In this document: piece by piece, positions 1-64,000 of the stretch
How the letters are laid out: every line of letters starts with the position of its first letter
How positions within the stretch are numbered: position 1 is the stretch's first letter
Origin: Ignatzschineria larvae DSM 13226
Lineage (GTDB): Bacteria > Pseudomonadota > Gammaproteobacteria > Cardiobacteriales > Wohlfahrtiimonadaceae
DNA length: 64,000 nt
Assembly: GCF_038500265.1 (NCBI RefSeq)
Contig: NZ_CP150637.1
Location: forward strand, 2,001,501 to 2,065,500
Direction of reading: 5' to 3'
Notes under the pieces: model-generated
The model's input: only the letters and a program-made list of their open reading frames with translations
Told to the model about the DNA's origin: nothing
Database searches by the model: none
Program-made: the position numbers and the translations under genes

Positions 1-66
1 TTTATGATGTTAACAATGATGGTCATGATACATTCATCATAAGCGCTTTAGCATAACCGATCTTAA

Positions 67-936
67 CTATCGACTCAATGTATCTAGTGAATGTTGTAGA
101 TAAACATCGAATCGTGTGTTCGGCGACTCAACTGAGTGGCTAGGTTTTAAATCTGCCACAAATTCCGCTCCCTTTGGTCGCTTCACAACAACACGTGGGA
201 CACCACTTGTAAGCGCATTTTTAAGTAGCAACTCATTATCTAAATCCGCACCCACTAAATTACGAATAATCCGAAGCTCCTTTTTGACTAGCGCCGATTT
301 TTTCCGCTCAGGATACATAGGATCCATATAAATCACATCCGCTAAAGGAACAGCTATATCACTCATTTGCGTCTCTTGATGATCTCTGTTTTGCAAAAAA
401 GCAATTGCATCTTCGGGCATTAAATATAGATATGGATCTACTGCAGTACCAATATCTGCCTGCCCCACAGGTTGCGAAAGCTGTGCTAAGCCATACTGTA
501 GTAAGGTCTGCAGTACAGGATTACGCTCAAACATGAGTACTTGTAAACCTGCAAAATAGAGGAGCGCTGAATCCCGCCCGAGCCCTGCAGTCAAATCCCA
601 AATCCGTTGCCGCTCCGTACTCTTCCAACCTACTGCACGAAGCAAGGGTTCTTGCGCTTTATTGAGTTTTTGCATCCGATATTGTAGCTTTTTAGAAGTA
701 AAATCGATCTCTAGATTCCCAGCTTCTAAATCTTGCCAATAAAATCGTGCGCCATCCCAAATAAAACGGTTAATATCCGATTGATTCGAGTGTGAAGTAT
801 GATCTAAGCAATAGGCCTCAAAATCTTGTAATTCAATCTTTAAAGAGGTGGGCAATTGAATAGGATGCTCCAATCCTTTTTTGATTATTTCAAAAGGATA
901 TACGCTCTTTGGATATACGCTCTTTTGCTCCATCAT
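67..936 (-). CDS. rsmJ: 16S rRNA m2G1516 methyltransferase RsmJ
   Basis: Predicted SAM-dependent methyltransferase that methylates guanosine 1516 of 16S rRNA in the small subunit. A glycine-rich SAM-binding motif (DLTAGLGRD, about residues 114-122) and the catalytic-site stretch YMDPMYPERKK (about 203-213) are the family hallmarks. At 289 residues it is somewhat longer than the E. coli protein (about 250). The extra N-terminus contains a perfect 15-bp tandem duplication giving KSVYPKSVYP. Two adjacent ATG codons (936 and 933) follow a purine-rich GGGGGTAAG, so the exact start is ambiguous by one codon. It stands alone; the upstream gap holds DnaA-box-like sequences and a dispersed repeat. The identification rests on motifs read by eye and is confident. 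Confidence 0.93.
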   Translation of the reverse strand: MMEQKSVYPKSVYPFEIIKKGLEHPIQLPTSLKIELQDFEAYCLDHTSHSNQSDINRFIWDGARFYWQDLEAGNLEIDFTSKKLQYRMQKLNKAQEPLLRAVGWKSTERQRIWDLTAGLGRDSALLYFAGLQVLMFERNPVLQTLLQYGLAQLSQPVGQADIGTAVDPYLYLMPEDAIAFLQNRDHQETQMSDIAVPLADVIYMDPMYPERKKSALVKKELRIIRNLVGADLDNELLLKNALTSGVPRVVVKRPKGAEFVADLKPSHSVESPNTRFDVYLQHSLDTLSR

Positions 937-966
937 CTTACCCCCATATCGATCATCATTATAGAC

Positions 967-1009
967 TTATTCACCGTTTTCCCCTGAGTTATCTACAAAG
1001 TTATCCACA
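967..1009 (+). promoter_or_regulatory. Cluster of three DnaA-box-like 9-mers
   Basis: Three same-orientation matches to the DnaA box TTATNCACA lie within 43 bp: TTATTCACC (967-975, one mismatch), TTATCTACA (989-997, one mismatch) and TTATCCACA (1001-1009, perfect). They lie upstream of rsmJ. No dnaA, dnaN, gyrB or mnmG is nearby, so a chromosomal origin is unlikely. DnaA-responsive transcription or DnaA titration would fit better. The motifs are directly visible; any function is inferred. Confidence 0.4.
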
Positions 1010-1098
1010 GGATATCCTCACTCTGTAAATGACTGTTCCTATTGCCGGAAAGTAGTATAACGGTTTTCGACTGAAAGATAACAACTATCCCCTATAAA

Positions 1099-1277
1099 TA
1101 TAGTAAATTTGGTTTAAGAAAAATAGTTTTTAAGCAGCTAGCATCGGATTTTAAAAAGAACATAAAACTGCGTATTGAACGACACTTGCAAGATGCCGGA
1201 TAGAACAGCTTCCTTGCCTCGATCAACCGATGCGCCGGCATTTCAATAATGCCTTATTTTGAACCGATATTACTATA
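1099..1277. repeat. Dispersed TIR-bounded repeat, copy A
   Basis: A 179-bp intergenic element, 50 bp downstream of the tag stop codon. It starts TATAGTAAATTTGGTTTAAG and ends in the inverse of TATAGTAATATCGGTTC, giving imperfect terminal inverted repeats. The interior carries ATGCCGG and CCGGCAT arms. It is one of eight related copies in this window and one of the three best preserved. It has no coding capacity. It looks like a MITE, a non-autonomous transposable element; the parent transposase is not in the window. Confidence 0.85.
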
Positions 1278-1326
1278 ATGAGGAGAGCAAGCACCTCATC
1301 AATATTCGCTTATCAAGCTTCCCTTA

Positions 1327-1956
1327 TCAATCCGCAATCTTATCTGCGCTCAGGTCGCATTCAGCGAGATGGTCGTACACCATCCCCGCAGCTTGAAGAA
1401 AAGCATAGGCTGTTCGACTACCAAAAAATTTAAATCCAAACTTTTTGAGCTCTTTTGCAATTTCATCAGATAGAGGTGTCGTAATAGGGCTTAACGCTTC
1501 AGGCTGATAAACGTTGATGATCGGTTTTCCGCCTACTTTTCCCCAAAAATAATCACTGAAAGAGCGATATTGTTGACAAAAAGAGAGATAACGCTCGGCA
1601 TTATGAATCATTGCGCTAATCTTAAGCCGATTGCGAATGATGCCAGCATTTTGCATGAGTTGTTCGATATCAACATCATCCATTTGACTCATCAAAAGCG
1701 GATCAAATCCTCTGAAAGCTTTACGATAAGCCTCCCGTTTTGAAAGCACAGTCCACCATGAAAGTCCGGCATGTTGCGTTTCAAGCGCAAAAAGTTCCCA
1801 TAACTCAGATTCACTCTTATTAGGATTACCCCATTCATCATCATGATAAGCTTGGTAGAGTGGTTGTGCGCCACACCACCGGCAACGATGAATGATCGAT
1901 TTCTCTCCTCTTTCTACGCCCTTACTCATTCCTTTATGTTCCTCATTTACTTTCAT
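1327..1956 (-). CDS. tag: DNA-3-methyladenine glycosylase I
   Basis: Base-excision repair enzyme that removes 3-methyladenine from alkylated DNA. The N-terminal segment RCRWCGAQPLYQAYHDDEWG, then LSWWTVLSKREAYRKAF, NRLKISAMIHNA, FWGKVGGKPI and the C-terminal YDHLAEC match Tag. The Cys/His residues in the first and last of these correspond to the family's zinc site. The 209-residue length includes a 25-residue N-terminal lead not present in E. coli Tag (187 residues). The ATG at 1956 has no clear Shine-Dalgarno sequence and an internal ATG at 1929 is an alternative. It is followed downstream by repeat copy A. Confidence 0.93.
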   Translation of the reverse strand: MKVNEEHKGMSKGVERGEKSIIHRCRWCGAQPLYQAYHDDEWGNPNKSESELWELFALETQHAGLSWWTVLSKREAYRKAFRGFDPLLMSQMDDVDIEQLMQNAGIIRNRLKISAMIHNAERYLSFCQQYRSFSDYFWGKVGGKPIINVYQPEALSPITTPLSDEIAKELKKFGFKFFGSRTAYAFLQAAGMVYDHLAECDLSADKIAD

Positions 1957-2150
1957 TAATCGGAATATGAATGTTGAATATTATGACACGCTTCACCTAT
2001 TCATTTTCATCTATTCATTCTTCCATTCGCACTTATACCCCCATGTTACAATCACTAAGTGATAATATGAATTATATAGACCATAAATACGGAGATATCC
2101 CTATATCTTCAACATTTTTTCCATCCTTTCAGGATGACGTTCTCCACGAT

Positions 2151-3656
2151 TTAATTACTCGCTTGATAGCCACGATCAAGTGCTCGAAAAGCTAAACTCT
2201 CTGTTAAATGCCGACTATTAATATTCGTTTCCCCCTCAAGATCCGCTATCGTCCTTGCAACGCGCAAGATGCGATGATAACTTCTTGGGGAAAAATTGAG
2301 CCGTTTTTGTGCCATTTCGAGTAATTTCTGTTCAGTTTCTCCTAAATGACAATCTTGCTCAATATCTCGCACCGCAAGATCTGCATTCATCTTCCCTCGT
2401 CTTGTTAGTTGTTGTTGCCTTGCCCTTTCTACTCTAGCGCGAATCATCTCTGATGTTTCCCCTTGTTCACTACTTTGTAGCTCCTCGGTACTAATTCTCG
2501 GCACCTCCACATGCAAATCAATTCTATCTAACATAGGTCCCGATACACGCCCACGATAACGGGCAATGGCATAATCACTGCAGGTACAATCATGTACAGG
2601 ATCACCATAATAACCACAAGGACAGGGATTCATGGCCGATAACAGTTGAAATTTAGCAGGAAAAGTGACCTGCTGCATCGCTCTAGAAAGATGAATAGAA
2701 CCCGATTCCATAGGCTCCCGTAAAACCTCTAATACATGCCGGTTAAATTCCGGAAGTTCATCAAGAAAGAGAACACCATGATGCGCCAGTGAAATCTCCC
2801 CAGGCTTAGGGTAAGTTCCCCCACCCACTAGTGCCACAGAAGAAGCCGTATGGTGAGGCGTTCGATAGGGGCGAACGCCAAATTGTTCTGCTCGAAATCC
2901 TTGCCGACTCACAGAAGCAATCATCGCACTCTCAATCGCTTCTTCCCGCGTCATACTCGGCATAATTGTAATAAATCGCGAAGCAAGCATCGTCTTCCCC
3001 GTCCCCGGAGGCCCAATTAAAAGAAGATTATGCCCACCTGCCGCTGCGATCTCTAGCGCTCTTTTTGCGAAAAACTGTCCTTTTACTTCTGAAAAACAAC
3101 GATTTTGAATCGAAGATTCTACAGTTATTTCCGGGGGGCGTGAAAGATCAATTCTCCCCTCTATAAAATCCACCACAGATCTTAGATCAGATGCCACTAA
3201 AAAACGATCATATTGCAGAAAGCCAATCTCTTCTGATCGCTCTTTAGGCACAATCAAAATTCCCTCTTCTTGCATGACCTGAATGGCGGTGGGGAGTAAC
3301 CCATTAATAGGACGCAGTTCCCCTGTTAAAGCAAGCTCTCCGACAAACTCATAACGACTGACGTCAGAAGCAATCTGCCCTGATGCTTCTAATACCGCTA
3401 ATGCAATGGGTAAATCATAGCGCCCACCCTCTTTAGGCAAATCAGCAGGGGAAAGATTAATGGTAATTTTTCGATTCGGAAATTCAAACCCTGAATTCAC
3501 AATCGCCGCAATCACACGATCCTTACTCTCTTTCACCGCCGTCTCAGGCATTCCTACAATCGTAAATGCCGGCAAGCCATTACTAATATGTACCTCAACC
3601 CGCACTTCCGGTGCTGACAGAGCATCTAATGCCCGAGTATGAATTACTGAAACCAT
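2151..3656 (-). CDS. comM: YifB/ComM-family Mg-chelatase-like AAA+ ATPase
   Basis: Hexameric AAA+ helicase of the YifB/ComM family, which in Vibrio and Haemophilus promotes branch migration during integration of transforming DNA. It has an N-terminal Lon-substrate-binding-like domain (about 1-170), Walker A GPPGTGKT (about 215-222), Walker B VLFLDE (about 295-300), a zinc-binding CPCGYYGDPVHDCTC segment and a C-terminal Mg-chelatase domain. At 501 residues it has the family's usual length. AGAGG lies six bases before the ATG. A near-perfect 28-bp palindrome sits directly upstream of that ribosome-binding site. Its role in competence here is inferred from the family only; no other competence gene is nearby. 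Confidence 0.93.
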   Translation of the reverse strand: MVSVIHTRALDALSAPEVRVEVHISNGLPAFTIVGMPETAVKESKDRVIAAIVNSGFEFPNRKITINLSPADLPKEGGRYDLPIALAVLEASGQIASDVSRYEFVGELALTGELRPINGLLPTAIQVMQEEGILIVPKERSEEIGFLQYDRFLVASDLRSVVDFIEGRIDLSRPPEITVESSIQNRCFSEVKGQFFAKRALEIAAAGGHNLLLIGPPGTGKTMLASRFITIMPSMTREEAIESAMIASVSRQGFRAEQFGVRPYRTPHHTASSVALVGGGTYPKPGEISLAHHGVLFLDELPEFNRHVLEVLREPMESGSIHLSRAMQQVTFPAKFQLLSAMNPCPCGYYGDPVHDCTCSDYAIARYRGRVSGPMLDRIDLHVEVPRISTEELQSSEQGETSEMIRARVERARQQQLTRRGKMNADLAVRDIEQDCHLGETEQKLLEMAQKRLNFSPRSYHRILRVARTIADLEGETNINSRHLTESLAFRALDRGYQASN

Positions 3657-3667
3657 TATGTTCCTCT

Positions 3668-3695
3668 CTTACTACTAAAGATCTTTAATAGTAAG
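3668..3695. promoter_or_regulatory. 28-bp palindrome before comM
   Basis: An almost perfect palindrome: CTTACTA, one mismatched base, a self-complementary TAAAGATCTTTA core, one mismatched base, then TAGTAAG. It lies 12 bp upstream of the comM start, just before its Shine-Dalgarno sequence, in the divergent comM/fabI intergenic region. It could be an operator for a dimeric regulator or an mRNA leader hairpin. No T-run follows, so it is not a terminator. Confidence 0.45.
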
Positions 3696-3819
3696 ATTAG
3701 GTAAAATTACGGATTTAGGGGATTTTCGCCGAGAACAATTTTGTCAGTGAAGAAATAGCAAACTCACTTTACATACTTTCATGGTAAAATAGCTCTATTT
3801 TAATTAGACAATCAATAGA

Positions 3820-3844
3820 GTGATGGGCTATCGATATAGCTCAC
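3820..3844 (+). promoter_or_regulatory. Leader hairpin upstream of fabI
   Basis: GTGA-tgg-GCTAT, loop CGAT, ATAGC-TCAC forms a nine-pair stem with a three-base bulge, 58 bp before the fabI start codon. It probably lies in the fabI 5' untranslated region, or it could be an operator. No regulator is identified. Confidence 0.3.
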
Positions 3845-3901
3845 AACATTATTTAATCATTGTTTGTCTTAATCCTTATTCTTGATACAAGAGGTAAATT
3901 T

Positions 3902-4681
3902 ATGGGATTTTTACAAGGTAAACGCGCACTTATCGTAGGATTAGCATCGAATCGTTCGATCGCTTGGGGAATTGCTAAGGCAATGCGTGAACAAGGCGCT
4001 GATTTAGCATTTAGTTTCCACGGCGAGCGATTAGAAGAGCGTGTCCGTAATATGGCAGCGGAACTTGAGTCTAATATCGTTTTCCCTTGCGATGTGGCAA
4101 GCGATAGTGAAATTGAGACATTGATGACATCTCTGCATGGGGTTTGGCCTGAAGGGTTTGATATTGTGATCCATTCTGTGGGTTTCGCGCCAAGAGAAGC
4201 GCTTGAAGGTAATTACCTTGATACTGTCACTCGTGAAAACTTCCAAATTGCGCATGATATCTCTTCTTATAGCTTCGCAGCGCTTGCAAAAGCAGCACGC
4301 CCTTATCTCCGTCCTGGCGCTTCACTCTTAACGCTCACCTATCTGGCAAGTGAACGCACAGTGCAAAACTACAACGTAATGGGATTAGCAAAAGCCTCGC
4401 TTGAAGCCAATGTCCGTTATATGGCAGCAGCTCTGGGTGCTGATGGTTTCCGAGTCAATGCTATTTCTGCGGGCCCTATTCGTACACTTGCGGCATCAGG
4501 AATTGCAAACTTTAAGAGCATGCTTTCAGCCTTTGAAGCAGCGGCTCCAATCGGTCGCTGTGTCACCATTGAAGAAGTGGGGAATGTTGCTGCATTCCTT
4601 TCATCAGATCTTGCATCAGGTGTCACTGGGGAAATCACCTATGTCGATGGTGGTTTCAATACTGTAATTGCAGGCATGTAA
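3902..4681 (+). CDS. fabI: Enoyl-[acyl-carrier-protein] reductase (NADH)
   Basis: Catalyses the last reduction of each fatty-acid elongation cycle; FabI enzymes are the target of triclosan. It is a short-chain dehydrogenase fold with the FabI-type nucleotide motif [13 protein letters not shown] near the N-terminus. The catalytic pair is Tyr157/Lys164 in YNVMGLAK (Y-x6-K), matching E. coli Tyr156/Lys163. HSVGFAP and AHDISSYSF are also typical. I chose the ATG at 3902, preceded by AGAGGTAA, giving 259 residues (E. coli 262); an in-frame ATG at 3860 would add 14 residues not typical of the family. It is monocistronic with a strong terminator about 70 bp downstream. Confidence 0.96.
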
Positions 4682-4749
4682 TTAAGGCCTCATGACAATA
4701 TTAGAATATTGCGTCAAGCCCAAATAGTCCTAATCCAAAGTAGACTTAG

Positions 4750-4784
4750 CCCCAAGAGATCACAAATAAACTCTTGGGGTTTTT
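4750..4784 (+). terminator. Rho-independent terminator of fabI
   Basis: CCCCAAGAG (4750-4758) and CTCTTGGGG (4771-4779) form a perfect nine-pair stem followed by TTTTT. It is placed 69 bp after the fabI stop. Confidence 0.9.
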
Positions 4785-4841
4785 ATTTTATTTCAATAAG
4801 TTATTTTAATTAACTCATTGCAAACTGATAGTTGTCATTCT

Positions 4842-4900
4842 CGCCTTTTCATTTTTTATCTTTTTGTAACATTACAACAAGACATAAAAGTGAGAAGGCG
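4842..4900. repeat. Imperfect inverted repeat in the fabI-hydrolase gap
   Basis: The left arm (4842-4859, beginning CGCCTTTTC) and right arm (4884-4900, ending GAGAAGGCG) are imperfect reverse complements. They enclose a smaller TTGTAA/TTACAA pairing. The rest of the stretch up to the sRNA promoter is A+T-rich with no gene. Function unknown. Confidence 0.35.
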
Positions 4901-5012
4901 TTTCTATTCTATTTCACAATAATTATTTTTAATAATCAAAACCATATAAAATATGCCTTAGACTATCTATGAGATAAATCAATTATCTCTATGCTAAAAG
5001 TACGATATACAT

Positions 5013-5041
5013 TTGACAAGGTAAGTAATAACGACTATGAT
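5013..5041 (+). promoter_or_regulatory. Near-consensus sigma-70 promoter of a candidate sRNA
   Basis: A perfect -35 TTGACA (5013-5018), an ideal 17-bp spacer and -10 TATGAT (5036-5041, five of six). The predicted start is about 5047-5049. No open reading frame follows before the terminator at 5101-5130, so the promoter most likely drives a short non-coding transcript. Confidence 0.75.
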
Positions 5042-5046
5042 ATGCA

Positions 5047-5130
5047 GGACGCTTGAGCAATCGAGCGTTCTCCTCCATATCCTCCTTTGGTGGTTATTTT
5101 GCCGACTCTTTTAGAGCTCGGCTTTTTTTT
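5047..5130 (+). ncRNA. Candidate small regulatory RNA, about 84 nt
   Basis: A short transcription unit with its own strong promoter and terminator and no coding potential. The 5' hairpin (5049-5068) is an eight-pair stem, ACGCTTGA/TCGAGCGT, closed by a GCAA tetraloop. Next come two CCTCC motifs (about 5072-5076 and 5081-5085) that are complementary to Shine-Dalgarno sequences; the second can pair with GGTGG. The 3' end is the terminator hairpin GCCGA...TCGGC followed by T8. Hairpin, anti-SD element and Rho-independent terminator are typical of trans-acting sRNAs. I do not recognise it as a known family (not 6S, RyhB or Spot 42), and targets are unknown. Confidence 0.65.
5101..5130 (+). terminator. 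Rho-independent terminator of the candidate sRNA
   Basis: GCCGA-CTCT, loop TTT, AGAG-C-TCGGC with a one-base bulge, followed by eight T residues (5123-5130). Confidence 0.85.
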
Positions 5131-5314
5131 GCCTGTGAAATGGTCACATTTCTACACGACCTTCCCAAATAGCGATGGGGAAAAAAGCGTTATTGCCTAC
5201 TTTTTTCTTCAAATTACCTAAAAACCTTACTTTTTCCTCATCAAAATGTTACAAATTATTAAAAAATATTAATAATTATCATAACGTTGTCGCTATTTTA
5301 AAGTTAGAACCTTG

Positions 5315-5333
5315 ATTAATGATAATTATTAAA
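5315..5333. promoter_or_regulatory. Possible Fur box upstream of the secreted hydrolase
   Basis: The 19-mer ATTAATGATAATTATTAAA matches 14 of 19 positions of the E. coli Fur consensus. A related AATAATTATCAT occurs about 45 bp upstream. The region is very A+T-rich, so a chance match is quite possible. Confidence 0.3.
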
Positions 5334-5424
5334 AGAATTCCTTTTCAGTTTAAAGGTAATTATTTTAAAATAGCGCCTTAATTATATTTGTCTTAAATAG
5401 ACCTCTGTACTATCTGGAATTATT

Positions 5425-6696
5425 ATGAAACAATCCCGACCTACATTATCTCGACTATTCAGTAGCTTTCTAATAGGAGTCAGTTTAATGACAACCTTGC
5501 ATAATCCGCTCTTTGCAGATGATCAATTAAATGTAGATCAAATGCCTCAAGCCCAACTAGTTCAAATGGATGCTTATCCTTTTCCTAGTTTAAGCGCTGC
5601 AAACAAAACTGAAGTGATGCACTATACAATGCCTTATCGCACAGGGGAAATGGCCAATGCAAGCGCGCTTCTTTTCTACCCTGCAACTGAAAAACCGCAA
5701 GAAGGTTGGAAAATTGTTGTCTGGACTCATGGAACTGTAGGTGTTGCTAATAACTGTGCACCGAGCTTACAACCCATTAATGATAACTTTAAAGTGCTTG
5801 CACAATCACTTTTAGATGCAGGTTATGTGATTGTTGCACCTGATTATGAGGGCTTAGGTCAACAGAGAATCCATCCTTACCTAAATCTCAAAAGTGAGGC
5901 TGATGCGGCCATCTATGCCGTCAATGCGTTAAAGGCAGCAAACCCTGATGATTTTCAAGGCGATTGGATGGTTGTCGGTCAATCTCAAGGCGGACAAGCG
6001 GCGATCGGTACGGCTGAATATGCGAATGATGATCCTTATTTCAAAGGAGCTGTCGCAGGCGCACCCGCTTCTAGTTTAGATTATATTATTGGTACTGTCG
6101 CACCGAAAGCCTTAACACAACTCGATCAAGCTGAAGCCAATGCCGGGATCCCTATGCCAGAACGTAACTCGCTTCACTCTTTTGCCACCCTTCTCTCTTA
6201 TGGCGCTTTTGTCGGGATCGGTATTAAGGCTGATCATCCTGATTTTGATTATGAATCACTCTTCTATCCTCGATCACAACCATTTGCTGCAAAAGCTGAA
6301 GATCATGAGAATCAACCGGGACTTTGCCTCAATGAATTACGAGAACTCTGGAAAGCAGATATCCGCGCATTTTTAGCCGAAGACCCGAATCATCAATTAA
6401 CTGATTACCCTGGCATTAATATCGATATCTTTGAGCATAATCCAGTATTACAAGAGTTCTTCAAAATTAGCCAACCGGGCACACAGCGTATTGATAAACC
6501 GCTTCTAATTATCCAAGGAGAAAAAGATACCAATGTTCCGGCCAGCGTAACAACTATCCTTGCTGAACGATTGAAATCATTAGGCTCAGAAGCAGTAAAT
6601 CTTGTCATCGTTCCTGAGGCATCACATCAAGAAGCTATTGTTTGGGAGAATGATCGTGTCGTTGAATTTGTCAAATCAATAATGCCTGCAAAATAG
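5425..6696 (+). CDS. Secreted alpha/beta-hydrolase (lipase/esterase-like)
   Basis: Predicted exported hydrolase of 423 residues. It starts with a Sec-type signal peptide (basic MKQSRPTLSRLF, hydrophobic FLIGVSLMTTL, likely cleavage near LFADD). The mature part has the alpha/beta-hydrolase triad elements: nucleophile elbow GQSQGG, acid loop GEKDTNVPA and a C-terminal SHQEA histidine. WTHGTVG is a plausible oxyanion-loop segment. Overall it resembles the secretory-lipase and secreted-esterase group, but the substrate cannot be read from sequence. It is a single-gene unit between the candidate sRNA and a bidirectional terminator. A possible Fur box lies about 90 bp upstream. Confidence 0.8.
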   Translation: MKQSRPTLSRLFSSFLIGVSLMTTLHNPLFADDQLNVDQMPQAQLVQMDAYPFPSLSAANKTEVMHYTMPYRTGEMANASALLFYPATEKPQEGWKIVVWTHGTVGVANNCAPSLQPINDNFKVLAQSLLDAGYVIVAPDYEGLGQQRIHPYLNLKSEADAAIYAVNALKAANPDDFQGDWMVVGQSQGGQAAIGTAEYANDDPYFKGAVAGAPASSLDYIIGTVAPKALTQLDQAEANAGIPMPERNSLHSFATLLSYGAFVGIGIKADHPDFDYESLFYPRSQPFAAKAEDHENQPGLCLNELRELWKADIRAFLAEDPNHQLTDYPGINIDIFEHNPVLQEFFKISQPGTQRIDKPLLIIQGEKDTNVPASVTTILAERLKSLGSEAVNLVIVPEASHQEAIVWENDRVVEFVKSIMPAK

Positions 6697-6762
6697 AGGC
6701 TAAATCTTTCGAAATATCATCAACACAATAAGTACAACAAATACAATCAATATTCATAAAGT

Positions 6763-6791
6763 AAGGTTACCGAATAGAGGTAACCTTTTTT
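6763..6791. terminator. Bidirectional terminator between hydrolase and priA
   Basis: AAGGTTACC (6763-6771), a seven-base loop and GGTAACCTT (6779-6787), then T6 on the plus strand. It serves the plus-strand hydrolase. It also sits just past the minus-strand priA stop, although the T-run on that side is weaker. Confidence 0.85.
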
Positions 6792-6795
6792 ATCA

Positions 6796-9000
6796 CTAAC
6801 TAAAATCGATCGGATCAACCTCGATCAACAAGCGAATATCTTTACGTACATTCGCCTCATAAATATAACGTAGTTGCAGCGCCATTTGATGGAGTTTTGC
6901 CCGAGATTGGGATTTTAAAATAGTATGCACCCGATAGTAATCTTGCCGGCGGCTCAGGTTATTAGGCATCACTGGCGTGACTTCAACCTCCTCCATTTCC
7001 GGCAAAAAGGCCATAATTCCCTCTAAATAGTGATAAGCATCCATTTCACTGCGTGCTTCAACTTGAACTAAAATCTGGTAAGCATAAGGTGGCAACTCTA
7101 ATAGCTCTCGAATCGCTAAAGCCTCTAATGCATAAGCATGATAGCCTACTTTCGGCAACTGATGAAAAAGCGCATGCTCCGGGAACATTGTCTGCACCAT
7201 TACTTTTCCTCGTTTCTCACCACGGCCTGCTCGCCCTGAAACCTGAACTAAAAGCTGTGCTAGCTTCTCATCTGCCCGAAAGTCATTGGCAAAAAAGAGT
7301 CCATCGCTATTCAGTAGGACTACTAACGTGATATTGGGGAAATCGTGCCCCTTCGCTAACATCTGCGTACCGATAATAATATCGGCAGATTGCTCCCCTA
7401 TTTGAGTCAAGTGCGCTTCTAGATCACGACTATTTTTGACGCTATCTCGATCAAAACGAAGTACATTCGCTTGTGGAAATGCATCACTTAAAACCTTTTC
7501 AATCTTCTGTGTTCCCACACCTAACTCTTTGAAAGTCTTGCCACCACAGGCGGCACAATGATCGGGATAAGGATAGTGCCGGCCACATTGATGACAATGC
7601 AACTTTCCCGTTGTTCGATGATAATTCAGATAGCAGCTACAATGATCACATTCAAGCATCACACCACAATCAAGACAAGCTAATACCGGGGAAAATCCCC
7701 GGCGATTTAAGAAGATGAGGACTTGCTCTTTACGCACAATAGTTGCTTCAATCGCCTCTAATACTCGATTAGAGATACCATCATAGACCTTCTCTTCATG
7801 ACAATTGATAATCTCCCAATCGGGCATTTCCCCAGATACCCGCTCCGGCAAGGGATAGTAACGAAATCGCCCCTGTTCAATATTTAAAATACTCTCATAA
7901 GTGGGGGTTGCACTCCCTAAAATAAGCGGTACAGACTCTAAAATAGCCCGCTTAATAGCACTATTGTGCGCTGAATAACGTACACCATCTCGCTGAATAT
8001 AAGAACCATCATGCGCTTCATCGATAATCATCAAGCCTAATCGTGCAAAAGGGGTGAAGAGCGCTGAACGAGTTCCGATGACTAGATCTAATTCCCCCAA
8101 CATAGCACCTCGCCAAGTGGTAAATCGCTCGCTATCAGTCACTTGTGAATGAATAACTCCAACGCGAACGCCTAAAGCCTGAACGATTCGACTCACAAAT
8201 TGTGGCGTGAGACCAATTTCCGGCACTAGCATTAAGACCTGCTCACCTCTTGCTAATACCGCCCTTGCAATCTCCGTATAAACCGCAGTCTTACCAGAAC
8301 CTGTAACGCCTTCAATAAAAGAGATTCGATCTTGAGGACTTCGCGCTTCAACCGCTTGATGCACAACAGAATCAACAATCGACTGCTGTGCTTCTGTTAG
8401 CTGATGTGCGGGCTCTTTTGTAGGAAGCTGTGGTGAAGCAATCTCATTATGTAGCCGTTCCTGAACGTCTAACAGCCCCTCTTGGACTAAAGCCCGGCAA
8501 TGGTTTTTGAAATTAGGGAAAGCATGCAACAGATCCGCTTCGCTATAATGTTTGCCAGGGGAAAGAGATTTAAGGATCGCTATCTTCGCCTTTGCCCTCT
8601 GATTCTCTTTGGCTTCTCGCCACATCATGCCGGTAGGTGTAATTTGATAGCTAAGCCCAGCGGCAAATAGTGAACGACCTTGCCGAAGTGATACCGGTAA
8701 AAATAGCTGAATCACCTCCCCAATCGGAGCATGATAGTAACTTGCCATCCACTTCGCCAATGCTAATAGCTGAGGCTGTAAAATCGGGGCTTCATCAAGG
8801 ATTATTGTAACGGCTTTGAGCTTTTCACGAGGATAATTACTCTCTGATTTTACCGTCATCACAATACCCACAACTCGGCGACCAGCAAAATTGACCTCTA
8901 CACGAATGCCCTCTTTAACAGGAATCGGCGTTAGATAATCAAAAGTTTTATAGAGTGGACAGGGTAAAGCCACTTCCACAATATCTGCCGGTTGCTCCAT
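6796..9000 (-). CDS. priA: Primosomal replication-restart helicase PriA
   Basis: 3'-to-5' superfamily-2 DNA helicase that reloads the replisome at stalled or collapsed forks. It has an N-terminal 3'-DNA-binding domain (about 1-110), Walker A GVTGSGKTA (about 231-239), a DEAH box (about 328-331) and a zinc-binding insertion with eight cysteines in CxxC pairs (from CLDCGVMLECDHC to CAACGG). The length of 734 residues is normal. I place the start at the ATG at 9000, with GGAG six bases upstream; a TTG directly before it is in frame. Confidence 0.97.
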   Translation of the reverse strand: MEQPADIVEVALPCPLYKTFDYLTPIPVKEGIRVEVNFAGRRVVGIVMTVKSESNYPREKLKAVTIILDEAPILQPQLLALAKWMASYYHAPIGEVIQLFLPVSLRQGRSLFAAGLSYQITPTGMMWREAKENQRAKAKIAILKSLSPGKHYSEADLLHAFPNFKNHCRALVQEGLLDVQERLHNEIASPQLPTKEPAHQLTEAQQSIVDSVVHQAVEARSPQDRISFIEGVTGSGKTAVYTEIARAVLARGEQVLMLVPEIGLTPQFVSRIVQALGVRVGVIHSQVTDSERFTTWRGAMLGELDLVIGTRSALFTPFARLGLMIIDEAHDGSYIQRDGVRYSAHNSAIKRAILESVPLILGSATPTYESILNIEQGRFRYYPLPERVSGEMPDWEIINCHEEKVYDGISNRVLEAIEATIVRKEQVLIFLNRRGFSPVLACLDCGVMLECDHCSCYLNYHRTTGKLHCHQCGRHYPYPDHCAACGGKTFKELGVGTQKIEKVLSDAFPQANVLRFDRDSVKNSRDLEAHLTQIGEQSADIIIGTQMLAKGHDFPNITLVVLLNSDGLFFANDFRADEKLAQLLVQVSGRAGRGEKRGKVMVQTMFPEHALFHQLPKVGYHAYALEALAIRELLELPPYAYQILVQVEARSEMDAYHYLEGIMAFLPEMEEVEVTPVMPNNLSRRQDYYRVHTILKSQSRAKLHQMALQLRYIYEANVRKDIRLLIEVDPIDFS

Positions 9001-9137
9001 CAATCTCTCCTCTCCTCATAATTGCCGAATAGTGAACAGAGTATAGTTTACCATCTCTGTCTTAAATCCCTATAAGATCATTTTGTTGTATAAAACTGTC
9101 GCAATAAAAAAACCAAGCGCCCGAAGATGCTCAGTTT

Positions 9138-9305
9138 TATAGTAAGATCATTTGAAAATAAGCATTATTTAAATGCCGGCGCATCGGCTGATCGAGGTAA
9201 GAAAGCTGTTCTATCCGGCATTGTGTAAGTGGTGTTTAATAAGACTCTATGTCCTTTTAAATTCCCTATTCGCTGCTCTAAAACAACCCTGAAATCCTAA
9301 ATAAT
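9138..9305. repeat. Dispersed TIR-bounded repeat, copy B
   Basis: It begins TATAGTAAGATCATTTGAAA, keeps the AAATGCCGG...ATCCGGCATT core and the ATGTCCTTTTAAAT segment, but its far terminus is degenerate. It fills the gap immediately downstream of sohB, in the opposite orientation to copy A. The boundary near 9305 is approximate. Confidence 0.75.
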
Positions 9306-9312
9306 CATTCAT

Positions 9313-10500
9313 TTAGAATGGAATACGCTTCATAATTCGCGTCAAGAAACGAGAGAGTCCTTGGCGAACCGTTGTCTTCTCCACATACTTAATGCTATAG
9401 ACATTATAATCGTCAATAGCATCTAAAATATAAGCATCACTTGTTTTAAGTTCATCCACTAACTTTAATTCTAAGCCTTTCACCGCCAACCAATATTCAC
9501 CGGTTGCAATCGCTTCGATATCCAATTCAGGACGATATTGCTGTACAAAGCTCTTAAATACTTTATGAATTTCCACTAATTCTTCGGTAAATTTCTCTTT
9601 CGCCTCATCGGTATTCTCACCGAACATTGTCACCGTGCGCTTATATTCTCCGGCGGTAAACTGTTCATAATCCACATTATATTTTTTTAATACTTTATGG
9701 AAGTTTGGCATTGCCGCAACGACACCAATAGAGCCCACAATAGCAAAAGGTGCAGCCACAATATGATTCGCCACGCACGCCATCAAGTAACCTCCGCTTG
9801 CGGCGACTTCATCAACCGAAACGGTCAGTTTAAGACCTTTGTCCCGAATACGTACCAACTGAGAAGCTGCAAGCCCATAGCTATTCACCGCCCCACCTGG
9901 ACTGGTTAATTTCAGTAAGACTTCATCTTCCGGCTTAGCAATATGCAAAAGTGCCGATACCTCTTCCCGAAGATTCTTCACCTCTTCTGCATGCACATCA
10001 CCATCAAATTCTAATACATAGAGTGTTTTCGATTTAGGCTCAACACCCTCCTCTTCCTCTTTTTTCCAGAATTGCCAGAAGCGCTTTGGTTTTGTCTCTT
10101 TAGCCGTTTTTGCAGATTTTATACTCTGATTAGATTGTGTTGATTGTGTTGATTGTGTTGATTGAGTCGACTGATCTGATCCTACAGAGCTATCTCTCTC
10201 TGAAGCATTATCTGCTTCTTGCTTATTCTCTGCTTTATCTACACTATCAGCATTATCTGATTTTTTGTTTTTTGATATGTCAGATTGATCATTCTCTTCT
10301 GAATCTTGTTTACTAAACTCTAAAAATCCTTCCTCAATTTGGGTAAAACGATCGCCGAGATCTTTAAACTCTATTTTACCGCCACTATTGCCGCTATTCG
10401 TATTACGCAGTGATACCAAAAAGAGAATCAAGGCAATAAATCCTACTAATAAGGTCGCCGTTTTTGCCAAAAAAAGAATAAAATCAATTAAATAAATCAT
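9313..10500 (-). CDS. sohB: SohB-type S49 peptidase, membrane anchored
   Basis: Probable periplasmic or membrane serine protease of the S49 (SppA/SohB) family. A single N-terminal transmembrane helix (about 5-30) is followed by a charged linker. The S49 domain has KLTSPGGAVNSYG and the nucleophile region VDEVAASGGYLMAC, then VGSIGVV. At 395 residues it is longer than E. coli SohB (349). The excess is a low-complexity Ser/Asp/Lys/Gln linker (about 60-145) that includes four TQS/NQS units encoded by a 9-bp tandem repeat. Monocistronic; a terminator separates it from upstream ppiC. Confidence 0.9.
   Translation of the reverse strand: MIYLIDFILFLAKTATLLVGFIALILFLVSLRNTNSGNSGGKIEFKDLGDRFTQIEEGFLEFSKQDSEENDQSDISKNKKSDNADSVDKAENKQEADNASERDSSVGSDQSTQSTQSTQSTQSNQSIKSAKTAKETKPKRFWQFWKKEEEEGVEPKSKTLYVLEFDGDVHAEEVKNLREEVSALLHIAKPEDEVLLKLTSPGGAVNSYGLAASQLVRIRDKGLKLTVSVDEVAASGGYLMACVANHIVAAPFAIVGSIGVVAAMPNFHKVLKKYNVDYEQFTAGEYKRTVTMFGENTDEAKEKFTEELVEIHKVFKSFVQQYRPELDIEAIATGEYWLAVKGLELKLVDELKTSDAYILDAIDDYNVYSIKYVEKTTVRQGLSRFLTRIMKRIPF
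10127..10170. repeat. 9-bp tandem repeat inside sohB
   Basis: About four units of TGATTGTGT-like sequence encode the TQSTQSTQSTQS run in the SohB linker. The 9-bp unit keeps the frame, so slippage would change linker length without a frameshift. Confidence 0.7.
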
Positions 10501-10523
10501 ATATATCTATATCACCTAATGAT

Positions 10524-10558
10524 AAAAAACCTGATTCATCTTTTCAGAGAATCAGGTT
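10524..10558 (-). terminator. Rho-independent terminator after ppiC
   Basis: AACCTGATT/AATCAGGTT stem (10528-10536 and 10550-10558) followed on the minus strand by T6. It ends the bolA-ppiC unit 140 bp after the ppiC stop and separates it from sohB. Confidence 0.88.
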
Positions 10559-10698
10559 GAAATGTGTATTATCTCTACTAAACTACAGATTGTAGCAGAA
10601 TAATAATATTCGTTATCTAATTTAAGCATTCAACTTTTAATATAGATTAATCTTTCTATCAAAGCTGACTTTAAATGCTTTAGTTTATTAGATCGATA

Positions 10699-11592
10699 TT
10701 ATTTTTTCTCAGCAGGTAACTCAACTTTAACGCCTTGTTGTACTTTATTCACATATTCTTGGAATAGAGGCTGTGCAAGTTGTAATTTAGTTGCTTCATC
10801 TAAATCAGCATAAGGTTTGATATCAAGATCACGAACATCATCTAATACAATCACGTGATAACCAAATTGTGATTGCACAGGTTTTTGACTCATCTCACCT
10901 TTTTTCATAGTTTTAAGCGCTTCCCCAAAACTTGGATCCATCATTGATAAACGGAACCAGCCACCAATACTGCCATCACGTTCAGCTGTTGCTGTATCGA
11001 GTGATTTCTCTTTGGCATCTTTTGCGAACAATGCTTTTTTAGCTTCAGGTGTTTGCTCTTTGTTGATTGCATCGATGATTGCTTGTGCTTCTTCTGCAGT
11101 CTCAACTAAGATATGTGATGCTTCATACTCTTGTTTTTCAAGTTGAGAAACAGCGGCTTCATACTGTGCTTTAATCTCAGCATCAGAAATCTCACCTTTT
11201 GCTAACATATCTTGAAACAGAAGGTCAGATAAGAAAAGATCACCAATTAACTTCACCTTCATTTGATAATCTTTGTCTTTATCAAGACCACGCTTTGTTG
11301 CTTCTTTTGCTAATGCTTCCTGTGTACCTAAAAGGAGCACCAACTGCTTTGCAAGCGCTTCATTTTCGACCGCATTAGCTTCAACACCTTGAGAGAGAAG
11401 TAAGAAATTTTCAAATTCACTCTTAGATACTTCGCGTCCATCAATTGTAGCAACGGGATCTTGAAATACATATACAGATTCTTCCGCGACAGCAGGTGCA
11501 GCAGTTGTCGCAGCAGGTTGTTGTGCGACCGCCATTGAAAATGCACCCATTAATGCTGTAGTTAATAATGTTGTTTTGAATAATTTTCTCAT
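10699..11592 (-). CDS. Exported parvulin-type peptidyl-prolyl isomerase
   Basis: Predicted periplasmic folding catalyst of the PpiC/SurA/PrsA parvulin group, 297 residues. The N-terminal signal peptide (MRKLFKTTLLTTALMGAFSM, cleavage near AVAQQ) precedes an Ala/Thr/Pro-rich linker, a SurA-like helical chaperone part (about 45-150) and a parvulin domain. The domain shows EASHILVETAEEAQ, the GGWFR segment and QFGYHVIVLDD. It lies 13 bp after bolA, whose end overlaps the ppiC ribosome-binding region (GAGGAAAGAG), so the two are probably co-translated. The same bolA-ppi order is familiar from Pseudomonas. Confidence 0.9.
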   Translation of the reverse strand: MRKLFKTTLLTTALMGAFSMAVAQQPAATTAAPAVAEESVYVFQDPVATIDGREVSKSEFENFLLLSQGVEANAVENEALAKQLVLLLGTQEALAKEATKRGLDKDKDYQMKVKLIGDLFLSDLLFQDMLAKGEISDAEIKAQYEAAVSQLEKQEYEASHILVETAEEAQAIIDAINKEQTPEAKKALFAKDAKEKSLDTATAERDGSIGGWFRLSMMDPSFGEALKTMKKGEMSQKPVQSQFGYHVIVLDDVRDLDIKPYADLDEATKLQLAQPLFQEYVNKVQQGVKVELPAEKK

Positions 11593-11605
11593 TTTTACTC
11601 TTTCC

Positions 11606-11878
11606 TCATGGTTTTTGAGTCATAATTTGAATACTTAATGCATGAATCTCTTCTTGCATCATGGTATCTAATGCTTGATAAATCAAGCGATGTTGCTTAA
11701 TTAATGTCAATCCCTCTAATTTAGGTGAGGCAATTTTCACTGTAAAATGCCCACCGCCACCGCGTGCTCCCGCATGTCCTATATGCAGATGACTATCATC
11801 AATCACCTCTAAATAAGAGGGTGACAATGAATCCATTAACAAGCTTTTAATTTTATCTAATTTTGCTTGATTATTCAT
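11606..11878 (-). CDS. bolA: BolA-family protein
   Basis: Small 90-residue BolA-type protein. BolA proteins work with monothiol glutaredoxins in Fe-S cluster handling and affect cell shape under stress. The pattern LxVIDDSHLHIGHAGARGGGGHFTVKI and the conserved H-x-x-I-Y segment (KQHRLIYQAL) fit the family. It sits directly upstream of ppiC. The gap of about 190 bp to yciB suggests it may have its own promoter. Confidence 0.92.
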   Translation of the reverse strand: MNNQAKLDKIKSLLMDSLSPSYLEVIDDSHLHIGHAGARGGGGHFTVKIASPKLEGLTLIKQHRLIYQALDTMMQEEIHALSIQIMTQKP

Positions 11879-12071
11879 CTTTTTTATCTTTCTTTTAATA
11901 TTAAAGAATAATATTACTATTTAACTCTAATAAAATTTATATTGATAACTTATATTCACTATAGCTCATATATACCGGCGGAATCCAATTCCCACTTGTA
12001 TACATTATAAGCCTATCGAGTAACAGCTTCTTAAAATACTAATGAAGATCTTCATCCTTCTGAGATCTGTA

Positions 12072-12716
12072 TTACTCTTCTTGCTTCTGTTGTTCAATGC
12101 TCGCTTTTGCAATTTTATATGCCTTACTCTTTTTGACTAGATAGATAATTAGAGTTAAGGCTAATATAAATGTAATTGCAGGGTTGATAATCATCTTAAA
12201 AGTCATCCAAATATCATTTGAGAGCTCTAATAAGACAATAATGCTATTGAGAAGCGCCATCATCAACATATAAGCCGCCCACCATAAATTAGTGCGTAAC
12301 CATTCACTGTCTGGTAATTCTAATTCTAGAGGCTTCTCAAAAATCATCTTAATCGGTGATTTTTTAAGATAAAACATCCCAACTAATCCTAAGGCGATCA
12401 CCACATTAATAATCGTCGTGCGCCATTTAATAAAGATGTCATTATCAAAATAGATCGTCATCGCCCCGAACAGAATCGTAGCCACAAGAATCAACCAATC
12501 TTTACGCTTTGTCGTATAGCGAAAAAAGATCAGAGAAACAACTAAAGCAATAAAGGCACAGCCTACAAGTGCTTTCGTCGCAAGTACTAAATCTTTATTA
12601 AAAAAGAGGTAGATTGCAATAAAAAGAATGGTTCCTAATCCTAAGATTAGCTGGGGGATGGCTTGATATTTAGATTTCTTTGATAACTCGGTCAAGGGAA
12701 GCTCCATCAAATACAT
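12072..12716 (-). CDS. yciB: Inner-membrane septation protein YciB
   Basis: YciB (IspZ/septation protein A) family inner-membrane protein linked to envelope synthesis and septation. It has five to six hydrophobic segments; NLWWAAYMLMMALLNSIIV and DIWMTFKMIINPAITFI match the conserved C-terminal half. At 214 residues it is somewhat longer than E. coli YciB (179). Its start overlaps the end of fabD by 47 bp (38 bp if the ATG at 12707 is used). Neither start has a clear Shine-Dalgarno sequence, so translational coupling to fabD is likely. Confidence 0.88.
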   Translation of the reverse strand: MYLMELPLTELSKKSKYQAIPQLILGLGTILFIAIYLFFNKDLVLATKALVGCAFIALVVSLIFFRYTTKRKDWLILVATILFGAMTIYFDNDIFIKWRTTIINVVIALGLVGMFYLKKSPIKMIFEKPLELELPDSEWLRTNLWWAAYMLMMALLNSIIVLLELSNDIWMTFKMIINPAITFILALTLIIYLVKKSKAYKIAKASIEQQKQEE

Positions 12717-13611
12717 TATAAGTGATTAAACTTTTATCAATACGGCGAATTAACCCTGTTAAGACTTTACCTGGGCCACATTCAACAATTGTTGTGACCC
12801 CTTCACGAACTAATTGCTCGATCGTTTCTGTCCATCTCACAGGCTCATAAAGCTGACTAATCAGCGCTGTTTTAATCTCTTCTACATCATAATGGGCTTG
12901 CACATCTACGTTATGAATCACCACTTCACTCGGTGAAGCTAGCAACATGTTATCTAGCATCGTTGCAAGACGTTCTGCCGCAGGTTTCATTAATACAGAG
13001 TGAGATGGCACTGAAACAGGTAGCAAGAGCGCCCGTTTTGCACCTCGTTCTTTTGCAAGATCGCAGGCAGCCGCTACCGCCTCTTTTTGACCGGCAATCA
13101 CAACTTGTCCTGGAGAATTAAAATTCACAGCAGATACAATACCTTTTTCTGCTGAATCTTCACAAAGCGCTATAACAGCCGCATCATCTAATCCCAAAAT
13201 TGCAGCCATTGCCCCTGTTCCTTCCGGCACTGCTTCTTGCATATATTGTCCGCGGAAATGCACTAATCGTACCGCATCTTTAAATGCCATAACACCAGCA
13301 GCGACTAAGGCAGAGTACTCACCTAAGCTATGACCTGCAAAAAAAGCAGGTTTTGCACCATTTTCTGCGATCCATACACGCCACAGTGCGATACTGACAG
13401 TTAAAATCGCAGGTTGCGTGATCTCTGTTTTGCCAAGGGCAACTTCATCACCGCTGCGAATAATATCAGATAGAGAAAAACCTAAAGCCTCATCAGCCTC
13501 TAATAAAGTCTGTTCAACAATGGCATGATCTAACAGATCTGCAATCATACCTACAGATTGAGATCCTTGTCCTGGAAATACAAATGCTAATGTTTGATTA
13601 ATCTCGCTCAT
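12670..13611 (-). CDS. fabD: Malonyl-CoA:ACP transacylase
   Basis: Transfers malonyl groups from CoA to acyl carrier protein for fatty-acid synthesis. FPGQGSQ near the N-terminus, the nucleophile Ser95 in GHSLGEY, the conserved arginine region MQEAVPEGTGAMAAILG and the VPSHSVLM histidine are all present. The length (313) is normal. It is the third lipid gene after plsX and fabH, but a 330-bp gap with a 16-bp perfect hairpin separates it from fabH. Unlike in E. coli, fabG, acpP and fabF do not follow; yciB does. Confidence 0.97.
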   Translation of the reverse strand: MSEINQTLAFVFPGQGSQSVGMIADLLDHAIVEQTLLEADEALGFSLSDIIRSGDEVALGKTEITQPAILTVSIALWRVWIAENGAKPAFFAGHSLGEYSALVAAGVMAFKDAVRLVHFRGQYMQEAVPEGTGAMAAILGLDDAAVIALCEDSAEKGIVSAVNFNSPGQVVIAGQKEAVAAACDLAKERGAKRALLLPVSVPSHSVLMKPAAERLATMLDNMLLASPSEVVIHNVDVQAHYDVEEIKTALISQLYEPVRWTETIEQLVREGVTTIVECGPGKVLTGLIRRIDKSLITYNVFDGASLDRVIKEI

Positions 13612-13793
13612 CTCTTCTTCTCTTTTACTATAAATTAATCTTAATTCATTTAGCTTAATTCAATCTTAAGCTATAAATAATATTACTTTGATCAATCTGT
13701 CGATATTACAATACTGCGATAAAGAGTATCGACCCTTTCGCTAGCACACGCTGTCTCTTTGACATTCTTAATGCAACAGAGGCTTCTTACACT

Positions 13794-13841
13794 ATAGGAT
13801 CGTAATAGAATACCACTATGTTGTCTCTATTACGATCCTAT
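13794..13841. repeat. 16-bp perfect inverted repeat between fabH and fabD
   Basis: ATAGGATCGTAATAGA (13794-13809) and its exact reverse complement (13826-13841) are separated by 16 nt. In mRNA this is a long stable hairpin between fabH and fabD. No clear T-run follows on the minus strand, so it is more likely a processing or stability element, or an insertion remnant, than a terminator. The rest of the 330-bp gap shows nothing else. Confidence 0.7.
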
Positions 13842-13940
13842 TCAATTTCTATATCACGCCACTTGGGACAAACTCTATCAATCAATGCATCAGCCTAATA
13901 TTCTGATATCATTTTATGAGCTATCTATGGATATTAATCA

Positions 13941-14894
13941 CTACATTCTGACTAGCGCTGAACCCCACGTAAAACCACCGCCGAAAGCTTCCATCAACAC
14001 TAAATCACCTTTCTTAATACGACCATCTTTCCGCGCCACATCAAGCGCTAAAGGAATACTCGCTGCAGAGGTATTGGCATGCTGATCAACGGTGACAATC
14101 ATCTTCTCTTTGGGCATACCTGCGCGCTTTGCGGTTGCCGTCATAATACGCAAATTTGCCTGATGAGGAATGAGCCAATCAATATCATTCCCTGTAAGAT
14201 TTGCTGCTGTCAAAGTCTCTTCGACAATTTCATGAAGCTTTGTGACTGCATGCCGAAATACTTCATTGCCTTTCATCTGTACAAAAGGATAGATATCGGG
14301 CTTAGAGATAACGCTCTTTTTCACAGACAAGAGATCTTGATAACGACCATCTGCATGTAGGTGTGTCGCAATAACCCCTTCATCCTCAGTTGCTTCTAGT
14401 ACAACCGCTGCCGCACCATCACCAAAGAGCACACATGTGGTGCGATCTTCCCAATCTAAAATTCGAGAATAGATTTCAGAACCAATAATCAATACCCGCT
14501 GTGCACTACCAGCTTTAATAAAATTATCCCCAATGGATAACGCATAGATAAAGCCAGAACATGCAGCACTAATATCAAAGGAAGCAGCGTGATGATTCCC
14601 GAGCATCTCTTGTACTATTGTCGCTGTAGAGGGGTAAGTCTGATCTGGTGTCGTTGTTGCAAGCACAATCAGATCAATATCATCAGCTGTAATATTGGCA
14701 TCCGCTAAGGCATTTTTCGCCGCTTCAAAGGCTAATGCCGCAGTCGTTGCATCATCATCTGCTATATGGCGTTGGCAGATACCTGTCCGCTCCACAATCC
14801 ATTCATGACTCGTATCAACCGTTTCAGATAACATCTGATTAGTGACAATATTAGGTGGCAAATATTGCCCTGTTCCGATTATTCTTGAATTCAT
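13941..14894 (-). CDS. fabH: Beta-ketoacyl-ACP synthase III
   Basis: Condenses acetyl-CoA with malonyl-ACP to initiate fatty-acid synthesis. The catalytic triad is visible: Cys112 in SAACSGF (same number as in E. coli), His in IPHQANLRI (about 244) and Asn in HANTSAA (about 274). C-terminal GFGGGFTWG-like sequence (FGGGFTWGSALVRM) closes the fold. Length 317, as expected. The start lies 11 bp after the plsX stop, so the two genes form an operon. Confidence 0.97.
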   Translation of the reverse strand: MNSRIIGTGQYLPPNIVTNQMLSETVDTSHEWIVERTGICQRHIADDDATTAALAFEAAKNALADANITADDIDLIVLATTTPDQTYPSTATIVQEMLGNHHAASFDISAACSGFIYALSIGDNFIKAGSAQRVLIIGSEIYSRILDWEDRTTCVLFGDGAAAVVLEATEDEGVIATHLHADGRYQDLLSVKKSVISKPDIYPFVQMKGNEVFRHAVTKLHEIVEETLTAANLTGNDIDWLIPHQANLRIMTATAKRAGMPKEKMIVTVDQHANTSAASIPLALDVARKDGRIKKGDLVLMEAFGGGFTWGSALVRM

Positions 14895-14905
14895 CCCTAT
14901 CCAAC

Positions 14906-15952
14906 CTATTCTTCTGACTGCTTCATCTCCGCAGTTTCAAATTGTTTACGCATCTTCTCAATGATCTTTTGCTCCACGAGCTTCACCGAAATCTCTATTG
15001 CATTTTGAAAAGAGATTCGATCAGCATTGCCATGGGATTTTACCACAATACCACGTAATCCTAATAAACTCGCACCATTATGTTTGCGAGGATCGAGCTT
15101 TACTTTCAAATCGTTAATAACAGGAAGCGATACTACCGCCGCACATTTCGTGAAAAGATTACGCTTAAATGAACTTGAGAGTTGATTCACGATCATTTTA
15201 ATCGTTCCTTCTAACGTCTTAAGCGCAATATTACCGGTAAAGCCATCTGAGACAATCACATCTACATCATCGAAGAAGATTCCATCAGGCTCTGTAAAAC
15301 CAATATAATTGAGCCCCGAATTTTCCATGAGAGGCACCGTACCACGAACTAACTCATTCCCTTTCATCGCTTCTGTACCGATATTCATGAGTGATACTTT
15401 AGGCTCGGGATCTCCACTCACTGCAGATGAGAGTAATGCGCCCATCTTCGCAAATTGATAAAGGTGTTCAGGCGTAACATCCACATTTGCGCCTAAATCG
15501 AGCAGATGAACATACCCCCGCTCTCTCAATGAAGGAATAGAAGTACAGATTGCCGGACGCATAATGCCAGGTAACGTTTTCAGGACAAATTTAGCGGTTG
15601 CTAGTAAGGCACCCGTATTTCCGGCTGACATCGCAGCATCCGCTCGTCCATCTTTAACACAATCAATCGCAACTCGCATAGATGAATCTTTCTTATTCCG
15701 CAATGCACTTTGCGGTGCATCATCCATCTCCACCACTTCTGTTGCAGGAATTAAGGTAATTCTTCCCGATTTAAAAAAAGGTTCTTTCTCCAACAATGGC
15801 AACAGTTCATCACTTCTACCAATTGCCAATACAGAAAGATTATCATGTACATTAAGAGCACTCACAACGGCCGGCAAGAACTCCTGGGCACCATTGTCAC
15901 CGCTCATCATGTCGACAGCGAGTTTAATTTGCATCTGATGATTCTTAATCAC
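14906..15952 (-). CDS. plsX: Phosphate acyltransferase PlsX
   Basis: Makes acyl-phosphate from acyl-ACP, the donor for the first acylation in phospholipid synthesis. LAVDMMSGDNG at the N-terminus, SAGNTGALLA, CTSIPS, LLDLGANVD, MNIGTEAMKG, VIVSDGFTGNIALK and GLRGIVVKSHG are the characteristic blocks. A GTG at 15952 with GGA eight bases upstream gives 348 residues; an ATG at 15934 is the alternative. It lies 116 bp downstream of rpmF, with a terminator in between, and directly upstream of fabH. Confidence 0.95.
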   Translation of the reverse strand: MIKNHQMQIKLAVDMMSGDNGAQEFLPAVVSALNVHDNLSVLAIGRSDELLPLLEKEPFFKSGRITLIPATEVVEMDDAPQSALRNKKDSSMRVAIDCVKDGRADAAMSAGNTGALLATAKFVLKTLPGIMRPAICTSIPSLRERGYVHLLDLGANVDVTPEHLYQFAKMGALLSSAVSGDPEPKVSLMNIGTEAMKGNELVRGTVPLMENSGLNYIGFTEPDGIFFDDVDVIVSDGFTGNIALKTLEGTIKMIVNQLSSSFKRNLFTKCAAVVSLPVINDLKVKLDPRKHNGASLLGLRGIVVKSHGNADRISFQNAIEISVKLVEQKIIEKMRKQFETAEMKQSEE

Positions 15953-15985
15953 TTTGCAATTCCTACTTCATTTTCCTATTTAATA

Positions 15986-16029
15986 ATAAAAAACCTACGC
16001 TATCTCCAATCCAAGATATATGCGTAGGT
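15986..16029 (-). terminator. Terminator/attenuator between rpmF and plsX
   Basis: ACCTACGC (15993-16000) and GCGTAGGT (16022-16029) pair perfectly with a 21-nt loop, followed on the minus strand by T6. It lies after the rpmF stop and ends about 35 bp before the plsX start. It would terminate, or partly attenuate, transcription running from rpmF into the lipid genes. Confidence 0.88.
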
Positions 16030-16067
16030 CTTTCGATAAATGTCTATCGATCCTAAATCAACGAGGA

Positions 16068-16262
16068 TTACTCTTGATCGATAACTTGTTCATTTTTAGT
16101 GATCACTTTACGACCACGGTAATACCCATCTGCAGTTACGTGATGACGTAAATGAGTTTCACCAGAAGTCTTGTCAATGCTCACAGGACGAGCAGTTAAG
16201 AAATCATGCGCACGACGCATGCCTCTTTTTGAACGGGTTACTTTCGATTTTTGTACAGCCAT
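16068..16262 (-). CDS. rpmF: 50S ribosomal protein L32
   Basis: Small basic ribosomal protein of 64 residues. [20 protein letters not shown] is the typical L32 start, and [18 protein letters not shown] the typical end. It lacks the four-cysteine zinc ribbon, as is common in gammaproteobacteria. It sits 77 bp after yceD, the standard order, and is followed by a terminator before plsX. Confidence 0.98.
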
Positions 16263-16339
16263 GTTAACAACTCCTAAAATACAAATTCTGTTAAGTGGTA
16301 GAAACTACTATAGCGAATTTACGAAATTCATTATTGCAA

Positions 16340-16855
16340 TTACTTTTGGTCTAATAGATCTGTCAGGATAGCAAAAGGATTTTTCTTATCCTCTTCTTCC
16401 AGATGTTCCTGATTCTTTAGAAAATCCCGACCCGCACAAGGTTCATCATCTTCATGATAAGGAATAATCGGCAATGCCATTAATAACTCATCTTCTACAT
16501 GATAAAGAAAGCCGACAGGATCTGCCTCTTCGACAATAATCACATCTGCATCATCGCCTACAAGCTCCGCTTCATATTCACTTTTTACAGGAATCCAGCG
16601 AAATTGAACCTCCACTTCAAGGGGGAAAGGCTCAAGACAGCGCTGACATTCCACGTCAACATTGACAGAAGCTGTGCCGATAATACTTTGATGTTGGTTC
16701 TCATCGAGACCTGCGCTAAATGACAACACAATATCACCATTGATCTTCTCAACTGCTGCCTCTAAACGAGGGAAGAACTTACTCGGTAAATGGTCATTTT
16801 CGACCACATAACCATGTTCAATGGCTTGCCATATGGATAATGTAGAGTAATTCAA
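16340..16855 (-). CDS. yceD: YceD/DUF177 family protein (23S rRNA accumulation)
   Basis: DUF177 family protein encoded upstream of rpmF in most proteobacteria and needed for normal 23S rRNA accumulation. VECQRCLEPFPLEVEV carries the conserved CxxC. The C-terminal half is acidic (EEADPVG...DDEPCAGRDF). The only start that gives the family's usual length (171 here, 173 in E. coli) is a TTG at 16855; an in-frame stop lies four codons upstream. Confidence 0.9.
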   Translation of the reverse strand: MNYSTLSIWQAIEHGYVVENDHLPSKFFPRLEAAVEKINGDIVLSFSAGLDENQHQSIIGTASVNVDVECQRCLEPFPLEVEVQFRWIPVKSEYEAELVGDDADVIIVEEADPVGFLYHVEDELLMALPIIPYHEDDEPCAGRDFLKNQEHLEEEDKKNPFAILTDLLDQK

Positions 16856-16927
16856 AGAACACCATCAATTCTAAATAAAGAGGGATATATTAATCTATTG
16901 CATATTTTTTTGCAATAAATCCATTCG

Positions 16928-17407
16928 CTAACGGACAAAATCACCACTTTTACCACCCTGTTTACGAAGTAGGGCAATCGATGAAATCTCCATCCGTTTA
17001 TCAATAGCCTTTAACATATCATAAACTGTCAATAAGGCAACCGACGTTGCAGTTAAAGCTTCCATCTCAACCCCTGTAACACCATTTGTCGAGACCTCAA
17101 CCTCGGCAATCACTTTACGTTCAGCTTCCACTAATTCAAATTCCACATTTACTTTTGTAAGAGGCAAAGGGTGACAAAGGGGAATCAAGTCTGAGGTTTT
17201 TTTAGCACCCTGAATGGCTGCAACGCGAGCAATACCGAGTACATTACCTTTAGAAACTTTCTCTTCAACTAGTGCGGTAAATGCAGCTTCATTCATCGTA
17301 ATTGAACCTGTCGCAAGAGCAATACGCTTTGTTACAGCCTTATTACTGACATCCACCATATGTGCTTCACCAGCCGCATTCAAATGTGTTAATTGTGATT
17401 TTCCCAT
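16928..17407 (-). CDS. moaC: Cyclic pyranopterin monophosphate synthase
   Basis: Second enzyme of molybdenum-cofactor synthesis. The start [20 protein letters not shown], the catalytic-region [12 protein letters not shown] and [21 protein letters not shown] are diagnostic. I place the start at 17407 (ATG after AAGAGAGAG), giving 159 residues as in E. coli MoaC; an ATG eight codons upstream is in frame but has poorly spaced SD. No other moa gene lies in the window, so it is isolated from the rest of the pathway. Confidence 0.95.
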
Positions 17408-17497
17408 TCTATTTCTCTCTCTTTTAGACATCTCTCATCAATTTTCTATTATAGCCTATGCTACTTGGAAAATCCTCATAACCCCACCGGCTGATGA

Positions 17498-17550
17498 TAT
17501 ACTCAGATCAGTTCAAAAAATAAGCCTTATTTAAATGCCGACGCATCGAC
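17498..17550. repeat. Dispersed repeat fragment, copy C, fused to ycgN
   Basis: One end of the repeat family survives: a degenerate terminus TATACTCAGATCAGTTC, then AAATAAGC-like sequence and TTATTTAAATGCCGACGCAT. Similarity stops in the coding sequence of ycgN. The fragment supplies the last seven or so sense codons (VDASAFK) and the TAA stop of that gene. Confidence 0.65.
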
Positions 17551-17973
17551 TGCGTAATCTTCTAGATCACAATCCTCATCCATTTCATTCTCATGAATCA
17601 AAGCTAAATTCGCCATTCCACTACGCATTCTCGCTAAAGTCCGATCTCCTGATAAGAGGTAATGCCAACTTGGCAGTAGCTTCCCTTCATAACGCAGTCG
17701 ATAGGCGCAACTTTCAGGTAACCAGGCTAATTGTGGAATATCTACTAATTGTAGTGAGATACACTCCGGCACATATTGATGGCGAACCCGATACTGCCGG
17801 CAGCCACCGTGACAAGTATCGAGCAGATTACAGGCAACACGTGTATAGAGAATTTCACCAGTATCTTCATCTTCTAGCTTATTCAAACAACAGAGCCCAC
17901 AGCCATCACAGAGCGCCTCCCATTCTTGAGTCGATAATGACTCGAGCGGCGCTTCCCAAAATTTTTCTCTCAT
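17527..17973 (-). CDS. ycgN: YcgN/UPF0260 cysteine-cluster protein
   Basis: Cytosolic cysteine-cluster protein of the YcgN family (UPF0260), biochemical role unknown. LCDGCGLCCLNKLEDEDTG, then ACNLLDTCHGGCRQY and PECISLQ give the conserved cysteines; LPESCAYRL and LPSWHYLLSGD are further family signatures. At 148 residues it is about as long as E. coli YcgN. Its extreme C-terminus is encoded by a fragment of the dispersed repeat, so the original end has been replaced. Probably a single-gene unit. Confidence 0.9.
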   Translation of the reverse strand: MREKFWEAPLESLSTQEWEALCDGCGLCCLNKLEDEDTGEILYTRVACNLLDTCHGGCRQYRVRHQYVPECISLQLVDIPQLAWLPESCAYRLRYEGKLLPSWHYLLSGDRTLARMRSGMANLALIHENEMDEDCDLEDYAVDASAFK

Positions 17974-18161
17974 GATTCTATTTCTACCCTTTTACCTATG
18001 CTTAAGAATCTTTCTAAATTCTCGTCATTATAAGCAACTCTCTACCATTACGAGCAATAAAATAGTCTATTTCAGCAAAAGAGATGAAAACGTATCAACG
18101 ATTCTCTCGATACTCTATTTGTTGGGGATATATCATCAAATGATATCTAACTTGAGAATAT

Positions 18162-19325
18162 CTAACTTGGGCGCTTCTCTGAATGAGTCGTTTCATCACC
18201 CGTAAAGGCATCTTGCGGGATCTCCTCTACAGTTTGCACTACAGTTGCATTGGCAATCTGATGGACAGTCTCCTCTTTCACTTTTTTCAGTGTCAGGATT
18301 GATTCCACCTTATTATTTTTCACTGGCACATTAACATCTACGGATTCACTCTTCATCGATTTCACAAACCACTCTTGTCGGTCGATATCTTTCGCTTCTA
18401 AGCAGAGCGTGACCTCTAACTGACTTGCCTTTTCTACCCCATCATCATCTTGCAAGATCTTCTCGGGAAATTGTAAATAGTAAGCTATTTGACTTCCCAC
18501 CAGAACAATTAGCCAAGAGAGATACATCCACATAATAAAGAGCACGACACTCGCAAAACCTGAATAGATCTGTGATTGTTTACCTGACATCACCACAAAA
18601 TAGGTAAAGAGCTTCCCGATAAAATACCAAGCATTTGAAGCAATTAACGCCCCGATAAGCGCAGGAATAATATCCACTTTACGGTAGGTAATAAAGATAT
18701 ATCCAAGCCAAATCACAAAGGTAACGATGCCGATTGTAAAAGCTTGACCTAATAGAAAGTTAATCAATGGATTAGAGACAAAGCCGCTAACACGCAACAC
18801 AATAGAACTTGAAAGAAATGAGAAAGCAAGAAAAGCAAAGATCGGCCCAATTAAAATCACAACGACATAATTGAGAATTCGCTCCCGTAAAGAGCGCCCT
18901 TTTGCTACGCGCCAAATACGATTAAAGGCCGATTCAATTGTCGTCATTAGGTTAATTGCAGTATAAAGCAATACCACAAATCCCGCTCCCCCGAGAATCA
19001 CCCCTCGAGTATTCTCCACAAATCCCACCAATAAATTGACGAAATCATTGGCATTTTGCTCACCTAAGAAGGCTAACCCTTTAAGCATTAAGGGCTCAAG
19101 CTCATTGTGTACGCCAAATCCCGCTAAAATCGAAAAGGTAATCGCCAATAGCGGCACGATTGAGAGCATTGTCGTATAGGTCAATGCCTGCGCTCGCTCT
19201 TTAAAATTTGCTTGCTCATATTGAATCGCAAGACGATAGATAATCTGAATAATACGCCGAAAAAGAAAACAGGATCCCTCTTTTGACCAAAGCCAAGCTT
19301 CTAATTTTTCGATAATTGCTTTCAT
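18162..19325 (-). CDS. YihY/BrkB-family inner-membrane protein
   Basis: Polytopic membrane protein of the YihY family (once mis-called ribonuclease BN), function unproven. There are about six hydrophobic segments between residues 40 and 280; YTTMLSIVPLLAITFSILAGFG and the FNRIWRV segment are typical. After the last helix, a soluble tail of about 100 residues (hydrophilic, Val/Lys/Glu-rich) exceeds the short tail of many family members. Downstream of the HIT gene with a 45-bp gap, so likely co-transcribed. Confidence 0.85.
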   Translation of the reverse strand: MKAIIEKLEAWLWSKEGSCFLFRRIIQIIYRLAIQYEQANFKERAQALTYTTMLSIVPLLAITFSILAGFGVHNELEPLMLKGLAFLGEQNANDFVNLLVGFVENTRGVILGGAGFVVLLYTAINLMTTIESAFNRIWRVAKGRSLRERILNYVVVILIGPIFAFLAFSFLSSSIVLRVSGFVSNPLINFLLGQAFTIGIVTFVIWLGYIFITYRKVDIIPALIGALIASNAWYFIGKLFTYFVVMSGKQSQIYSGFASVVLFIMWMYLSWLIVLVGSQIAYYLQFPEKILQDDDGVEKASQLEVTLCLEAKDIDRQEWFVKSMKSESVDVNVPVKNNKVESILTLKKVKEETVHQIANATVVQTVEEIPQDAFTGDETTHSEKRPS

Positions 19326-19370
19326 AAATGGATGTTGTTCGTTAAAGCGTTTGGAATCTAAAGTAAAATT

Positions 19371-19781
19371 CTACGCGAGTTCATCGAATGCATCTTTGAT
19401 TAGAGCGATACGGCGACTTAAGGCATCTGAGGCATATTGTGTACTTAATTCAAAGTAACCCCATACCGGATTTGGCCAAGCAAGATCCGCCTCATAACGC
19501 GCAATTACATGCAGATGCAATTGACGAACGATATTTCCAAGCGCACCAATATTAAGCTTATCGGCATTAAATGCACTCTGCATCACTTTTGAAGCCATCC
19601 GTAGCTCTTTCAGAAGTTGCTCCTGATCTTCAATTGAGAGATCAATAATTTCTGCCACATTATCCCGTTTTGGAATCAAAATAATCCAAGGAAAGCGCGC
19701 TTCATTTTGAATACGCACTTCACATAAAGGGAGGTCTGTGACAAAACGGCTATTTTTTGCTAACTCTTCATTTAACTGCAT
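19371..19781 (-). CDS. HIT-family nucleotide hydrolase-like protein
   Basis: Small (136 residues) histidine-triad superfamily protein. The active-site region reads RQLHLHVIARYE: the central H-x-H is kept but the first histidine of the canonical HxHxH is Gln. This QxHxH form is common in proteobacterial HIT proteins of this type. FPWIILIPKR is the conserved N-terminal strand. A nucleotide (for example dinucleoside polyphosphate) substrate is likely from family membership but unproven. Good SD (AAGGA) before the ATG. Confidence 0.85.
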   Translation of the reverse strand: MQLNEELAKNSRFVTDLPLCEVRIQNEARFPWIILIPKRDNVAEIIDLSIEDQEQLLKELRMASKVMQSAFNADKLNIGALGNIVRQLHLHVIARYEADLAWPNPVWGYFELSTQYASDALSRRIALIKDAFDELA

Positions 19782-19876
19782 GATTCTTTTCCTTTAGTTG
19801 TTATCTTTGATAATTATCTTGAGTTGTTAACGGTCATGATCATCGTTATAAAAATAATAGATAGACTAATATCCCC

Positions 19877-19906
19877 TATTTAAGGGTATTTTTCTACCCT
19901 TAAATA
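19877..19906. repeat. 12-bp perfect inverted repeat in the zapA-HIT gap
   Basis: TATTTAAGGGTA (19877-19888) and TACCCTTAAATA (19895-19906) with a six-base loop; an outer ATCCC/GGGAT pairing extends it. It lies upstream of the HIT gene. No T-run follows on the minus strand. The 480-bp gap otherwise holds a terminator and short tandem repeats, with no recognisable 6S RNA. Confidence 0.5.
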
Positions 19907-20108
19907 GTACAAGGGATAGCCTAATAACACTTAATATCAGCGATTTTAAACCTTAAATGATAGAAGTTATAATGGCGAATTTATCGCAATTATCGTCAAT
20001 CTATAGCCGTTATCTGTTTTTATTATGGTTAATAATTTAAATAAAATCAAACTAGAATCAAACTAGAATCAAACAGATATCGAAAGTTATATGAGATAGT
20101 GTCTATAT

Positions 20109-20141
20109 AAAAAATCTCTTCTGAAATTTTCAAAAGAGATT
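20109..20141 (-). terminator. Rho-independent terminator after zapA
   Basis: AATCTCTT (20113-20120) and AAGAGATT (20134-20141) with an inner TGAA/TTCA pairing, followed on the minus strand by T6. It lies about 120 bp past the zapA stop. Confidence 0.82.
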
Positions 20142-20157
20142 CTTCTCTAAACTTGGG

Positions 20158-20204
20158 CTTCAAATAATCTTCAAATGGTCTTTCAAATAGTTTTCAAATG
20201 ATCC
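20158..20204. repeat. Four imperfect 11-12-bp tandem units after zapA
   Basis: Four successive CTTCAAATNNT-like units (starts 20158, 20169, 20180, 20192) in the 3' untranslated region of zapA, just before the terminator hairpin. Non-coding. Confidence 0.55.
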
Positions 20205-20261
20205 TTAAGCGCTTCATCATCAAATATTAGCTAAGTATCTTTAGAGTATTACTTTTGAGTA

Positions 20262-20549
20262 TTACTCTTGAAACTGATCAATAGTTTTACTTAACGCCAT
20301 CAGTTGCTCCCGGAATTTAAAATCTGCAAGCGCCGATCCTTTTTCCGCACGGATTAATTCACTCGCAATAATAAGGCCTGCCATGACAGCCGCTTTCTCA
20401 AGAGAGAGGCGACCTTTCTCCCGTAATTTACTGATCTCTGCATCTAATCTTGCTGCAGATTCTTTTAACACATCCACCTCAGAAGCCGGGCTACTAATAG
20501 GATACTCTTCATTGGCAATTCGAATAGGTACTACAACTGTTTCGCTCAT
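20262..20549 (-). CDS. zapA: Cell-division protein ZapA
   Basis: FtsZ-ring-associated protein that bundles FtsZ protofilaments. The N-terminal VVVPIRIANEEYPISS strand, then VLKESAARLDAEI and the helix KAAVMAGLIIASELI fit ZapA; the C-terminal half is a predicted coiled coil. Length 95. GGAG lies just before the ATG. It is preceded by a 9-bp gap and the coiled-coil gene found next to zapA in pseudomonads. Confidence 0.92.
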   Translation of the reverse strand: MSETVVVPIRIANEEYPISSPASEVDVLKESAARLDAEISKLREKGRLSLEKAAVMAGLIIASELIRAEKGSALADFKFREQLMALSKTIDQFQE

Positions 20550-20558
20550 TTTTTTCTC

Positions 20559-20810
20559 CTACATATTTTGTTGCATCGATTCAACGCGAGAAATCAATTT
20601 ATTGAGTTTCTCAGATAAGAGCGCATTATCGGCGACTAATCGACTATTCTCTTGCTCTACAGTCTGTTTATATGCAGCCATATCTGCTTGCAAAGCAGCA
20701 TTACGATCCTTCTCTTCTTGTAATGCTACTTTCAATTCATTTTTTTGCGACCCTAGTGCGATGATTTTCTTCTCAAGCATATCATATGCCGCTTTTACTG
20801 TCTCTGACAC
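20559..20810 (-). CDS. Small coiled-coil protein (TIGR02449-like)
   Basis: An 83-residue, almost entirely helical protein with heptad spacing (LEKKIIALGSQKNELKVAL, then LVADNALLSEKLNKLI). It resembles the TIGR02449 family encoded upstream of zapA in many gammaproteobacteria, and its size and shape recall ZapB. The start is a GTG at 20810 after AGAGGG. Position between ubiI and zapA suggests a role in the division ring, an inference from neighbourhood only. Confidence 0.8.
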   Translation of the reverse strand: MSETVKAAYDMLEKKIIALGSQKNELKVALQEEKDRNAALQADMAAYKQTVEQENSRLVADNALLSEKLNKLISRVESMQQNM

Positions 20811-20826
20811 GATCTAATTCCCTCTT

Positions 20827-22038
20827 TTATGGTTTAACAAAACTTGGAATATCTCCATAATACCCCATTGCCATTCTTGCAAGACGTTTTTTCACAAAAG
20901 GAAGCTTATCCGCTGCCGATAATCCGAGATTTCGAACCCCTTTTACAAACCCAGACTTACTGGTAGAACTGCGTTTAAAAAGATCCATAGAGCCCATAAT
21001 CAATAGGTTATGGGCTTTTCGGCGTTTCTCATACCGTTTTAAAATGGTCATATCCCCTAGCGAAATTCCTGCCTTTTTAGCATTGATTAACTCCTCAACC
21101 AAGGTGGCCGAATCAAGATAGCCAATATTGACCCCTAATCCTGCTAGCGGATGAATCGAATGCGCCGCATCTCCGGCAAGGGCAAAATTTGCTCGCACAT
21201 AGTGTTGCGCATGATTTAAACGAAGCGGAAAAGCCCCTAACTCGCCTGCAACTTCAATTTTACCAAATTTTCCTTCAAAACCATTCGTTAACCGTTCAGA
21301 AAATGCTTCCGGCGATAGTGCTAATAATTCATCTGCCTCTTCGAAAGTCGTATGCCAAGCGAGTGAACAGCGACCATCACTAAGGGGGAGAAGCGCTAAT
21401 GGTCCATTTTCTAAAAATCGTTGCCAGCAGCTATTTTCATGACTCTTTTCAGGGCGAACTTGACCTACAATAGTTTTCTGTCCATAACTCCAGCCTGTTG
21501 TCGGAATATTCGCCCAATCCCGCACCAATGAACGTCCACCATCCGCGCCAACGACTAATTCCGTTTCATAAGTATCGCCATTACTAAGCGTTACTTCAAC
21601 GAGATCGCCTTTACGTACAAAAGATTCTAGTTTCGTATTATCTAGAATCGTCAAATTCTCCAGCTTCTGCGCCCGATCAAGCAGTACGCCTTGCGTTGCT
21701 TCATTATCAATAATCCAACCTAAAGCATCAGAACCAGTGCCTTGTGCATCAAAGGTCAATTCCCCTCGGCCACCTTCATCCCAGACATGCATATGTAAGA
21801 ATGGTGTTACTCGACCTGTATGTTGCAATCCATCCCAAGCATCCACATATTGCAACCACTTCTTACTTGACGGAGTAAAAGCCGACACACGCAGGCCGTA
21901 ATCATCTGTAGGATAGAGCTTTGCAAGAGGATGAAATTCAATCACTAAAACTTTCATTCCGGCCTTTGCCAAACCAATTGCAATACTTGATCCTACTAAT
22001 CCTGCGCCATTAATAATAACATCAAATCGGTTACTCAT
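20827..22038 (-). CDS. ubiI: FAD-dependent ubiquinone-pathway hydroxylase (UbiI/UbiF-like)
   Basis: Flavoprotein monooxygenase of the UbiH/UbiI/UbiF group for ring hydroxylation in ubiquinone synthesis. The FAD-binding NGAGLVGSSIAIGLAKAG, the LRVSAFTPSS segment, VVGADGGRSLVR and the second FAD motif ALAGDAAHSIHPLAGLGVNIG are all present. Length 403. Its location downstream of ubiH favours UbiI (VisC), as in E. coli and Pseudomonas, but UbiF cannot be excluded without a tree. It precedes the coiled-coil gene by 16 bp. Confidence 0.88.
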   Translation of the reverse strand: MSNRFDVIINGAGLVGSSIAIGLAKAGMKVLVIEFHPLAKLYPTDDYGLRVSAFTPSSKKWLQYVDAWDGLQHTGRVTPFLHMHVWDEGGRGELTFDAQGTGSDALGWIIDNEATQGVLLDRAQKLENLTILDNTKLESFVRKGDLVEVTLSNGDTYETELVVGADGGRSLVRDWANIPTTGWSYGQKTIVGQVRPEKSHENSCWQRFLENGPLALLPLSDGRCSLAWHTTFEEADELLALSPEAFSERLTNGFEGKFGKIEVAGELGAFPLRLNHAQHYVRANFALAGDAAHSIHPLAGLGVNIGYLDSATLVEELINAKKAGISLGDMTILKRYEKRRKAHNLLIMGSMDLFKRSSTSKSGFVKGVRNLGLSAADKLPFVKKRLARMAMGYYGDIPSFVKP

Positions 22039-22142
22039 ATCAATACCTCGACTCTTTTATCTATGAATGCTTATCCATCAAGCACGCTCACTCTTATATA
22101 TTTTTGAAGCCAGAATTTTGAATTCTCCATTCTAAGAACATC

Positions 22143-22193
22143 ATTCTGAAATCGTTATTCTGAAATCATTATTCTGAAATCATTATTTTAAAT
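22143..22193. repeat. 14-bp tandem repeat between ubiH and ubiI
   Basis: Three and a half units of ATTCTGAAATCRTT lie in the 200-bp gap between ubiH and ubiI. No coding or obvious regulatory role is visible. Confidence 0.7.
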
Positions 22194-22240
22194 CACTACG
22201 CTAAACTCTAATACGTCCCTGATTTTTCTCTGATATTCCC

Positions 22241-23410
22241 CTAATATCCCATGCCAAAACGCGCAATCCGCTTCTTTAGGGGTGGCAAATGACTAACTAA
22301 GCGCAATGCCACATTACGAATATGTGGCGCAATCGGAATATCGATCCCAAAACCTCGTACAAGGAAATCAGTCGCACCGACGACTTTCACTACATCTTTC
22401 CGACGATCTTTTTGATACGGTTTAAGCGTCTCTAAGGTCGGAATATTCCCGCCTGCAAAATAAGGCAGTAACAACTCGCAATCTCGAAAACCTAAATTAA
22501 GCCCTTGCCCGGCAATAGGATGCAGCGAATGCGCGCTGTTACCAATCAGTGTTAAACAAGATTTACAGACCGTTTTAGGAATCATGAGAGATAGCTCCCA
22601 CACATGTCGATCTGTGACTGCTTCCACATCGCCTAATTCATAGCCGATACGATAGATAATCTCATCGGCAAATCGTTCATTAGACGCCGATTCCCACATC
22701 TCTTTATCCGCACGATCAGCAATTAATACTACTGCCATTTCATGACTACCAATAGGCAATAAGGCTAATGGCCCATCGCTCGTAAAGCGTTCATACGCCA
22801 TATTGCGATGGGGCTTATTAAAACGTGCGCGCGCAATAACCGCTACTTGATCATAATCAGTATGATAAGACTCAATACCAGAGAGCATCCGTAAGTGAGA
22901 ATGCATGCCTTCTGCTGCAATAATCCAATCAAAAGTATCGGCCTCTTTTCGGCTCAGTGATTGCAAAATAGATTCTGCTTTACCGTCCACCACTTGATAA
23001 TCAGTGAGACGCGTTTCATCTAAGTAAATGATGTTATCACAAGCTTCAATTGCTTCATGCATTCCCAATACTAAGCGCCCAAGCGGAATCAGCGCACCAA
23101 AATCCTCTAGATGATGATCAGAGGCGTAGAGTTCTACTTTCGTTGCGTAGCCTTTTTCAGAGACATGCACACTCTCAATCGGAGTAGCATAAGGTTTAAG
23201 CGCCTGCCACAGATCAATCGACTCAAGAAATTTTACAGAGCGATGAGAGAGCGCGATCATTCTCGTATCTTGCTCTAAGAGAGCAGCTGTAGGCTTCTTA
23301 TGTTGATCCACGACGACAATTGATAATGGACTCTTTTGCAATCCTAATGCGAAAGAGAGGCCTATCGGTCCCGCCCCTGAAATTAAAATACGCTTCTCTA
23401 ACCCTTCCAT
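22241..23410 (-). CDS. ubiH: 2-octaprenyl-6-methoxyphenol hydroxylase UbiH
   Basis: FAD-dependent hydroxylase of aerobic ubiquinone synthesis. The start MEGLEKRILISGAGPIGLSF carries the FAD motif. DTRMIALSHRSVKFLE and ATPIESVHVSEKGYATKVEL are UbiH signatures, and TLIGNSAHSLHPIAGQGLNLG is the second FAD motif, with Asn in place of the usual Asp (GNSAH rather than GDAAH). I chose the ATG at 23410 (389 residues); an in-frame ATG 21 codons upstream would add an atypical tail. Together with ubiI it forms the standard pair; map lies upstream where pepP is often found. Confidence 0.9.
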   Translation of the reverse strand: MEGLEKRILISGAGPIGLSFALGLQKSPLSIVVVDQHKKPTAALLEQDTRMIALSHRSVKFLESIDLWQALKPYATPIESVHVSEKGYATKVELYASDHHLEDFGALIPLGRLVLGMHEAIEACDNIIYLDETRLTDYQVVDGKAESILQSLSRKEADTFDWIIAAEGMHSHLRMLSGIESYHTDYDQVAVIARARFNKPHRNMAYERFTSDGPLALLPIGSHEMAVVLIADRADKEMWESASNERFADEIIYRIGYELGDVEAVTDRHVWELSLMIPKTVCKSCLTLIGNSAHSLHPIAGQGLNLGFRDCELLLPYFAGGNIPTLETLKPYQKDRRKDVVKVVGATDFLVRGFGIDIPIAPHIRNVALRLVSHLPPLKKRIARFGMGY

Positions 23411-23626
23411 CTTCCAATTTCCCACTCTATTTAGATCTATAACATATCGCTCTATTGTAACGATCTTCCTCAATGGAATATTGACACATCACAATTAAAG
23501 CCCATATTTATCTTTTTGATTTCTATTTAATATCTCAGGTAGAAATCCCTCACCCTATAACAATAAAAGCGTCATAATCCTCTATAAGAATTATACGCTT
23601 CCATTCATCAAGATGAGTACATTGAT

Positions 23627-24391
23627 CTACTCTGTAGGTAGACTTAAAATTTCATAACCTGTTTCAGTCACTAATACGGCATGTTCCCATTGTGCTGTCA
23701 ATGAACGATCTCTTGTGACCGCTGTCCAACCATCATTGAGCACTTTAACGCCAGGTTTGCCCACATTAATCATCGGTTCAATCGTGAAGATCATACCGGG
23801 TGCCATAATATCGCGCACCATTGGCGAATCATAGTGCAATACTTGAGGTGCTTCATGTAGGCTTAAGCCTACACCATGACCACAGAAATCTTGCACCACT
23901 GAATAATTATGCGCATGCGCATGCTTTTCAATCACACGCCCAATTTCGCGGAAAGGCACGCCCGGTTTGACCACTTCAATACCAAGCATCATACATTCAT
24001 AGGTCACATCTACAAGGCGCTGCGCTAAGATCGAAACTTCCCCAACACAGAACATTTGACTACTATCGCCAAAATAACCATCTTTAGAGAGACAGATATC
24101 AATATTAACAATATCGCCCTCTTTTAAGGCTCGATCGCCCGGAATCCCATGACAGACCACATGATTAATTGAGATACACGATGCGCCGGGGAATGGTGGA
24201 TTACCATAATTCAGACTTCCCGATACTAATCCCTCTTCTAACATCCAACTATGAATCAGCTCATCGAGTGATTTAGTGGTAACGCCCGGTTTTACATAAG
24301 GTTTAATTCGCTTCAAGAGATTCGCAACCGCTTGATTTGCTTTACGGATACCTTCAATTTGTTGTGCATCTTTAATAAAAATTTGTGACAT
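23627..24391 (-). CDS. map: Type I methionine aminopeptidase
   Basis: Removes the initiator methionine from nascent proteins. All five metal ligands are in place: Asp in NIDICLS, Asp in FGDSSQ, His in CGHGVGLSLHEAP, Glu in FTIEPMI and Glu in QWEHAVLVT; the substrate-binding CHGIPGD is also seen. Length 254, as for E. coli Map. AAGGA precedes the ATG. No rpsB is adjacent, unlike the common arrangement. Confidence 0.96.
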   Translation of the reverse strand: MSQIFIKDAQQIEGIRKANQAVANLLKRIKPYVKPGVTTKSLDELIHSWMLEEGLVSGSLNYGNPPFPGASCISINHVVCHGIPGDRALKEGDIVNIDICLSKDGYFGDSSQMFCVGEVSILAQRLVDVTYECMMLGIEVVKPGVPFREIGRVIEKHAHAHNYSVVQDFCGHGVGLSLHEAPQVLHYDSPMVRDIMAPGMIFTIEPMINVGKPGVKVLNDGWTAVTRDRSLTAQWEHAVLVTETGYEILSLPTE

Positions 24392-24485
24392 ATCGTTCCT
24401 TTCTTTTCTCCTAATAAATAGGTTTACTATTGATCACTGTCGTTTCTATCAGTTGGTCATTATAAGCAGGTCTATGAGCACATTG

Positions 24486-25052
24486 TTATGTGCGAGGTAA
24501 AGTCACCCCTGTCTGTCCTTGGTATTTGCCACCTCGATCCTTATATGAAACTTCACATTCACGATCGGATTCTAAAAAGAGCATCTGTGCAACACCTTCT
24601 CCGGCATAGATCTTCGCCGGAAGCGGCGTTGTGTTAGAAAACTCAAGGGTAACGTGTCCTTCCCACTCAGGTTCTAGTGGTGTGACATTCACGATAATAC
24701 CGCAACGTGCATAGGTAGACTTCCCTAAACAAATGGTCAACACAGAACGAGGAATACGGAAATACTCAACGGTACGGGCAAGCGCAAAGGAGTTTGGGGG
24801 AATAATACAGACATCTGAAACCACATCAACAAAGCTATTTTCATCGAAATTTTTAGGATCGACAATGCTTGAATTAATATTGGTAAAGATCTTAAACTCA
24901 TTACTGCAACGCACATCATAACCATAACTTGATGTGCCGTAGCTAATAATCCGTCCCTTCTCATTTTCCCGAATTTGTCCAGGCTCAAAAGGCTCGATCA
25001 TGCCATATTTCTCTGCCTGTTCCCGAATCCAATGATCTGCTTTTATTGACAT
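24486..25052 (-). CDS. dcd: dCTP deaminase
   Basis: Deaminates dCTP to dUTP, the main source of dUMP for thymidylate synthesis. The protein begins [19 protein letters not shown] and has [47 protein letters not shown]-type and [14 protein letters not shown] blocks. Length 188. AAGGATAGAGA precedes the start. Mrp lies downstream in the opposite sense of gene order (tsaE-mrp-dcd-map, all minus). Confidence 0.97.
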
Positions 25053-25159
25053 TCTCTATCCTTTTATTCTGTGCGTATTTAGTCTATGCGCTTTTCTTCA
25101 ATATTATTTCATCTTGATAACCACTTCCCTACTCTACAATAACGCAGTGGCAACAGATT

Positions 25160-26263
25160 CTATTTCAATTCTTTACCTTGTGACTGCTGTACAACGACTT
25201 TCGGGAAGCCCGCCATTCGATCCCGCTCTCTTAAAGATAAAATGGCACTCATCTTAATCGCCATCTCTCGATAACGATCCGCTAATGGCCCGCCGGCAGT
25301 GACTGTCGGTGCGCCGCGATCTGCTTCTTGACGAATTGAGATATCCAGCGGCATCTGCCCAAGTAGTGCAACATTCGCTTCTTTTGCTAAATGATCACCA
25401 CCTAGAGTACCAAAGATTGCCTCTTCGTGACCACATTGGCTACAGATATGAAAACTCATATTCTCAATAATACCCAGAATCGGCACGCCCACTTTCTCAA
25501 ACATATTGATCCCTTTACGGGCATCTAATAACGCAATATCTTGAGGCGTTGTGATAATCACACTGCCGGCAACCGGAATCTGTTGTGCTAGTGTTAATTG
25601 AATATCGCCGGTTCCCGGTGGCATATCGATAATCAAATAATCGAGCGCTTTCCACGCAGTCTCTTTAAGCATCTGTGTCAAAGCAGATACTGCCATCGGT
25701 GCACGCCAAATAGCTGCATCGGCTTGTGCAATCAAATAACCGATCGAGTTACTCTGTAAACCTTGCGCCATAATAGGCTCCATCGATTTACCATCGAGAG
25801 AAACCGGTTTTTCGTGCGTATTGAGCATTGTTGGCAGACTAGGACCATAGATATCCGCATCTAAAATCCCCACACTTGCGCCCTCTTGCTGTAACGCTAG
25901 CGCTAAATTAACAGCTGTCGTAGATTTACCGACACCGCCCTTACCGGAAGCTACCGCAATAATATTCTTCACATTGGCCATTGCGTGCAATTGTCCTTGC
26001 ACCTTATGCGCGACTACTTTACTCTCAACGGTTACTGTTGCGCTGTACCCCGTCTCTTGACTTATTAAAGTACTTAATGTTGTTTGGATCATTTCGCTAT
26101 GGGCTTTGGCATAAAACCCTAAGACGATCTGCACGCTAATCTTCTTTTGTACATCATCGATCTCGATTGCTTTAACGCAACCCGCTGAGCGTAAATCCAT
26201 TCCTAAATAACGATCAACTTCTTGACCAATAATCCCTGCAACAACATCCTTTGTAATTTTCAT
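25160..26263 (-). CDS. mrp: Mrp/ApbC iron-sulfur cluster carrier ATPase
   Basis: P-loop ATPase that carries and delivers Fe-S clusters. An N-terminal MIP18/DUF59 domain (about 1-90) is followed by the deviant Walker A GKGGVGKSTTAVNLAL, DADIYGPSLP, DMPPGTGDIQLTL and the cluster-binding CSQCGHEEAIFG (CxxC). I chose the ATG at 26263 with AGAGGTAGAG upstream (367 residues); five codons could be added. The gap of about 220 bp to tsaE shows only A+T-rich sequence. Confidence 0.95.
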   Translation of the reverse strand: MKITKDVVAGIIGQEVDRYLGMDLRSAGCVKAIEIDDVQKKISVQIVLGFYAKAHSEMIQTTLSTLISQETGYSATVTVESKVVAHKVQGQLHAMANVKNIIAVASGKGGVGKSTTAVNLALALQQEGASVGILDADIYGPSLPTMLNTHEKPVSLDGKSMEPIMAQGLQSNSIGYLIAQADAAIWRAPMAVSALTQMLKETAWKALDYLIIDMPPGTGDIQLTLAQQIPVAGSVIITTPQDIALLDARKGINMFEKVGVPILGIIENMSFHICSQCGHEEAIFGTLGGDHLAKEANVALLGQMPLDISIRQEADRGAPTVTAGGPLADRYREMAIKMSAILSLRERDRMAGFPKVVVQQSQGKELK

Positions 26264-26486
26264 CTCTACCTCTAGCACTACTCTATTTTTGATTCTCTAT
26301 TCTATCACTCATTCAAGGATAAATTCATTTTCATCTTCCTCTCATTCGTACTAGATCGATTCTCACTTAATTCATTCATTCTTCATTCGGTGATTTTGAA
26401 TTGATTTCTAAGATCCTGAATGCTTTTTCTATCAACCACCATCGATCTCTATCGACTGCGGTTAACTCACCTCTGTTGCGAATTCG

Positions 26487-27014
26487 CTACTGCCAATCTT
26501 CGGCAACTTTTGCCATCAGTTGCTGACCTAAGGGTGTGCGCGCCTCACTGTTAACCGTCAATTCCTCACTGACCCGAGAAAGCTTTAACACGATATCCGC
26601 TTCCGGCAAAACACCTGCCCCTTTCTCCGGCCATTCGATGAGCCAAATACCACTCTCTTCTAATAATCCTAAATCAAAGAGCTCTACCGGCGAAGCAAGG
26701 CGATAGAGATCGGCGTGAAGTACCATCAACGCCGGCAATTCATAAGGTTCGATCAAAGTATAAGTGGGGCTTTTAATCGCCCCCTTAACCCCTAATGCTT
26801 GAATAAAGTGGCGAGAAAAGGCAGTTTTACCCGCACCTAACTGCCCCTCTAAATAAATTTTACAATCGGTAATGGCTAAATTTTGTAGCCATTTAGCCAA
26901 TGTTCTTGCCCATAAATCGGTCTCTTTCTCTGAAGAGAAGATCCATTGCATCGCTGTCTTTTGTGAGATTTCATCCATTTTTTTTGTCATTTTCTCTGCC
27001 ATTTCTTCGGCCAT
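26487..27014 (-). CDS. tsaE: tRNA t6A threonylcarbamoyl modification ATPase TsaE
   Basis: ATPase partner of TsaB/TsaD in N6-threonylcarbamoyl-adenosine formation at tRNA position 37. Walker A GQLGAGKTAFSRHF (about 58-71), KSPTYTLIEPYE (switch I region), HADLYRL and LIEWPEKG are typical. Length 175 includes a Met/Lys/Glu-rich N-terminal lead with ATG codons at several in-frame positions, so the exact start is uncertain. It starts 65 bp after the MATE exporter gene. Confidence 0.94.
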   Translation of the reverse strand: MAEEMAEKMTKKMDEISQKTAMQWIFSSEKETDLWARTLAKWLQNLAITDCKIYLEGQLGAGKTAFSRHFIQALGVKGAIKSPTYTLIEPYELPALMVLHADLYRLASPVELFDLGLLEESGIWLIEWPEKGAGVLPEADIVLKLSRVSEELTVNSEARTPLGQQLMAKVAEDWQ

Positions 27015-27078
27015 TTTTAGGCCATCCTATCCATCTTATTACATTCCCCGTAATACTGATCTTGTTACGCTCATATCA

Positions 27079-28464
27079 TTATTGCCCTAACTTTATCGGC
27101 GCTTGATCTGTCGGTAATTTTTTAGATAACAACCATAAGCGAATATTGAGAAAGATCGCCGCAAAAGTTAAACCGGCAATTAAGCCCATCCAAACGCCGG
27201 GCGCTTCTAGCTGTTTCACCACCCCAAGATAGTAACAGAGTGGAAAAGCAATCAACCAATAGGAGGCGATCCCTAAGAACATCGGCACTTTTGTATCTTT
27301 CATTCCCCGCAACACGCCATTGGCTGAGATCTGCATTCCATCAGGCAATTGGAAGAAGATAGAGTAGATAATTAAGCCCGCACTCATCTCAATAATCGCC
27401 GGATTGCTATTAAAGAGTTGTGGAATATGGTAACGCGCGCCATAAAGAATCAAGCTTGTCACTAACATCAAAGCGATCACCACTGTGCGCCCCATTCTGC
27501 TCACTCGTAATACACTCTCATAATCCATTCGTCCCATTCGCTGACCGATCATCGAGGTAATCGCCATTGCAGTACTGAGTGGAATCATAAAGGTCATTGA
27601 GGTAATGGCCAAAGAGATCTGATGACTTGCAACCACCACCGTCCCAAATTGTCCTAAAATCAAACCCGCCGCCGAGAAAATCGCCACTTCCGCAAAGAAC
27701 GTTGCGCCACTCGGTAACCCTACGTGTACCATCTCTTTTAATCTCGCATCCGGCTTTTCTAATTTACGCACTAAACGCAAGCTTCGTAATCGAGGATCGA
27801 TAAAGGTAAAACCCACTAACAAAAAGAGCATCACCCAGAAAGTTAAGGCAGTGCCTAACCCCGAACCGACAATCCCATAGCTTGGTAGCCCAATCGGTGC
27901 ATAACCATTGACGAGGAGATAGTTTAAAATCCCATTCACTACAAATCCGACACCACATACGATCGTAATCGGCACCGGGCGTGCAACTCCCTCACAGACG
28001 GCACGCAAACTATTAAAAACAAAAATCGCTGGCACCCCCACACTCAAAGCGCGTAGATAAGAGACCGAGTCCAGAATGAGTTCCGCTTCCACTTGTAGCC
28101 ATTGTAGTAGCGTCCCTGAGAAGAAATTCATTACAAGCAGGACAACCACCATAAGAACAACTGAAATCAAGAGCCCGTTGTGCCAAATATTCGCCACATC
28201 TTCGCTCTTACCTTTACCAAATTCGTGGGCACTAAAGATCGCCACACTCATCAAAACGCCGGTACTAAAAAGTAGTAATGGGTTCCAGATCATCACCCCC
28301 AATCCCACAGAAGCCTGTGTATGATCGGCATAATGCCCGGTAATCGCGATATCGGTCACGCCCATCCCCACCAAAAACCATTGGGTAATAAGAATCGGTA
28401 ATGTGAGGGCAAATAACATCTGCAACTCATCTTTTTGAAAATGAAAATAGCGACTCACGCCCAC
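27079..28464 (-). CDS. MATE-family multidrug/Na+ antiporter
   Basis: Inner-membrane exporter of the MATE family, likely NorM-like, with 12 predicted transmembrane helices over 461 residues. The N-terminal block TLPILITQWFLVGMGVTDIAITGHY and the mid-protein repeat VGLPSGATFFAEVAIFSAAGLILGQFG are characteristic. The start is a GTG at 28464 preceded by AAGGAG at good spacing. The substrate is not predictable. It is followed by tsaE. Confidence 0.92.
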   Translation of the reverse strand: MGVSRYFHFQKDELQMLFALTLPILITQWFLVGMGVTDIAITGHYADHTQASVGLGVMIWNPLLLFSTGVLMSVAIFSAHEFGKGKSEDVANIWHNGLLISVVLMVVVLLVMNFFSGTLLQWLQVEAELILDSVSYLRALSVGVPAIFVFNSLRAVCEGVARPVPITIVCGVGFVVNGILNYLLVNGYAPIGLPSYGIVGSGLGTALTFWVMLFLLVGFTFIDPRLRSLRLVRKLEKPDARLKEMVHVGLPSGATFFAEVAIFSAAGLILGQFGTVVVASHQISLAITSMTFMIPLSTAMAITSMIGQRMGRMDYESVLRVSRMGRTVVIALMLVTSLILYGARYHIPQLFNSNPAIIEMSAGLIIYSIFFQLPDGMQISANGVLRGMKDTKVPMFLGIASYWLIAFPLCYYLGVVKQLEAPGVWMGLIAGLTFAAIFLNIRLWLLSKKLPTDQAPIKLGQ

Positions 28465-28707
28465 AATAAAACTCCTTGATTGATTCTGTATCTAACACTT
28501 CATTCCCCCCTATTATCCGCATCGACATCACCATCATAAGACAACGATGAGACCATTGATAAGACAACAATTGAATAAAGCGAGAATAATAGAGGATTGA
28601 TAAATGGGCTCTATTTTACCTTAGTTTAGGGAATACTCTGAAAAAATATCATCAAGGGTCATTGCCCAAGAATATTCCCCGATACAATTCTTCTGCTGCG
28701 CCTTTTA

Positions 28708-30525
28708 TTATGAGCCTTGTCGCAACCCCTGAAAGACAATCTCCGCCATCTTTTTACTAATGCCGGGCACTTTCTCAATGTCACTCACTGCGGCTTTTTT
28801 CAGTGATTCCAAGCCCCCAAAGTGAGTTAAGAGTGCGGTTCTTCTTGCTTCTCCAATGCCGGGAATATCCTCTAACAGTGAGCGCCGGCGTGCTTTATCT
28901 CGGCGTGCTCTATGCCCTTCAATGGCAAAGCGGTGTGTTTCATCTCGAATCTGCGTGAGAAGATGAAATGCCGGGGATTGTGGACTCAACAGTAAGCGTG
29001 TTTTATCCCGAAGCCAGATCATATCTTTACCTCGAACCTTACCCTCTCCTTCTGAGATCGCAAGTAGAAAAATTGACGTAATATTGAGCGCATCGAGCAC
29101 CTCAATCGCCACTTGCAACTGCCCTTTGCCACCATCAATGAGTAAGATATCCGGATAATCTGCCGGGTCTTTGCCCTTTAAGCGCCGCGTTAAGGCTTGT
29201 CGCATCGCCTCATAATCATCGCCCGGGGTAATCCCTTCAATATTAAAGCGCCGGTAATGCTGTTTCGCAAAGCCCTCAGTGGTAAAGACAACATCTGCCG
29301 CAACGGTTCGCTCCCCAAAGCTATGCGAGTTATCAAAGCACTCTATTCGGCGAATCGCTCTATCAAATCCTAACACTTCGCCTAGTGCAAAGAGGCGATC
29401 TTCCACTTGAGATCGGCTCGCTAATTTCACTTTAAGGGAATGCTCGGCATTATTCTCCACCATCTCAAGCCATTGCCGTTTACGCCCCCGTAAATGACGG
29501 CTATATTGCAGCTGTACCGCATAAGGGCTAATCTCGGCAAGCCCTGTGACGAGCCAACTCTCTTCCTCTTTCGGCAAAGTTCGATTGAGAATAATCGTTC
29601 GTGGGGGAAGACGGTGTTCGCCATAATATTGACTAACAAATGCCTCCATCACCTCTTCTGCCGGCGTACCACTTGGCACTTTAGGGAAATAGGCTCTTGT
29701 GCCGAGCACCCTGCCATCGCGGATGGTCATCACTTCAATATTGACCAATTCCGCAGCTTCCGCATAAGCGATAATATCTAAGGAATCATGACTCTCTTCC
29801 ATTAGATTTCGCCCTTGAATCTCCCGAATATATTGAATTTGATCCCGGACAATAGCCGCCTCTTCAAAGGCCATTGATTGACTCAACTGTGTCATCTTCT
29901 CAATAAGATGGTCTACCAGTTTTTGTGATTCGCCGGTTAAAAAGAGCACAGCTTCATCCACACTCTCTTGATAATCTTGCTGAGAAATCTTCTCGACACA
30001 AGGGCCACTACAGCGCTGAATCTGATATTGCAAACAAGGGCGCGTACGATTGGCAAAAAAACTATCCTCACACTCCCGCACCCGAAAAACCTTCTTCATC
30101 AAATTGAGCGTCTCTTTCACCGCTAATGAAGAGGGATACGGCCCAAACATTCGCCCCCGTTTTTTACGGGCGCCACGATAGAAGCTAAAACGAGGAAAAG
30201 GATGATCCGAGAGATAGATATAAGGATAGCTCTTATCATCAATTAAACGTACATTGTAACGCGGGCGGTGCGCTTTAATGAGATTGCTCTCGAGCACAAG
30301 CGCATCTTTTTCAGTAGCAGTAAGGGTCGTTTCAATTGAATCTATATTTGCCACTAACGCTTGCGTTTTAGGAGGAAGATTTTTGGTCTTAAAGTAGCTA
30401 GTGAGGCGGTTTTTAAGATTCTTGGCTTTTCCAACATAGATGATATCGCCCGCACTGTCGCGCATCACATAAACGCCGGAAGTCGTGGGTGCATTTTTTA
30501 AAAAATGGTCTGCATCAAAAGGCAT
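28708..30525 (-). CDS. uvrC: UvrABC excinuclease subunit C
   Basis: Makes both incisions in nucleotide-excision repair. It has an N-terminal GIY-YIG nuclease (TSGVYVMRDSAGDIIYVGKAKNLKNRL split over about 15-45), a UvrB-interacting UVR helix pair (about 205-240), an RNase-H-like 5' nuclease domain (IECFDNSH, LLIDGGKGQL) and C-terminal helix-hairpin-helix motifs (IPGIGEARRTALLTHFGG). Length 605, as usual. No uvrY is next to it. The 240-bp downstream gap shows a GGGAATA/TATTCCC pairing without a T-run. Confidence 0.97.
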   Translation of the reverse strand: MPFDADHFLKNAPTTSGVYVMRDSAGDIIYVGKAKNLKNRLTSYFKTKNLPPKTQALVANIDSIETTLTATEKDALVLESNLIKAHRPRYNVRLIDDKSYPYIYLSDHPFPRFSFYRGARKKRGRMFGPYPSSLAVKETLNLMKKVFRVRECEDSFFANRTRPCLQYQIQRCSGPCVEKISQQDYQESVDEAVLFLTGESQKLVDHLIEKMTQLSQSMAFEEAAIVRDQIQYIREIQGRNLMEESHDSLDIIAYAEAAELVNIEVMTIRDGRVLGTRAYFPKVPSGTPAEEVMEAFVSQYYGEHRLPPRTIILNRTLPKEEESWLVTGLAEISPYAVQLQYSRHLRGRKRQWLEMVENNAEHSLKVKLASRSQVEDRLFALGEVLGFDRAIRRIECFDNSHSFGERTVAADVVFTTEGFAKQHYRRFNIEGITPGDDYEAMRQALTRRLKGKDPADYPDILLIDGGKGQLQVAIEVLDALNITSIFLLAISEGEGKVRGKDMIWLRDKTRLLLSPQSPAFHLLTQIRDETHRFAIEGHRARRDKARRRSLLEDIPGIGEARRTALLTHFGGLESLKKAAVSDIEKVPGISKKMAEIVFQGLRQGS

Positions 30526-30762
30526 AGTTGTTGGCTCATTTCCTAAAATTAGTCATGATTAACATAAAAATATTTCAATAAATATCAATTAACATAAATA
30601 AAAATTATTTATTAAAATTCAAAATTATAGAAGATTAAACATATGATTATATCAATAAATATCCCGTGATTATTACACAGAAATCTACTATCAAAATAAG
30701 ATTCAATGATATATTATCAACCTCGTGTAACTAAAGGACAGATCAAACAAGAGGCCAAACCC

Positions 30763-31185
30763 ATGTCACATAGAAACTCACTGCAAGATGTGTTACAAAA
30801 TATTGACCCCGTACTCTCAAGTGAAACATATGTCTATGTCGGTCTTGCTGATCATTCCCTTCTTAAAGTGCTAGGTTTTGACCCCTTAGCATTTTATAAA
30901 GAACGTGAAGGAATCACGCTCATTCTACGCAAAGAAGAGGCAGATAACAATTTCCTGAAATATGAGGGCGAATATTGCAAAATTACCCTCAATGTGCCAT
31001 TTAAACCGATCAGCACAGGCCTAACCGCTATTATCTCAAGCGCACTTGCTAAAGCCGGCATCGGTATTAAACCCGTTCATACCGTCTATAATAGCTATGT
31101 GCTGATCAATAAGCCTGATGCCCATGTTGCACTTGAGATTATCACCGCTCTTCAAAGAAAGATCCAAGGGATGAATGCACATTAG
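30763..31185 (+). CDS. ACT-domain protein (ACT_3/ACT_7 type)
   Basis: A 140-residue cytosolic protein that appears to be two ACT folds in tandem: LQNIDPVLSSETYVYVGL in the first and GLTAIISSALAKAGIGIKPVHT, then DAHVALEIITAL, in the second. ACT folds usually bind amino acids or similar effectors. I chose the ATG at 30763 with AGAGG eight bases upstream; an ATG at 30706 lacks a good SD. It is the only plus-strand gene in the region and convergent with glycerate kinase. The ligand is unknown. Confidence 0.78.
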   Translation: MSHRNSLQDVLQNIDPVLSSETYVYVGLADHSLLKVLGFDPLAFYKEREGITLILRKEEADNNFLKYEGEYCKITLNVPFKPISTGLTAIISSALAKAGIGIKPVHTVYNSYVLINKPDAHVALEIITALQRKIQGMNAH

Positions 31186-31241
31186 AATGCTTGAGCCATT
31201 CAATCGGTCAGGGAATATAGTTTAAAGTACTTCTACCGCCA

Positions 31242-32387
31242 TTATTGCGAAGCATTCATTTGTGCCAATTGATAGAGTTTCGCAATATTTCTAGCGGTAT
31301 GTACTAAGTTCCGTTCGCTCTCTAACAGCGCCTTTTCTAACGCTTCCGGTCGTTGAGTAATCGTGAAAACTGCATCAATGCCATGAGAATATACCGCATC
31401 GGCATCTCCCCCTAGTGCCCCGGCAATCCCAATGACCGGTTTATGATACCGTTTCGCTAATTGCGCAACCCCCTTCGGGGTTTTGCCAAAAATCGTCTGC
31501 CCATCAATCTTCCCCTCTCCTGTAATCACTAGATCAGCCTCTAATAGATACTTTTCAAGCTCAACAATCTCCATTACCAGATCAATGCCGGGCAGCAGTT
31601 CTCCCGCTAAATAAGCCAATGCGGCAAACCCTAATCCGCCGGCAGCGCCTGCTCCTAATCGATCGGCATAATCCATTCCTATCGTTGAAGCGGTTACCTT
31701 CGCAAAGTGAGTTAAAGCCTCATCTAAAGCAGTGACCATCTCCGGCGTTGCCCCTTTCTGCGGACCAAAAATAGCAGAAGCCCCCCGTTCTCCTACAAGA
31801 GGATTATCCACATCGCAAGCGATCAAGAAATGAGTATCCTCAATACGAGTATCAAAAGCAGAAAGATCAATCTTTACTACCGATTTTAAAGCGATACCAC
31901 CGCCTTCAACTTCTTTTCCTGCTTGGTCTAAGAACCGAGCGCCTAAAGCACGTAACATTCCACTGCCGGCATCATTAGTAGCGCTTCCCCCAATCGCGAG
32001 CATAATACTCTTAGCACCGCGATTAAGGGCATCTTTGATTAATTCCCCAGTACCATAACTGGTCGTTATTCTCGGATCTCGTTCTTCGGTAGTGAGTAAA
32101 GCTAATCCACTTGCCGTAGCCATCTCAATAATCGCAAGTCCCTCTGGCGTTAAACCGTAATGTGCCGTAATAATGCGCCCTAAGGGATCTTCTACTTCAC
32201 AAGCGATTAATGTGCCTTGCTTTGCATCAATGAGTGCCTGTAAGGTTCCCTCCCCGCCATCTGCCACCGGAATTTTAATATAGGTTGCTTCCGGGAAAAT
32301 CTCGCGAAATCCCTGCTCTATTCCATTGGCAACCTCAATCGCCGTTAAACTCTCTTTAAATGAATCAGGTGCAATAACAATTTTCAT
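31242..32387 (-). CDS. Glycerate kinase
   Basis: Phosphorylates D-glycerate with ATP (GarK/GlxK family, usually the 2-phosphoglycerate-forming type). The start MKIVIAPDSFKESLTAIEVA and VADGGEGTLQALI, IGGSATNDAGSGMLRALGA, GPQKGAT and GAAGGLGFA are family blocks. Length 381. It lies downstream of a GntP-family permease with a 168-bp gap that contains a strong mRNA hairpin; together they suggest glycerate uptake and entry into glycolysis. I cannot choose between the garK and glxK names. Confidence 0.93.
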   Translation of the reverse strand: MKIVIAPDSFKESLTAIEVANGIEQGFREIFPEATYIKIPVADGGEGTLQALIDAKQGTLIACEVEDPLGRIITAHYGLTPEGLAIIEMATASGLALLTTEERDPRITTSYGTGELIKDALNRGAKSIMLAIGGSATNDAGSGMLRALGARFLDQAGKEVEGGGIALKSVVKIDLSAFDTRIEDTHFLIACDVDNPLVGERGASAIFGPQKGATPEMVTALDEALTHFAKVTASTIGMDYADRLGAGAAGGLGFAALAYLAGELLPGIDLVMEIVELEKYLLEADLVITGEGKIDGQTIFGKTPKGVAQLAKRYHKPVIGIAGALGGDADAVYSHGIDAVFTITQRPEALEKALLESERNLVHTARNIAKLYQLAQMNASQ

Positions 32388-32410
32388 ACGATTCCTCTCT
32401 ATTTCTCATC

Positions 32411-32468
32411 TCAAAAGCGGATCTTAACTTCCATCTGGGTCTTTCATTCTCTTTCGATCCGCTTTTGA
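32411..32468 (-). repeat. 13-bp perfect inverted repeat between permease and glycerate kinase
   Basis: TCAAAAGCGGATC (32411-32423) and its exact reverse complement (32456-32468) flank a 32-nt loop. It lies in the intercistronic region just upstream of the glycerate kinase start. No T-run follows on the minus strand. It may set differential expression through mRNA stability or processing. Confidence 0.6.
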
Positions 32469-32554
32469 TCTGTTGTTGATCTATTGTTGCTCTATTAGTA
32501 ATCCGCTTATAACGATCTTTAAACACGCTTATATTGCATTCAACAATATAGCGA

Positions 32555-33835
32555 TTAAAAGAGGGCAAAGACCCCAAAAATCAAGGTTGAAAAGGCGGCT
32601 AAAGTAAACCCAACTAACGATTCGTAAGGAATTAATTTTAAGCGCTCTCTCATCTCCATATTGGTCGCACCGCCCGTTGCGTGGAAATAGCTTCCGTGTG
32701 GCATATGATCTAACATCGTTGCCCCTGCTTGAATCATCGCTGCAGATCCTAACGCCGAAACACCTAAGCCCAATAATATCTGCCCAAAGGAGGCAGAAGC
32801 CACCGCCGCCCCTGCGGTCGTTGAGGCAGTGGCTAATCCCATAAAGGCACCAGAAATAGGTGCTAACATATAATCGGGTAAATTAATGGCGTGAATAATA
32901 CTTGCCATTGCTGTTTTTAACTCTGAAGAACCGACAATCCCAGCGAGTGTCCCCGTTCCTAATAACATAATGGCAATGCCAGACATTCGGCTTAATCCTG
33001 AGATCACATAACGATTGAGCTCTTTTGCTCTTCCCATCGCAATCGCCCCCACTAAGCCCCCGATCGGTAGTGCGATCATCGGATCAACACTAATCTTTGC
33101 TAAAGGGCGTAACATCAAAAGGCCAATAGCCACTAAAGGCCCTAAAATAGCGCAGAAAAAATTAGGCAGACGACTATTATCGATCGTGGTTAAATCTTGC
33201 GCTTGAATTGCACTCCCTTTTTTAACCAACTTTTTAGCGATAAAAACGGTCACGATAACCCCAAATAGCGCCGGAATAACACCTGCGGCCATTACACTTG
33301 TCAATTCCAAATTAAAAAAGTCTGCCACCGCGATACTATTAGGATTCGGCGACATAATATTCCCTGCCTTACCGCCGCCACTCATGGCCAACAAAATGGC
33401 CATTTTGGATAAATTGGCCTTGTGCCCAATTGCCAATGCGATAGGGGCTACCGTAATAATTGCCACATCAATAAAGACTCCGGCCATTGTTAAAATCGCG
33501 GTCGCTAGAATGAGCGCTAATAGTGCTCGAGATTCCCCCACTTTATGGATAATCGTTTCGGCAATAATAAGCGCCGCCCCCGATTCAATCAGGACACCGG
33601 CCAATACGCCCGCCGCAATAATCCTCAACACTGCCGGCATAATGCCCTGAGCCCCTTGCATCATAATATTTACCGTAGAGACCAAGGCTTGATCTAATGA
33701 ATATTGCGTAATTAATCCAATAAATCCCCCGACAAAAGCACCAATTAACATCCCATATACCGGCGGTACTTTTTTCAAGATTAAGATAATTGCCAAAATC
33801 AGCGCAATCAGTGCGCCCATCAGTGTTACCGTCAT
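32555..33835 (-). CDS. GntP-family permease, probably for glycerate/gluconate
   Basis: Secondary transporter of the gluconate:H+ symporter (GntP) family, 426 residues with about 12-13 hydrophobic segments. VPPVYGMLIGAFVGGFIGL near the N-terminus, FIDVAIITVAPIALAIGHK and the AMSGGGKAGNIMSPNPNS loop are typical. The neighbouring glycerate kinase makes glycerate a likely substrate; gluconate is the alternative. GAGGGC lies before the ATG. The upstream gap of about 335 bp shows no gene or clear operator. Confidence 0.85.
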   Translation of the reverse strand: MTVTLMGALIALILAIILILKKVPPVYGMLIGAFVGGFIGLITQYSLDQALVSTVNIMMQGAQGIMPAVLRIIAAGVLAGVLIESGAALIIAETIIHKVGESRALLALILATAILTMAGVFIDVAIITVAPIALAIGHKANLSKMAILLAMSGGGKAGNIMSPNPNSIAVADFFNLELTSVMAAGVIPALFGVIVTVFIAKKLVKKGSAIQAQDLTTIDNSRLPNFFCAILGPLVAIGLLMLRPLAKISVDPMIALPIGGLVGAIAMGRAKELNRYVISGLSRMSGIAIMLLGTGTLAGIVGSSELKTAMASIIHAINLPDYMLAPISGAFMGLATASTTAGAAVASASFGQILLGLGVSALGSAAMIQAGATMLDHMPHGSYFHATGGATNMEMRERLKLIPYESLVGFTLAAFSTLIFGVFALF

Positions 33836-34170
33836 AGCTAAGCCCTCTTTTCAATGCCCAATATACTCTCTCTTGATTCCTCGACTTCAAATGAGCCATC
33901 GTCTCAATTAAGATTTAACATAGCACACCCAATCTCAAACGGCGCCTTACCCAATTTATTATTTGATTAAAGACAACATCCTCTTCTAATATCTTCTGAA
34001 TATTTTAAAAAAACAACAAAAAATGACTACAAATCAATATCATAGCCGTTCTCTTAATCGCCAACCAATCTTCCAATATATCGCTACTTATTTTCAATGT
34101 TTCCAATTAAATTGGCGAGATTATTTCAACTTTAAGGAATATATCCGGAAAAATCCTAAAGCCCAAATAG

Positions 34171-34857
34171 TTACAATCCAAAGGCCTTAAACATCTCCTC
34201 TGCCCGCGCTTCATCTGCACGATTCATACTCTCCATCTGCTGCATCATTCCTAGTACTGCGCCGACAGGGCCATCGACACTAAATCCTACACCGCTTGAG
34301 TGGCTCTTTGTTTTGCTACTGCTCTTCGTTTGACTGCTGCCATTACAACTACTTCTGCGTACCGTACTACTCCCATTATCCCGATCGCTACGATCCTCCT
34401 GCGTCACGCATCCCCCTGATGATTGGGTATTGCTACTACCAGAAGTTGAGCTGTGGCCATCGGTATGCCATTCACTATAACGGCCTGAGGGCATAATGAC
34501 CGCCGGCGCTGTAGAGCGCGTTTCTCGTTTTACCGTTGTCGTCGTTTGATTCATTCCCCCAGGTTGACTCATATCAAACTCAGGAAATTCAATCTCAGAC
34601 ACAGGAAAATGTGATGCACCTACAGAGGTTGTAGGAATGGAAGTTGTCGGATATTGCGGATCAATCACCACCGCATAAGGATAAGGGCTTGAAGCACAAG
34701 CAGTCAGTAACAGAACTGTTCCCGCGGTAAATAGCGATTTAACACTTAAAATCGTGCGATTATTCGATCGCATTGTTTTACCGTTTTTGGTAACCGTCCG
34801 TTTAGAAATGGGTAACTCTCTTTCTTGAGAAGTTTGCGCTACGAGGTTTTTATTCAT
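34171..34857 (-). CDS. Hypothetical lipoprotein, Ser-rich
   Basis: Not a family I recognise. The translation contains a lipoprotein signal: basic MRSNNRTILSVKS, hydrophobic LFTAGTVLLL and lipobox LTAC, so an ATG at 34773 may be the true start (200 residues). The upstream ATG at 34857 would add 28 polar residues. The mature protein is Ser/Thr-rich with SSTSGSSNTQSSGGC and KSSSKTKSHSSG stretches, two further cysteines and a C-terminal amphipathic MMQQMESMNRADEARAEEMF. Probably an outer-membrane-anchored or surface protein. It has no operon partner. Confidence 0.65.
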   Translation of the reverse strand: MNKNLVAQTSQERELPISKRTVTKNGKTMRSNNRTILSVKSLFTAGTVLLLTACASSPYPYAVVIDPQYPTTSIPTTSVGASHFPVSEIEFPEFDMSQPGGMNQTTTTVKRETRSTAPAVIMPSGRYSEWHTDGHSSTSGSSNTQSSGGCVTQEDRSDRDNGSSTVRRSSCNGSSQTKSSSKTKSHSSGVGFSVDGPVGAVLGMMQQMESMNRADEARAEEMFKAFGL

Positions 34858-34887
34858 TCCTTGATCTCTTGTAAGTGAATATTATCT

Positions 34888-34975
34888 TGCCGGTAAAATA
34901 GTATTGCGACATCACGAGATGCTAAAACAATATATTTTACAATTAACTACTAATATTTACATATTGTAACCGGCA
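34888..34975. repeat. Long imperfect inverted repeat upstream of the lipoprotein
   Basis: TGCCGGT (34888-34894) and ACCGGCA (34969-34975) are exact complements and the adjoining A+T-rich bases pair partly. It occupies the leader region of the lipoprotein gene. The remaining sequence to the restriction gene is A+T-rich without features, except a possible terminator at 35141-35169. Confidence 0.35.
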
Positions 34976-35140
34976 GTATAGTACAGCGAAATGATTCACT
35001 TTTGCATCAAAAAATTATGTTGAAATTAAAAAACCTCGTAAAAAAGCCCCATTTCACATCATTAAATTTTTAAATAAATATATATTAATATAAAAATTGA
35101 TAGGAATTTCACAAATTAGATCAAAACGAGTTCTAAATAG

Positions 35141-35169
35141 GATCTCAATCTTCGTACTGAGATTGAGAA
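35141..35169 (-). terminator. Possible terminator after the restriction endonuclease
   Basis: TCTCAATC and GATTGAGA pair (eight base pairs) about 35-60 bp past the endonuclease stop codon. The following T-run on the minus strand is weak, so the call is tentative. Confidence 0.4.
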
Positions 35170-35202
35170 ATATTGGGAATCTGAATTATCGCTTCTCCCC
35201 TT

Positions 35203-35994
35203 TTAAGGATGATCAGAAAATCCTTCATAACGATTAAAACCTAAAAGAAAAATCGCCATTTCAAAAGAGCTATTAGATGATTCGCTTTTCGCTTTTAATT
35301 CTTGATAAACCTGATCAACCGGTGTTTTGATCTCTGATGACTGCTTCATCACTTCCTCAATAACAGTGGGTAGAGCCATACATATTTTATAGAATGCCTG
35401 AGGATCCCCGGTTACCAAAGCATAAAATTGATCAATACTTACCCGGCGAATCCTTTTATGACTTACTCGCTTTTTATCAACCGTTGTCTCCCATTTAATA
35501 TTCTGAGATGTTTTAGCAATTGCTTCCACTAAAAAGCAGGCGCAATCATCATCTGACAAAAGTTGATGTTGCATCTTAATGTAAGTTTTACCGGCAGAAG
35601 CAGAATTCATTGTATTATGCTTATTTTTTAATTCCACATAAATGGTACTGACTTGATCATTATCTGGAAGCGCTATTCCGCCCTCTTGATGATAGATTAC
35701 ATCCCAACCTTGGTCTGGTACTGTACAGTTTTGAATATAAGAAAAGAGATTTTGATGAAAATAGCCAATATCGTTGTTATTGGACTTATCCCTTTGCCGG
35801 AAGATCTCATTTTTAATAATCTCTTCCCAAGAAAAACGATAGACTGTTTTATCAAAAAGTAATTTAATAGGGTCTACAATATTCGCATTAAATTTATTCA
35901 CATCATAAGGAATCAGCTTATCACCATATTTCTTAATTGTTTCTTCAACATGCTTGGTAAAATCTGCTTTACTAATAAAATTAAGATCCCACAT
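35203..35994 (-). CDS. Eco47II-family type II restriction endonuclease
   Basis: Restriction nuclease of the Eco47II family (263 residues), whose founder recognises GGNCC. The PD-(D/E)xK core is visible: Asp98 in GWDVIYH and Glu121-x-Lys123 in YVELKNK. HNTMNSASAGKTYIKMQ following it is strongly conserved in this family. Its ATG shares one base with the methyltransferase stop (TAATG), implying translational coupling, so methylase is made first. The recognition sequence here is inferred from family and not shown. Confidence 0.88.
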   Translation of the reverse strand: MWDLNFISKADFTKHVEETIKKYGDKLIPYDVNKFNANIVDPIKLLFDKTVYRFSWEEIIKNEIFRQRDKSNNNDIGYFHQNLFSYIQNCTVPDQGWDVIYHQEGGIALPDNDQVSTIYVELKNKHNTMNSASAGKTYIKMQHQLLSDDDCACFLVEAIAKTSQNIKWETTVDKKRVSHKRIRRVSIDQFYALVTGDPQAFYKICMALPTVIEEVMKQSSEIKTPVDQVYQELKAKSESSNSSFEMAIFLLGFNRYEGFSDHP

Positions 35995-37058
35995 TATAAA
36001 TACCCCAACCCTTTTTGAATTTCTTTACCCACTTCATACGCTAAATTGACAGGCACAGCATTTCCGATCTGTTTATACTGTTGCATGATACTTCCCTCAA
36101 ATATCCATTCATCTGGAAAAGTCTGACAACGCGCATTTTCCCGAATGGTAAATGGCCGATTCTCTAATGGATGACACCGCTCTGTCTGCTTTTGTGAAGG
36201 GGATGTTAATACTGTTAATGAGGGTTCATCTAAGCTCATCCGTCTTAAAATTCCTGTCCGACCTCCCCCCATTTCCCAACAGCTTTTCATATAGGGCTTA
36301 GCAATCTCTTCGGGAATATCACGCCAATATCCTCCTTGAGGTACTAGCGCAAAAATAGCTTCCTTTTCTTTAGAGTAACGCATGCCTTCACTATCAGGCA
36401 CATCTAACAAAATATCTCTCAACACAGGCTTATAACTATGTACTTCAGGATAAGAGATAGTGATAGTATCCTCTAAATCTTCTCGCACACCGAGGACAAT
36501 CAAACGCTCCCGTTTTTGGGGAACACCATAATCCCAAGCATTTAATACTTTTTCCTGAATGGAATAGCCGGTTTCTTTGAATACCTGCTTCATAATCTGA
36601 TAAGTTCTACCATTATCATGGCTCAATAAGCCACGCACATTCTCAAACAAAAATACCTTAGGCTGTAATTGCTTTAAAAACAACGCATAGTGATAAAAAA
36701 GCGTTCCACGTGTATCTTCTAGCCCTAGCTTTTTACCGGCATAAGAAAAAGCCTGACAAGGTGCGCCACCAGATAAGAGATCTAATTCCCCTTTGGCTAT
36801 CCCGAATACTTCTGTTAAATCCTTTGATGAGATATTCGCAATATCATCATGTATTACATTCCAATTAGGACGATTTTTACGCAAAGTATCACAAGCATAC
36901 CTATCAAATTCCACTAACCCTAAAGAGTGAAATCCTGCTTTTTCTAATCCCAAAGCTAAACCACCAGCACCAGCAAATAACTCTATGACCGTTGATTGAT
37001 GGGAATTCAATGCCTCAGAAAAAGATAAATCTAAAGATACTTGTTTCAAATCTTCCAT
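35994..37058 (-). CDS. DNA (cytosine-5) methyltransferase of the R-M pair
   Basis: C5-cytosine methyltransferase that protects host DNA from the adjacent nuclease. Ordered motifs: I ELFAGAGG (26-33), IV GGAPCQAFS with Pro100-Cys101 as nucleophile site, VI FENVRGL (138-144), VIII QKRERLIVLG, IX and X QIGNAVPV (330-337). Length 354. It is upstream of and overlaps the endonuclease. No controller (C) protein gene is seen. The pair sits between a lipoprotein gene and rlhA, a likely island of recent acquisition, though composition was not measured. Confidence 0.95.
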   Translation of the reverse strand: MEDLKQVSLDLSFSEALNSHQSTVIELFAGAGGLALGLEKAGFHSLGLVEFDRYACDTLRKNRPNWNVIHDDIANISSKDLTEVFGIAKGELDLLSGGAPCQAFSYAGKKLGLEDTRGTLFYHYALFLKQLQPKVFLFENVRGLLSHDNGRTYQIMKQVFKETGYSIQEKVLNAWDYGVPQKRERLIVLGVREDLEDTITISYPEVHSYKPVLRDILLDVPDSEGMRYSKEKEAIFALVPQGGYWRDIPEEIAKPYMKSCWEMGGGRTGILRRMSLDEPSLTVLTSPSQKQTERCHPLENRPFTIRENARCQTFPDEWIFEGSIMQQYKQIGNAVPVNLAYEVGKEIQKGLGYL

Positions 37059-37191
37059 GCCTTATATCTGTAGTGAATATAATATTTGGGCTTAAATTCA
37101 TACTAAACCCTAGCCTATTGATAGATATCTCTATCCATTAGTTACTTCTGAGTTTTATTATAGTAGATTTATCCTCCCTGAGGGAAACTCC

Positions 37192-39129
37192 CTACTTCAA
37201 CTCCGCACCTAATAGCGCTTGCTTAGCGATATGCGGTTTCATTTTCCCCATTACGTGCATTTCACAAGGGCGACAGTTAAATTTGAGCGTGTACTCTTCC
37301 CCTTTGTGCGAGAGGGTTAGCGGTGTTGGTTTAATCTGCCCTTGTACGCCGGTTACGCCGATTGTCTGTTTAGGACAGAGATTATAAGAGAAGCGAAGAC
37401 AATGTTTAGTGATCATTACCGGCACTTCACCAAGTTCTTCGTGGGCTTCATAGGCCGGTTCAATCATCTTCACGCCGTGTTTAAAGTAGAATTCTCTCGC
37501 TCTATCATTATAGACATTCGCTAGGAAACTGAGCTCCTCAAAGGGGAAAATGGCCGGCGGATCAACCGGTGCTTTACGACTTCCACGAACATAATTGAGA
37601 CGAATCGCCGCCTCTAAGGCCTCAATGGCTTCCCGGCGTAATTGATTAATCATACTGACCGGAATAAAAGGAATTTCAGAGAGCTGAATCTGATAATCGA
37701 GCAGTAAGAAGCCACTTCCTCCAAATTTCTGTAAATTCTTCTCTAACGTCGCAAGCCCTTTTTCAGGATCTTTTGCTAATTCAAAATCCCCTGACAGACT
37801 TGCATAACCATAATGCCCTTCCGGCGTAAAGAGCTCAAGGCGATAGCCCGCCTCATCTTGACTAAAGCTCAGAGAGACTTCTAGCAGGCGTTCTGCTGAA
37901 TCTTTGGTTAATAGCTGACTCCAGACTTGATCGTGATTGCGATTAAGCGGATGTTTTTTCTGAATATTCGCTCGCTCTGTAACAAACTCTGCCGGCATCT
38001 CATTGGGATATACAAGATAATGATTCTCCCCAATTTTATCCGCTCGATTAACGGCAAATCCTACTACTTCCCGCTTAATTTGAATATTGAGTCCATCGCC
38101 ATTGGCCAGCGGTTCTGTGGTTTTCACTTCGATAAAGTTCTTTTTGACATCCAAAATATGCCCAATAGGTAAGCCCACAAATTTAGGCGAATCAAAAGCC
38201 CCAATATCCTCCTTACGAGCATTGACAAAATAATCGGTACTGCCACGATTAAAGGTCTTATCAGGATTAGGCTCAAAATGATGAACCACTTTGCCATAAG
38301 AGGCTCGCGTAAAGGCCGGATTTTGTTCCATATAGCGATCTAATAGGCGACGATAATGGGCTGTGATATTTTTCACATACGCCATATCTTTATAACGCCC
38401 TTCAATTTTGAATGAGCGAATCCCTGCTTCAATAAGCGCATCAATATTATTCGATTGATTATTATCTTTCATCGACAATAGATGTTTATCAAAAGCAATC
38501 ACCCGCCCTTCACTATCTTTGAGGGTATAAGGAAGACGACAGGCTTGTGAGCAATCACCCCGATTGGCCGAACGTCCTGTTTCTGCGTGTGAGATATAAC
38601 ATTGCCCCGAGAATGCCACACAGAGCGCGCCGTGAACAAAAAATTCTAATGCGGTATCAGGACGCGCCTCGTGAATCGCCCGTATCTCTTTAAGGCTCAA
38701 TTCCCGCGCAAGTACCAATTGAGAGAAGCCCACATCAGCCATAAATTTCGCTTTATCCAGTGTGCGAATATCTGTTTGGGTCGAGGCATGCAGTTCAATC
38801 GGCGGTAGATCAAGTTCAAGCAAGCCCATATCCTGAATAATGAGCGAATCTACGCCGGCATCATAGAGTTCATAGATCAATTTACGGGCCGATTCCAACT
38901 CGTTATCGTGCAAAATGGTATTGAGTGCAATAAAGACCTTCGCATTAAAACGATGAGCAAATTCCGTTAAACGCGCAATCTCGGCAACATCATTCTCCGC
39001 CGCGTGCCGAGCCCCAAATTCAGGGCCGCCAAGATAGACTGCATCAGCGCCGTGAATAATCGCCGCTCTTGCAATCTCAGTATTACGGGCAGGACTTAAT
39101 AACTCTAATTCGTGGGATAAAAGGCTCAT
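37192..39129 (-). CDS. rlhA: U32-family 23S rRNA C2501 hydroxylase RlhA
   Basis: U32 peptidase-like protein (formerly YdcP) that forms 5-hydroxycytidine at position 2501 of 23S rRNA. The 645-residue sequence aligns by eye along the whole of E. coli YdcP: ELLSPARNTEIARAAIIHGA, IELHASTQTDIRT, FVHGALCVAFSGQCYISH, ANRGDCSQACRLPYTLKD, SFKIEGRYKDMAYVKNITAH, NRGSTDYFVNARK and CPKQTIGVTG. The cysteines in GDCSQAC and the C-terminal CRPCEMHV are kept and may bind a cluster. Single-gene unit. Confidence 0.94.
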   Translation of the reverse strand: MSLLSHELELLSPARNTEIARAAIIHGADAVYLGGPEFGARHAAENDVAEIARLTEFAHRFNAKVFIALNTILHDNELESARKLIYELYDAGVDSLIIQDMGLLELDLPPIELHASTQTDIRTLDKAKFMADVGFSQLVLARELSLKEIRAIHEARPDTALEFFVHGALCVAFSGQCYISHAETGRSANRGDCSQACRLPYTLKDSEGRVIAFDKHLLSMKDNNQSNNIDALIEAGIRSFKIEGRYKDMAYVKNITAHYRRLLDRYMEQNPAFTRASYGKVVHHFEPNPDKTFNRGSTDYFVNARKEDIGAFDSPKFVGLPIGHILDVKKNFIEVKTTEPLANGDGLNIQIKREVVGFAVNRADKIGENHYLVYPNEMPAEFVTERANIQKKHPLNRNHDQVWSQLLTKDSAERLLEVSLSFSQDEAGYRLELFTPEGHYGYASLSGDFELAKDPEKGLATLEKNLQKFGGSGFLLLDYQIQLSEIPFIPVSMINQLRREAIEALEAAIRLNYVRGSRKAPVDPPAIFPFEELSFLANVYNDRAREFYFKHGVKMIEPAYEAHEELGEVPVMITKHCLRFSYNLCPKQTIGVTGVQGQIKPTPLTLSHKGEEYTLKFNCRPCEMHVMGKMKPHIAKQALLGAELK

Positions 39130-39196
39130 CTTTCTCGCTACAATTCAAATAGGATTCAAACAACACTCAAAATAAAATAGTGATAGATCAATTAGA

Positions 39197-39221
39197 AAGA
39201 TCCCACAAATTGCGGGATCTT
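39197..39221 (-). terminator. Probable terminator after the ferric-reductase-like gene
   Basis: AAGATCCC (39197-39204), nine-base loop, GGGATCTT (39214-39221). On the minus strand the trailing sequence is TTTCTAATT, so termination may be moderate. It lies between the flavoprotein stop and the rlhA start. Confidence 0.55.
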
Positions 39222-39332
39222 CTACTGATACTCTGCGCTATAGGATACTAAGAATCGAGAAAATTTGCAGATTTTTAGACACCTTCAAGAGATCCTATTC
39301 TTTACCAATCCGTTCTAATTGAGAGATCTCCA

Positions 39333-40649
39333 TTACCGCATTTCAAAATATTCACAATGTAGATAACGATGAGGCGCTAATCCTTTAAGGGATAGTTGTC
39401 GACTAATCGCTTTGGCAATGCCGGTCGGGCCACAGAACCAAACCGAAGTATCGGCATCAAAAGGTAGTGTTGCAAAATCTAAAAACCCTTGATCATCACT
39501 ATAGTGCAGATGTAATGTCACATTCGCCTTTTCCGCAAGCGCTTGTAATTCCGTTAACATCAGTGCTTCCTCTGAATTACGAACCAAATAATAGAGGGTA
39601 ATGGCTTTTTGACGACTCTCTTTCTGTCGATTCTCTCGTTGCAAGGATTCTAACCAAGCGATAAAGGGTGTAATTCCAACACCGCCGGCAATCCAGAGCT
39701 GTTTGGGAAGATCTGAGTTCATCGAGAAGAATCGGCCATAAGGGCCTTCAATAATCAGCTGATCGCCCACTTGCCAACGCTTGCCGATTTTCCGCGTATA
39801 GTGCCCTAACGCTTTGATTGCAAAACAGATCGTCTGATCTTTTCGGGTCATCGATGCGATTGTGAAAGGATGTTTCTCCCGATATTGTGGGTGCTGTACA
39901 AAGGCATATTGCCCCGCTTGATGATTCCAATCTCTCGGCATCTCACAAGTGACTACCGCCGTTTTAGCGACAAAGTCGAGCTCCGTAATCGTCGCTTGAT
40001 AACGGCGTTTTTGACCAATTCGCCCCAATATCGCAATGATCGCACTATAGATCCCAAACGCCATTAAGAGCAACATCACAATCCCAACCGGTTCAGTCCA
40101 ATAGCGCGCCGGCGATAAGACTAAAGCGTGAAAGACAACGCCGATAAAAAAGATCCCCATCAATTTATGAAGCAAGCGCCAAAAGCGATAAGGGAAACGT
40201 TTTAAGAGCGTCATTACCAACATTATGACAAAGGCGTAGAAGAGAATCTCCCCCATATCTTTTGCTAGAGATTGCATTCCATCAAAAATCCATAGTTTCG
40301 GATCTTTCGGCTTGGGGCCTTGTTCAAAAAAAGGTTTTAAGATTCCTTTACTGAGCTTCATCCCATAATGCAATATCACAAAGACAATGGACCAAATTCC
40401 GAGCCATTTATGGGCATAATAGATCTTATCCATCCCGCCAAAGAGCCACTCTAATTTCGGCGGACGAAGCGCTAAAATCATAATAATCCCCATCGGAATA
40501 AAGGCGAGTATCCCCGTTAAATTGATCAACTCCTTACGCCAAAGCCAAACGCCCCAATCAGAAGCTTGAAACCGAAACAGCACATCTACGCCCCACAGTA
40601 GTAGTGCAAATAGGAAAATGGCGATAATGATTGTTTTCTCACGGCGCAT
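39333..40649 (-). CDS. Ferric-reductase-like transmembrane flavoprotein
   Basis: Membrane oxidoreductase with an N-terminal ferric-reductase-type heme domain and a C-terminal ferredoxin-reductase-type FAD/NAD(P) domain; 438 residues. There are about six hydrophobic helices in the first 230 residues, with histidines in YYAHKWLGIW, VILHYGM, RLLHKLMG and VVFHALV likely to hold heme. The FAD motif is HPFTIAS, then GPYGRFF, and the nucleotide motif is IAGGVGITPFIAW, ending VWFCGPTG. It could reduce ferric iron or act in membrane redox stress. The acceptor is unknown and it has no operon partner. Confidence 0.87.
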   Translation of the reverse strand: MRREKTIIIAIFLFALLLWGVDVLFRFQASDWGVWLWRKELINLTGILAFIPMGIIMILALRPPKLEWLFGGMDKIYYAHKWLGIWSIVFVILHYGMKLSKGILKPFFEQGPKPKDPKLWIFDGMQSLAKDMGEILFYAFVIMLVMTLLKRFPYRFWRLLHKLMGIFFIGVVFHALVLSPARYWTEPVGIVMLLLMAFGIYSAIIAILGRIGQKRRYQATITELDFVAKTAVVTCEMPRDWNHQAGQYAFVQHPQYREKHPFTIASMTRKDQTICFAIKALGHYTRKIGKRWQVGDQLIIEGPYGRFFSMNSDLPKQLWIAGGVGITPFIAWLESLQRENRQKESRQKAITLYYLVRNSEEALMLTELQALAEKANVTLHLHYSDDQGFLDFATLPFDADTSVWFCGPTGIAKAISRQLSLKGLAPHRYLHCEYFEMR

Positions 40650-40889
40650 AAGGGTCTCTCTATTATTGTGATTTTCAAAAGTATTTTCTGAAGTTTTAGA
40701 TTAAAGCGTGAATCTTAAGAAATACTTAAAATAAACATCGAAATACCATTATAACTATATATTTTTAAATATCTTTTTATAAAAACAATTTTTAATAAAT
40801 AATAAGAGCGATTCATAATTTTATTTGAGAATATTTGAGAATGATCGCAAATGATTGAGATATTTTTATTCCCCTTTTATCATCATCCA

Positions 40890-40925
40890 CAAAAAGAGCT
40901 AAAAATCGTGAAGATCTTTAGCTCT
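40890..40925 (-). terminator. Rho-independent terminator after the decarboxylase
   Basis: AGAGCTAAA (40895-40903) and TTTAGCTCT (40917-40925) with a 13-nt loop, followed on the minus strand by T5. It lies about 220 bp past the decarboxylase stop, with repeat copy D in between, so the repeat should be transcribed in the 3' untranslated region. Confidence 0.82.
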
Positions 40926-40944
40926 CGTATATCGTCAATTGGGT

Positions 40945-41105
40945 TTATAAAAAATGGTTTTTAAGCAATTCGTATGCGATTTTAAAAAGAAGATAAAGCT
41001 GTTCTAAACAACACTTGCAAGATGCCGGATAGAACAGCTTCCTTACCTTGATCAGCTGATGCACCGGCATTGAAATAATGCTTATTTTGAACCACTTTTT
41101 TTATA
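40945..41105. repeat. Dispersed repeat, copy D
   Basis: Same orientation as copy A; about 160 bp. The core (GCAAGATGCCGGATAGAACA, then TGATGCACCGGCATTG) is intact; both outer termini are truncated or degenerate. It lies 40 bp downstream of the decarboxylase stop codon and upstream of that gene's terminator. Confidence 0.75.
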
Positions 41106-41144
41106 CTCTGCGCCCCATCTATCAATCCTGCCCATCAAATGCTG

Positions 41145-43853
41145 TTAATCAACCTTGTGATAAGCTTGAATTAATTGTAAAACACGCGCTTCATCATAGC
41201 CGTGAATCTCTTTCACATCGAGTTTACGCATAAAATCAATCGCATCTTGGGTAATTACCTGCCCCGGCACTAAGATCGGGAACCCCGGCGGATAAGGGAT
41301 GACCATCTTCGCGGAAATCATCTCAGGTCCATTGATCAGGCGCTGATCACACTCCTCGCTACAAAGCTTAATATAATCACACTGCTCGGCATCCCAACTC
41401 GCGAAAAAGGCGGTACGAATATCTCCCTCGACAGCAACAGCGCCGGCGACATCTTTCCGATATTGCGAGGCGAAATGGCTAAAGTTAGGTAGATCAGGCA
41501 CATCTTCCATTAAACTTGCCACTTTCTCCTCAAAGAGCGCCACAAAATCAGGGCCGGAATGCCGTATCTGCTCCTCAATCTCAAGCGAGATCGTTAAGAG
41601 TACATTAATGAGATGCGCCACATCACTCCGAGTATTATTGATATTTGATTGAATCAAAATCGAATTTCGAGAAGTTTTATTCACCTGAATATTAAAGCGA
41701 TCGGCTAAGAGATTCTTAAATTCCGTCCCATTTAAGCCTGCGCGACCACATACTAAAGTCATTCTTGTGGGATCTAAGAAGAATTCATCCTCAGCAATAC
41801 TTTGCGCTAAACTGTGCCAATTATCTTTCGTGGCAAAATAATCCTCATAACCTGTGCTCCTAAGCGTTGGCGGAATCATCTCTGCCGGCGTTAAGATTGA
41901 GAAATATTTAGCAATCACAGGATGATTGGCAATTTGGGTCCGAATATCTAAGGCGATCTGTAACGCATTAGATACCAAGCGATACCCTTCAAGCTCCATC
42001 TGCCGGCGGGCAAGATCGAGTGTTGCTATAATCTGCTGATTCGGGCTTGTGGTTGCGTGGGTAAAAATCGCTTCTTTCAATTGCGGTTCAATAGCATAAA
42101 ATTGCACATCTTTTACCAATATCATCGATGCTTGTCGCAGTGCCGAGAGCGATTTATGTGTTGAGTTTGTTTGATAAACTCGAATTTTAACCTGCTTTGG
42201 ATTAGGAATTAGTCGGGTATTGAGCAATACTTCCTCATTAGGATTCTCCCCTAATTGCAACTGCTGTGCTTGATAGCTCTCTTCTGCTTCCGCTGTTTGT
42301 AGCCAATATTCGATATCTTCTGCCGCGCCCATCGCCGTACGAGGCCGTAAAAATGGGGACCAATGCGCAAATCCAAACCACGCTTCATCCCAAAGGAAAA
42401 CCAAATCAGGCTTAATCGCTAAACACTCTTCCATCACTCGGCGCGTATTATAGACGTGACCATCAAAAGTACAGTTAGTTAAATCGACCGCCTTGACTCG
42501 ATCTAACTTCCCTTCTCGTTTGAGGTTTAAGAGCGCCCGTTTAATCTCAATTAGCGGAACTGCCCCATACATCGAGTATTCCCTCATTGGGTACGCTTCC
42601 ACATAATAGGGTTTCAATCCGCCTAACACCATCGCATAGTGGTGAGATTTATGGCAATTTCGATCCACTACAATAATATCGCCGGGCTTCGCTATCGCCA
42701 TTAGCACAATCTTATTAGAGGTACTTGTACCATTTGTGACAAAGTAGCAATGATCGGCACCAAAGGCTCGCGCCGCTTTCTCTTGGGCAATCTTAATATT
42801 ACCGGTAGGTTCTAAGAGACTATCTAACCCGCCTGTTGTCGCCGAGGATTCCGCTAAGAAGAGATTTTTACCATAAAATTCTCCCATATCGCTAATCCAA
42901 TCGGAATTAAAGATCGACTTCCCTCGGGCAATGGGTAATGCATGGAAAGTACTAATCGGCCGCTTGGTATACTCTTTGAGATTGTCAAAGAAAGGCGTTT
43001 GATAACGATCACGAATGCCCTCCAAAATCGAAAGATGCAGATCTAACACATCTTCAGAAGCATAGATAATTCGGCGAATCTGCTGTGCTCTCTCATCGCT
43101 TGATACTTCCTCTGAATAGCGATCAGAAACGAGATAGAGATCTAACTCAGGGCGATAATGGCTCAAGGTATCTACTAATTGCAAGGCTAAATGCGCTTCA
43201 TCCGTTTGATCTACTTGCCCATCTAAATGGGTCAAGGCCGGCAATAAAAAAGGAACCGGATGCTTAGCTTCATAATCAATATTATCGTAGATAATCACGC
43301 TATTGATATTGCCATTGAGAATCACCGCAGAATAGGCATCTTGATAGCTCTCTACGTAGACAATTTCATAGATAAAATCATCTTCATTTCGGCGTTGCTC
43401 CATAAAATCTTCGAGTAACGATTCTGCATAGCGATGTTGATTACTCGCCACGACTAAAACTTCAAAGTAAGGGCGATTATGATGCCCCTGCTTTTTACGC
43501 TCCCGCTCCTCTGAATGAAGCTGAAACTCATTGGGCGTGTAATCTTCTGATTTATAATCCCGCGTTAAAATCGCCAAAGAGACTTCAGAGATCAAGGTTT
43601 CCGCTAATTCACTATCATCTTCCTCAATCGCTTCTTCGATTTGCGCAAGCAGTTTCGCGCCGGGGAAAGCATAAAATGTCTCAAGATTGGCTAATTTGGC
43701 AAACTCCCGTAACACAGCTTCATTAGTAATGGTTTGATGTTGCCATTGCTGTACTGTTTCCAATAGTTGTCGCCAAAGATCTGGGCGAATCATCCCTACG
43801 GCAAAAGCCGAATCTTCAGGTTCTATACGAGATGCTTGAGGTTGCTGTTCCAT
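41145..43853 (-). CDS. Long-form Orn/Lys/Arg decarboxylase (PLP, fold III)
   Basis: PLP-dependent amino-acid decarboxylase of the Orn/Lys/Arg major domain family, with Lys567 in NSTHKSLSALRQ as the PLP lysine and GTSTSNKIV, DRNCHKSHHYAM, LVFLWDEAWFGFA as cofactor-site blocks. The C-terminal domain has GAVAVEGDIRTAFF and PYPPGFPILVPGQ. At 902 residues it is much longer than E. coli LdcC or CadA (about 715). The excess is mainly N-terminal (about 1-300, acidic, with a receiver-like wing domain). No antiporter is adjacent, so an acid-resistance pair is not evident here. Which amino acid is used cannot be told from sequence. Confidence 0.9.
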   Translation of the reverse strand: MEQQPQASRIEPEDSAFAVGMIRPDLWRQLLETVQQWQHQTITNEAVLREFAKLANLETFYAFPGAKLLAQIEEAIEEDDSELAETLISEVSLAILTRDYKSEDYTPNEFQLHSEERERKKQGHHNRPYFEVLVVASNQHRYAESLLEDFMEQRRNEDDFIYEIVYVESYQDAYSAVILNGNINSVIIYDNIDYEAKHPVPFLLPALTHLDGQVDQTDEAHLALQLVDTLSHYRPELDLYLVSDRYSEEVSSDERAQQIRRIIYASEDVLDLHLSILEGIRDRYQTPFFDNLKEYTKRPISTFHALPIARGKSIFNSDWISDMGEFYGKNLFLAESSATTGGLDSLLEPTGNIKIAQEKAARAFGADHCYFVTNGTSTSNKIVLMAIAKPGDIIVVDRNCHKSHHYAMVLGGLKPYYVEAYPMREYSMYGAVPLIEIKRALLNLKREGKLDRVKAVDLTNCTFDGHVYNTRRVMEECLAIKPDLVFLWDEAWFGFAHWSPFLRPRTAMGAAEDIEYWLQTAEAEESYQAQQLQLGENPNEEVLLNTRLIPNPKQVKIRVYQTNSTHKSLSALRQASMILVKDVQFYAIEPQLKEAIFTHATTSPNQQIIATLDLARRQMELEGYRLVSNALQIALDIRTQIANHPVIAKYFSILTPAEMIPPTLRSTGYEDYFATKDNWHSLAQSIAEDEFFLDPTRMTLVCGRAGLNGTEFKNLLADRFNIQVNKTSRNSILIQSNINNTRSDVAHLINVLLTISLEIEEQIRHSGPDFVALFEEKVASLMEDVPDLPNFSHFASQYRKDVAGAVAVEGDIRTAFFASWDAEQCDYIKLCSEECDQRLINGPEMISAKMVIPYPPGFPILVPGQVITQDAIDFMRKLDVKEIHGYDEARVLQLIQAYHKVD

Positions 43854-43921
43854 CTATTTTCCTTTTCCTCTGATACCTAATCGGAGATTAGGTCTATCAA
43901 TCGTTACGGTAAAATGTGATT

Positions 43922-44052
43922 TATAGTAATGTCGGTTCAAAATAAGCTTATTTAAATACCGGCGAATCGGCTGTAATAAGTTAGGAAGCCATTCTATCCG
44001 GCATATTGCAAGTGTTGTTTAAAATCAGTTTCCTTAAACCAAATTTACTATA
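43922..44052. repeat. Dispersed TIR-bounded repeat, copy E
   Basis: A 131-bp short form with both termini intact: TATAGTAATGTCGGTTC at the left and the inverse TTAAACCAAATTTACTATA at the right. The 5' core is kept but about 45 bp before the right terminus are deleted. It is 69 bp upstream of the decarboxylase start, the only copy close to a promoter. Confidence 0.85.
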
Positions 44053-44185
44053 AAATTAATCCATTAAGCACACTATTATAACACCCTTATTTCAGAGAAC
44101 AGGGGTTTGATCTGACTATTATAAATCGCTCTGATACCGATCACGATTCCTGCCTTTGATCAGCCTTATGACATCACTCATTACA

Positions 44186-44210
44186 TAAAAAGAGCACCCT
44201 AAGGTGCCCT
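44186..44210 (-). terminator. Rho-independent terminator downstream of the ankyrin gene
   Basis: AGAGCACC (44191-44198) and GGTGCCCT (44203-44210) pair at seven of eight positions with a four-base loop, followed on the minus strand by T4-5. It lies between repeat copies E and F. It would end a transcript from the exported ankyrin gene that includes copy F. Confidence 0.75.
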
Positions 44211-44224
44211 TAAACTTCTCGACT

Positions 44225-44404
44225 TATAGTAATATCGGTTCAAAATAAGTTGATTCAAACGCCGGCGCATCAGCTGATCTAGGCGAGGAAGCTATTCTAT
44301 CCGGCATTTTGCAAGTGTTGTTGAATACGGTTTGATATTCTTTTAAAGCGCCACTAGCGACATAAAAAACATTTTTCTTATTTTCTTAAACCAAATTGAC
44401 TATA
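44225..44404. repeat. Dispersed TIR-bounded repeat, copy F
   Basis: A full-length 180-bp copy with both termini: TATAGTAATATCGGTTCAAA at the left and the inverse of TATAGTCAATTTGGTTTAAG at the right. It has the same orientation as copy E, only 172 bp away. It lies 31 bp past the ankyrin gene stop. Confidence 0.88.
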
Positions 44405-44435
44405 AAATCATCGATCAACACTCATTCAGATAAAA

Positions 44436-45221
44436 TCATTGCGCTTGGCAAGAGGCATCGCCGGTACGATGATTAATCGCACCATTTTTAATTAAGAGTT
44501 GTTGCATCTCTTGATGACCATTTTGACATGCATAGCTTAATGCACTCTGATTATAAGAGGGCCGCGCGGGGTTTGTTTCACTAGTCACTTTATTGAGATC
44601 AGCCCCTTGATCGATGAGATATTGCACCACATCTAACCGGTTATTGCTCGCCGCCACCATCACTAATGATTCACCATCATCTTCATAAGAGGTATCATTA
44701 ATATCATATTGATCTTTCAATGCTTCGTGTAGCTTTTTCACGATATTGACATTTTTCCCTAATACCGCTGATTTAAGCGTATGGTAGACATCGCCTTTAT
44801 CGGTCGCCCAAAGATTCGCATCATTCGCTAATAGGAAATCCACCATATCTTCATAACCAATAAATGCGGCCCAACCAAGTGCCGTTTGATCAAGGCTTCC
44901 CACATCTTTCGCCTCAATATCTTGCCCATTGGCAACCATTGCCTTCACTGTTTCAAGATCGCCCTGCTTCACCGCATCAAACCACTTCGCATCAGGCCCT
45001 GTTGATGGCGTTGTATAGAATACGCGATGTTTTAATTTCGTATCGCTCGCAATATCTTGCATCTCTTCTAAAGTATAGCGAAAACTCCCCGCTTGCGCTT
45101 CAAGTGCCGTCGGTGCCACTTCAATAACTTCTACTGCTGTCGTTACTTCCTGCGCATTAGCCGTTAACATTAACGACATTAATGTAGTCGCTACAATACT
45201 CTTTATTCCTAGTTTTTTCAT
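44436..45221 (-). CDS. Exported ankyrin-repeat protein
   Basis: A 261-residue protein with a Sec signal peptide (MKKLGIKSIVATTLMSLMLTA, cleavage near NAQEV). After a linker, three to four ankyrin repeats are visible: DLETVKAMVANGQDIEAKD, DQTALGWAAFIGYEDMVDFL, ESLVMVAASNNRLDVVQYLI and QSALSYACQNGHQEMQQLLI. It ends with an isolated cysteine. Likely periplasmic and involved in protein contacts; partners are unknown. A second, shorter ankyrin protein lies at 57.9-58.6 kb. Confidence 0.88.
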   Translation of the reverse strand: MKKLGIKSIVATTLMSLMLTANAQEVTTAVEVIEVAPTALEAQAGSFRYTLEEMQDIASDTKLKHRVFYTTPSTGPDAKWFDAVKQGDLETVKAMVANGQDIEAKDVGSLDQTALGWAAFIGYEDMVDFLLANDANLWATDKGDVYHTLKSAVLGKNVNIVKKLHEALKDQYDINDTSYEDDGESLVMVAASNNRLDVVQYLIDQGADLNKVTSETNPARPSYNQSALSYACQNGHQEMQQLLIKNGAINHRTGDASCQAQ

Positions 45222-45481
45222 AATGAGCCTTCCTAATCTAATGTAGTTTTAATCTACCACTATATAAAGTGGCGGAATTCAATTGGGTGATTCAATATTT
45301 TAATGAAATTACTTTTTATAACAAAAAAGTTAAATAAGTTAACAGCATAGCATATGCATTCTCAACTCGCATGTCTTCGAGGGAAAATCTCTTATTCCCG
45401 ACAGGAAAAAGATTATTTTCTATCTATAAAATAAGTAAGAGCTGATCCCCTCATACCGAAAAATATTTTAATTTACCTTTG

Positions 45482-45497
45482 ATTGACAAAGGTCAAT
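45482..45497. promoter_or_regulatory. FNR/CRP-family-like palindrome, TTGAC-N4-GTCAA
   Basis: ATTGAC-AAAG-GTCAAT is a perfect palindrome close to the FNR/Anr consensus TTGAT-N4-ATCAA. It lies 71 bp upstream of the dehydrogenase operon and coincides with a TTGACA -35 match. An identical-type site lies upstream of the ChaA-like antiporter. Regulation by an FNR-family protein is inferred. Confidence 0.5.
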
Positions 45498-45511
45498 ATT
45501 TCTCTTGTTAA

Positions 45512-45523
45512 TGTATGCATACA
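45512..45523. promoter_or_regulatory. 12-bp perfect palindrome TGTATGCATACA
   Basis: A fully self-complementary 12-mer 15 bp downstream of the FNR-like site and 45 bp before the first dehydrogenase gene. Size and form fit an operator for a dimeric repressor such as a GntR-family sugar-acid regulator, but no regulator gene is adjacent. Confidence 0.4.
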
Positions 45524-45567
45524 AAATTTTAATTATTTTAATTGCAACAAATGGAGAATAATGAATT

Positions 45568-46080
45568 ATGAATCAATATATTCCAAACGATCCTTCCCGC
45601 CGGAAATTTTTGATGAGTGGCTGTGCAGTTTCTGCATTAATGTTAATAAGCCCTCTATCCTTCGCCCAAAATCTTGTCCATCAAGAGGCAGATCTCAAGC
45701 TCGCTAACTTCCTCACTAATAAACAACTCGATCCTCAATTGGTCGCTCGAGCCTTTGATGCTCTCTCAAAAGTCAGCAGTACTTTCAAAACAGATGCGGC
45801 AGAGCTTTCAGCTTATATTCAAGATAAAGGTTTTTCTAGTATCGATACTTTAAAAAATGACCCGCTATTTAAGCAGCGTTATGTAAACACTGCAAGAGAT
45901 ATTATCTCAACTTTCTATTTAGGATATGCCGGCACCCCTATTCAACAACGGGCCCATGATGGTGTCGAGTTCGTCACTTATACCGAAATTGAAACCTATA
46001 AGCTAACGCAGAAGTATACCCCCATTCCCGGCTACTCCCATTGGACGACCAATTATTGGGCAACATTGCCTAAAGCTTAA
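45568..46080 (+). CDS. Tat-exported small subunit of FAD sugar dehydrogenase
   Basis: Small subunit (gamma type) of a membrane-bound FAD-dependent sugar, polyol or gluconate dehydrogenase, 170 residues. A twin-arginine signal SRRKFLMSG is followed by a hydrophobic stretch and cleavage near SFAQN. This Tat signal carries the folded catalytic partner across the membrane, as known for FAD glucose dehydrogenase. The C-terminal YTEIETYKLTQKYTPIPGYS and TTNYWATLP match the family. It leads a three-gene operon, 25 bp before the GMC subunit. Confidence 0.85.
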   Translation: MNQYIPNDPSRRKFLMSGCAVSALMLISPLSFAQNLVHQEADLKLANFLTNKQLDPQLVARAFDALSKVSSTFKTDAAELSAYIQDKGFSSIDTLKNDPLFKQRYVNTARDIISTFYLGYAGTPIQQRAHDGVEFVTYTEIETYKLTQKYTPIPGYSHWTTNYWATLPKA

Positions 46081-46105
46081 GTAATCTCAATAGAGGATAG
46101 AAACA

Positions 46106-47701
46106 ATGAGTACAAAAATATATGATGCTGATGTGATCGTCATCGGTTCCGGAGCAGTGGGATCAAATGTGGCGAATGAACTCGCAATGAAAGGAAAATC
46201 GGTTATTTTACTAGAAGCAGGCCCGAGTATTCCTCGCTGGAAGCTGCTTGAAAACTTTAAAAACTCTGGTCGCCACTATGATCGTAACAACGCTTATCCC
46301 AATAATCCTTGGGCACCTACGAGTAATCAAGAAGGCTATCTTGAGAATATCGGTTCATTTAATATGATGCCGGGCATGCTCAAACTTGTAGGGGGTACAA
46401 CAGCTCACTGGGGCGGTGCTACATGGCGCTATACACCTAGTGACTTTAAAATCAAAACGCTCTATGGTGTCGGTCGCGATTGGCCAATGACCTATGACGA
46501 TTTAGAACCTTATTATGTTCGTGCTGAATATGCGATCGGTGTTGCTGGCAATGATATTGAAGATCAATCTGGCGTTAATCCGGGAAAAGCATTCCCACCT
46601 CGCTCAAAACCTTATCCAATTGAGCCTGAAGCAGATATCTATATGACCACAAAGATCAAAGAAGCGCTTGAGCCTGCAGGTATTGCTGTGATTCATGAGC
46701 CTACTGTGCGAATTCCAAAATCTTACGATGGTCGTCCTGGTTGTCAAGGTAATAACAACTGTGATCAGATCTGCCCGATCGGTACGCTATACAATGGCTC
46801 AGTGCATGCAATGCGTTCTGTACGTAATGGCGCACAACTCATTACAGAAGCTGTTGTTCATAAAATTATTGTCGGTAAAGATAACAAAATTGAAGCAATT
46901 CAATATCTAAAACCCGATGGTAGTGAACATACCTTAACCGCTAAAGCCTTTGTTATTGCGGCACATAGTTTTGAGTCAGCTAAATTACTGATGATGAATG
47001 ATGTTGCAAATTCATCAGATATGGTCGGCCGAAACCTCATGGACCACGTCGGTATCTCTATGAATTTCCTCGCAAAAGAACCAATGTGGATGGGGCGTGG
47101 ACCTGTACAGCAAGCCACTGTTAATCAATGGCGTGAAGGAGATTTTAGATCTCAATACTCTGCGAATAAACATAGTTTTGCGAATAATAACCCTCAGGTA
47201 GATATTGCGTCTAAATTAATTGCGCAAGGTTATATGGGAACAGAGCTTGATGAAAAGATCATGGATTGGTCATCTCGTTGGGTCTCTATCTACACATTCT
47301 TTGAACAATTACCAGATCCTAAGAATCGAATTATGCCAAATCCAAATTGGAAAGATAGTATTGGTCTACCAGGCATTAAGATCCATTATGACGTGGATAG
47401 TTATGTACAGCGTGGTGCTGAAGCAGCAAAAGATCAATATCGCTTAATTACGCGCTTAATGGGTGGAGAATCTCTTACGATTAATACCGATTGGGAAAAT
47501 CATGATCACTTAATGGGAACACTCATTATGGGAGATAATCCGAAAGATTCTGTCACAAATCATGAAGGCCGTACATTTGATCATGACAATCTCTTTATCG
47601 CCTCTGTTGGGTTAATTCCTGCAGGAGGGGTTGTTAATCCCACATTAACAGCAATTGCCCTCGGCATTCGTACCGCAGATATCATTGCAAGGGAGGTATA
47701 A
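46106..47701 (+). CDS. GMC-family FAD catalytic subunit of sugar/aldonate dehydrogenase
   Basis: Catalytic flavoprotein of the complex, 531 residues. The FAD dinucleotide fold is VIVIGSGAVGSN (about 10-21), with LVGGTTAHWGG (about 94-104). Active-site residues are expected in HDHLMGT and VVNPTLTAIA at the C-terminus (GMC His/Asn pair). Cys213, Cys219 and Cys223 in GCQGNNNCDQICPIG match the 3Fe-4S site of FAD glucose dehydrogenases. The protein lacks its own signal and should travel with the Tat subunit. The substrate could be gluconate, glucose or sorbitol; sequence alone does not decide. Confidence 0.9.
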   Translation: MSTKIYDADVIVIGSGAVGSNVANELAMKGKSVILLEAGPSIPRWKLLENFKNSGRHYDRNNAYPNNPWAPTSNQEGYLENIGSFNMMPGMLKLVGGTTAHWGGATWRYTPSDFKIKTLYGVGRDWPMTYDDLEPYYVRAEYAIGVAGNDIEDQSGVNPGKAFPPRSKPYPIEPEADIYMTTKIKEALEPAGIAVIHEPTVRIPKSYDGRPGCQGNNNCDQICPIGTLYNGSVHAMRSVRNGAQLITEAVVHKIIVGKDNKIEAIQYLKPDGSEHTLTAKAFVIAAHSFESAKLLMMNDVANSSDMVGRNLMDHVGISMNFLAKEPMWMGRGPVQQATVNQWREGDFRSQYSANKHSFANNNPQVDIASKLIAQGYMGTELDEKIMDWSSRWVSIYTFFEQLPDPKNRIMPNPNWKDSIGLPGIKIHYDVDSYVQRGAEAAKDQYRLITRLMGGESLTINTDWENHDHLMGTLIMGDNPKDSVTNHEGRTFDHDNLFIASVGLIPAGGVVNPTLTAIALGIRTADIIAREV

Positions 47702-47704
47702 ACG

Positions 47705-49159
47705 ATGAAAATTTCAAAACTGACACAACTGATAACCGGTACCGCTCTCATTGGCTTATCAACACTGAGTCTCTCTTTTGCTCAAGCCAATAATGGGCTT
47801 GATTCTGCGCTCATCAAAAAAGGGGAACAGATCTCTATCGCCGGTGACTGCGTCGCTTGCCATACAACATCTCCCGATAAGCCCTATGCTGGCGGTCTTG
47901 TTTTTGCAATGCCAATGGGTGAAATTATCTCTACCAATATCACACCATCCAAAGAATTTGGGATTGGTAATTGGTCATTAGAGGAATTTGCTAATGCTGT
48001 TCGTAAAGGTGTTCGCCCTGATGGTAGTCATCTCTATCCGGCAATGCCCTACACTGCATTTGCAACCGTGACAGATGAAGATATTAAAGCACTTTATACT
48101 TACTTTATGCAGCAAGTAGAGCCTATTGAGGAAGCACCGACTCAAGTCACGAAACTTAAGTTTCCATTCAATCTTCCAGGAGCAATGACTGTTTGGAATA
48201 GCTTATTTGCCAACAATAAACCTTTTGCACCGGATCCAAATCTTTCAGAAATAGAAAATCGTGGTAAATATCTTGTTGATGGCTTAATGCATTGCTCTAC
48301 TTGTCATACTCCACGCAATCAGATGTTAGCAGAGGATTACAGCCAATATCTATCAGGTGGAGATGCAGGTGGTTGGCATGCGCCTAATATTACCTCTGAT
48401 AAAATCTCAGGAATTGGTAGCTGGAGTTTTGATGAACTCTTTACTTATCTCAAAACAGGGAAAGCTGAGGGGAAATCATCGGCGGCCGGCCCTATGGCAG
48501 AAGCCATTGATAAGAGTTTCTCTCTTATGACTGATAGCGACCTAGAGGCAGTTGTGGCCTATTTACAAAAAACACCTGCGATCTCAAATAAAGCACAACA
48601 AGCTCCGGCATATAGCTTTAAGGGAGAGAAAGTTATTTGGACGGATTATGAGAACTATCCTTCAACGGACAATCAATCAGAGGCTAATAGAGATCACTCC
48701 ACCTTAGACGGTGCAATTCTCTATAACCAAGCGTGTTCAAGCTGCCATGGCATTAATGGAGAAGGTTCATTAGATCATCATACGCCTGCACTGACACATA
48801 ACAGTACCGTTGGACGTTCAGACCGTACCAACCTTGTCATGAAAATTATGCAAGGGGTCATGCGCGAAGATGGAAAAACCCATGAAGTGACAACACTCAT
48901 GCCAGCATTTGCAGAGGAATATACAGAAATCTATTCATGGCTCAATAATGCCCAAATTGCCTCTGTTGCAAATTACGTGACAGAAAAATTTGGGGATGGG
49001 AAAGCAACCCTCTCTGAAAATGATGTGGTTGTGATCGCTCAAGGTGGTGAGTCACCATTCTTAATTCGATACGCTTCATTATTAGCCATTGCTGGTTTTA
49101 TTGTAGCGGCACTAGTGATTTTGTATATTTTAAAGCTAATATTTTTTAGAAAAAAATAA
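47705..49159 (+). CDS. Triheme cytochrome c subunit of the dehydrogenase complex
   Basis: Membrane-anchored cytochrome c (484 residues) that passes electrons from the flavoprotein to ubiquinone or an oxidase. It has a Sec signal (MKISKLTQLITGTALIGLS, cleavage near AQANN), three CxxCH heme sites (CVACH about 49-53, CSTCH about 197-201, CSSCH about 344-348) and a C-terminal transmembrane helix (LLAIAGFIVAALVILYILKL). GGAGG before the ATG overlaps the end of the preceding gene by spacing (4-bp gap). The architecture is that of gluconate 2-dehydrogenase and FAD-GDH beta subunits. Confidence 0.93.
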   Translation: MKISKLTQLITGTALIGLSTLSLSFAQANNGLDSALIKKGEQISIAGDCVACHTTSPDKPYAGGLVFAMPMGEIISTNITPSKEFGIGNWSLEEFANAVRKGVRPDGSHLYPAMPYTAFATVTDEDIKALYTYFMQQVEPIEEAPTQVTKLKFPFNLPGAMTVWNSLFANNKPFAPDPNLSEIENRGKYLVDGLMHCSTCHTPRNQMLAEDYSQYLSGGDAGGWHAPNITSDKISGIGSWSFDELFTYLKTGKAEGKSSAAGPMAEAIDKSFSLMTDSDLEAVVAYLQKTPAISNKAQQAPAYSFKGEKVIWTDYENYPSTDNQSEANRDHSTLDGAILYNQACSSCHGINGEGSLDHHTPALTHNSTVGRSDRTNLVMKIMQGVMREDGKTHEVTTLMPAFAEEYTEIYSWLNNAQIASVANYVTEKFGDGKATLSENDVVVIAQGGESPFLIRYASLLAIAGFIVAALVILYILKLIFFRKK

Positions 49160-49216
49160 GACGCGCTAAATGACGACTAGTTTAAAAAACTATATCAAAA
49201 TCTAGATCACATCAAT

Positions 49217-49253
49217 AATCCTCTTAGTAGCTTCTCTATTAAGGGGATTTTTT
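49217..49253 (+). terminator. Rho-independent terminator of the dehydrogenase operon
   Basis: AATCCTCTTA (49217-49226) and TAAGGGGATT (49240-49249) pair with one G-T, followed by T6. It is 58 bp after the cytochrome stop. Confidence 0.85.
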
Positions 49254-49273
49254 AATCCTGATGGAATAAATTC

Positions 49274-49449
49274 TATAGTAAATTGGATTTAAGAAAAAAG
49301 GTTTTTAAGCAGTTAGTATGGGATTTTAACGAGAAGATAAAATCCTTACTCAACAACACTTGCAAGATGCCGTATAGAACAGCTTCCTTGCCTCGATCAG
49401 CCGATGCGCCGGCATTTCAATAAGCTTACTTTGAACCGATCTGCCTATA
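49274..49449. repeat. Dispersed TIR-bounded repeat, copy G
   Basis: A 176-bp copy in the orientation of copy A. The left terminus is TATAGTAAATTGGATTTAAG; the right one is degenerate near its tip. The core reads GATGCCGTATAGAACAGC with one base changed from the family. It lies between the convergent cytochrome c and thiF genes. Confidence 0.85.
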
Positions 49450-49523
49450 CAATGAATCCTGAACTAAACTCGCAAATAAGAAACGATCCTGACCCCTACA
49501 CCTAGCGTAGATCCCTCACCTTA

Positions 49524-50612
49524 TCACGGCTTTGTGTAATGCATCATGATCTCCTCATAAACCCTCAACGCCTCTGCTTCATCACGTGCGCCATAGACAA
49601 TTCCTCGACCATCTGCGAAGAGGATAATTCGATGTTGGGCTAGATGAATATTGAGAAAGTAAGCATTGTATTGATAACTGACCTTATCGCTATCGAGGGC
49701 AACTTTTAGCATCTCAAGATCAAGAGGATTCTCTTCCCTAATCATCACCGTTCCCTCGCCACAGAGCTTTTGTACTTTACGCTTAGGGCGATTGAGTGCA
49801 GGATAAGTGGGATGATCGCCACAGGTTGGGCAATTGGGCTTTTTAAGGGACTCAATGGCGATATTTTGTTGATGAAAAGGCCATAGTTCAATCGTTAAAA
49901 GAGTGTTCCTCAATGCTAAAGGGTCGATCAACAACTTCATCGCTTCCGTTGTTTGAATCCCGGAAATTATCTGTAAAATCGATTGAATGACACCGACAGA
50001 ACTACAACTATCTTGCGTATCTAATGGTAGATAATCCGATAAACAGCGAAGGCAAGGACGATTCTCTTCAGGGCTATTGTGCGCTGGAATATTAAAGTTA
50101 TAGCTCATGCCATAGCTCTCTAAAGCAGAACCAAAAATCCAAGGTATATCTAACTTATAACAGGCATCATTAATCAAAAGCCTTAGTGAGAGATGATCCG
50201 TTCCATCTAGCAGCAGATCGTGGCCAGCGATTAATCTTTCAATATTATCACTAGCCACATCCATTAAATGCGTTGTAATCTCAACTTCAGGATTAATACT
50301 CTGAAGATGATGTTTAAGGGCAATCACTTTCGGCAGGGCTTGCTTAGCATCTGCTTCGGTAAAGAGCGTTTGGCGCTGTAGATTGGAATACTCTACAAAA
50401 TCTCGATCAATCAAGGTTAAATGACCAAAGCCGGCGCGCGTTAAAGTTTCCGCGTGCTGCGTTCCTAATGCACCACAACCGATAATCACCACTTTCGCTT
50501 GCCGAAAGCGCATCAAACCCGATTCACCAATACGATGAAATCGCATCAACCGGCTATATCGCACCTCTTCTACTTCTGTCAAAACAGAATGCTGATCCAC
50601 TTTATCCACCAA
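49524..50612 (-). CDS. thiF: ThiF/MoeB-type ThiS adenylyltransferase
   Basis: E1-like enzyme that adenylates the C-terminus of ThiS. The ATP-binding GCGALGTQHAETLTRAGFG and LIDRDFVEYSNLQRQTLF (arginine finger region), GTDHLSLRLLINDAC and CxxC pairs (CLRC, CPTC) for zinc are seen. At 362 residues it has a C-terminal extension of about 85 residues beyond the E. coli ThiF length, more like Bacillus-type MoeB/ThiF. Last gene of the tenI-thiS-thiG-thiF operon, 23 bp after thiG. Confidence 0.88.
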   Translation of the reverse strand: MVDKVDQHSVLTEVEEVRYSRLMRFHRIGESGLMRFRQAKVVIIGCGALGTQHAETLTRAGFGHLTLIDRDFVEYSNLQRQTLFTEADAKQALPKVIALKHHLQSINPEVEITTHLMDVASDNIERLIAGHDLLLDGTDHLSLRLLINDACYKLDIPWIFGSALESYGMSYNFNIPAHNSPEENRPCLRCLSDYLPLDTQDSCSSVGVIQSILQIISGIQTTEAMKLLIDPLALRNTLLTIELWPFHQQNIAIESLKKPNCPTCGDHPTYPALNRPKRKVQKLCGEGTVMIREENPLDLEMLKVALDSDKVSYQYNAYFLNIHLAQHRIILFADGRGIVYGARDEAEALRVYEEIMMHYTKP

Positions 50613-50635
50613 CGCACCTCTTCAAAAATGAATTT

Positions 50636-51406
50636 CTAGCTTGTAAGCAAGCCCGTTAAAGGGCTACTCGCTGTGGCCGTTAATTTTGCCGGCATTCGTT
50701 TCGCTTCATAACCTAACCGCCCGGCTTCTACTGCAAGTTTCATTGCCCGGCTCATCTTAATAGGATCTTCGCTATAAGCTACTGCACTATTCATCAAAAC
50801 ACCATCAGCCCCCAATTCCATTGCAAAAGCCACATCTTTCGGGCTGCCTAAGCCGGCATCGACAATCACAGGAACCGTTGCTTGCTCAATAATATGGTGT
50901 AAATTGACCGGATTAATAATCCCAAGTCCGCTACCAATAGGAGATGCGCCCGGCATAATGGCGTGACAACCCATCTCTTGCAATTTGCGCGCTAATACCA
51001 CGTCATCCGAGGTATAGACTAAAACGGTCATTCCCTCATTAAGTAGAATTTCTGTGGCTTTCAAGGTTTCTATAGGATCGGGCAGTAAGGTTTTCTGACA
51101 ACCAATCACTTCCACCTTGATCATATCGCATAGCCCTGACGCGTGAGCAAGCTTTGCGGTACGTACGGCTTCTTCTGCGGTATAAGCGCCGGCGGTATTG
51201 GGCAATAATTTATAACGGCTTAAATCGAGCGCTTCTAATAGATCGGGCTGATTCTCATCGAAGATATTCATACGCCGAACAGCAAAGGTCAAAACTTCTG
51301 TTTCACTCGCTTCCACAGCCCCTTTCTGCTCCTCAAAGTTGCGATATTTCCCTGTGCCTAAAAAGAGCCGAGAGTTAAATTCAAAGTTTCCTATTTTTAA
51401 AGTCAT
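50636..51406 (-). CDS. thiG: Thiazole synthase ThiG
   Basis: Forms the thiazole ring of thiamine from deoxyxylulose 5-phosphate, dehydroglycine and ThiS thiocarboxylate. [63 protein letters not shown] and [27 protein letters not shown]-type blocks are family signatures. I use the ATG at 51406, one base after the thiS stop, because GGAGG (inside the last codons of thiS) lies eight bases upstream; a GTG at 51415 would overlap thiS. Length 256. Confidence 0.95.
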
Positions 51407-51407
51407 C

Positions 51408-51653
51408 TTAACCACCTCCTACAAAATGGACTATTTCAAAACAATCATCGGCAGAAACTGTTTCTACCTTGTAATTCTCCGGGGAAATGACTGTCCTGTT
51501 TTTCTCAATAATAAAAAATCGCCGATGTGAAAGATTGAGCTTCTCAATCAGATCCGCCACCGATTTCACTTCCGCTGTAACCTGCATCGACTCACCATTC
51601 ACTTGAATCGTGATCTTATTCATATCCTCGGCAATTGCATTTTTAGGTATCAT
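51408..51653 (-). CDS. thiS: Sulfur-carrier protein ThiS
   Basis: Small ubiquitin-like sulfur carrier for thiazole synthesis. [13 protein letters not shown], the [10 protein letters not shown] helix and the C-terminal [11 protein letters not shown] with terminal glycines are typical. With the ATG at 51653, which has AAGGAG at good spacing, it is 81 residues; an ATG ten codons later would give the usual length of about 70. An 11-bp purine-rich repeat lies immediately upstream of its ribosome-binding site. Confidence 0.9.
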
Positions 51654-51665
51654 CGTTACCGCTCC

Positions 51666-51699
51666 TTTTCTCTCTCTTTTCTCTCTCTTTTCTCTCTAT
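51666..51699. repeat. 11-bp tandem repeat upstream of thiS
   Basis: Three units of TTTCTCTCTCT on the plus strand (AGAGAGAGAAA in the mRNA) fill the tenI-thiS gap just before the thiS Shine-Dalgarno sequence and touch the end of tenI. The purine-rich repeat could slip and change SD context or intergenic spacing. Confidence 0.65.
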
Positions 51700-52367
51700 T
51701 CTTTCTTCATCAAAATCTGCTGAAATTGTGTGGCTTGTCGAATGGCTTGATCGGTATCTAAGCGGTAATCTCTCAAGGGAAATAGAGTCGACATCAAGGC
51801 GATGCCATCGACAAAGGGGAATAGGCTTTCAACATTGCCAAGATTGATGCCGCCAATAGCAATTAGTTTGCCGGCAGAGGCATTATTCCCTCCATTGAGG
51901 CGACATTCTGCATTGATGGCTTCATAGGCTAACCGCAGATAATCAACACCTAATGGTGCATACTCTTTCGCTTCTGTGGGAAAAATGTGCCCTAAATAAC
52001 CATAGTCATAATGGGAAAGTTGCTTCTCCACGGCATTGACAGAATGAAACGATCTCCCCCATTGCAAAGTGGGAAAAGTGGCTTCTAATCGGCTTAAAGG
52101 TAAGCTCTGCTCAGTTAGATGAACTTTCTGAATGCCAAAGGTCAGCGCAATATCTGCTCGATCATTGATAATGAGCTTATCCGCAGGAATATCTGCCTGT
52201 AATAGCCGTTCAATCAATAGCGCAAGCGCTTTAGGGGAGCGAGATTTTTCCCGTAGTTGAATCGCATCCACATACGGCAAAAGCGCACCAATATGCGCCA
52301 CCAATGCTTGATCAGCAATCGTGGGGATATCTCGTGTGACTGCGTGTAGCTGTAAGGACTGTAACAT
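51696..52367 (-). CDS. tenI: TenI-like thiazole tautomerase (ThiE superfamily)
   Basis: TIM-barrel protein of the ThiE/TenI superfamily, 223 residues. TenI rather than ThiE is favoured by the start LQLHAVT (ThiE usually LYLVT), by IQLREKSRS, GRSFHS and especially GHIFPTEAKE, where the histidine replaces the proline of ThiE GPIFPT and corresponds to the catalytic His of Bacillus TenI. DGIALMSTLF also fits TenI. As tautomerase it would convert the ThiG product to the aromatic thiazole carboxylate. First gene after the TPP riboswitch; its SD lies in a small hairpin. A thiamine-phosphate synthase role cannot be ruled out. Confidence 0.78.
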   Translation of the reverse strand: MLQSLQLHAVTRDIPTIADQALVAHIGALLPYVDAIQLREKSRSPKALALLIERLLQADIPADKLIINDRADIALTFGIQKVHLTEQSLPLSRLEATFPTLQWGRSFHSVNAVEKQLSHYDYGYLGHIFPTEAKEYAPLGVDYLRLAYEAINAECRLNGGNNASAGKLIAIGGINLGNVESLFPFVDGIALMSTLFPLRDYRLDTDQAIRQATQFQQILMKKE

Positions 52368-52371
52368 CTTC

Positions 52372-52386
52372 TCTCCGTTGCGGAGA
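52372..52386 (-). promoter_or_regulatory. SD-sequestering hairpin before tenI
   Basis: TCTCCG, loop CAA, CGGAGA on the minus strand forms a perfect six-pair hairpin that contains the GGAG Shine-Dalgarno sequence, five bases before the tenI ATG. With the TPP aptamer just upstream it is a plausible translational expression platform. Confidence 0.6.
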
Positions 52387-52432
52387 TAAGATCATAATCG
52401 ACCTGCAGAGGGATTCTGCCGATCCATTATTC

Positions 52433-52527
52433 GCCACTTTCCTCCGCTAGTATTAACTAGATCAGGTTCTAAGAGTCCCGAAGTACCACTTCGATCTCAG
52501 CTGTTCATAACAGCACCTCTAGGGGAA
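52433..52527 (-). promoter_or_regulatory. TPP (THI-box) riboswitch
   Basis: On the minus strand the conserved THI elements appear in order: GGTGCTG, GAACAGCTGAGATCG, ACTTCGGGACTCTTAGAACC, TGATCTAGTTAATACTAGCG and GGAGG. CTGAGA and ACCTGATC are the pyrimidine- and pyrophosphate-sensing cores. It lies 65 bp upstream of the tenI start and should shut down the operon when thiamine pyrophosphate is plentiful. Confidence 0.95.
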
Positions 52528-52692
52528 TATTGTCTGCGCTATGGCACTGATAAAAAGGTGTATCCTCTACCTATCAGCGTACAATGCGCAATTTGTAATT
52601 CTGTTTGTAATACGATCAATATCGCGTTGAATCATCGAGTATAGAAGATCTTCTGACAATGGGCAACTCTCTTTTCTAAAGAGAGAGTCAAT

Positions 52693-52723
52693 AAAAAAGC
52701 GACACCCCTTTCAGAATATCGCT
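52693..52723 (-). terminator. Probable terminator after the ChaA-like gene
   Basis: AGCGA...TCGCT (52698-52702 and 52719-52723) with T6 on the minus strand. The stem is short, so the call is moderate. It lies between the antiporter stop and the riboswitch promoter region. Confidence 0.45.
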
Positions 52724-52789
52724 GCATTAAATTATTGAGCTGTACTGCTATATCATCGGTACTCATCCTACCGATCGATAGATTTTCTC

Positions 52790-53914
52790 TTAACTACCGA
52801 GCAGTAACATCAGGTAAGCGAAGAAGATCACTAAGTGCGCAACCCCATCGACCTGATTGGTCCGTCCGCTGTCAAATGTTGCTTGGCACAGTACAAACAA
52901 ACCACTCACGAGAATCACATCTGTAACTGGCAAGCCTAGAATAATTTGGCTACCCGTAAAGAGCGAGATAATCGCAACTGCCGGAACGGTCAATGAGATT
53001 GTTGCAAGCACCGAACCGAAATACATATTGATCGCTCGTTGCAGGTTGTTATTCAATACCGCCCGAATAGCACCTAATCCCTCCGGTGCGAAGATCAAAA
53101 TCGCGACGATCAAACCCGTTAACGCTTTAGGCGCATTGAGGTTTGCAAGTAGAGACTCAAGTGGCGCTGAATCCACTTTTGTAACCGCAACAACCGACAC
53201 TAAATGAACAATCAACCAGATACCGTGCCAAGTATTTGAGTACGGTGAAGGCATCCCTTTATGATTCTCATCTTGGTCTTCATCATCATAGATAAAGAGG
53301 CTTTGATGTGTTTTCGTTTGAATTACTAAGAATACGGCATAAAGCACAGCAGATAACAGTGCCACAAAGATCAGTTGACCATTACTATAACTTCCGCCCT
53401 CTAAGAAGCTTGGAAGAATGAGCACCACTAAAACAAGTGGAATAATCGCCGTAGTATATTGGGTAACACCGGCAAGATTAACGTGTTGTGTTTTAAACTT
53501 TTTACCGCCAATCAGTAGTGAAATTCCCACAAATCCACTGATCACCAGCATAATCAATGAGTAGAGCGTATCACGCATCAAGGTGGCATAAGGATCGATT
53601 CCATCAGGACCGGGCCCTGGACTTGATGACATAACAACAGTAATTAAGCTCACTTCCAGAATAACCACAGAAAGGCTTAAAATCAGAGAGCCGTAAGGTT
53701 CTCCAAGACGGTGGGCAAAGACGTCTGCGTGACGCACCACACTAAATGCACTATAGAGAATTGCGATCAAGGAGATAATGTTGATCACAAAGAGAAATGC
53801 TGTAGATTGGGTTGAACCAAAGAAAAGATCAAAACAGATGACGGCTATAGCTAATATAACCGCATACTCCTTATGTCGAGTTCCTTTATATTTTTGACCA
53901 TCAATTAATCCCAT
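52790..53914 (-). CDS. ChaA-like Ca2+(Na+)/H+ antiporter
   Basis: Inner-membrane cation/proton exchanger of the CaCA superfamily (ChaA and y4hA-like), 374 residues with about 11 helices. The two inverted alpha repeats are visible: GEPYGSLILSLSVVILEVSLI in the N-half and FAPEGLGAIRAVLNNNLQRA in the C-half. An acidic loop YDDEDQDENH separates them, as in ChaA. Strong SD AAGGAG. A palindromic TTGAC-N4-GTCAA lies about 76 bp upstream, suggesting regulation by an FNR/CRP-type factor. Ion preference is not known. Confidence 0.88.
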   Translation of the reverse strand: MGLIDGQKYKGTRHKEYAVILAIAVICFDLFFGSTQSTAFLFVINIISLIAILYSAFSVVRHADVFAHRLGEPYGSLILSLSVVILEVSLITVVMSSSPGPGPDGIDPYATLMRDTLYSLIMLVISGFVGISLLIGGKKFKTQHVNLAGVTQYTTAIIPLVLVVLILPSFLEGGSYSNGQLIFVALLSAVLYAVFLVIQTKTHQSLFIYDDEDQDENHKGMPSPYSNTWHGIWLIVHLVSVVAVTKVDSAPLESLLANLNAPKALTGLIVAILIFAPEGLGAIRAVLNNNLQRAINMYFGSVLATISLTVPAVAIISLFTGSQIILGLPVTDVILVSGLFVLCQATFDSGRTNQVDGVAHLVIFFAYLMLLLGS

Positions 53915-53989
53915 TAATATCTCCTTATCTGTTAAGTGGTATATAAACTATCGCAGGCAACGCGCCCTTGACAGATGAAGATCTCCTAG

Positions 53990-54003
53990 TTGACCAACGT
54001 CAA
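53990..54003. promoter_or_regulatory. FNR/CRP-family-like palindrome upstream of the antiporter
   Basis: TTGAC-CAAC-GTCAA, perfect ten-base half-site symmetry, identical in its half-sites to the element upstream of the dehydrogenase operon. The rest of the 395-bp gap holds no gene, only A+T-rich sequence and a terminator-like hairpin near 54215-54265. Confidence 0.45.
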
Positions 54004-54214
54004 TATCTGACGATAATTATTAATTATCAACTTGGCGTTTTATTTTACTTTTTTTATCGCTAAATTGCTATTTTTTATACATTTTTTGACAATAAAGCGC
54101 TCTATTCTACACATATTGACATTCAACACACGAACAATAACCGTTCCCACGATTAATCAAAGGGATCAAATATCATTGGTAAAGTAGAATAAGCACCCCC
54201 CAACAGCCCCTAAA

Positions 54215-54265
54215 TAATAAAATAACTTATTGAATAGTATAGCCTTATCACTTATTCAAATAAGC
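54215..54265 (-). terminator. Possible terminator after the zinc-ribbon membrane protein
   Basis: CTTATTTGAATA and TATTCAATAAG pair with a one-base bulge; the minus strand continues TTATTTTATT. It lies about 50-90 bp past the stop codon. Confidence 0.4.
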
Positions 54266-54309
54266 CTTTCTTACTTAAATCATCAGTGGTGCAATCAAAA
54301 TTACATCCG

Positions 54310-55365
54310 TTATTCATTTGTCACTTGCGCCTCTTCTTTTGTACCGCAAGTAGGACAGAAATTAAGAAAAGCGTTTTTACGGACATGACAAGTAGGACAT
54401 CGTTTATAGAGAGTAATACCACAATGTGGACAATAGTCAATTGAGGGATCACGATAATTTATGCCTCTTTCACAAGAGGGACAGAGTGATTTATCAAGCC
54501 GTTGTAATACAAAGCTATAATTGAGCATCTTCCGGCGCTCCACATCCGTCGCCGATTCTTCTTGTCGCTGCTTTTCGCGATAACGATTGAGAGTGCGAAT
54601 CGCATAATAACCGCCTAAGAATGTCAGGATCAAGCCCACACTAAAGCGCACATAACCCCCATAGCTTGGAAGATAGGGCACTAATTCAAAGAAAAAGGCA
54701 AAGAGCGCAAAGAAGATAAATCCCCAACTAAAAGGCCAATAGCGACCGTTTCGGCGCTTCACAAAGAGATAGCCGGCAATCACTAAGAGCGGTAAAGTGA
54801 CTGCTAATCGAATCAGGAAAATCTGTAGAACCTGTCGCCGATCGGCCTGATAATAGCGTTCCCAAGCTTGATCGGTGAGCGTGTTGACCTTTTGCAGTAA
54901 CGCTTCTCGCTTATTCAAAATAGCTTGCCAATCTTTCTGTGCCGAGAGATTCTCTCGTTCAAGCTCCGCAATTCGATTCCGGCTTGCTTCTAAGGCTTCG
55001 GTTCGGGTCATTAACTCAGGATCTCGCTTTGGATCTAAGGTCGCTCCCCGCGTTTTCAGCCAATTTTCAAAGATCTCTTTCTCATTACCATAGGCTAATT
55101 GGGCGATCGTTAAAGCCTCTGCCGCCCCATTTTTGACAAGTTCCTGTGCATTCAGTTGCTCCGCTAATTGATTGTTTTGGGCCAATAACTGACTATAATC
55201 AGGCTCTTGATAGAAATTCTCAACCTCTAACCGCTCTGTCACTGCCGGCAGATCGCTAATGACACGCTCTCCTATGCCTGTTAAGAAAAAGGCAAATAGA
55301 ATCGCCACCATCCATAATAGGCGATTTAACCATTTCTCTGTTCTACGCTTTGATCGACTCATCAT
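54310..55365 (-). CDS. Membrane protein with periplasmic coiled coil and C-terminal zinc ribbons
   Basis: Not assigned to a characterised family. The 351 residues show an N-terminal helix (RLLWMVAILFAFFLTGIGE), about 150 residues of hydrophilic, heptad-rich sequence (LLAQNNQLAEQLNAQELV, RNRIAELERENLSAQKD) probably in the periplasm, three helices (about 185-265), then a cytosolic tail with four CxxC pairs: CPSC, CPHC, CPTC and CPTC, forming double zinc ribbons. Adjacent ATGs follow AAGGAAG. The layout suggests a scaffold or sensor, an inference from topology only. Confidence 0.65.
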   Translation of the reverse strand: MMSRSKRRTEKWLNRLLWMVAILFAFFLTGIGERVISDLPAVTERLEVENFYQEPDYSQLLAQNNQLAEQLNAQELVKNGAAEALTIAQLAYGNEKEIFENWLKTRGATLDPKRDPELMTRTEALEASRNRIAELERENLSAQKDWQAILNKREALLQKVNTLTDQAWERYYQADRRQVLQIFLIRLAVTLPLLVIAGYLFVKRRNGRYWPFSWGFIFFALFAFFFELVPYLPSYGGYVRFSVGLILTFLGGYYAIRTLNRYREKQRQEESATDVERRKMLNYSFVLQRLDKSLCPSCERGINYRDPSIDYCPHCGITLYKRCPTCHVRKNAFLNFCPTCGTKEEAQVTNE

Positions 55366-55444
55366 TCTTCCTTGTCATCTTAAAAATAGTCAATGTATGA
55401 AACGCGCTCATCACGCTATTGATCATGAATATATTGAATACATT

Positions 55445-55481
55445 AAAAAAAGAGATGACCATCTTCAGATCGCCATCTCTT
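55445..55481 (-). terminator. Rho-independent terminator after ispB
   Basis: AAGAGATG (55450-55457) and CATCTCTT (55474-55481) with a 16-nt loop, followed on the minus strand by T7. It lies about 200 bp past the ispB stop, in a 315-bp gap without genes. Confidence 0.8.
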
Positions 55482-55680
55482 CGTCATCGATTGATGTGAT
55501 ATTGCTGTGATACTTTATTGTAGCAACTCTATGAATTTCCGGTAAAAATTCTCTTATTTAATAAGGTCTTTTCCGAGATTTAATTCGAAAATTCAACCCT
55601 AACGCTCAATTCTAACGTTCACTGTATCACTTTACTGCTTCAATTTACTCATCATTAGGGGTTAACCCTTTTAAGAGCCC

Positions 55681-56655
55681 TTAGAACTTCCGTTCAACTG
55701 CATAGTAAGCTAATGTTTTTAAGGCTTCTTTATAAGGGGAATCTGGCAATGGGGCTAATGCTTCTACCGCAAGATCCGCCTGTTTTTCTGCCATTTGGTG
55801 CGTATATTCCAGCGATTCTGTACGCGCAACGACTTTTAAAATCGTCTCTAATTTAGAGATATCAGCATTCACAAGCGCATCTTGAATCAGTGTTGCCTCT
55901 TCCGGCGTTCCCACACGCATCGCATAAATGAGCGGTAATGTGGGCTTTCCTTCCGCAAGATCATCGCCGGTATTTTTACCCATCTCCGCCGCGCTTGCCG
56001 AGTAATCTAAGATATCATCCACTAATTGGAAAGCGGTCCCTAAATACATTCCGTAAGTCGCAAGCGCCGTTTCATAATCATCCCCGCCCGCCTCTCTTGC
56101 TAAAATCCCCGCTACAGCGCCGGAAGCTTCAAAGAGCTTAGCCGTTTTGGAATAGATAACATTCATATAATTCTCTTCGGTGGTATCAGGATCGCCGATA
56201 TTCATCAGCTGCATCACTTCCCCTTCGGCGATAATATTGGTCGCATCCGAAAGAATATTCATAATCGGCATCGATTTAAGGCTGACCATCATCTGAAATG
56301 ATCGAGTATAGATAAAGTCACCCACTAAAACAGCGGCCTCATTCCCCCAAAGCTCATTGGCAGTCTCCCGTCCACGGCGCATATCAGAGTGATCGACCAC
56401 ATCATCGTGTAGCAAAGTCGCCGTATGGATAAACTCAATCAATGTGGCTGCAGTAATGTGTCCTTCTCCCTCGTAACCCGCAGCTCTTGCCGCTAGTAGC
56501 GTGATTAAAGGACGTAGACGTTTGCCCCCTGAAGAGACGATATATTGCCCGACTTGATTAATCAAGACGACATCGGAATGAAGCGCACTTAAAATCTTCT
56601 GATTAACCGCGGAAAAATCATCTTTTGCAAGCGCTTGAACTGCTTCTATTGACAT
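55681..56655 (-). CDS. ispB: Octaprenyl diphosphate synthase
   Basis: Makes the polyprenyl side chain of ubiquinone from farnesyl diphosphate and isopentenyl diphosphate. Both aspartate-rich motifs are seen: LLHDDVVDHSD (Asp84, Asp85, Asp88) and LVDDILDYS (about 211-219). GKRLRPLI binds substrate diphosphate; NELWGNEAAVLVGDFIYTRSF and GKNTGDDLAEGKPTLPLI are typical of IspB. Length 324. Unlike in E. coli, rplU and rpmA are not divergently adjacent. It supplies the quinone tail for the pathway whose hydroxylases are at 20.8-23.4 kb. Confidence 0.94.
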   Translation of the reverse strand: MSIEAVQALAKDDFSAVNQKILSALHSDVVLINQVGQYIVSSGGKRLRPLITLLAARAAGYEGEGHITAATLIEFIHTATLLHDDVVDHSDMRRGRETANELWGNEAAVLVGDFIYTRSFQMMVSLKSMPIMNILSDATNIIAEGEVMQLMNIGDPDTTEENYMNVIYSKTAKLFEASGAVAGILAREAGGDDYETALATYGMYLGTAFQLVDDILDYSASAAEMGKNTGDDLAEGKPTLPLIYAMRVGTPEEATLIQDALVNADISKLETILKVVARTESLEYTHQMAEKQADLAVEALAPLPDSPYKEALKTLAYYAVERKF

Positions 56656-56820
56656 TGTGTAGATACCTTACATTCTCAAAATAAGAAATTTCAATCAGTT
56701 TTAATGAGTTACAATTTAACCAAAACTTCCCTCATTATAAATGAATTTGTGATAAATGGGGGTTCTTTTATGGGACTTCTTTTATGGCAACCATCCAACA
56801 GTGCCCCTTATAATCACTCA

Positions 56821-57693
56821 TTATTGCGCAAAAGTATTACAAGCGTTAAGATCGCCACTATTAAAACCGCGCATAAACCATTGTTGTCGTTGTTGCGATG
56901 TACCGTGGGTAAAGCTATCGGGCACCACTACGCCTCGTGATTCTTTCTGCAGGCGATCATCCCCGATTGCAGCGGCTGTTCTCATCGCCTTTTCCACATC
57001 ACCTGCCTCTAAGAGATTTTGATGTTGCACTGATCTACCCCAAATACCGGCAAAACAATCTGCTTGTAACTCTAATTGCACCGAAAGACGATTCGCCTCG
57101 GCTTTACTCTTAGCCCTTGATTGTAACTCTCGAACCTTTGTTGAGATCCCGAGCAAATTCTGCACGTGATGACCGATCTCGTGGGCAATGACATAACCTT
57201 GGGCAAAATCACCGCCACCGCCTAAATTGCGTTTCATATCATTATAGAAACTCAGATCCAAATAGACCTTCTCATCGGCAGGACAGTAGAAAGGCCCCAT
57301 TGCCGCCTGCCCATAACCACAGGCTGTTCCAGTACTCCCGTTATAAATCACTAATGTGGGCTCTCGATATTGCATGCCTTGTACACTAAACTGAGTACGC
57401 CAGAGATCTTCTGTTTTCGCTAAGGCAACCGCCGTAAAATCTGCCATTTCCTGCTCTTCTGCCGTGGGGGTATAAGGCTGCCCATCAGTCGTTTGACCTG
57501 TCAATGCCATCTGTCCATTTAATAATGGGGTCAAATCAAAACCAAAATATCCTGCAGCTAAAACTACGACAAATAGTGCTATTCCGGCTTTGCCTTTCAA
57601 TGGAAGAGGCATTCCACCCCCACTAGCACGACCGCTTGACTTACCACGACGATCTTCGATATTTTGACTGCGACGCTCATTTTCCCAACGCAT
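56821..57693 (-). CDS. YpfJ-family zinc metallopeptidase
   Basis: Neutral zinc metallopeptidase-like protein (PF04228, YpfJ), 290 residues. It starts [17 protein letters not shown], the typical family opening, has one N-terminal helix ([15 protein letters not shown]) and a periplasmic domain with HEIGHH (His171, Glu172, His175) plus the downstream [11 protein letters not shown] glutamate. [22 protein letters not shown] is another family block. The physiological substrate is unknown. SD AGGAAA lies upstream of the ATG. Confidence 0.9.
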
Positions 57694-57853
57694 AATAGCT
57701 ATTTCCTATGATGATCTATGATTGATTACTATTACTCATTTCATATTAGAGCAATTCAGCAATATTCACGTGTTATGTAACGTTTTATCCATAAATATAT
57801 GGACGTTAATAAAGCATTAATTAAATCGCTATTATGCCGTTTTTTGCAACAAT

Positions 57854-57880
57854 AAAAAAGAGATCGAAGCAGATCTCTTT
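57854..57880 (-). terminator. Rho-independent terminator after the second ankyrin gene
   Basis: AAAGAGATC (57857-57865), six-base loop, GATCTCTTT (57872-57880), then T6 on the minus strand. It is about 30 bp past the ankyrin stop codon. Confidence 0.9.
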
Positions 57881-57911
57881 CATAATTTATAGCAAATTAT
57901 GTGAATTATAG

Positions 57912-58589
57912 TTATTTAGCATTAAAACGCTCTAAAATTTCAATGATATTAGTATAACCTCTATTTTTAGCATGCGTTAAGGCCGTTACCCCTTTATTGT
58001 CGGGGATATTGGGATCTGCACCGCCCTCAAGAAGCGTTTCAATAATGCCGGCATAAAGATCGGAACCATTACCTAAAATCACAGCTTCTAACAGCGCCGT
58101 CCAACCTAAATTATTCACATGATTGGGGTCAACACCGGCTTTCAGAAGAATTTTAACCGTTTCAGGATGCCCCTTTTCTGCTGCGGGAATAATGGTATTC
58201 CCGCCATAACGATTGGTATCTTTTAAATTAGCACCATGCGCTAATGTCAATAGTAAGATTTCATTGTAACCTTGGGCTCCGGCTAAAAGATAAGGCGTAT
58301 CTTGAATCGCATCTTTAGCATTCACATCCGCTCCGGCTTCAATTAAGATTTTAGCAATCTCGGGATTATTCTTTTGAGTGGCAATCATCAACGGCGTACG
58401 CGCTTGAAAATCTTTTGCCTCTAAAGTATCCCCCTCTGATACCAATTGAGCAACGGTTGCCACATCATTATCAAGCACTGCCTGATGAAGATTACTCTCA
58501 CCCTTAGCATAACCTGCCATCTGTCCTACCACCAAAACAATACCTCCTAATAGCAACCATTTCGTCATTAACTGTTTGACTCTATTCAT
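57912..58589 (-). CDS. Exported ankyrin-repeat protein, short form
   Basis: A 225-residue protein with an N-terminal signal peptide (LLLGGIVLVVGQMAGYAKG) followed by about five ankyrin repeats: NLHQAVLDNDVATVAQLV, RTPLMIATQKNNPEIAKILI, DTPYLLAGAQGYNEILLLTL, NTIIPAAEKGHPETVKILL and VTALTHAKNRGYTNIIEIL. Likely periplasmic. It is unrelated in detail to the 44.4-kb ankyrin protein, except for the fold. Strong SD AGAGAGGGA. Confidence 0.9.
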   Translation of the reverse strand: MNRVKQLMTKWLLLGGIVLVVGQMAGYAKGESNLHQAVLDNDVATVAQLVSEGDTLEAKDFQARTPLMIATQKNNPEIAKILIEAGADVNAKDAIQDTPYLLAGAQGYNEILLLTLAHGANLKDTNRYGGNTIIPAAEKGHPETVKILLKAGVDPNHVNNLGWTALLEAVILGNGSDLYAGIIETLLEGGADPNIPDNKGVTALTHAKNRGYTNIIEILERFNAK

Positions 58590-58679
58590 AATTCCCTCTC
58601 TTGGTTTTAATTTTAGACTAATAACAAAATATCACACATTAGAAGGTGACAAGAATATTCTTACTCAAGAATCGGACAA

Positions 58680-58852
58680 TCTAGTAATATCGGTTCAAAA
58701 TAAGCTTGTTTAAATACCAGCGTATTGATTGTAAAAAGCAAGGATGCAATTCTATCCGGCATCTTGCACGTGTTATTTAGTCAAGTTTTATGTTCTTTTT
58801 AAATCCCATGCTAGCAGCTTAAAACTCTTTTTCTCAAACCAAAAAACACCGC
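58680..58852. repeat. Dispersed TIR-bounded repeat, copy H
   Basis: About 173 bp, starting TCTAGTAATATCGGTTCAAA. The core (AAATACCAGCG, ATCCGGCATCTTGCACGTG) is kept; the right end (TCTCAAACCAAAAAACACC) runs into a terminator stem. It lies between the nucleoside hydrolase stop and the ankyrin gene start, in the orientation of copy F. Confidence 0.8.
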
Positions 58853-58872
58853 TAAAATCCCTTCTAGCGGTG
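58841..58872 (-). terminator. Rho-independent terminator of the nucleoside hydrolase
   Basis: CACCGCTA (58847-58854) and TAGCGGTG (58865-58872) form a perfect stem with a ten-base loop, followed on the minus strand by T6. The T-run is continuous with the end of repeat copy H. Confidence 0.88.
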
Positions 58873-58923
58873 CTTCTATCTGTACGTATTATTACAAATT
58901 ATGACCAATCAATACTGTTTATA

Positions 58924-59889
58924 TTAACCGACTAATGTTTTCATATAGAGCTCTAAAAATGCGTCATTATTCACATCGACACAGATATGTTGAAGCGGTT
59001 TATTACTCCACTCATCTACGGGGAAAACGCGAGGATTTCCTTTAAACATAGTATGTCCGATGGCAGGACCTTCAGTCACTACGCGGATATTACCCTTTTT
59101 AGTGGTAAAAAGACTTGGATCAATGGCATAAGCAACCGCTGAAGCATCATGAACAAAGAAGCCATCTAAATTAACTGATTTTTTATGAAAATCTGCATAA
59201 TAACGGGAAATTTGATAGATAAAATCACCATATTTTTCTGAAGAATCCCGTAACGTTTCTAAATATTGAGGATCCATAATACTTAATTGTGTTACATCTA
59301 ACCCCACGACAACCACGGGCCAAGGTGCAGTAAAGACGATATCAGCAGCATGCGGGTCACCTAAGATATTGGCCTCTGCAAATGGTGTTACATTACCTGT
59401 ATGACCGTGGAAACCAAAAGCACCGCCCATGACAACGATCTCTTTCACTAATGGTATAATAGACGGATCTTTCTGCATTGCTAAGGCTAGATTAGTTAAA
59501 CGACCAACCGCAATAATCGTGATCTCATGAGGATTTGCTTTCACCTGATCGATAATATAATCATGTGCTGAACGTGGGTCAACTTCCCCAAAATCTTCAT
59601 CTGGAATCTCAATATTCCCTAATCCATTGTCCCCATGAACCACAACTGTTGGCTCCCCAGGTTCAATCACAAGTGGAATATCCGCTCCTTGTACCACGTC
59701 AGCTTTTAACCCAAATTTTTTCTTGATAAATAAGGCATTCCGCGTACCATTCTCGATGGTCGCATTCCCAAATACCGTTGTAATACCGATTAAATCAATC
59801 GACTCATGCGCTTCGGCAAAAAGAATCGCCATTGCATCATCAATGCCGGGATCGGTGTCAAAAATCACTTTTTTTCTAATATCTGTCAT
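58924..59889 (-). CDS. Inosine-uridine-type nucleoside hydrolase
   Basis: Cleaves the N-glycosidic bond of ribonucleosides for base salvage. The N-terminal DTDPGIDDA (about 10-18) is the calcium-binding signature. VHGDNGLGN, VAVGRLTNLALAM-like (IIAVGRLTNLALAM), EIVVMGGAFG, NILGDPHAADIVF and the C-terminal FFVHDASAVAYAI (active-site histidine and aspartate) complete the family pattern. Length 321. It is divergent from the ABC importer genes across a 500-bp gap; which nucleoside it prefers (RihA/B/C type) is not clear. Confidence 0.92.
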   Translation of the reverse strand: MTDIRKKVIFDTDPGIDDAMAILFAEAHESIDLIGITTVFGNATIENGTRNALFIKKKFGLKADVVQGADIPLVIEPGEPTVVVHGDNGLGNIEIPDEDFGEVDPRSAHDYIIDQVKANPHEITIIAVGRLTNLALAMQKDPSIIPLVKEIVVMGGAFGFHGHTGNVTPFAEANILGDPHAADIVFTAPWPVVVVGLDVTQLSIMDPQYLETLRDSSEKYGDFIYQISRYYADFHKKSVNLDGFFVHDASAVAYAIDPSLFTTKKGNIRVVTEGPAIGHTMFKGNPRVFPVDEWSNKPLQHICVDVNNDAFLELYMKTLVG

Positions 59890-60202
59890 CGTTATTTTAC
59901 CTTTAAAATCAATGATATTTATTACTAATAAAGGCTACTATTGTAAAGCCTTCATCAAGGTCAGAGAGTGCAAATTGCACCTTTTAATATCCTTATCATC
60001 GCATTATTTGAGCTATTTTCAGGGTAACTGTGTAAAAAAAAGACTAAGACTGTCTCCAATTGTGATGTTTATGAATAATCCTATTCAGCAATCTACTCCC
60101 TATTTTCCACAGCATTACTCAAAAATTGCCGGCTATTGATCCTATATTACCTACCTAACTCGTTATTTTATAGACTATTTAATCCATTTCACGAAAAATT
60201 CA

Positions 60203-60231
60203 TTGACACTGTGGCAAATAATTTGTATTTT
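60203..60231 (+). promoter_or_regulatory. Possible sigma-70 promoter of the ABC operon
   Basis: TTGACA (60203-60208), 17-bp spacer, TATTTT (60226-60231, four of six). It lies 163 bp upstream of the first permease start. The rest of the 500-bp divergent gap shows no gene and no substrate-binding protein. Confidence 0.4.
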
Positions 60232-60393
60232 CAATACATATAATTCATATAAAAAAAGTATGTTAAACAATACTACCAAAGTATGTAATGGGAATACCAA
60301 GGATGGGGAAGCGTATGCGCCGGCGATAACTGAGCGCTATTGAGTACGTCACGCTGCGATTTCTCATCACACAAGGATTGAGTGGAGAAATCA

Positions 60394-61368
60394 ATGATTG
60401 GCTGGGGATTAAGGCGTTTAATACAGGCGGGTATTATTGTCCTGTTAATGACTATTATTGTATTTATTGGGTTGCATCTCATTGGCAACCCAGCGGATAT
60501 CTTAATCGGTCCCGATACAGATCAACGAGATCGAGAAATGCTGATCTCTCAACTTGGTTTAGATCTCCCTATTTGGCAGCAATATTGGCGATTTTTAGTG
60601 AGCGCACTTCACGGAGATCTTGGCAATAGCTTCGTCTATAATCAACCTGCCTTAGAACTCGTATTACAACGACTTCCGGCCACCATTGAGTTGGCTTTTG
60701 CTGCCTTGATTATTGCGCTTGTGATCGGGATTCCACTTGGGCTTATTGCCGGACTCTACCCTGAATCGCTCTTCTCGAAGATTGTGATGACCGGCAGCAT
60801 CTTAGGCTTTTCACTTCCTACATTTTGGATTGGGTTAATGCTCATTATGGCCTTTAGTGTTTCACTCGGCTGGCTTCCTGCGGGCGGTCGGGGAGATACA
60901 GTGACTATCTTTGGTTTAGAGTGGTCTTTTTTAACCGGCGATGGTCTCTATCATCTTATTTTACCGGCTTTTAATTTAGCACTCTTCAAGATGTCTCTGG
61001 TCATTCGGCTCACGTTTGCCGGCGTGCAAGAGATTGTGCCACAAGATTATATTAAATTTGCCCGGGCAAAAGGCTTATCGCCGGCACGCATTATCCGTGT
61101 TCATATTTTTCGGAATCTGCTGATTCCTCTTGTGACCGTTGTGGGATTAGAGCTCGGCGCGACGATTGCCGGTGCTGTAGTGACTGAGAGTATTTTTGCT
61201 TGGCCGGGAGCGGGTAAATTGATCTTAGATAGCATCAATCAACTCGATCGCCCTGTGATTTTGGCCTATCTCATTATTATTGTCTGTCTCTTTGTCACGA
61301 TTAACTTCCTTGTCGATGTCACTTATCGCATTGTTGATCCTCGTGCCCGTAAGGAGACGACAGTATGA
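60394..61368 (+). CDS. Dpp/Opp-type ABC permease, first subunit
   Basis: Inner-membrane permease of a peptide/nickel-type ABC importer (DppB family), 324 residues with six predicted helices. The EAA-loop segment ARAKGLSPARIIRVHIFRN and the C-terminal VTESIFAWPGAGKLILDSI are characteristic. The ATG at 60394 has GGAG six bases upstream; a GTG at 60382 is a less likely start. The gene overlaps the next by four bases (ATGA). The substrate is not predictable. Confidence 0.92.
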   Translation: MIGWGLRRLIQAGIIVLLMTIIVFIGLHLIGNPADILIGPDTDQRDREMLISQLGLDLPIWQQYWRFLVSALHGDLGNSFVYNQPALELVLQRLPATIELAFAALIIALVIGIPLGLIAGLYPESLFSKIVMTGSILGFSLPTFWIGLMLIMAFSVSLGWLPAGGRGDTVTIFGLEWSFLTGDGLYHLILPAFNLALFKMSLVIRLTFAGVQEIVPQDYIKFARAKGLSPARIIRVHIFRNLLIPLVTVVGLELGATIAGAVVTESIFAWPGAGKLILDSINQLDRPVILAYLIIIVCLFVTINFLVDVTYRIVDPRARKETTV

Positions 61369-62279
61369 CCCCACAAAATATTGCCAATCATCCGTCCCCT
61401 CAACGAGCGCCATCCTTGTTTCGAGAAAACTTGCAAGCTTTCTTTGCCTCAAAACTCGCACTTGTCGGATTTGTAATGGCGCTGATTCTCTTATTGGCTG
61501 CCATTTTAGCGCCTTGGATTACTCCACAAAATCCTTACGATCTATTACAACTCGATATTCTCGACTCCCGCTTACCGCCCGGCAGTGAAAATGGTTTAGG
61601 AAGTTACACCTATTGGTTGGGCACCGATGGACAAGGTCGGGATCTCTACTCGGCAATTGTCTATGGACTTCGTATTAGCCTTATTGTCGGCATTGGCTCA
61701 GCGATTATCGCGAGTATTTTAGGTACCACAATCGGTATTACTTCTGCCTACTTTGGTGGCCGGATCGATGCAATTTTAATGCGAACCGTAGATTTGATGC
61801 TCTCTTTCCCCTCTATTTTAATTGCGATGATGATTCTCGCCTACCTCGGAAAAGGGGTGAGTAATGTCATTTTAACCTTGGTGATCCTTGAATGGGCTTA
61901 CTACGCTCGAACTGCGCGCGGTCAAGCCTTAATCGAGCGACAAAAAGAGTATGTGGAAGCAGCACAAAATCTTGTGATTCCTAAATACCGCATTATGCTC
62001 AAACATATTCTCATCAACTGTTTACCTGCACTCATTGTCATTGGTGCCCTACAAATTGCAAGAGCGATTACCCTTGAGGCAACGATGAGTTTCTTAGGGC
62101 TTGGCGTTCCGATTACTGAGCCCTCATTAGGTCTTTTAATTTCAAATGGCTATCAATATCTACTATCAGGACAATATTGGATTAGCCTCTTTCCCGGCAT
62201 TGCATTGCTCTTAACGATTGTCTCTCTAAACTTAATCGGCGATCGTTGCCGGACACTGTTTAATCCGAGGTTACGCTAA
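61365..62279 (+). CDS. Dpp/Opp-type ABC permease, second subunit
   Basis: DppC-family permease, 304 residues. An N-terminal helix (LALVGFVMALILLLAAILAPW) precedes the YWLGTDGQGRDLYSAIVYG block, five more helices and the EAA loop RQKEYVEAAQNLVIPKYRI, ending MSFLGLGVPITEPSLGLLI, all typical of DppC. ATGA overlap with the first permease and TAATG overlap with the ATPase gene show tight translational coupling. Confidence 0.93.
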   Translation: MTPQNIANHPSPQRAPSLFRENLQAFFASKLALVGFVMALILLLAAILAPWITPQNPYDLLQLDILDSRLPPGSENGLGSYTYWLGTDGQGRDLYSAIVYGLRISLIVGIGSAIIASILGTTIGITSAYFGGRIDAILMRTVDLMLSFPSILIAMMILAYLGKGVSNVILTLVILEWAYYARTARGQALIERQKEYVEAAQNLVIPKYRIMLKHILINCLPALIVIGALQIARAITLEATMSFLGLGVPITEPSLGLLISNGYQYLLSGQYWISLFPGIALLLTIVSLNLIGDRCRTLFNPRLR

Positions 62280-63343
62280 TGGATCGATCATTACTCTTAG
62301 ATGTGCAACATCTCAAAACCGCTTTCCCAAGTAAAGAGGGGGAGCTATTTGCGGTCAATGATGTCAGTTTACAGTTACAACCTGGGGAAATTTTAGGGCT
62401 TGTCGGCGAATCAGGTTCAGGGAAGTCGGTGACCGGTTTTTCCTTGATGAATCTCATTGATAAGCCGGGAAAAGTGGTGAATGGGAACGTCTATTTTAAA
62501 GGACAAGATCTGCTAACATTACCCGAAAAAGCAATGCGTTCTCTTCGGGGCAATCGAATTGCAATGATCTTTCAAGATCCAATGATGACGCTCAATCCGG
62601 TATTACGCATTGATGTGCAGATGATAGAGACATTACAAGCTCACAAAAAGATCAGCTATAAAGCCGCTCGAGCACGCGCCGAAGAGGCCTTAGCCCTAAT
62701 GGGAGTTCCTAGCCCTAAAGAGCGACTGCAGTCATACCCTTATCAGCTCTCCGGCGGTATGCGTCAGCGGGTTGCCATTGCCATTGCTCTATTACTGCAA
62801 CCGGATCTGATTATCGCCGATGAGCCGACGACAGCACTCGATGTCACGATACAAGCGCAGATCTTATCGGAAGTACAGAAGCTTGCGCATAATTATGGTA
62901 CCGCGCTGATTTGGATTACCCACGATCTCTCTGTTGTTGCGGGGTTAGCCGATCGTATTGCCGTAATGTATGCCGGTAAAATTGTAGAATCAGGACGGAG
63001 CGAAGCCGTTTTATCGTATCCGCAACATCCTTATACACAAGGCTTAATCAATAGCTTACCGAGCCATAATATTCGGGGCGAACGTTTAACACAGATTAAT
63101 GGTATGACACCTAATTTAGCCGATCTACCTAGCGGCTGTGCCTTTGCGCCTCGCTGTGAACGCGCCACCGAACAGTGCCATACTCAACCGCACCTTACCC
63201 CCATTTCAACTGATACCCACGATATTCCTCATCAGGTTAGTTGTTTCTTCCCGAGTCATTCGATTGAGAATACACCCAGCAAGTCCCCTATCTCATCATC
63301 GACCACTTCATCGCCCACAATAGCAAAGGAGCCGACACTATGA
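62279..63343 (+). CDS. Dpp/Opp-type ABC ATPase, first subunit
   Basis: Nucleotide-binding subunit (DppD family), 354 residues. Walker A GESGSGKS (about 43-50), Q-loop IFQDPMMTLNP, signature LSGGMRQRV, Walker B LIIADEPTTALD and H-loop WITHDLS are present. The C-terminal oligopeptide-transporter region has CAFAPRCERATEQC, whose cysteines can bind an Fe-S cluster in relatives. A Ser/Pro/Thr-rich tail of about 30 residues ends the protein. Confidence 0.94.
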   Translation: MDRSLLLDVQHLKTAFPSKEGELFAVNDVSLQLQPGEILGLVGESGSGKSVTGFSLMNLIDKPGKVVNGNVYFKGQDLLTLPEKAMRSLRGNRIAMIFQDPMMTLNPVLRIDVQMIETLQAHKKISYKAARARAEEALALMGVPSPKERLQSYPYQLSGGMRQRVAIAIALLLQPDLIIADEPTTALDVTIQAQILSEVQKLAHNYGTALIWITHDLSVVAGLADRIAVMYAGKIVESGRSEAVLSYPQHPYTQGLINSLPSHNIRGERLTQINGMTPNLADLPSGCAFAPRCERATEQCHTQPHLTPISTDTHDIPHQVSCFFPSHSIENTPSKSPISSSTTSSPTIAKEPTL

Positions 63344-64000
63344 ACTCTCCATTAGTCCAATTAGAAGGCATCTCTAAATATTTTGGTGCAAAAAAACAGG
63401 GCTGGATTGGACACTATTTAACCCACTTAGGTTTACAGAAATCCCCTACCATTACGGCAGCCGTTAATGATGTCAATCTCACAATTCAGAAAGGTGAGGT
63501 TGTAGGATTAGTTGGGGAATCAGGTTGCGGCAAATCCACATTAGGTCGAGTTGTCGCTGGGATTCTTCCACCGACGGCCGGCACAATGCGTGTCGAGGGT
63601 AAAGCCATTGAAACAATGAATCGGCAAGAGTGGAAAGAGACACAACTGCGCATTCAGATGATCTTTCAAGATCCTTATGCAAGTCTTAATCCTCGGCAAC
63701 GTGTTGCGAATAGTATCGGGGAAGCACCGCTCATTCATCATTTAGTCTCTACCAAATCTGTCGATCATTATGTCAGTGAACAACTTGAACGCGCCGGCTT
63801 AAATGCAAGCTACCGTCAGCGGTTTCCGCACCAATTTAGTGGCGGACAGCGACAAAGAATTGGTATTGCCCGTGCTTTAGCCGTACAACCGGATATGTTG
63901 GTCTGCGATGAAGCAGTGGCGGCGCTCGATGTTTCGATTCAAGCACAGATCGTAAATCTCTTTATGGATTTGCGAGATGAATTAGATCTCACTTATCTCT
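63340..64000 (+). CDS. Dpp/Opp-type ABC ATPase, second subunit (partial)
   Basis: Runs off the right edge; 220 residues are visible, starting MNSPLVQLEGISKYFG at an ATG that overlaps the previous stop (ATGA). Walker A GESGCGKST, Q-loop IFQDPYASLNPRQRV, signature FSGGQRQRI and Walker B LVCDEAVAALD identify the DppF-type partner ATPase. It completes a B-C-D-F set; the substrate-binding protein is not upstream and may lie downstream, outside the window. Confidence 0.93.
   Translation, partial: MNSPLVQLEGISKYFGAKKQGWIGHYLTHLGLQKSPTITAAVNDVNLTIQKGEVVGLVGESGCGKSTLGRVVAGILPPTAGTMRVEGKAIETMNRQEWKETQLRIQMIFQDPYASLNPRQRVANSIGEAPLIHHLVSTKSVDHYVSEQLERAGLNASYRQRFPHQFSGGQRQRIGIARALAVQPDMLVCDEAVAALDVSIQAQIVNLFMDLRDELDLTYL

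Follow-up and report, generated by a model that had tools for sequence, protein, structure and literature searches.

Relationship of a conserved small RNA with two anti-Shine-Dalgarno sites in Ignatzschineria larvae to the RF02278/S17 family

Introduction

A short region between fabI and an alpha/beta hydrolase gene in the genome of Ignatzschineria larvae DSM 13226 has the outward features of a small RNA gene. The question raised by this locus is whether it is a genuine, free-standing unit, whether it represents a new kind of sRNA, and what such an RNA might do. Here we address the question within the window, i.e. the whole 64,000-nucleotide stretch of DNA that was analysed, in the genomes of the order Cardiobacteriales, and in wider samples of the class and phylum. 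All positions are those of the window, and all features of the sRNA lie on the plus strand.

Anatomy of the locus

The promoter (5013-5041) can be read directly in the sequence. It consists of a -35 hexamer TTGACA (5013-5018) and a -10 hexamer TATGAT (5036-5041) separated by a 17-nt spacer, and 11 of the 12 consensus positions are matched. The exact string occurs once in the 64 kb; with one mismatch allowed the same class has 2 matches versus 0.67 expected. Taken by itself, then, the promoter carries little evidential weight. TTGAC[A/G] is found at the same place in nearly all homologues, and a TATNAT-like hexamer is found at the -10 position throughout the order. Transcription would start about 5 nt past the -10 box and end at the T8 terminator, and the putative unit of about 85 nt (5046-5130) was delimited from the -10 box and the T-run, respectively.

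The unit begins with a predicted 5' hairpin of 8 pairs and a GCAA loop, ACGCTTGA-GCAA-TCGAGCGT (5049-5068). This is followed by Site 1, the first anti-Shine-Dalgarno motif (CUCCUCCA, 5070-5077), and by a small predicted middle hairpin, CC-U-CCA / UGG-U-GG (5072-5093), whose loop holds the second anti-Shine-Dalgarno motif, Site 2 (CCUCCUUU, 5081-5088). The two CCTCC motifs contained in these sites are at 5072-5076 and 5081-5085, and the arrangement CCTCC-N4-CCTCC occurs once in the 64-kb window versus 0.05 expected. A U-rich linker, UUAUUUU (5094-5100), is a candidate Hfq site by its likeness to known Hfq-binding modules. The intrinsic terminator (5101-5130) has a stem GCCGA...TCGGC (5101-5122) and a T8 run (5123-5130). 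A consensus terminator scanner made no call at 5101-5130, although the terminator is plain in the sequence and its form is kept across the order, where the stem persists with altered letters. The fold of the 87-nt unit has a predicted energy of -31.3 kcal/mol (z = -4.4), and no shuffled sequence was as low. The promoter, the eight-pair GCAA hairpin, the two CCTCC motifs and the T8 terminator claimed in a preliminary description of this locus were all found in place when checked against the sequence.

Conservation across Cardiobacteriales

The unit was found in 29 out of 40 related genomes by DNA search, and the covariance model R1 detected it as a single copy in 29 of the 32 genomes of Cardiobacteriales. 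R1 matched every genome of families f1 and f3 but one (the exception is an 80% complete genome), and the same search did not find the sRNA in G018 and G020, the sole two genomes of families f2 and f4. Both of the latter carry hfq while the sRNA is absent, which suggests that it was lost or never gained there.

The homologues have a 24-nt core, CTCCTC[C/T]ATATCCTCCTTTGGTGG, which is identical in 29 out of 29 genomes of the order except for the one C/T base. Thus, Site 1 is invariant in these genomes apart from that base, while Site 2 is invariant both there and in the named beta- and gammaproteobacterial homologues among the matches listed. Within the genus the identity of the core is 100%, that of the 5' hairpin 96% and that of the terminator 95%, as compared to 49-58% in the DNA on either side. 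Conservation is the strongest evidence beyond chance and, at the level of sequence comparison, it settles the reality of the unit: the sRNA gene is real and deeply conserved. The preliminary description had staked its proposal on the hairpins and CCTCC motifs being conserved in relatives, and the candidate passed this test strongly; its view of the locus as a self-standing sRNA gene that carries anti-Shine-Dalgarno motifs is supported. The anti-Shine-Dalgarno reading is well supported since the core is near-identical in 29 genomes while flanks and neighbours change, and since the pairing of the 5' hairpin is kept.

This hairpin is unbroken in all 29 loci even though its letters vary (ACGCTTGA/TCGAGCGT, ACGTTTGA/TCAGACGT, ACATCTAG/CTAGATGT, ACATC/GATGT); because the stems in the 29-locus comparison were fitted, the percentages of pairing are biased towards high values. 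When the genus and one neighbour were aligned without gaps, one pair of the 5' hairpin showed a double change (C-G to U-A), three pairs showed a change in a single partner, and every cell was paired; in slid controls of this alignment, pairing over the whole structure falls to 25-48%. Judged from these alignments, the covariation is real but thin. The middle hairpin has no covariation support within the genus because its pairs never vary; its predicted pairing draws on the energy calculation and on an analogous stem in relatives, in which both CCAUC/GAUGG and CCACC/GGUGG are seen. RNAalifold on the broad alignment A2 returned just 4 pairs and no covariation, a poor yield that is due to terminators and site spacing that do not align, and model R1 is therefore mostly a sequence model.

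A further observation concerns the promoters. In most Cardiobacteriaceae sRNA promoters (L018-L023, L026, L028, L029) the string TTGACGCANYGCARCA, a possible regulator site, starts in the -35 box and extends into the spacer, some 50 nt ahead of the core. Among the homologue promoters compared it was not seen in the window's genus nor in the Cardiobacterium loci L024, L025 and L027.

Mode of action

It is instructive to compare the general features of this sRNA with those of characterised RNAs. S17 of Bordetella pertussis depends on Hfq. Its short form uses either Site 1 or Site 2 to base-pair with ribosome-binding sites; S17 represses BP2158 through Site 1, as confirmed by compensatory mutations, and matches are present in 70 out of 92 affected genes (PMC11722255). 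The window sRNA is like S17 in some respects. Firstly, S17 has two sites that pair with ribosome-binding sites and are single-stranded near the 5' end of its short form (PMC11722255). Secondly, both have a nearly invariant core over many species, a terminator, and an hfq gene in the genome; in one Bordetella genome (L081), at least 21 of the 25 core letters agree with those of the window. There are also differences: S17 is a 190-nt RNA that is cut by RNase E to 67 nt, whereas the promoter of the window sRNA stands directly before the short form, and S17 responds to BvgA, while no such control is evident for the window sRNA.

NmsRA and NmsRB of Neisseria (RF02877 is NmsRb) carry two anti-Shine-Dalgarno motifs in unpaired places, as does the window sRNA, but unlike it they form a tandem pair. 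RF02877 had no match in the window at E <= 10 in a permissive Rfam scan; the homologues from Bordetella and Achromobacter reach 36-39 bits with this model. NmsRA represses prpC, gltA and sdhC via its anti-Shine-Dalgarno motifs, and the targets of NmsR include prpC and TCA genes (PMC5362039). Overexpression of the double-hairpin RNAs of Burkholderia slows growth, silencing through their C/U-rich part has the opposite effect, and ncS27 slows both growth and respiration (PMC5688073). All these relatives, S17, the double-hairpin RNAs and NmsR, repress transport and catabolic genes via pairing to ribosome-binding sites. The sRNA described here is not a new kind and, by analogy, would work like S17, the toxic sRNAs and NmsR.

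We consider it highly likely that the locus encodes a trans-acting, probably Hfq-bound sRNA of the RF02278/S17 type that blocks the ribosome-binding sites of several mRNAs. In such an RNA of about 85 nt the 5' hairpin would protect the molecule, while Site 1 (CUCCUCCA, single stranded) and Site 2 (UCCUCCUUU, in the loop of a weak hairpin) would pair with purine-rich ribosome-binding sites. Pairing would stop the translation of several mRNAs, most likely those of genes with which the cell takes up and degrades carbon and nitrogen compounds. Blocking of ribosome-binding sites is the best explanation in view of the same two sites, the U-rich linker, the T8 tail, the presence of hfq in the genome and the characterised relatives. 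The window's genome has an hfq gene, as do 31 out of the 32 genomes in the order. The proposed transcription, Hfq binding, repression and type of target are extrapolated from the relatives.

An alternative that we find improbable is that the core is kept by protein or ribosome binding, i.e. that the RNA mimics the 3' tail of 16S rRNA (CCUCCUUU) and either sequesters a factor or competes generally for Shine-Dalgarno sequences, slowing growth as opposed to regulating chosen mRNAs. The 16S rRNA 3' tail carries CCUCCUUU, and Site 2 bears the same letters. The core varies less than either stem, which is more constraint than a single mRNA partner demands, and relatives slow growth on overexpression (PMC5688073, PMC5362039). 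However, overexpression of S17 had no toxic effect on E. coli in exponential phase, and S17 uses Site 1 to act on specific mRNAs (PMC11722255), and many targets with one common core would explain the same conservation. A still broader scheme would make the family an ancient class-wide translation regulator, whose invariant, 16S-tail-mimicking core across Gammaproteobacteria sensu lato acts both on chosen mRNAs and, by way of the ribosome or a common factor, on translation generally; we regard this as a long shot.

Candidate targets

Over 52 window genes, with starts chosen using Shine-Dalgarno pairing, the strongest pairing of the core falls between positions -30 and -15 relative to the start. 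It exceeds that of shuffled cores there and is below it elsewhere; this result is partly circular because of the way the starts were chosen. Complements of Site 2 with one mismatch number about 131 versus 46 for the reversed control (9 genomes, self-matches included), an excess for which Shine-Dalgarno sequences alone suffice. Among 14 non-self sites read in the window's genome the sole clear ribosome-binding site is that of aceE, CAAAAGAGGATA, and this putative site is the best target lead in the window's own genome. The same genome has a repeated element, AAGGAGGATTTTGGCGAAATG, that is a strong complement to Site 2. Its three copies lie within 13 kb of one another, each ahead of a short reading frame, and these frames resemble one another (G000:C1:978852, 983079, 991279).

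Wider ribosome-binding-site patterns in sister species gave genes of catabolism and transport, namely prpC, a TAXI-type solute receptor, an MFS permease, an amino-acid permease, an aldehyde dehydrogenase and a NapC-like cytochrome (named from reading the sequences), and no target gene was conserved in all genus genomes searched. In three sister species (L318, L338, G003:C1:2534109), prpC (2-methylcitrate synthase) has the ribosome-binding site AAGGAGGATATT, which is almost fully complementary to Site 2. This would be a striking parallel to NmsR and may serve as a lead. Followed across the order, prpC was rejected as a conserved target: the sites differ in four other species, and the gene is absent from the window's genome.

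Relationship to RF02278 and wider distribution

An Rfam scan of the window at gathering thresholds gave no match at the sRNA locus; the only match in the window was a TPP riboswitch at 52422-52530 on the minus strand (85.8 bits). With a permissive E-value the best match at the locus was RF02278 (Betaproteobacteria toxic small RNA), covering the full length of the model (1-64) with 27.9 bits (E 4e-4, 151-nt query), which is below the gathering cut-off of 50. The preliminary description had held that the sRNA matches none of the known families. This has to be revised, given the full-length RF02278 match and the intermediates that join the sRNA to confirmed members. The RF02278 score is 31.3 bits for Wohlfahrtiimonas, 34.6 for Cardiobacterium hominis, and only 31-35 bits over the members from Wohlfahrtiimonas, Cardiobacterium, Thiodiazotropha and Thioalkalivibrio, as opposed to 69-73 bits on the Bordetella, Achromobacter and Burkholderia sequences that carry CUCCUCCA and CCUCCUUUGGUGG.

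The members of RF02278 in Burkholderia cenocepacia (ncS03, ncS05, ncS27/bdhR1, ncS62) have Site 1 (CUCCUCCA), the loop motif, the GGUGG closing arm and the terminator in common with the window sRNA. The layout of the RF02278/S17 family, i.e. two C/U-rich anti-Shine-Dalgarno sites, of which the second occupies the loop of a hairpin with a GGUGG closing arm, and then a terminator, is thus found here. The window sRNA differs in a shorter spacer between the sites (ATAT), in the extra 5' hairpin inside the transcript, and in being single-copy, as compared to three to five copies per genome for RF02278. Another model, RF02837 (anti-hemB, Burkholderia RNA 7), has a similar C/U-rich loop and terminator and scores 22.1 bits in the window, but its score is under that of RF02278 and its long insert is missing. 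The Burkholderia RNA ncS35 was also considered as a relative and rejected, as it gave no Rfam match and is confined to Burkholderia.

A pattern scan of named genomes, with 0-3 letters allowed between the two sites, returned at least 120 stretches. Among the matches listed the core comes in a version CTCCTCCACCCTCCTCCTTTGGTGG with close forms (Bordetella, Achromobacter, Cupriavidus, Ralstonia, Pandoraea and others), a version CTCCTCCATCCTCCTTTGGTGG (Thiocapsa, Thioalkalivibrio, Sedimenticola, Thiothrix, Arenicella and others) and the Cardiobacteriales version CTCCTC[C/T]ATATCCTCCTTTGGTGG; in many of these matches Site 1 is immediately preceded by an inverted repeat, and each of the aligned ones ends in a terminator. 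Intermediates in beta- and gammaproteobacteria thus provide sequence continuity with accepted RF02278 members. The class as defined in GTDB takes in the old Betaproteobacteria. In 274 genomes sampled from across this class, RF02278 was found in 82 at E <= 0.001, just 2 of them above the cut-off, and R1, built from both groups, in 76 at E <= 1e-5. A phylum-wide sample had 7 positive genomes out of 299, all within the class, the share of this sample outside the class not being given. In one genome three weak RF02278 matches lie in tandem about 150 nt apart (G292:C3:217943-218301), which suggests sibling copies.

Convergence of two unrelated C/U-rich anti-Shine-Dalgarno sRNAs onto the same layout appears very unlikely to us. 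Anti-Shine-Dalgarno motifs are simple and arise easily, the sRNA is below the RF02278 cut-off, and its central letters differ (ATAT versus ACCCTCC). However, the common letters exceed the anti-Shine-Dalgarno motifs, with CUCCUCCA and then CCUCCUUUGGUGG in the same order, followed by the U-rich linker and terminator, and intermediate forms of the core occur in many lineages. From its sequence, the sRNA is best placed in the RF02278/S17 family, where it forms a divergent branch in gammaproteobacteria, even though it is below the Rfam cut-off.

Genomic neighbourhood

The sRNA is adjoined by fabI and, downstream, by the alpha/beta hydrolase gene (5425-6696), all on the same strand. The sRNA is beside fabI in genus g4 and at most loci of the window's genus, while other genes are found there in genus g2 and family f3. 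Since the neighbours differ between genera, the sRNA is a free-standing unit. That it might be a cis-acting leader or attenuator of the hydrolase gene, or the 3' end of the fabI transcript, as its position between these same-strand genes could suggest, is hardly credible, since it has a promoter and a terminator of its own, fabI has a separate terminator (CCCAAGAG...CTCTTGGGG-TTTTT, about 4752-4785), and the changing neighbours on both sides in other genera of the order exclude a leader or 3'-UTR role as a general function. A minus-strand gene, for which AAGGAGGATATG resembles a ribosome-binding site and start, was also considered and rejected: the spacing is 2 nt, both the promoter and the terminator belong to the plus strand, and the reading frame is lost between genera because their hairpin lengths vary.

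Implications

S17 and the "toxic" sRNAs have been described as betaproteobacterial. The presence of the core in Cardiobacteriales, Chromatiales-like and Thiotrichales-like genomes indicates that the family is far older and wider than its record suggests, and most gammaproteobacterial members are unannotated because they are below the Rfam cut-off. This class-wide span goes beyond the published descriptions in the literature that we searched, and an earlier report elsewhere is possible. With hosts this distant from one another, comparison can be used to test which targets are conserved and why the core is invariant. For Ignatzschineria larvae itself, this is the first evidenced sRNA regulator that we found in the literature searched.
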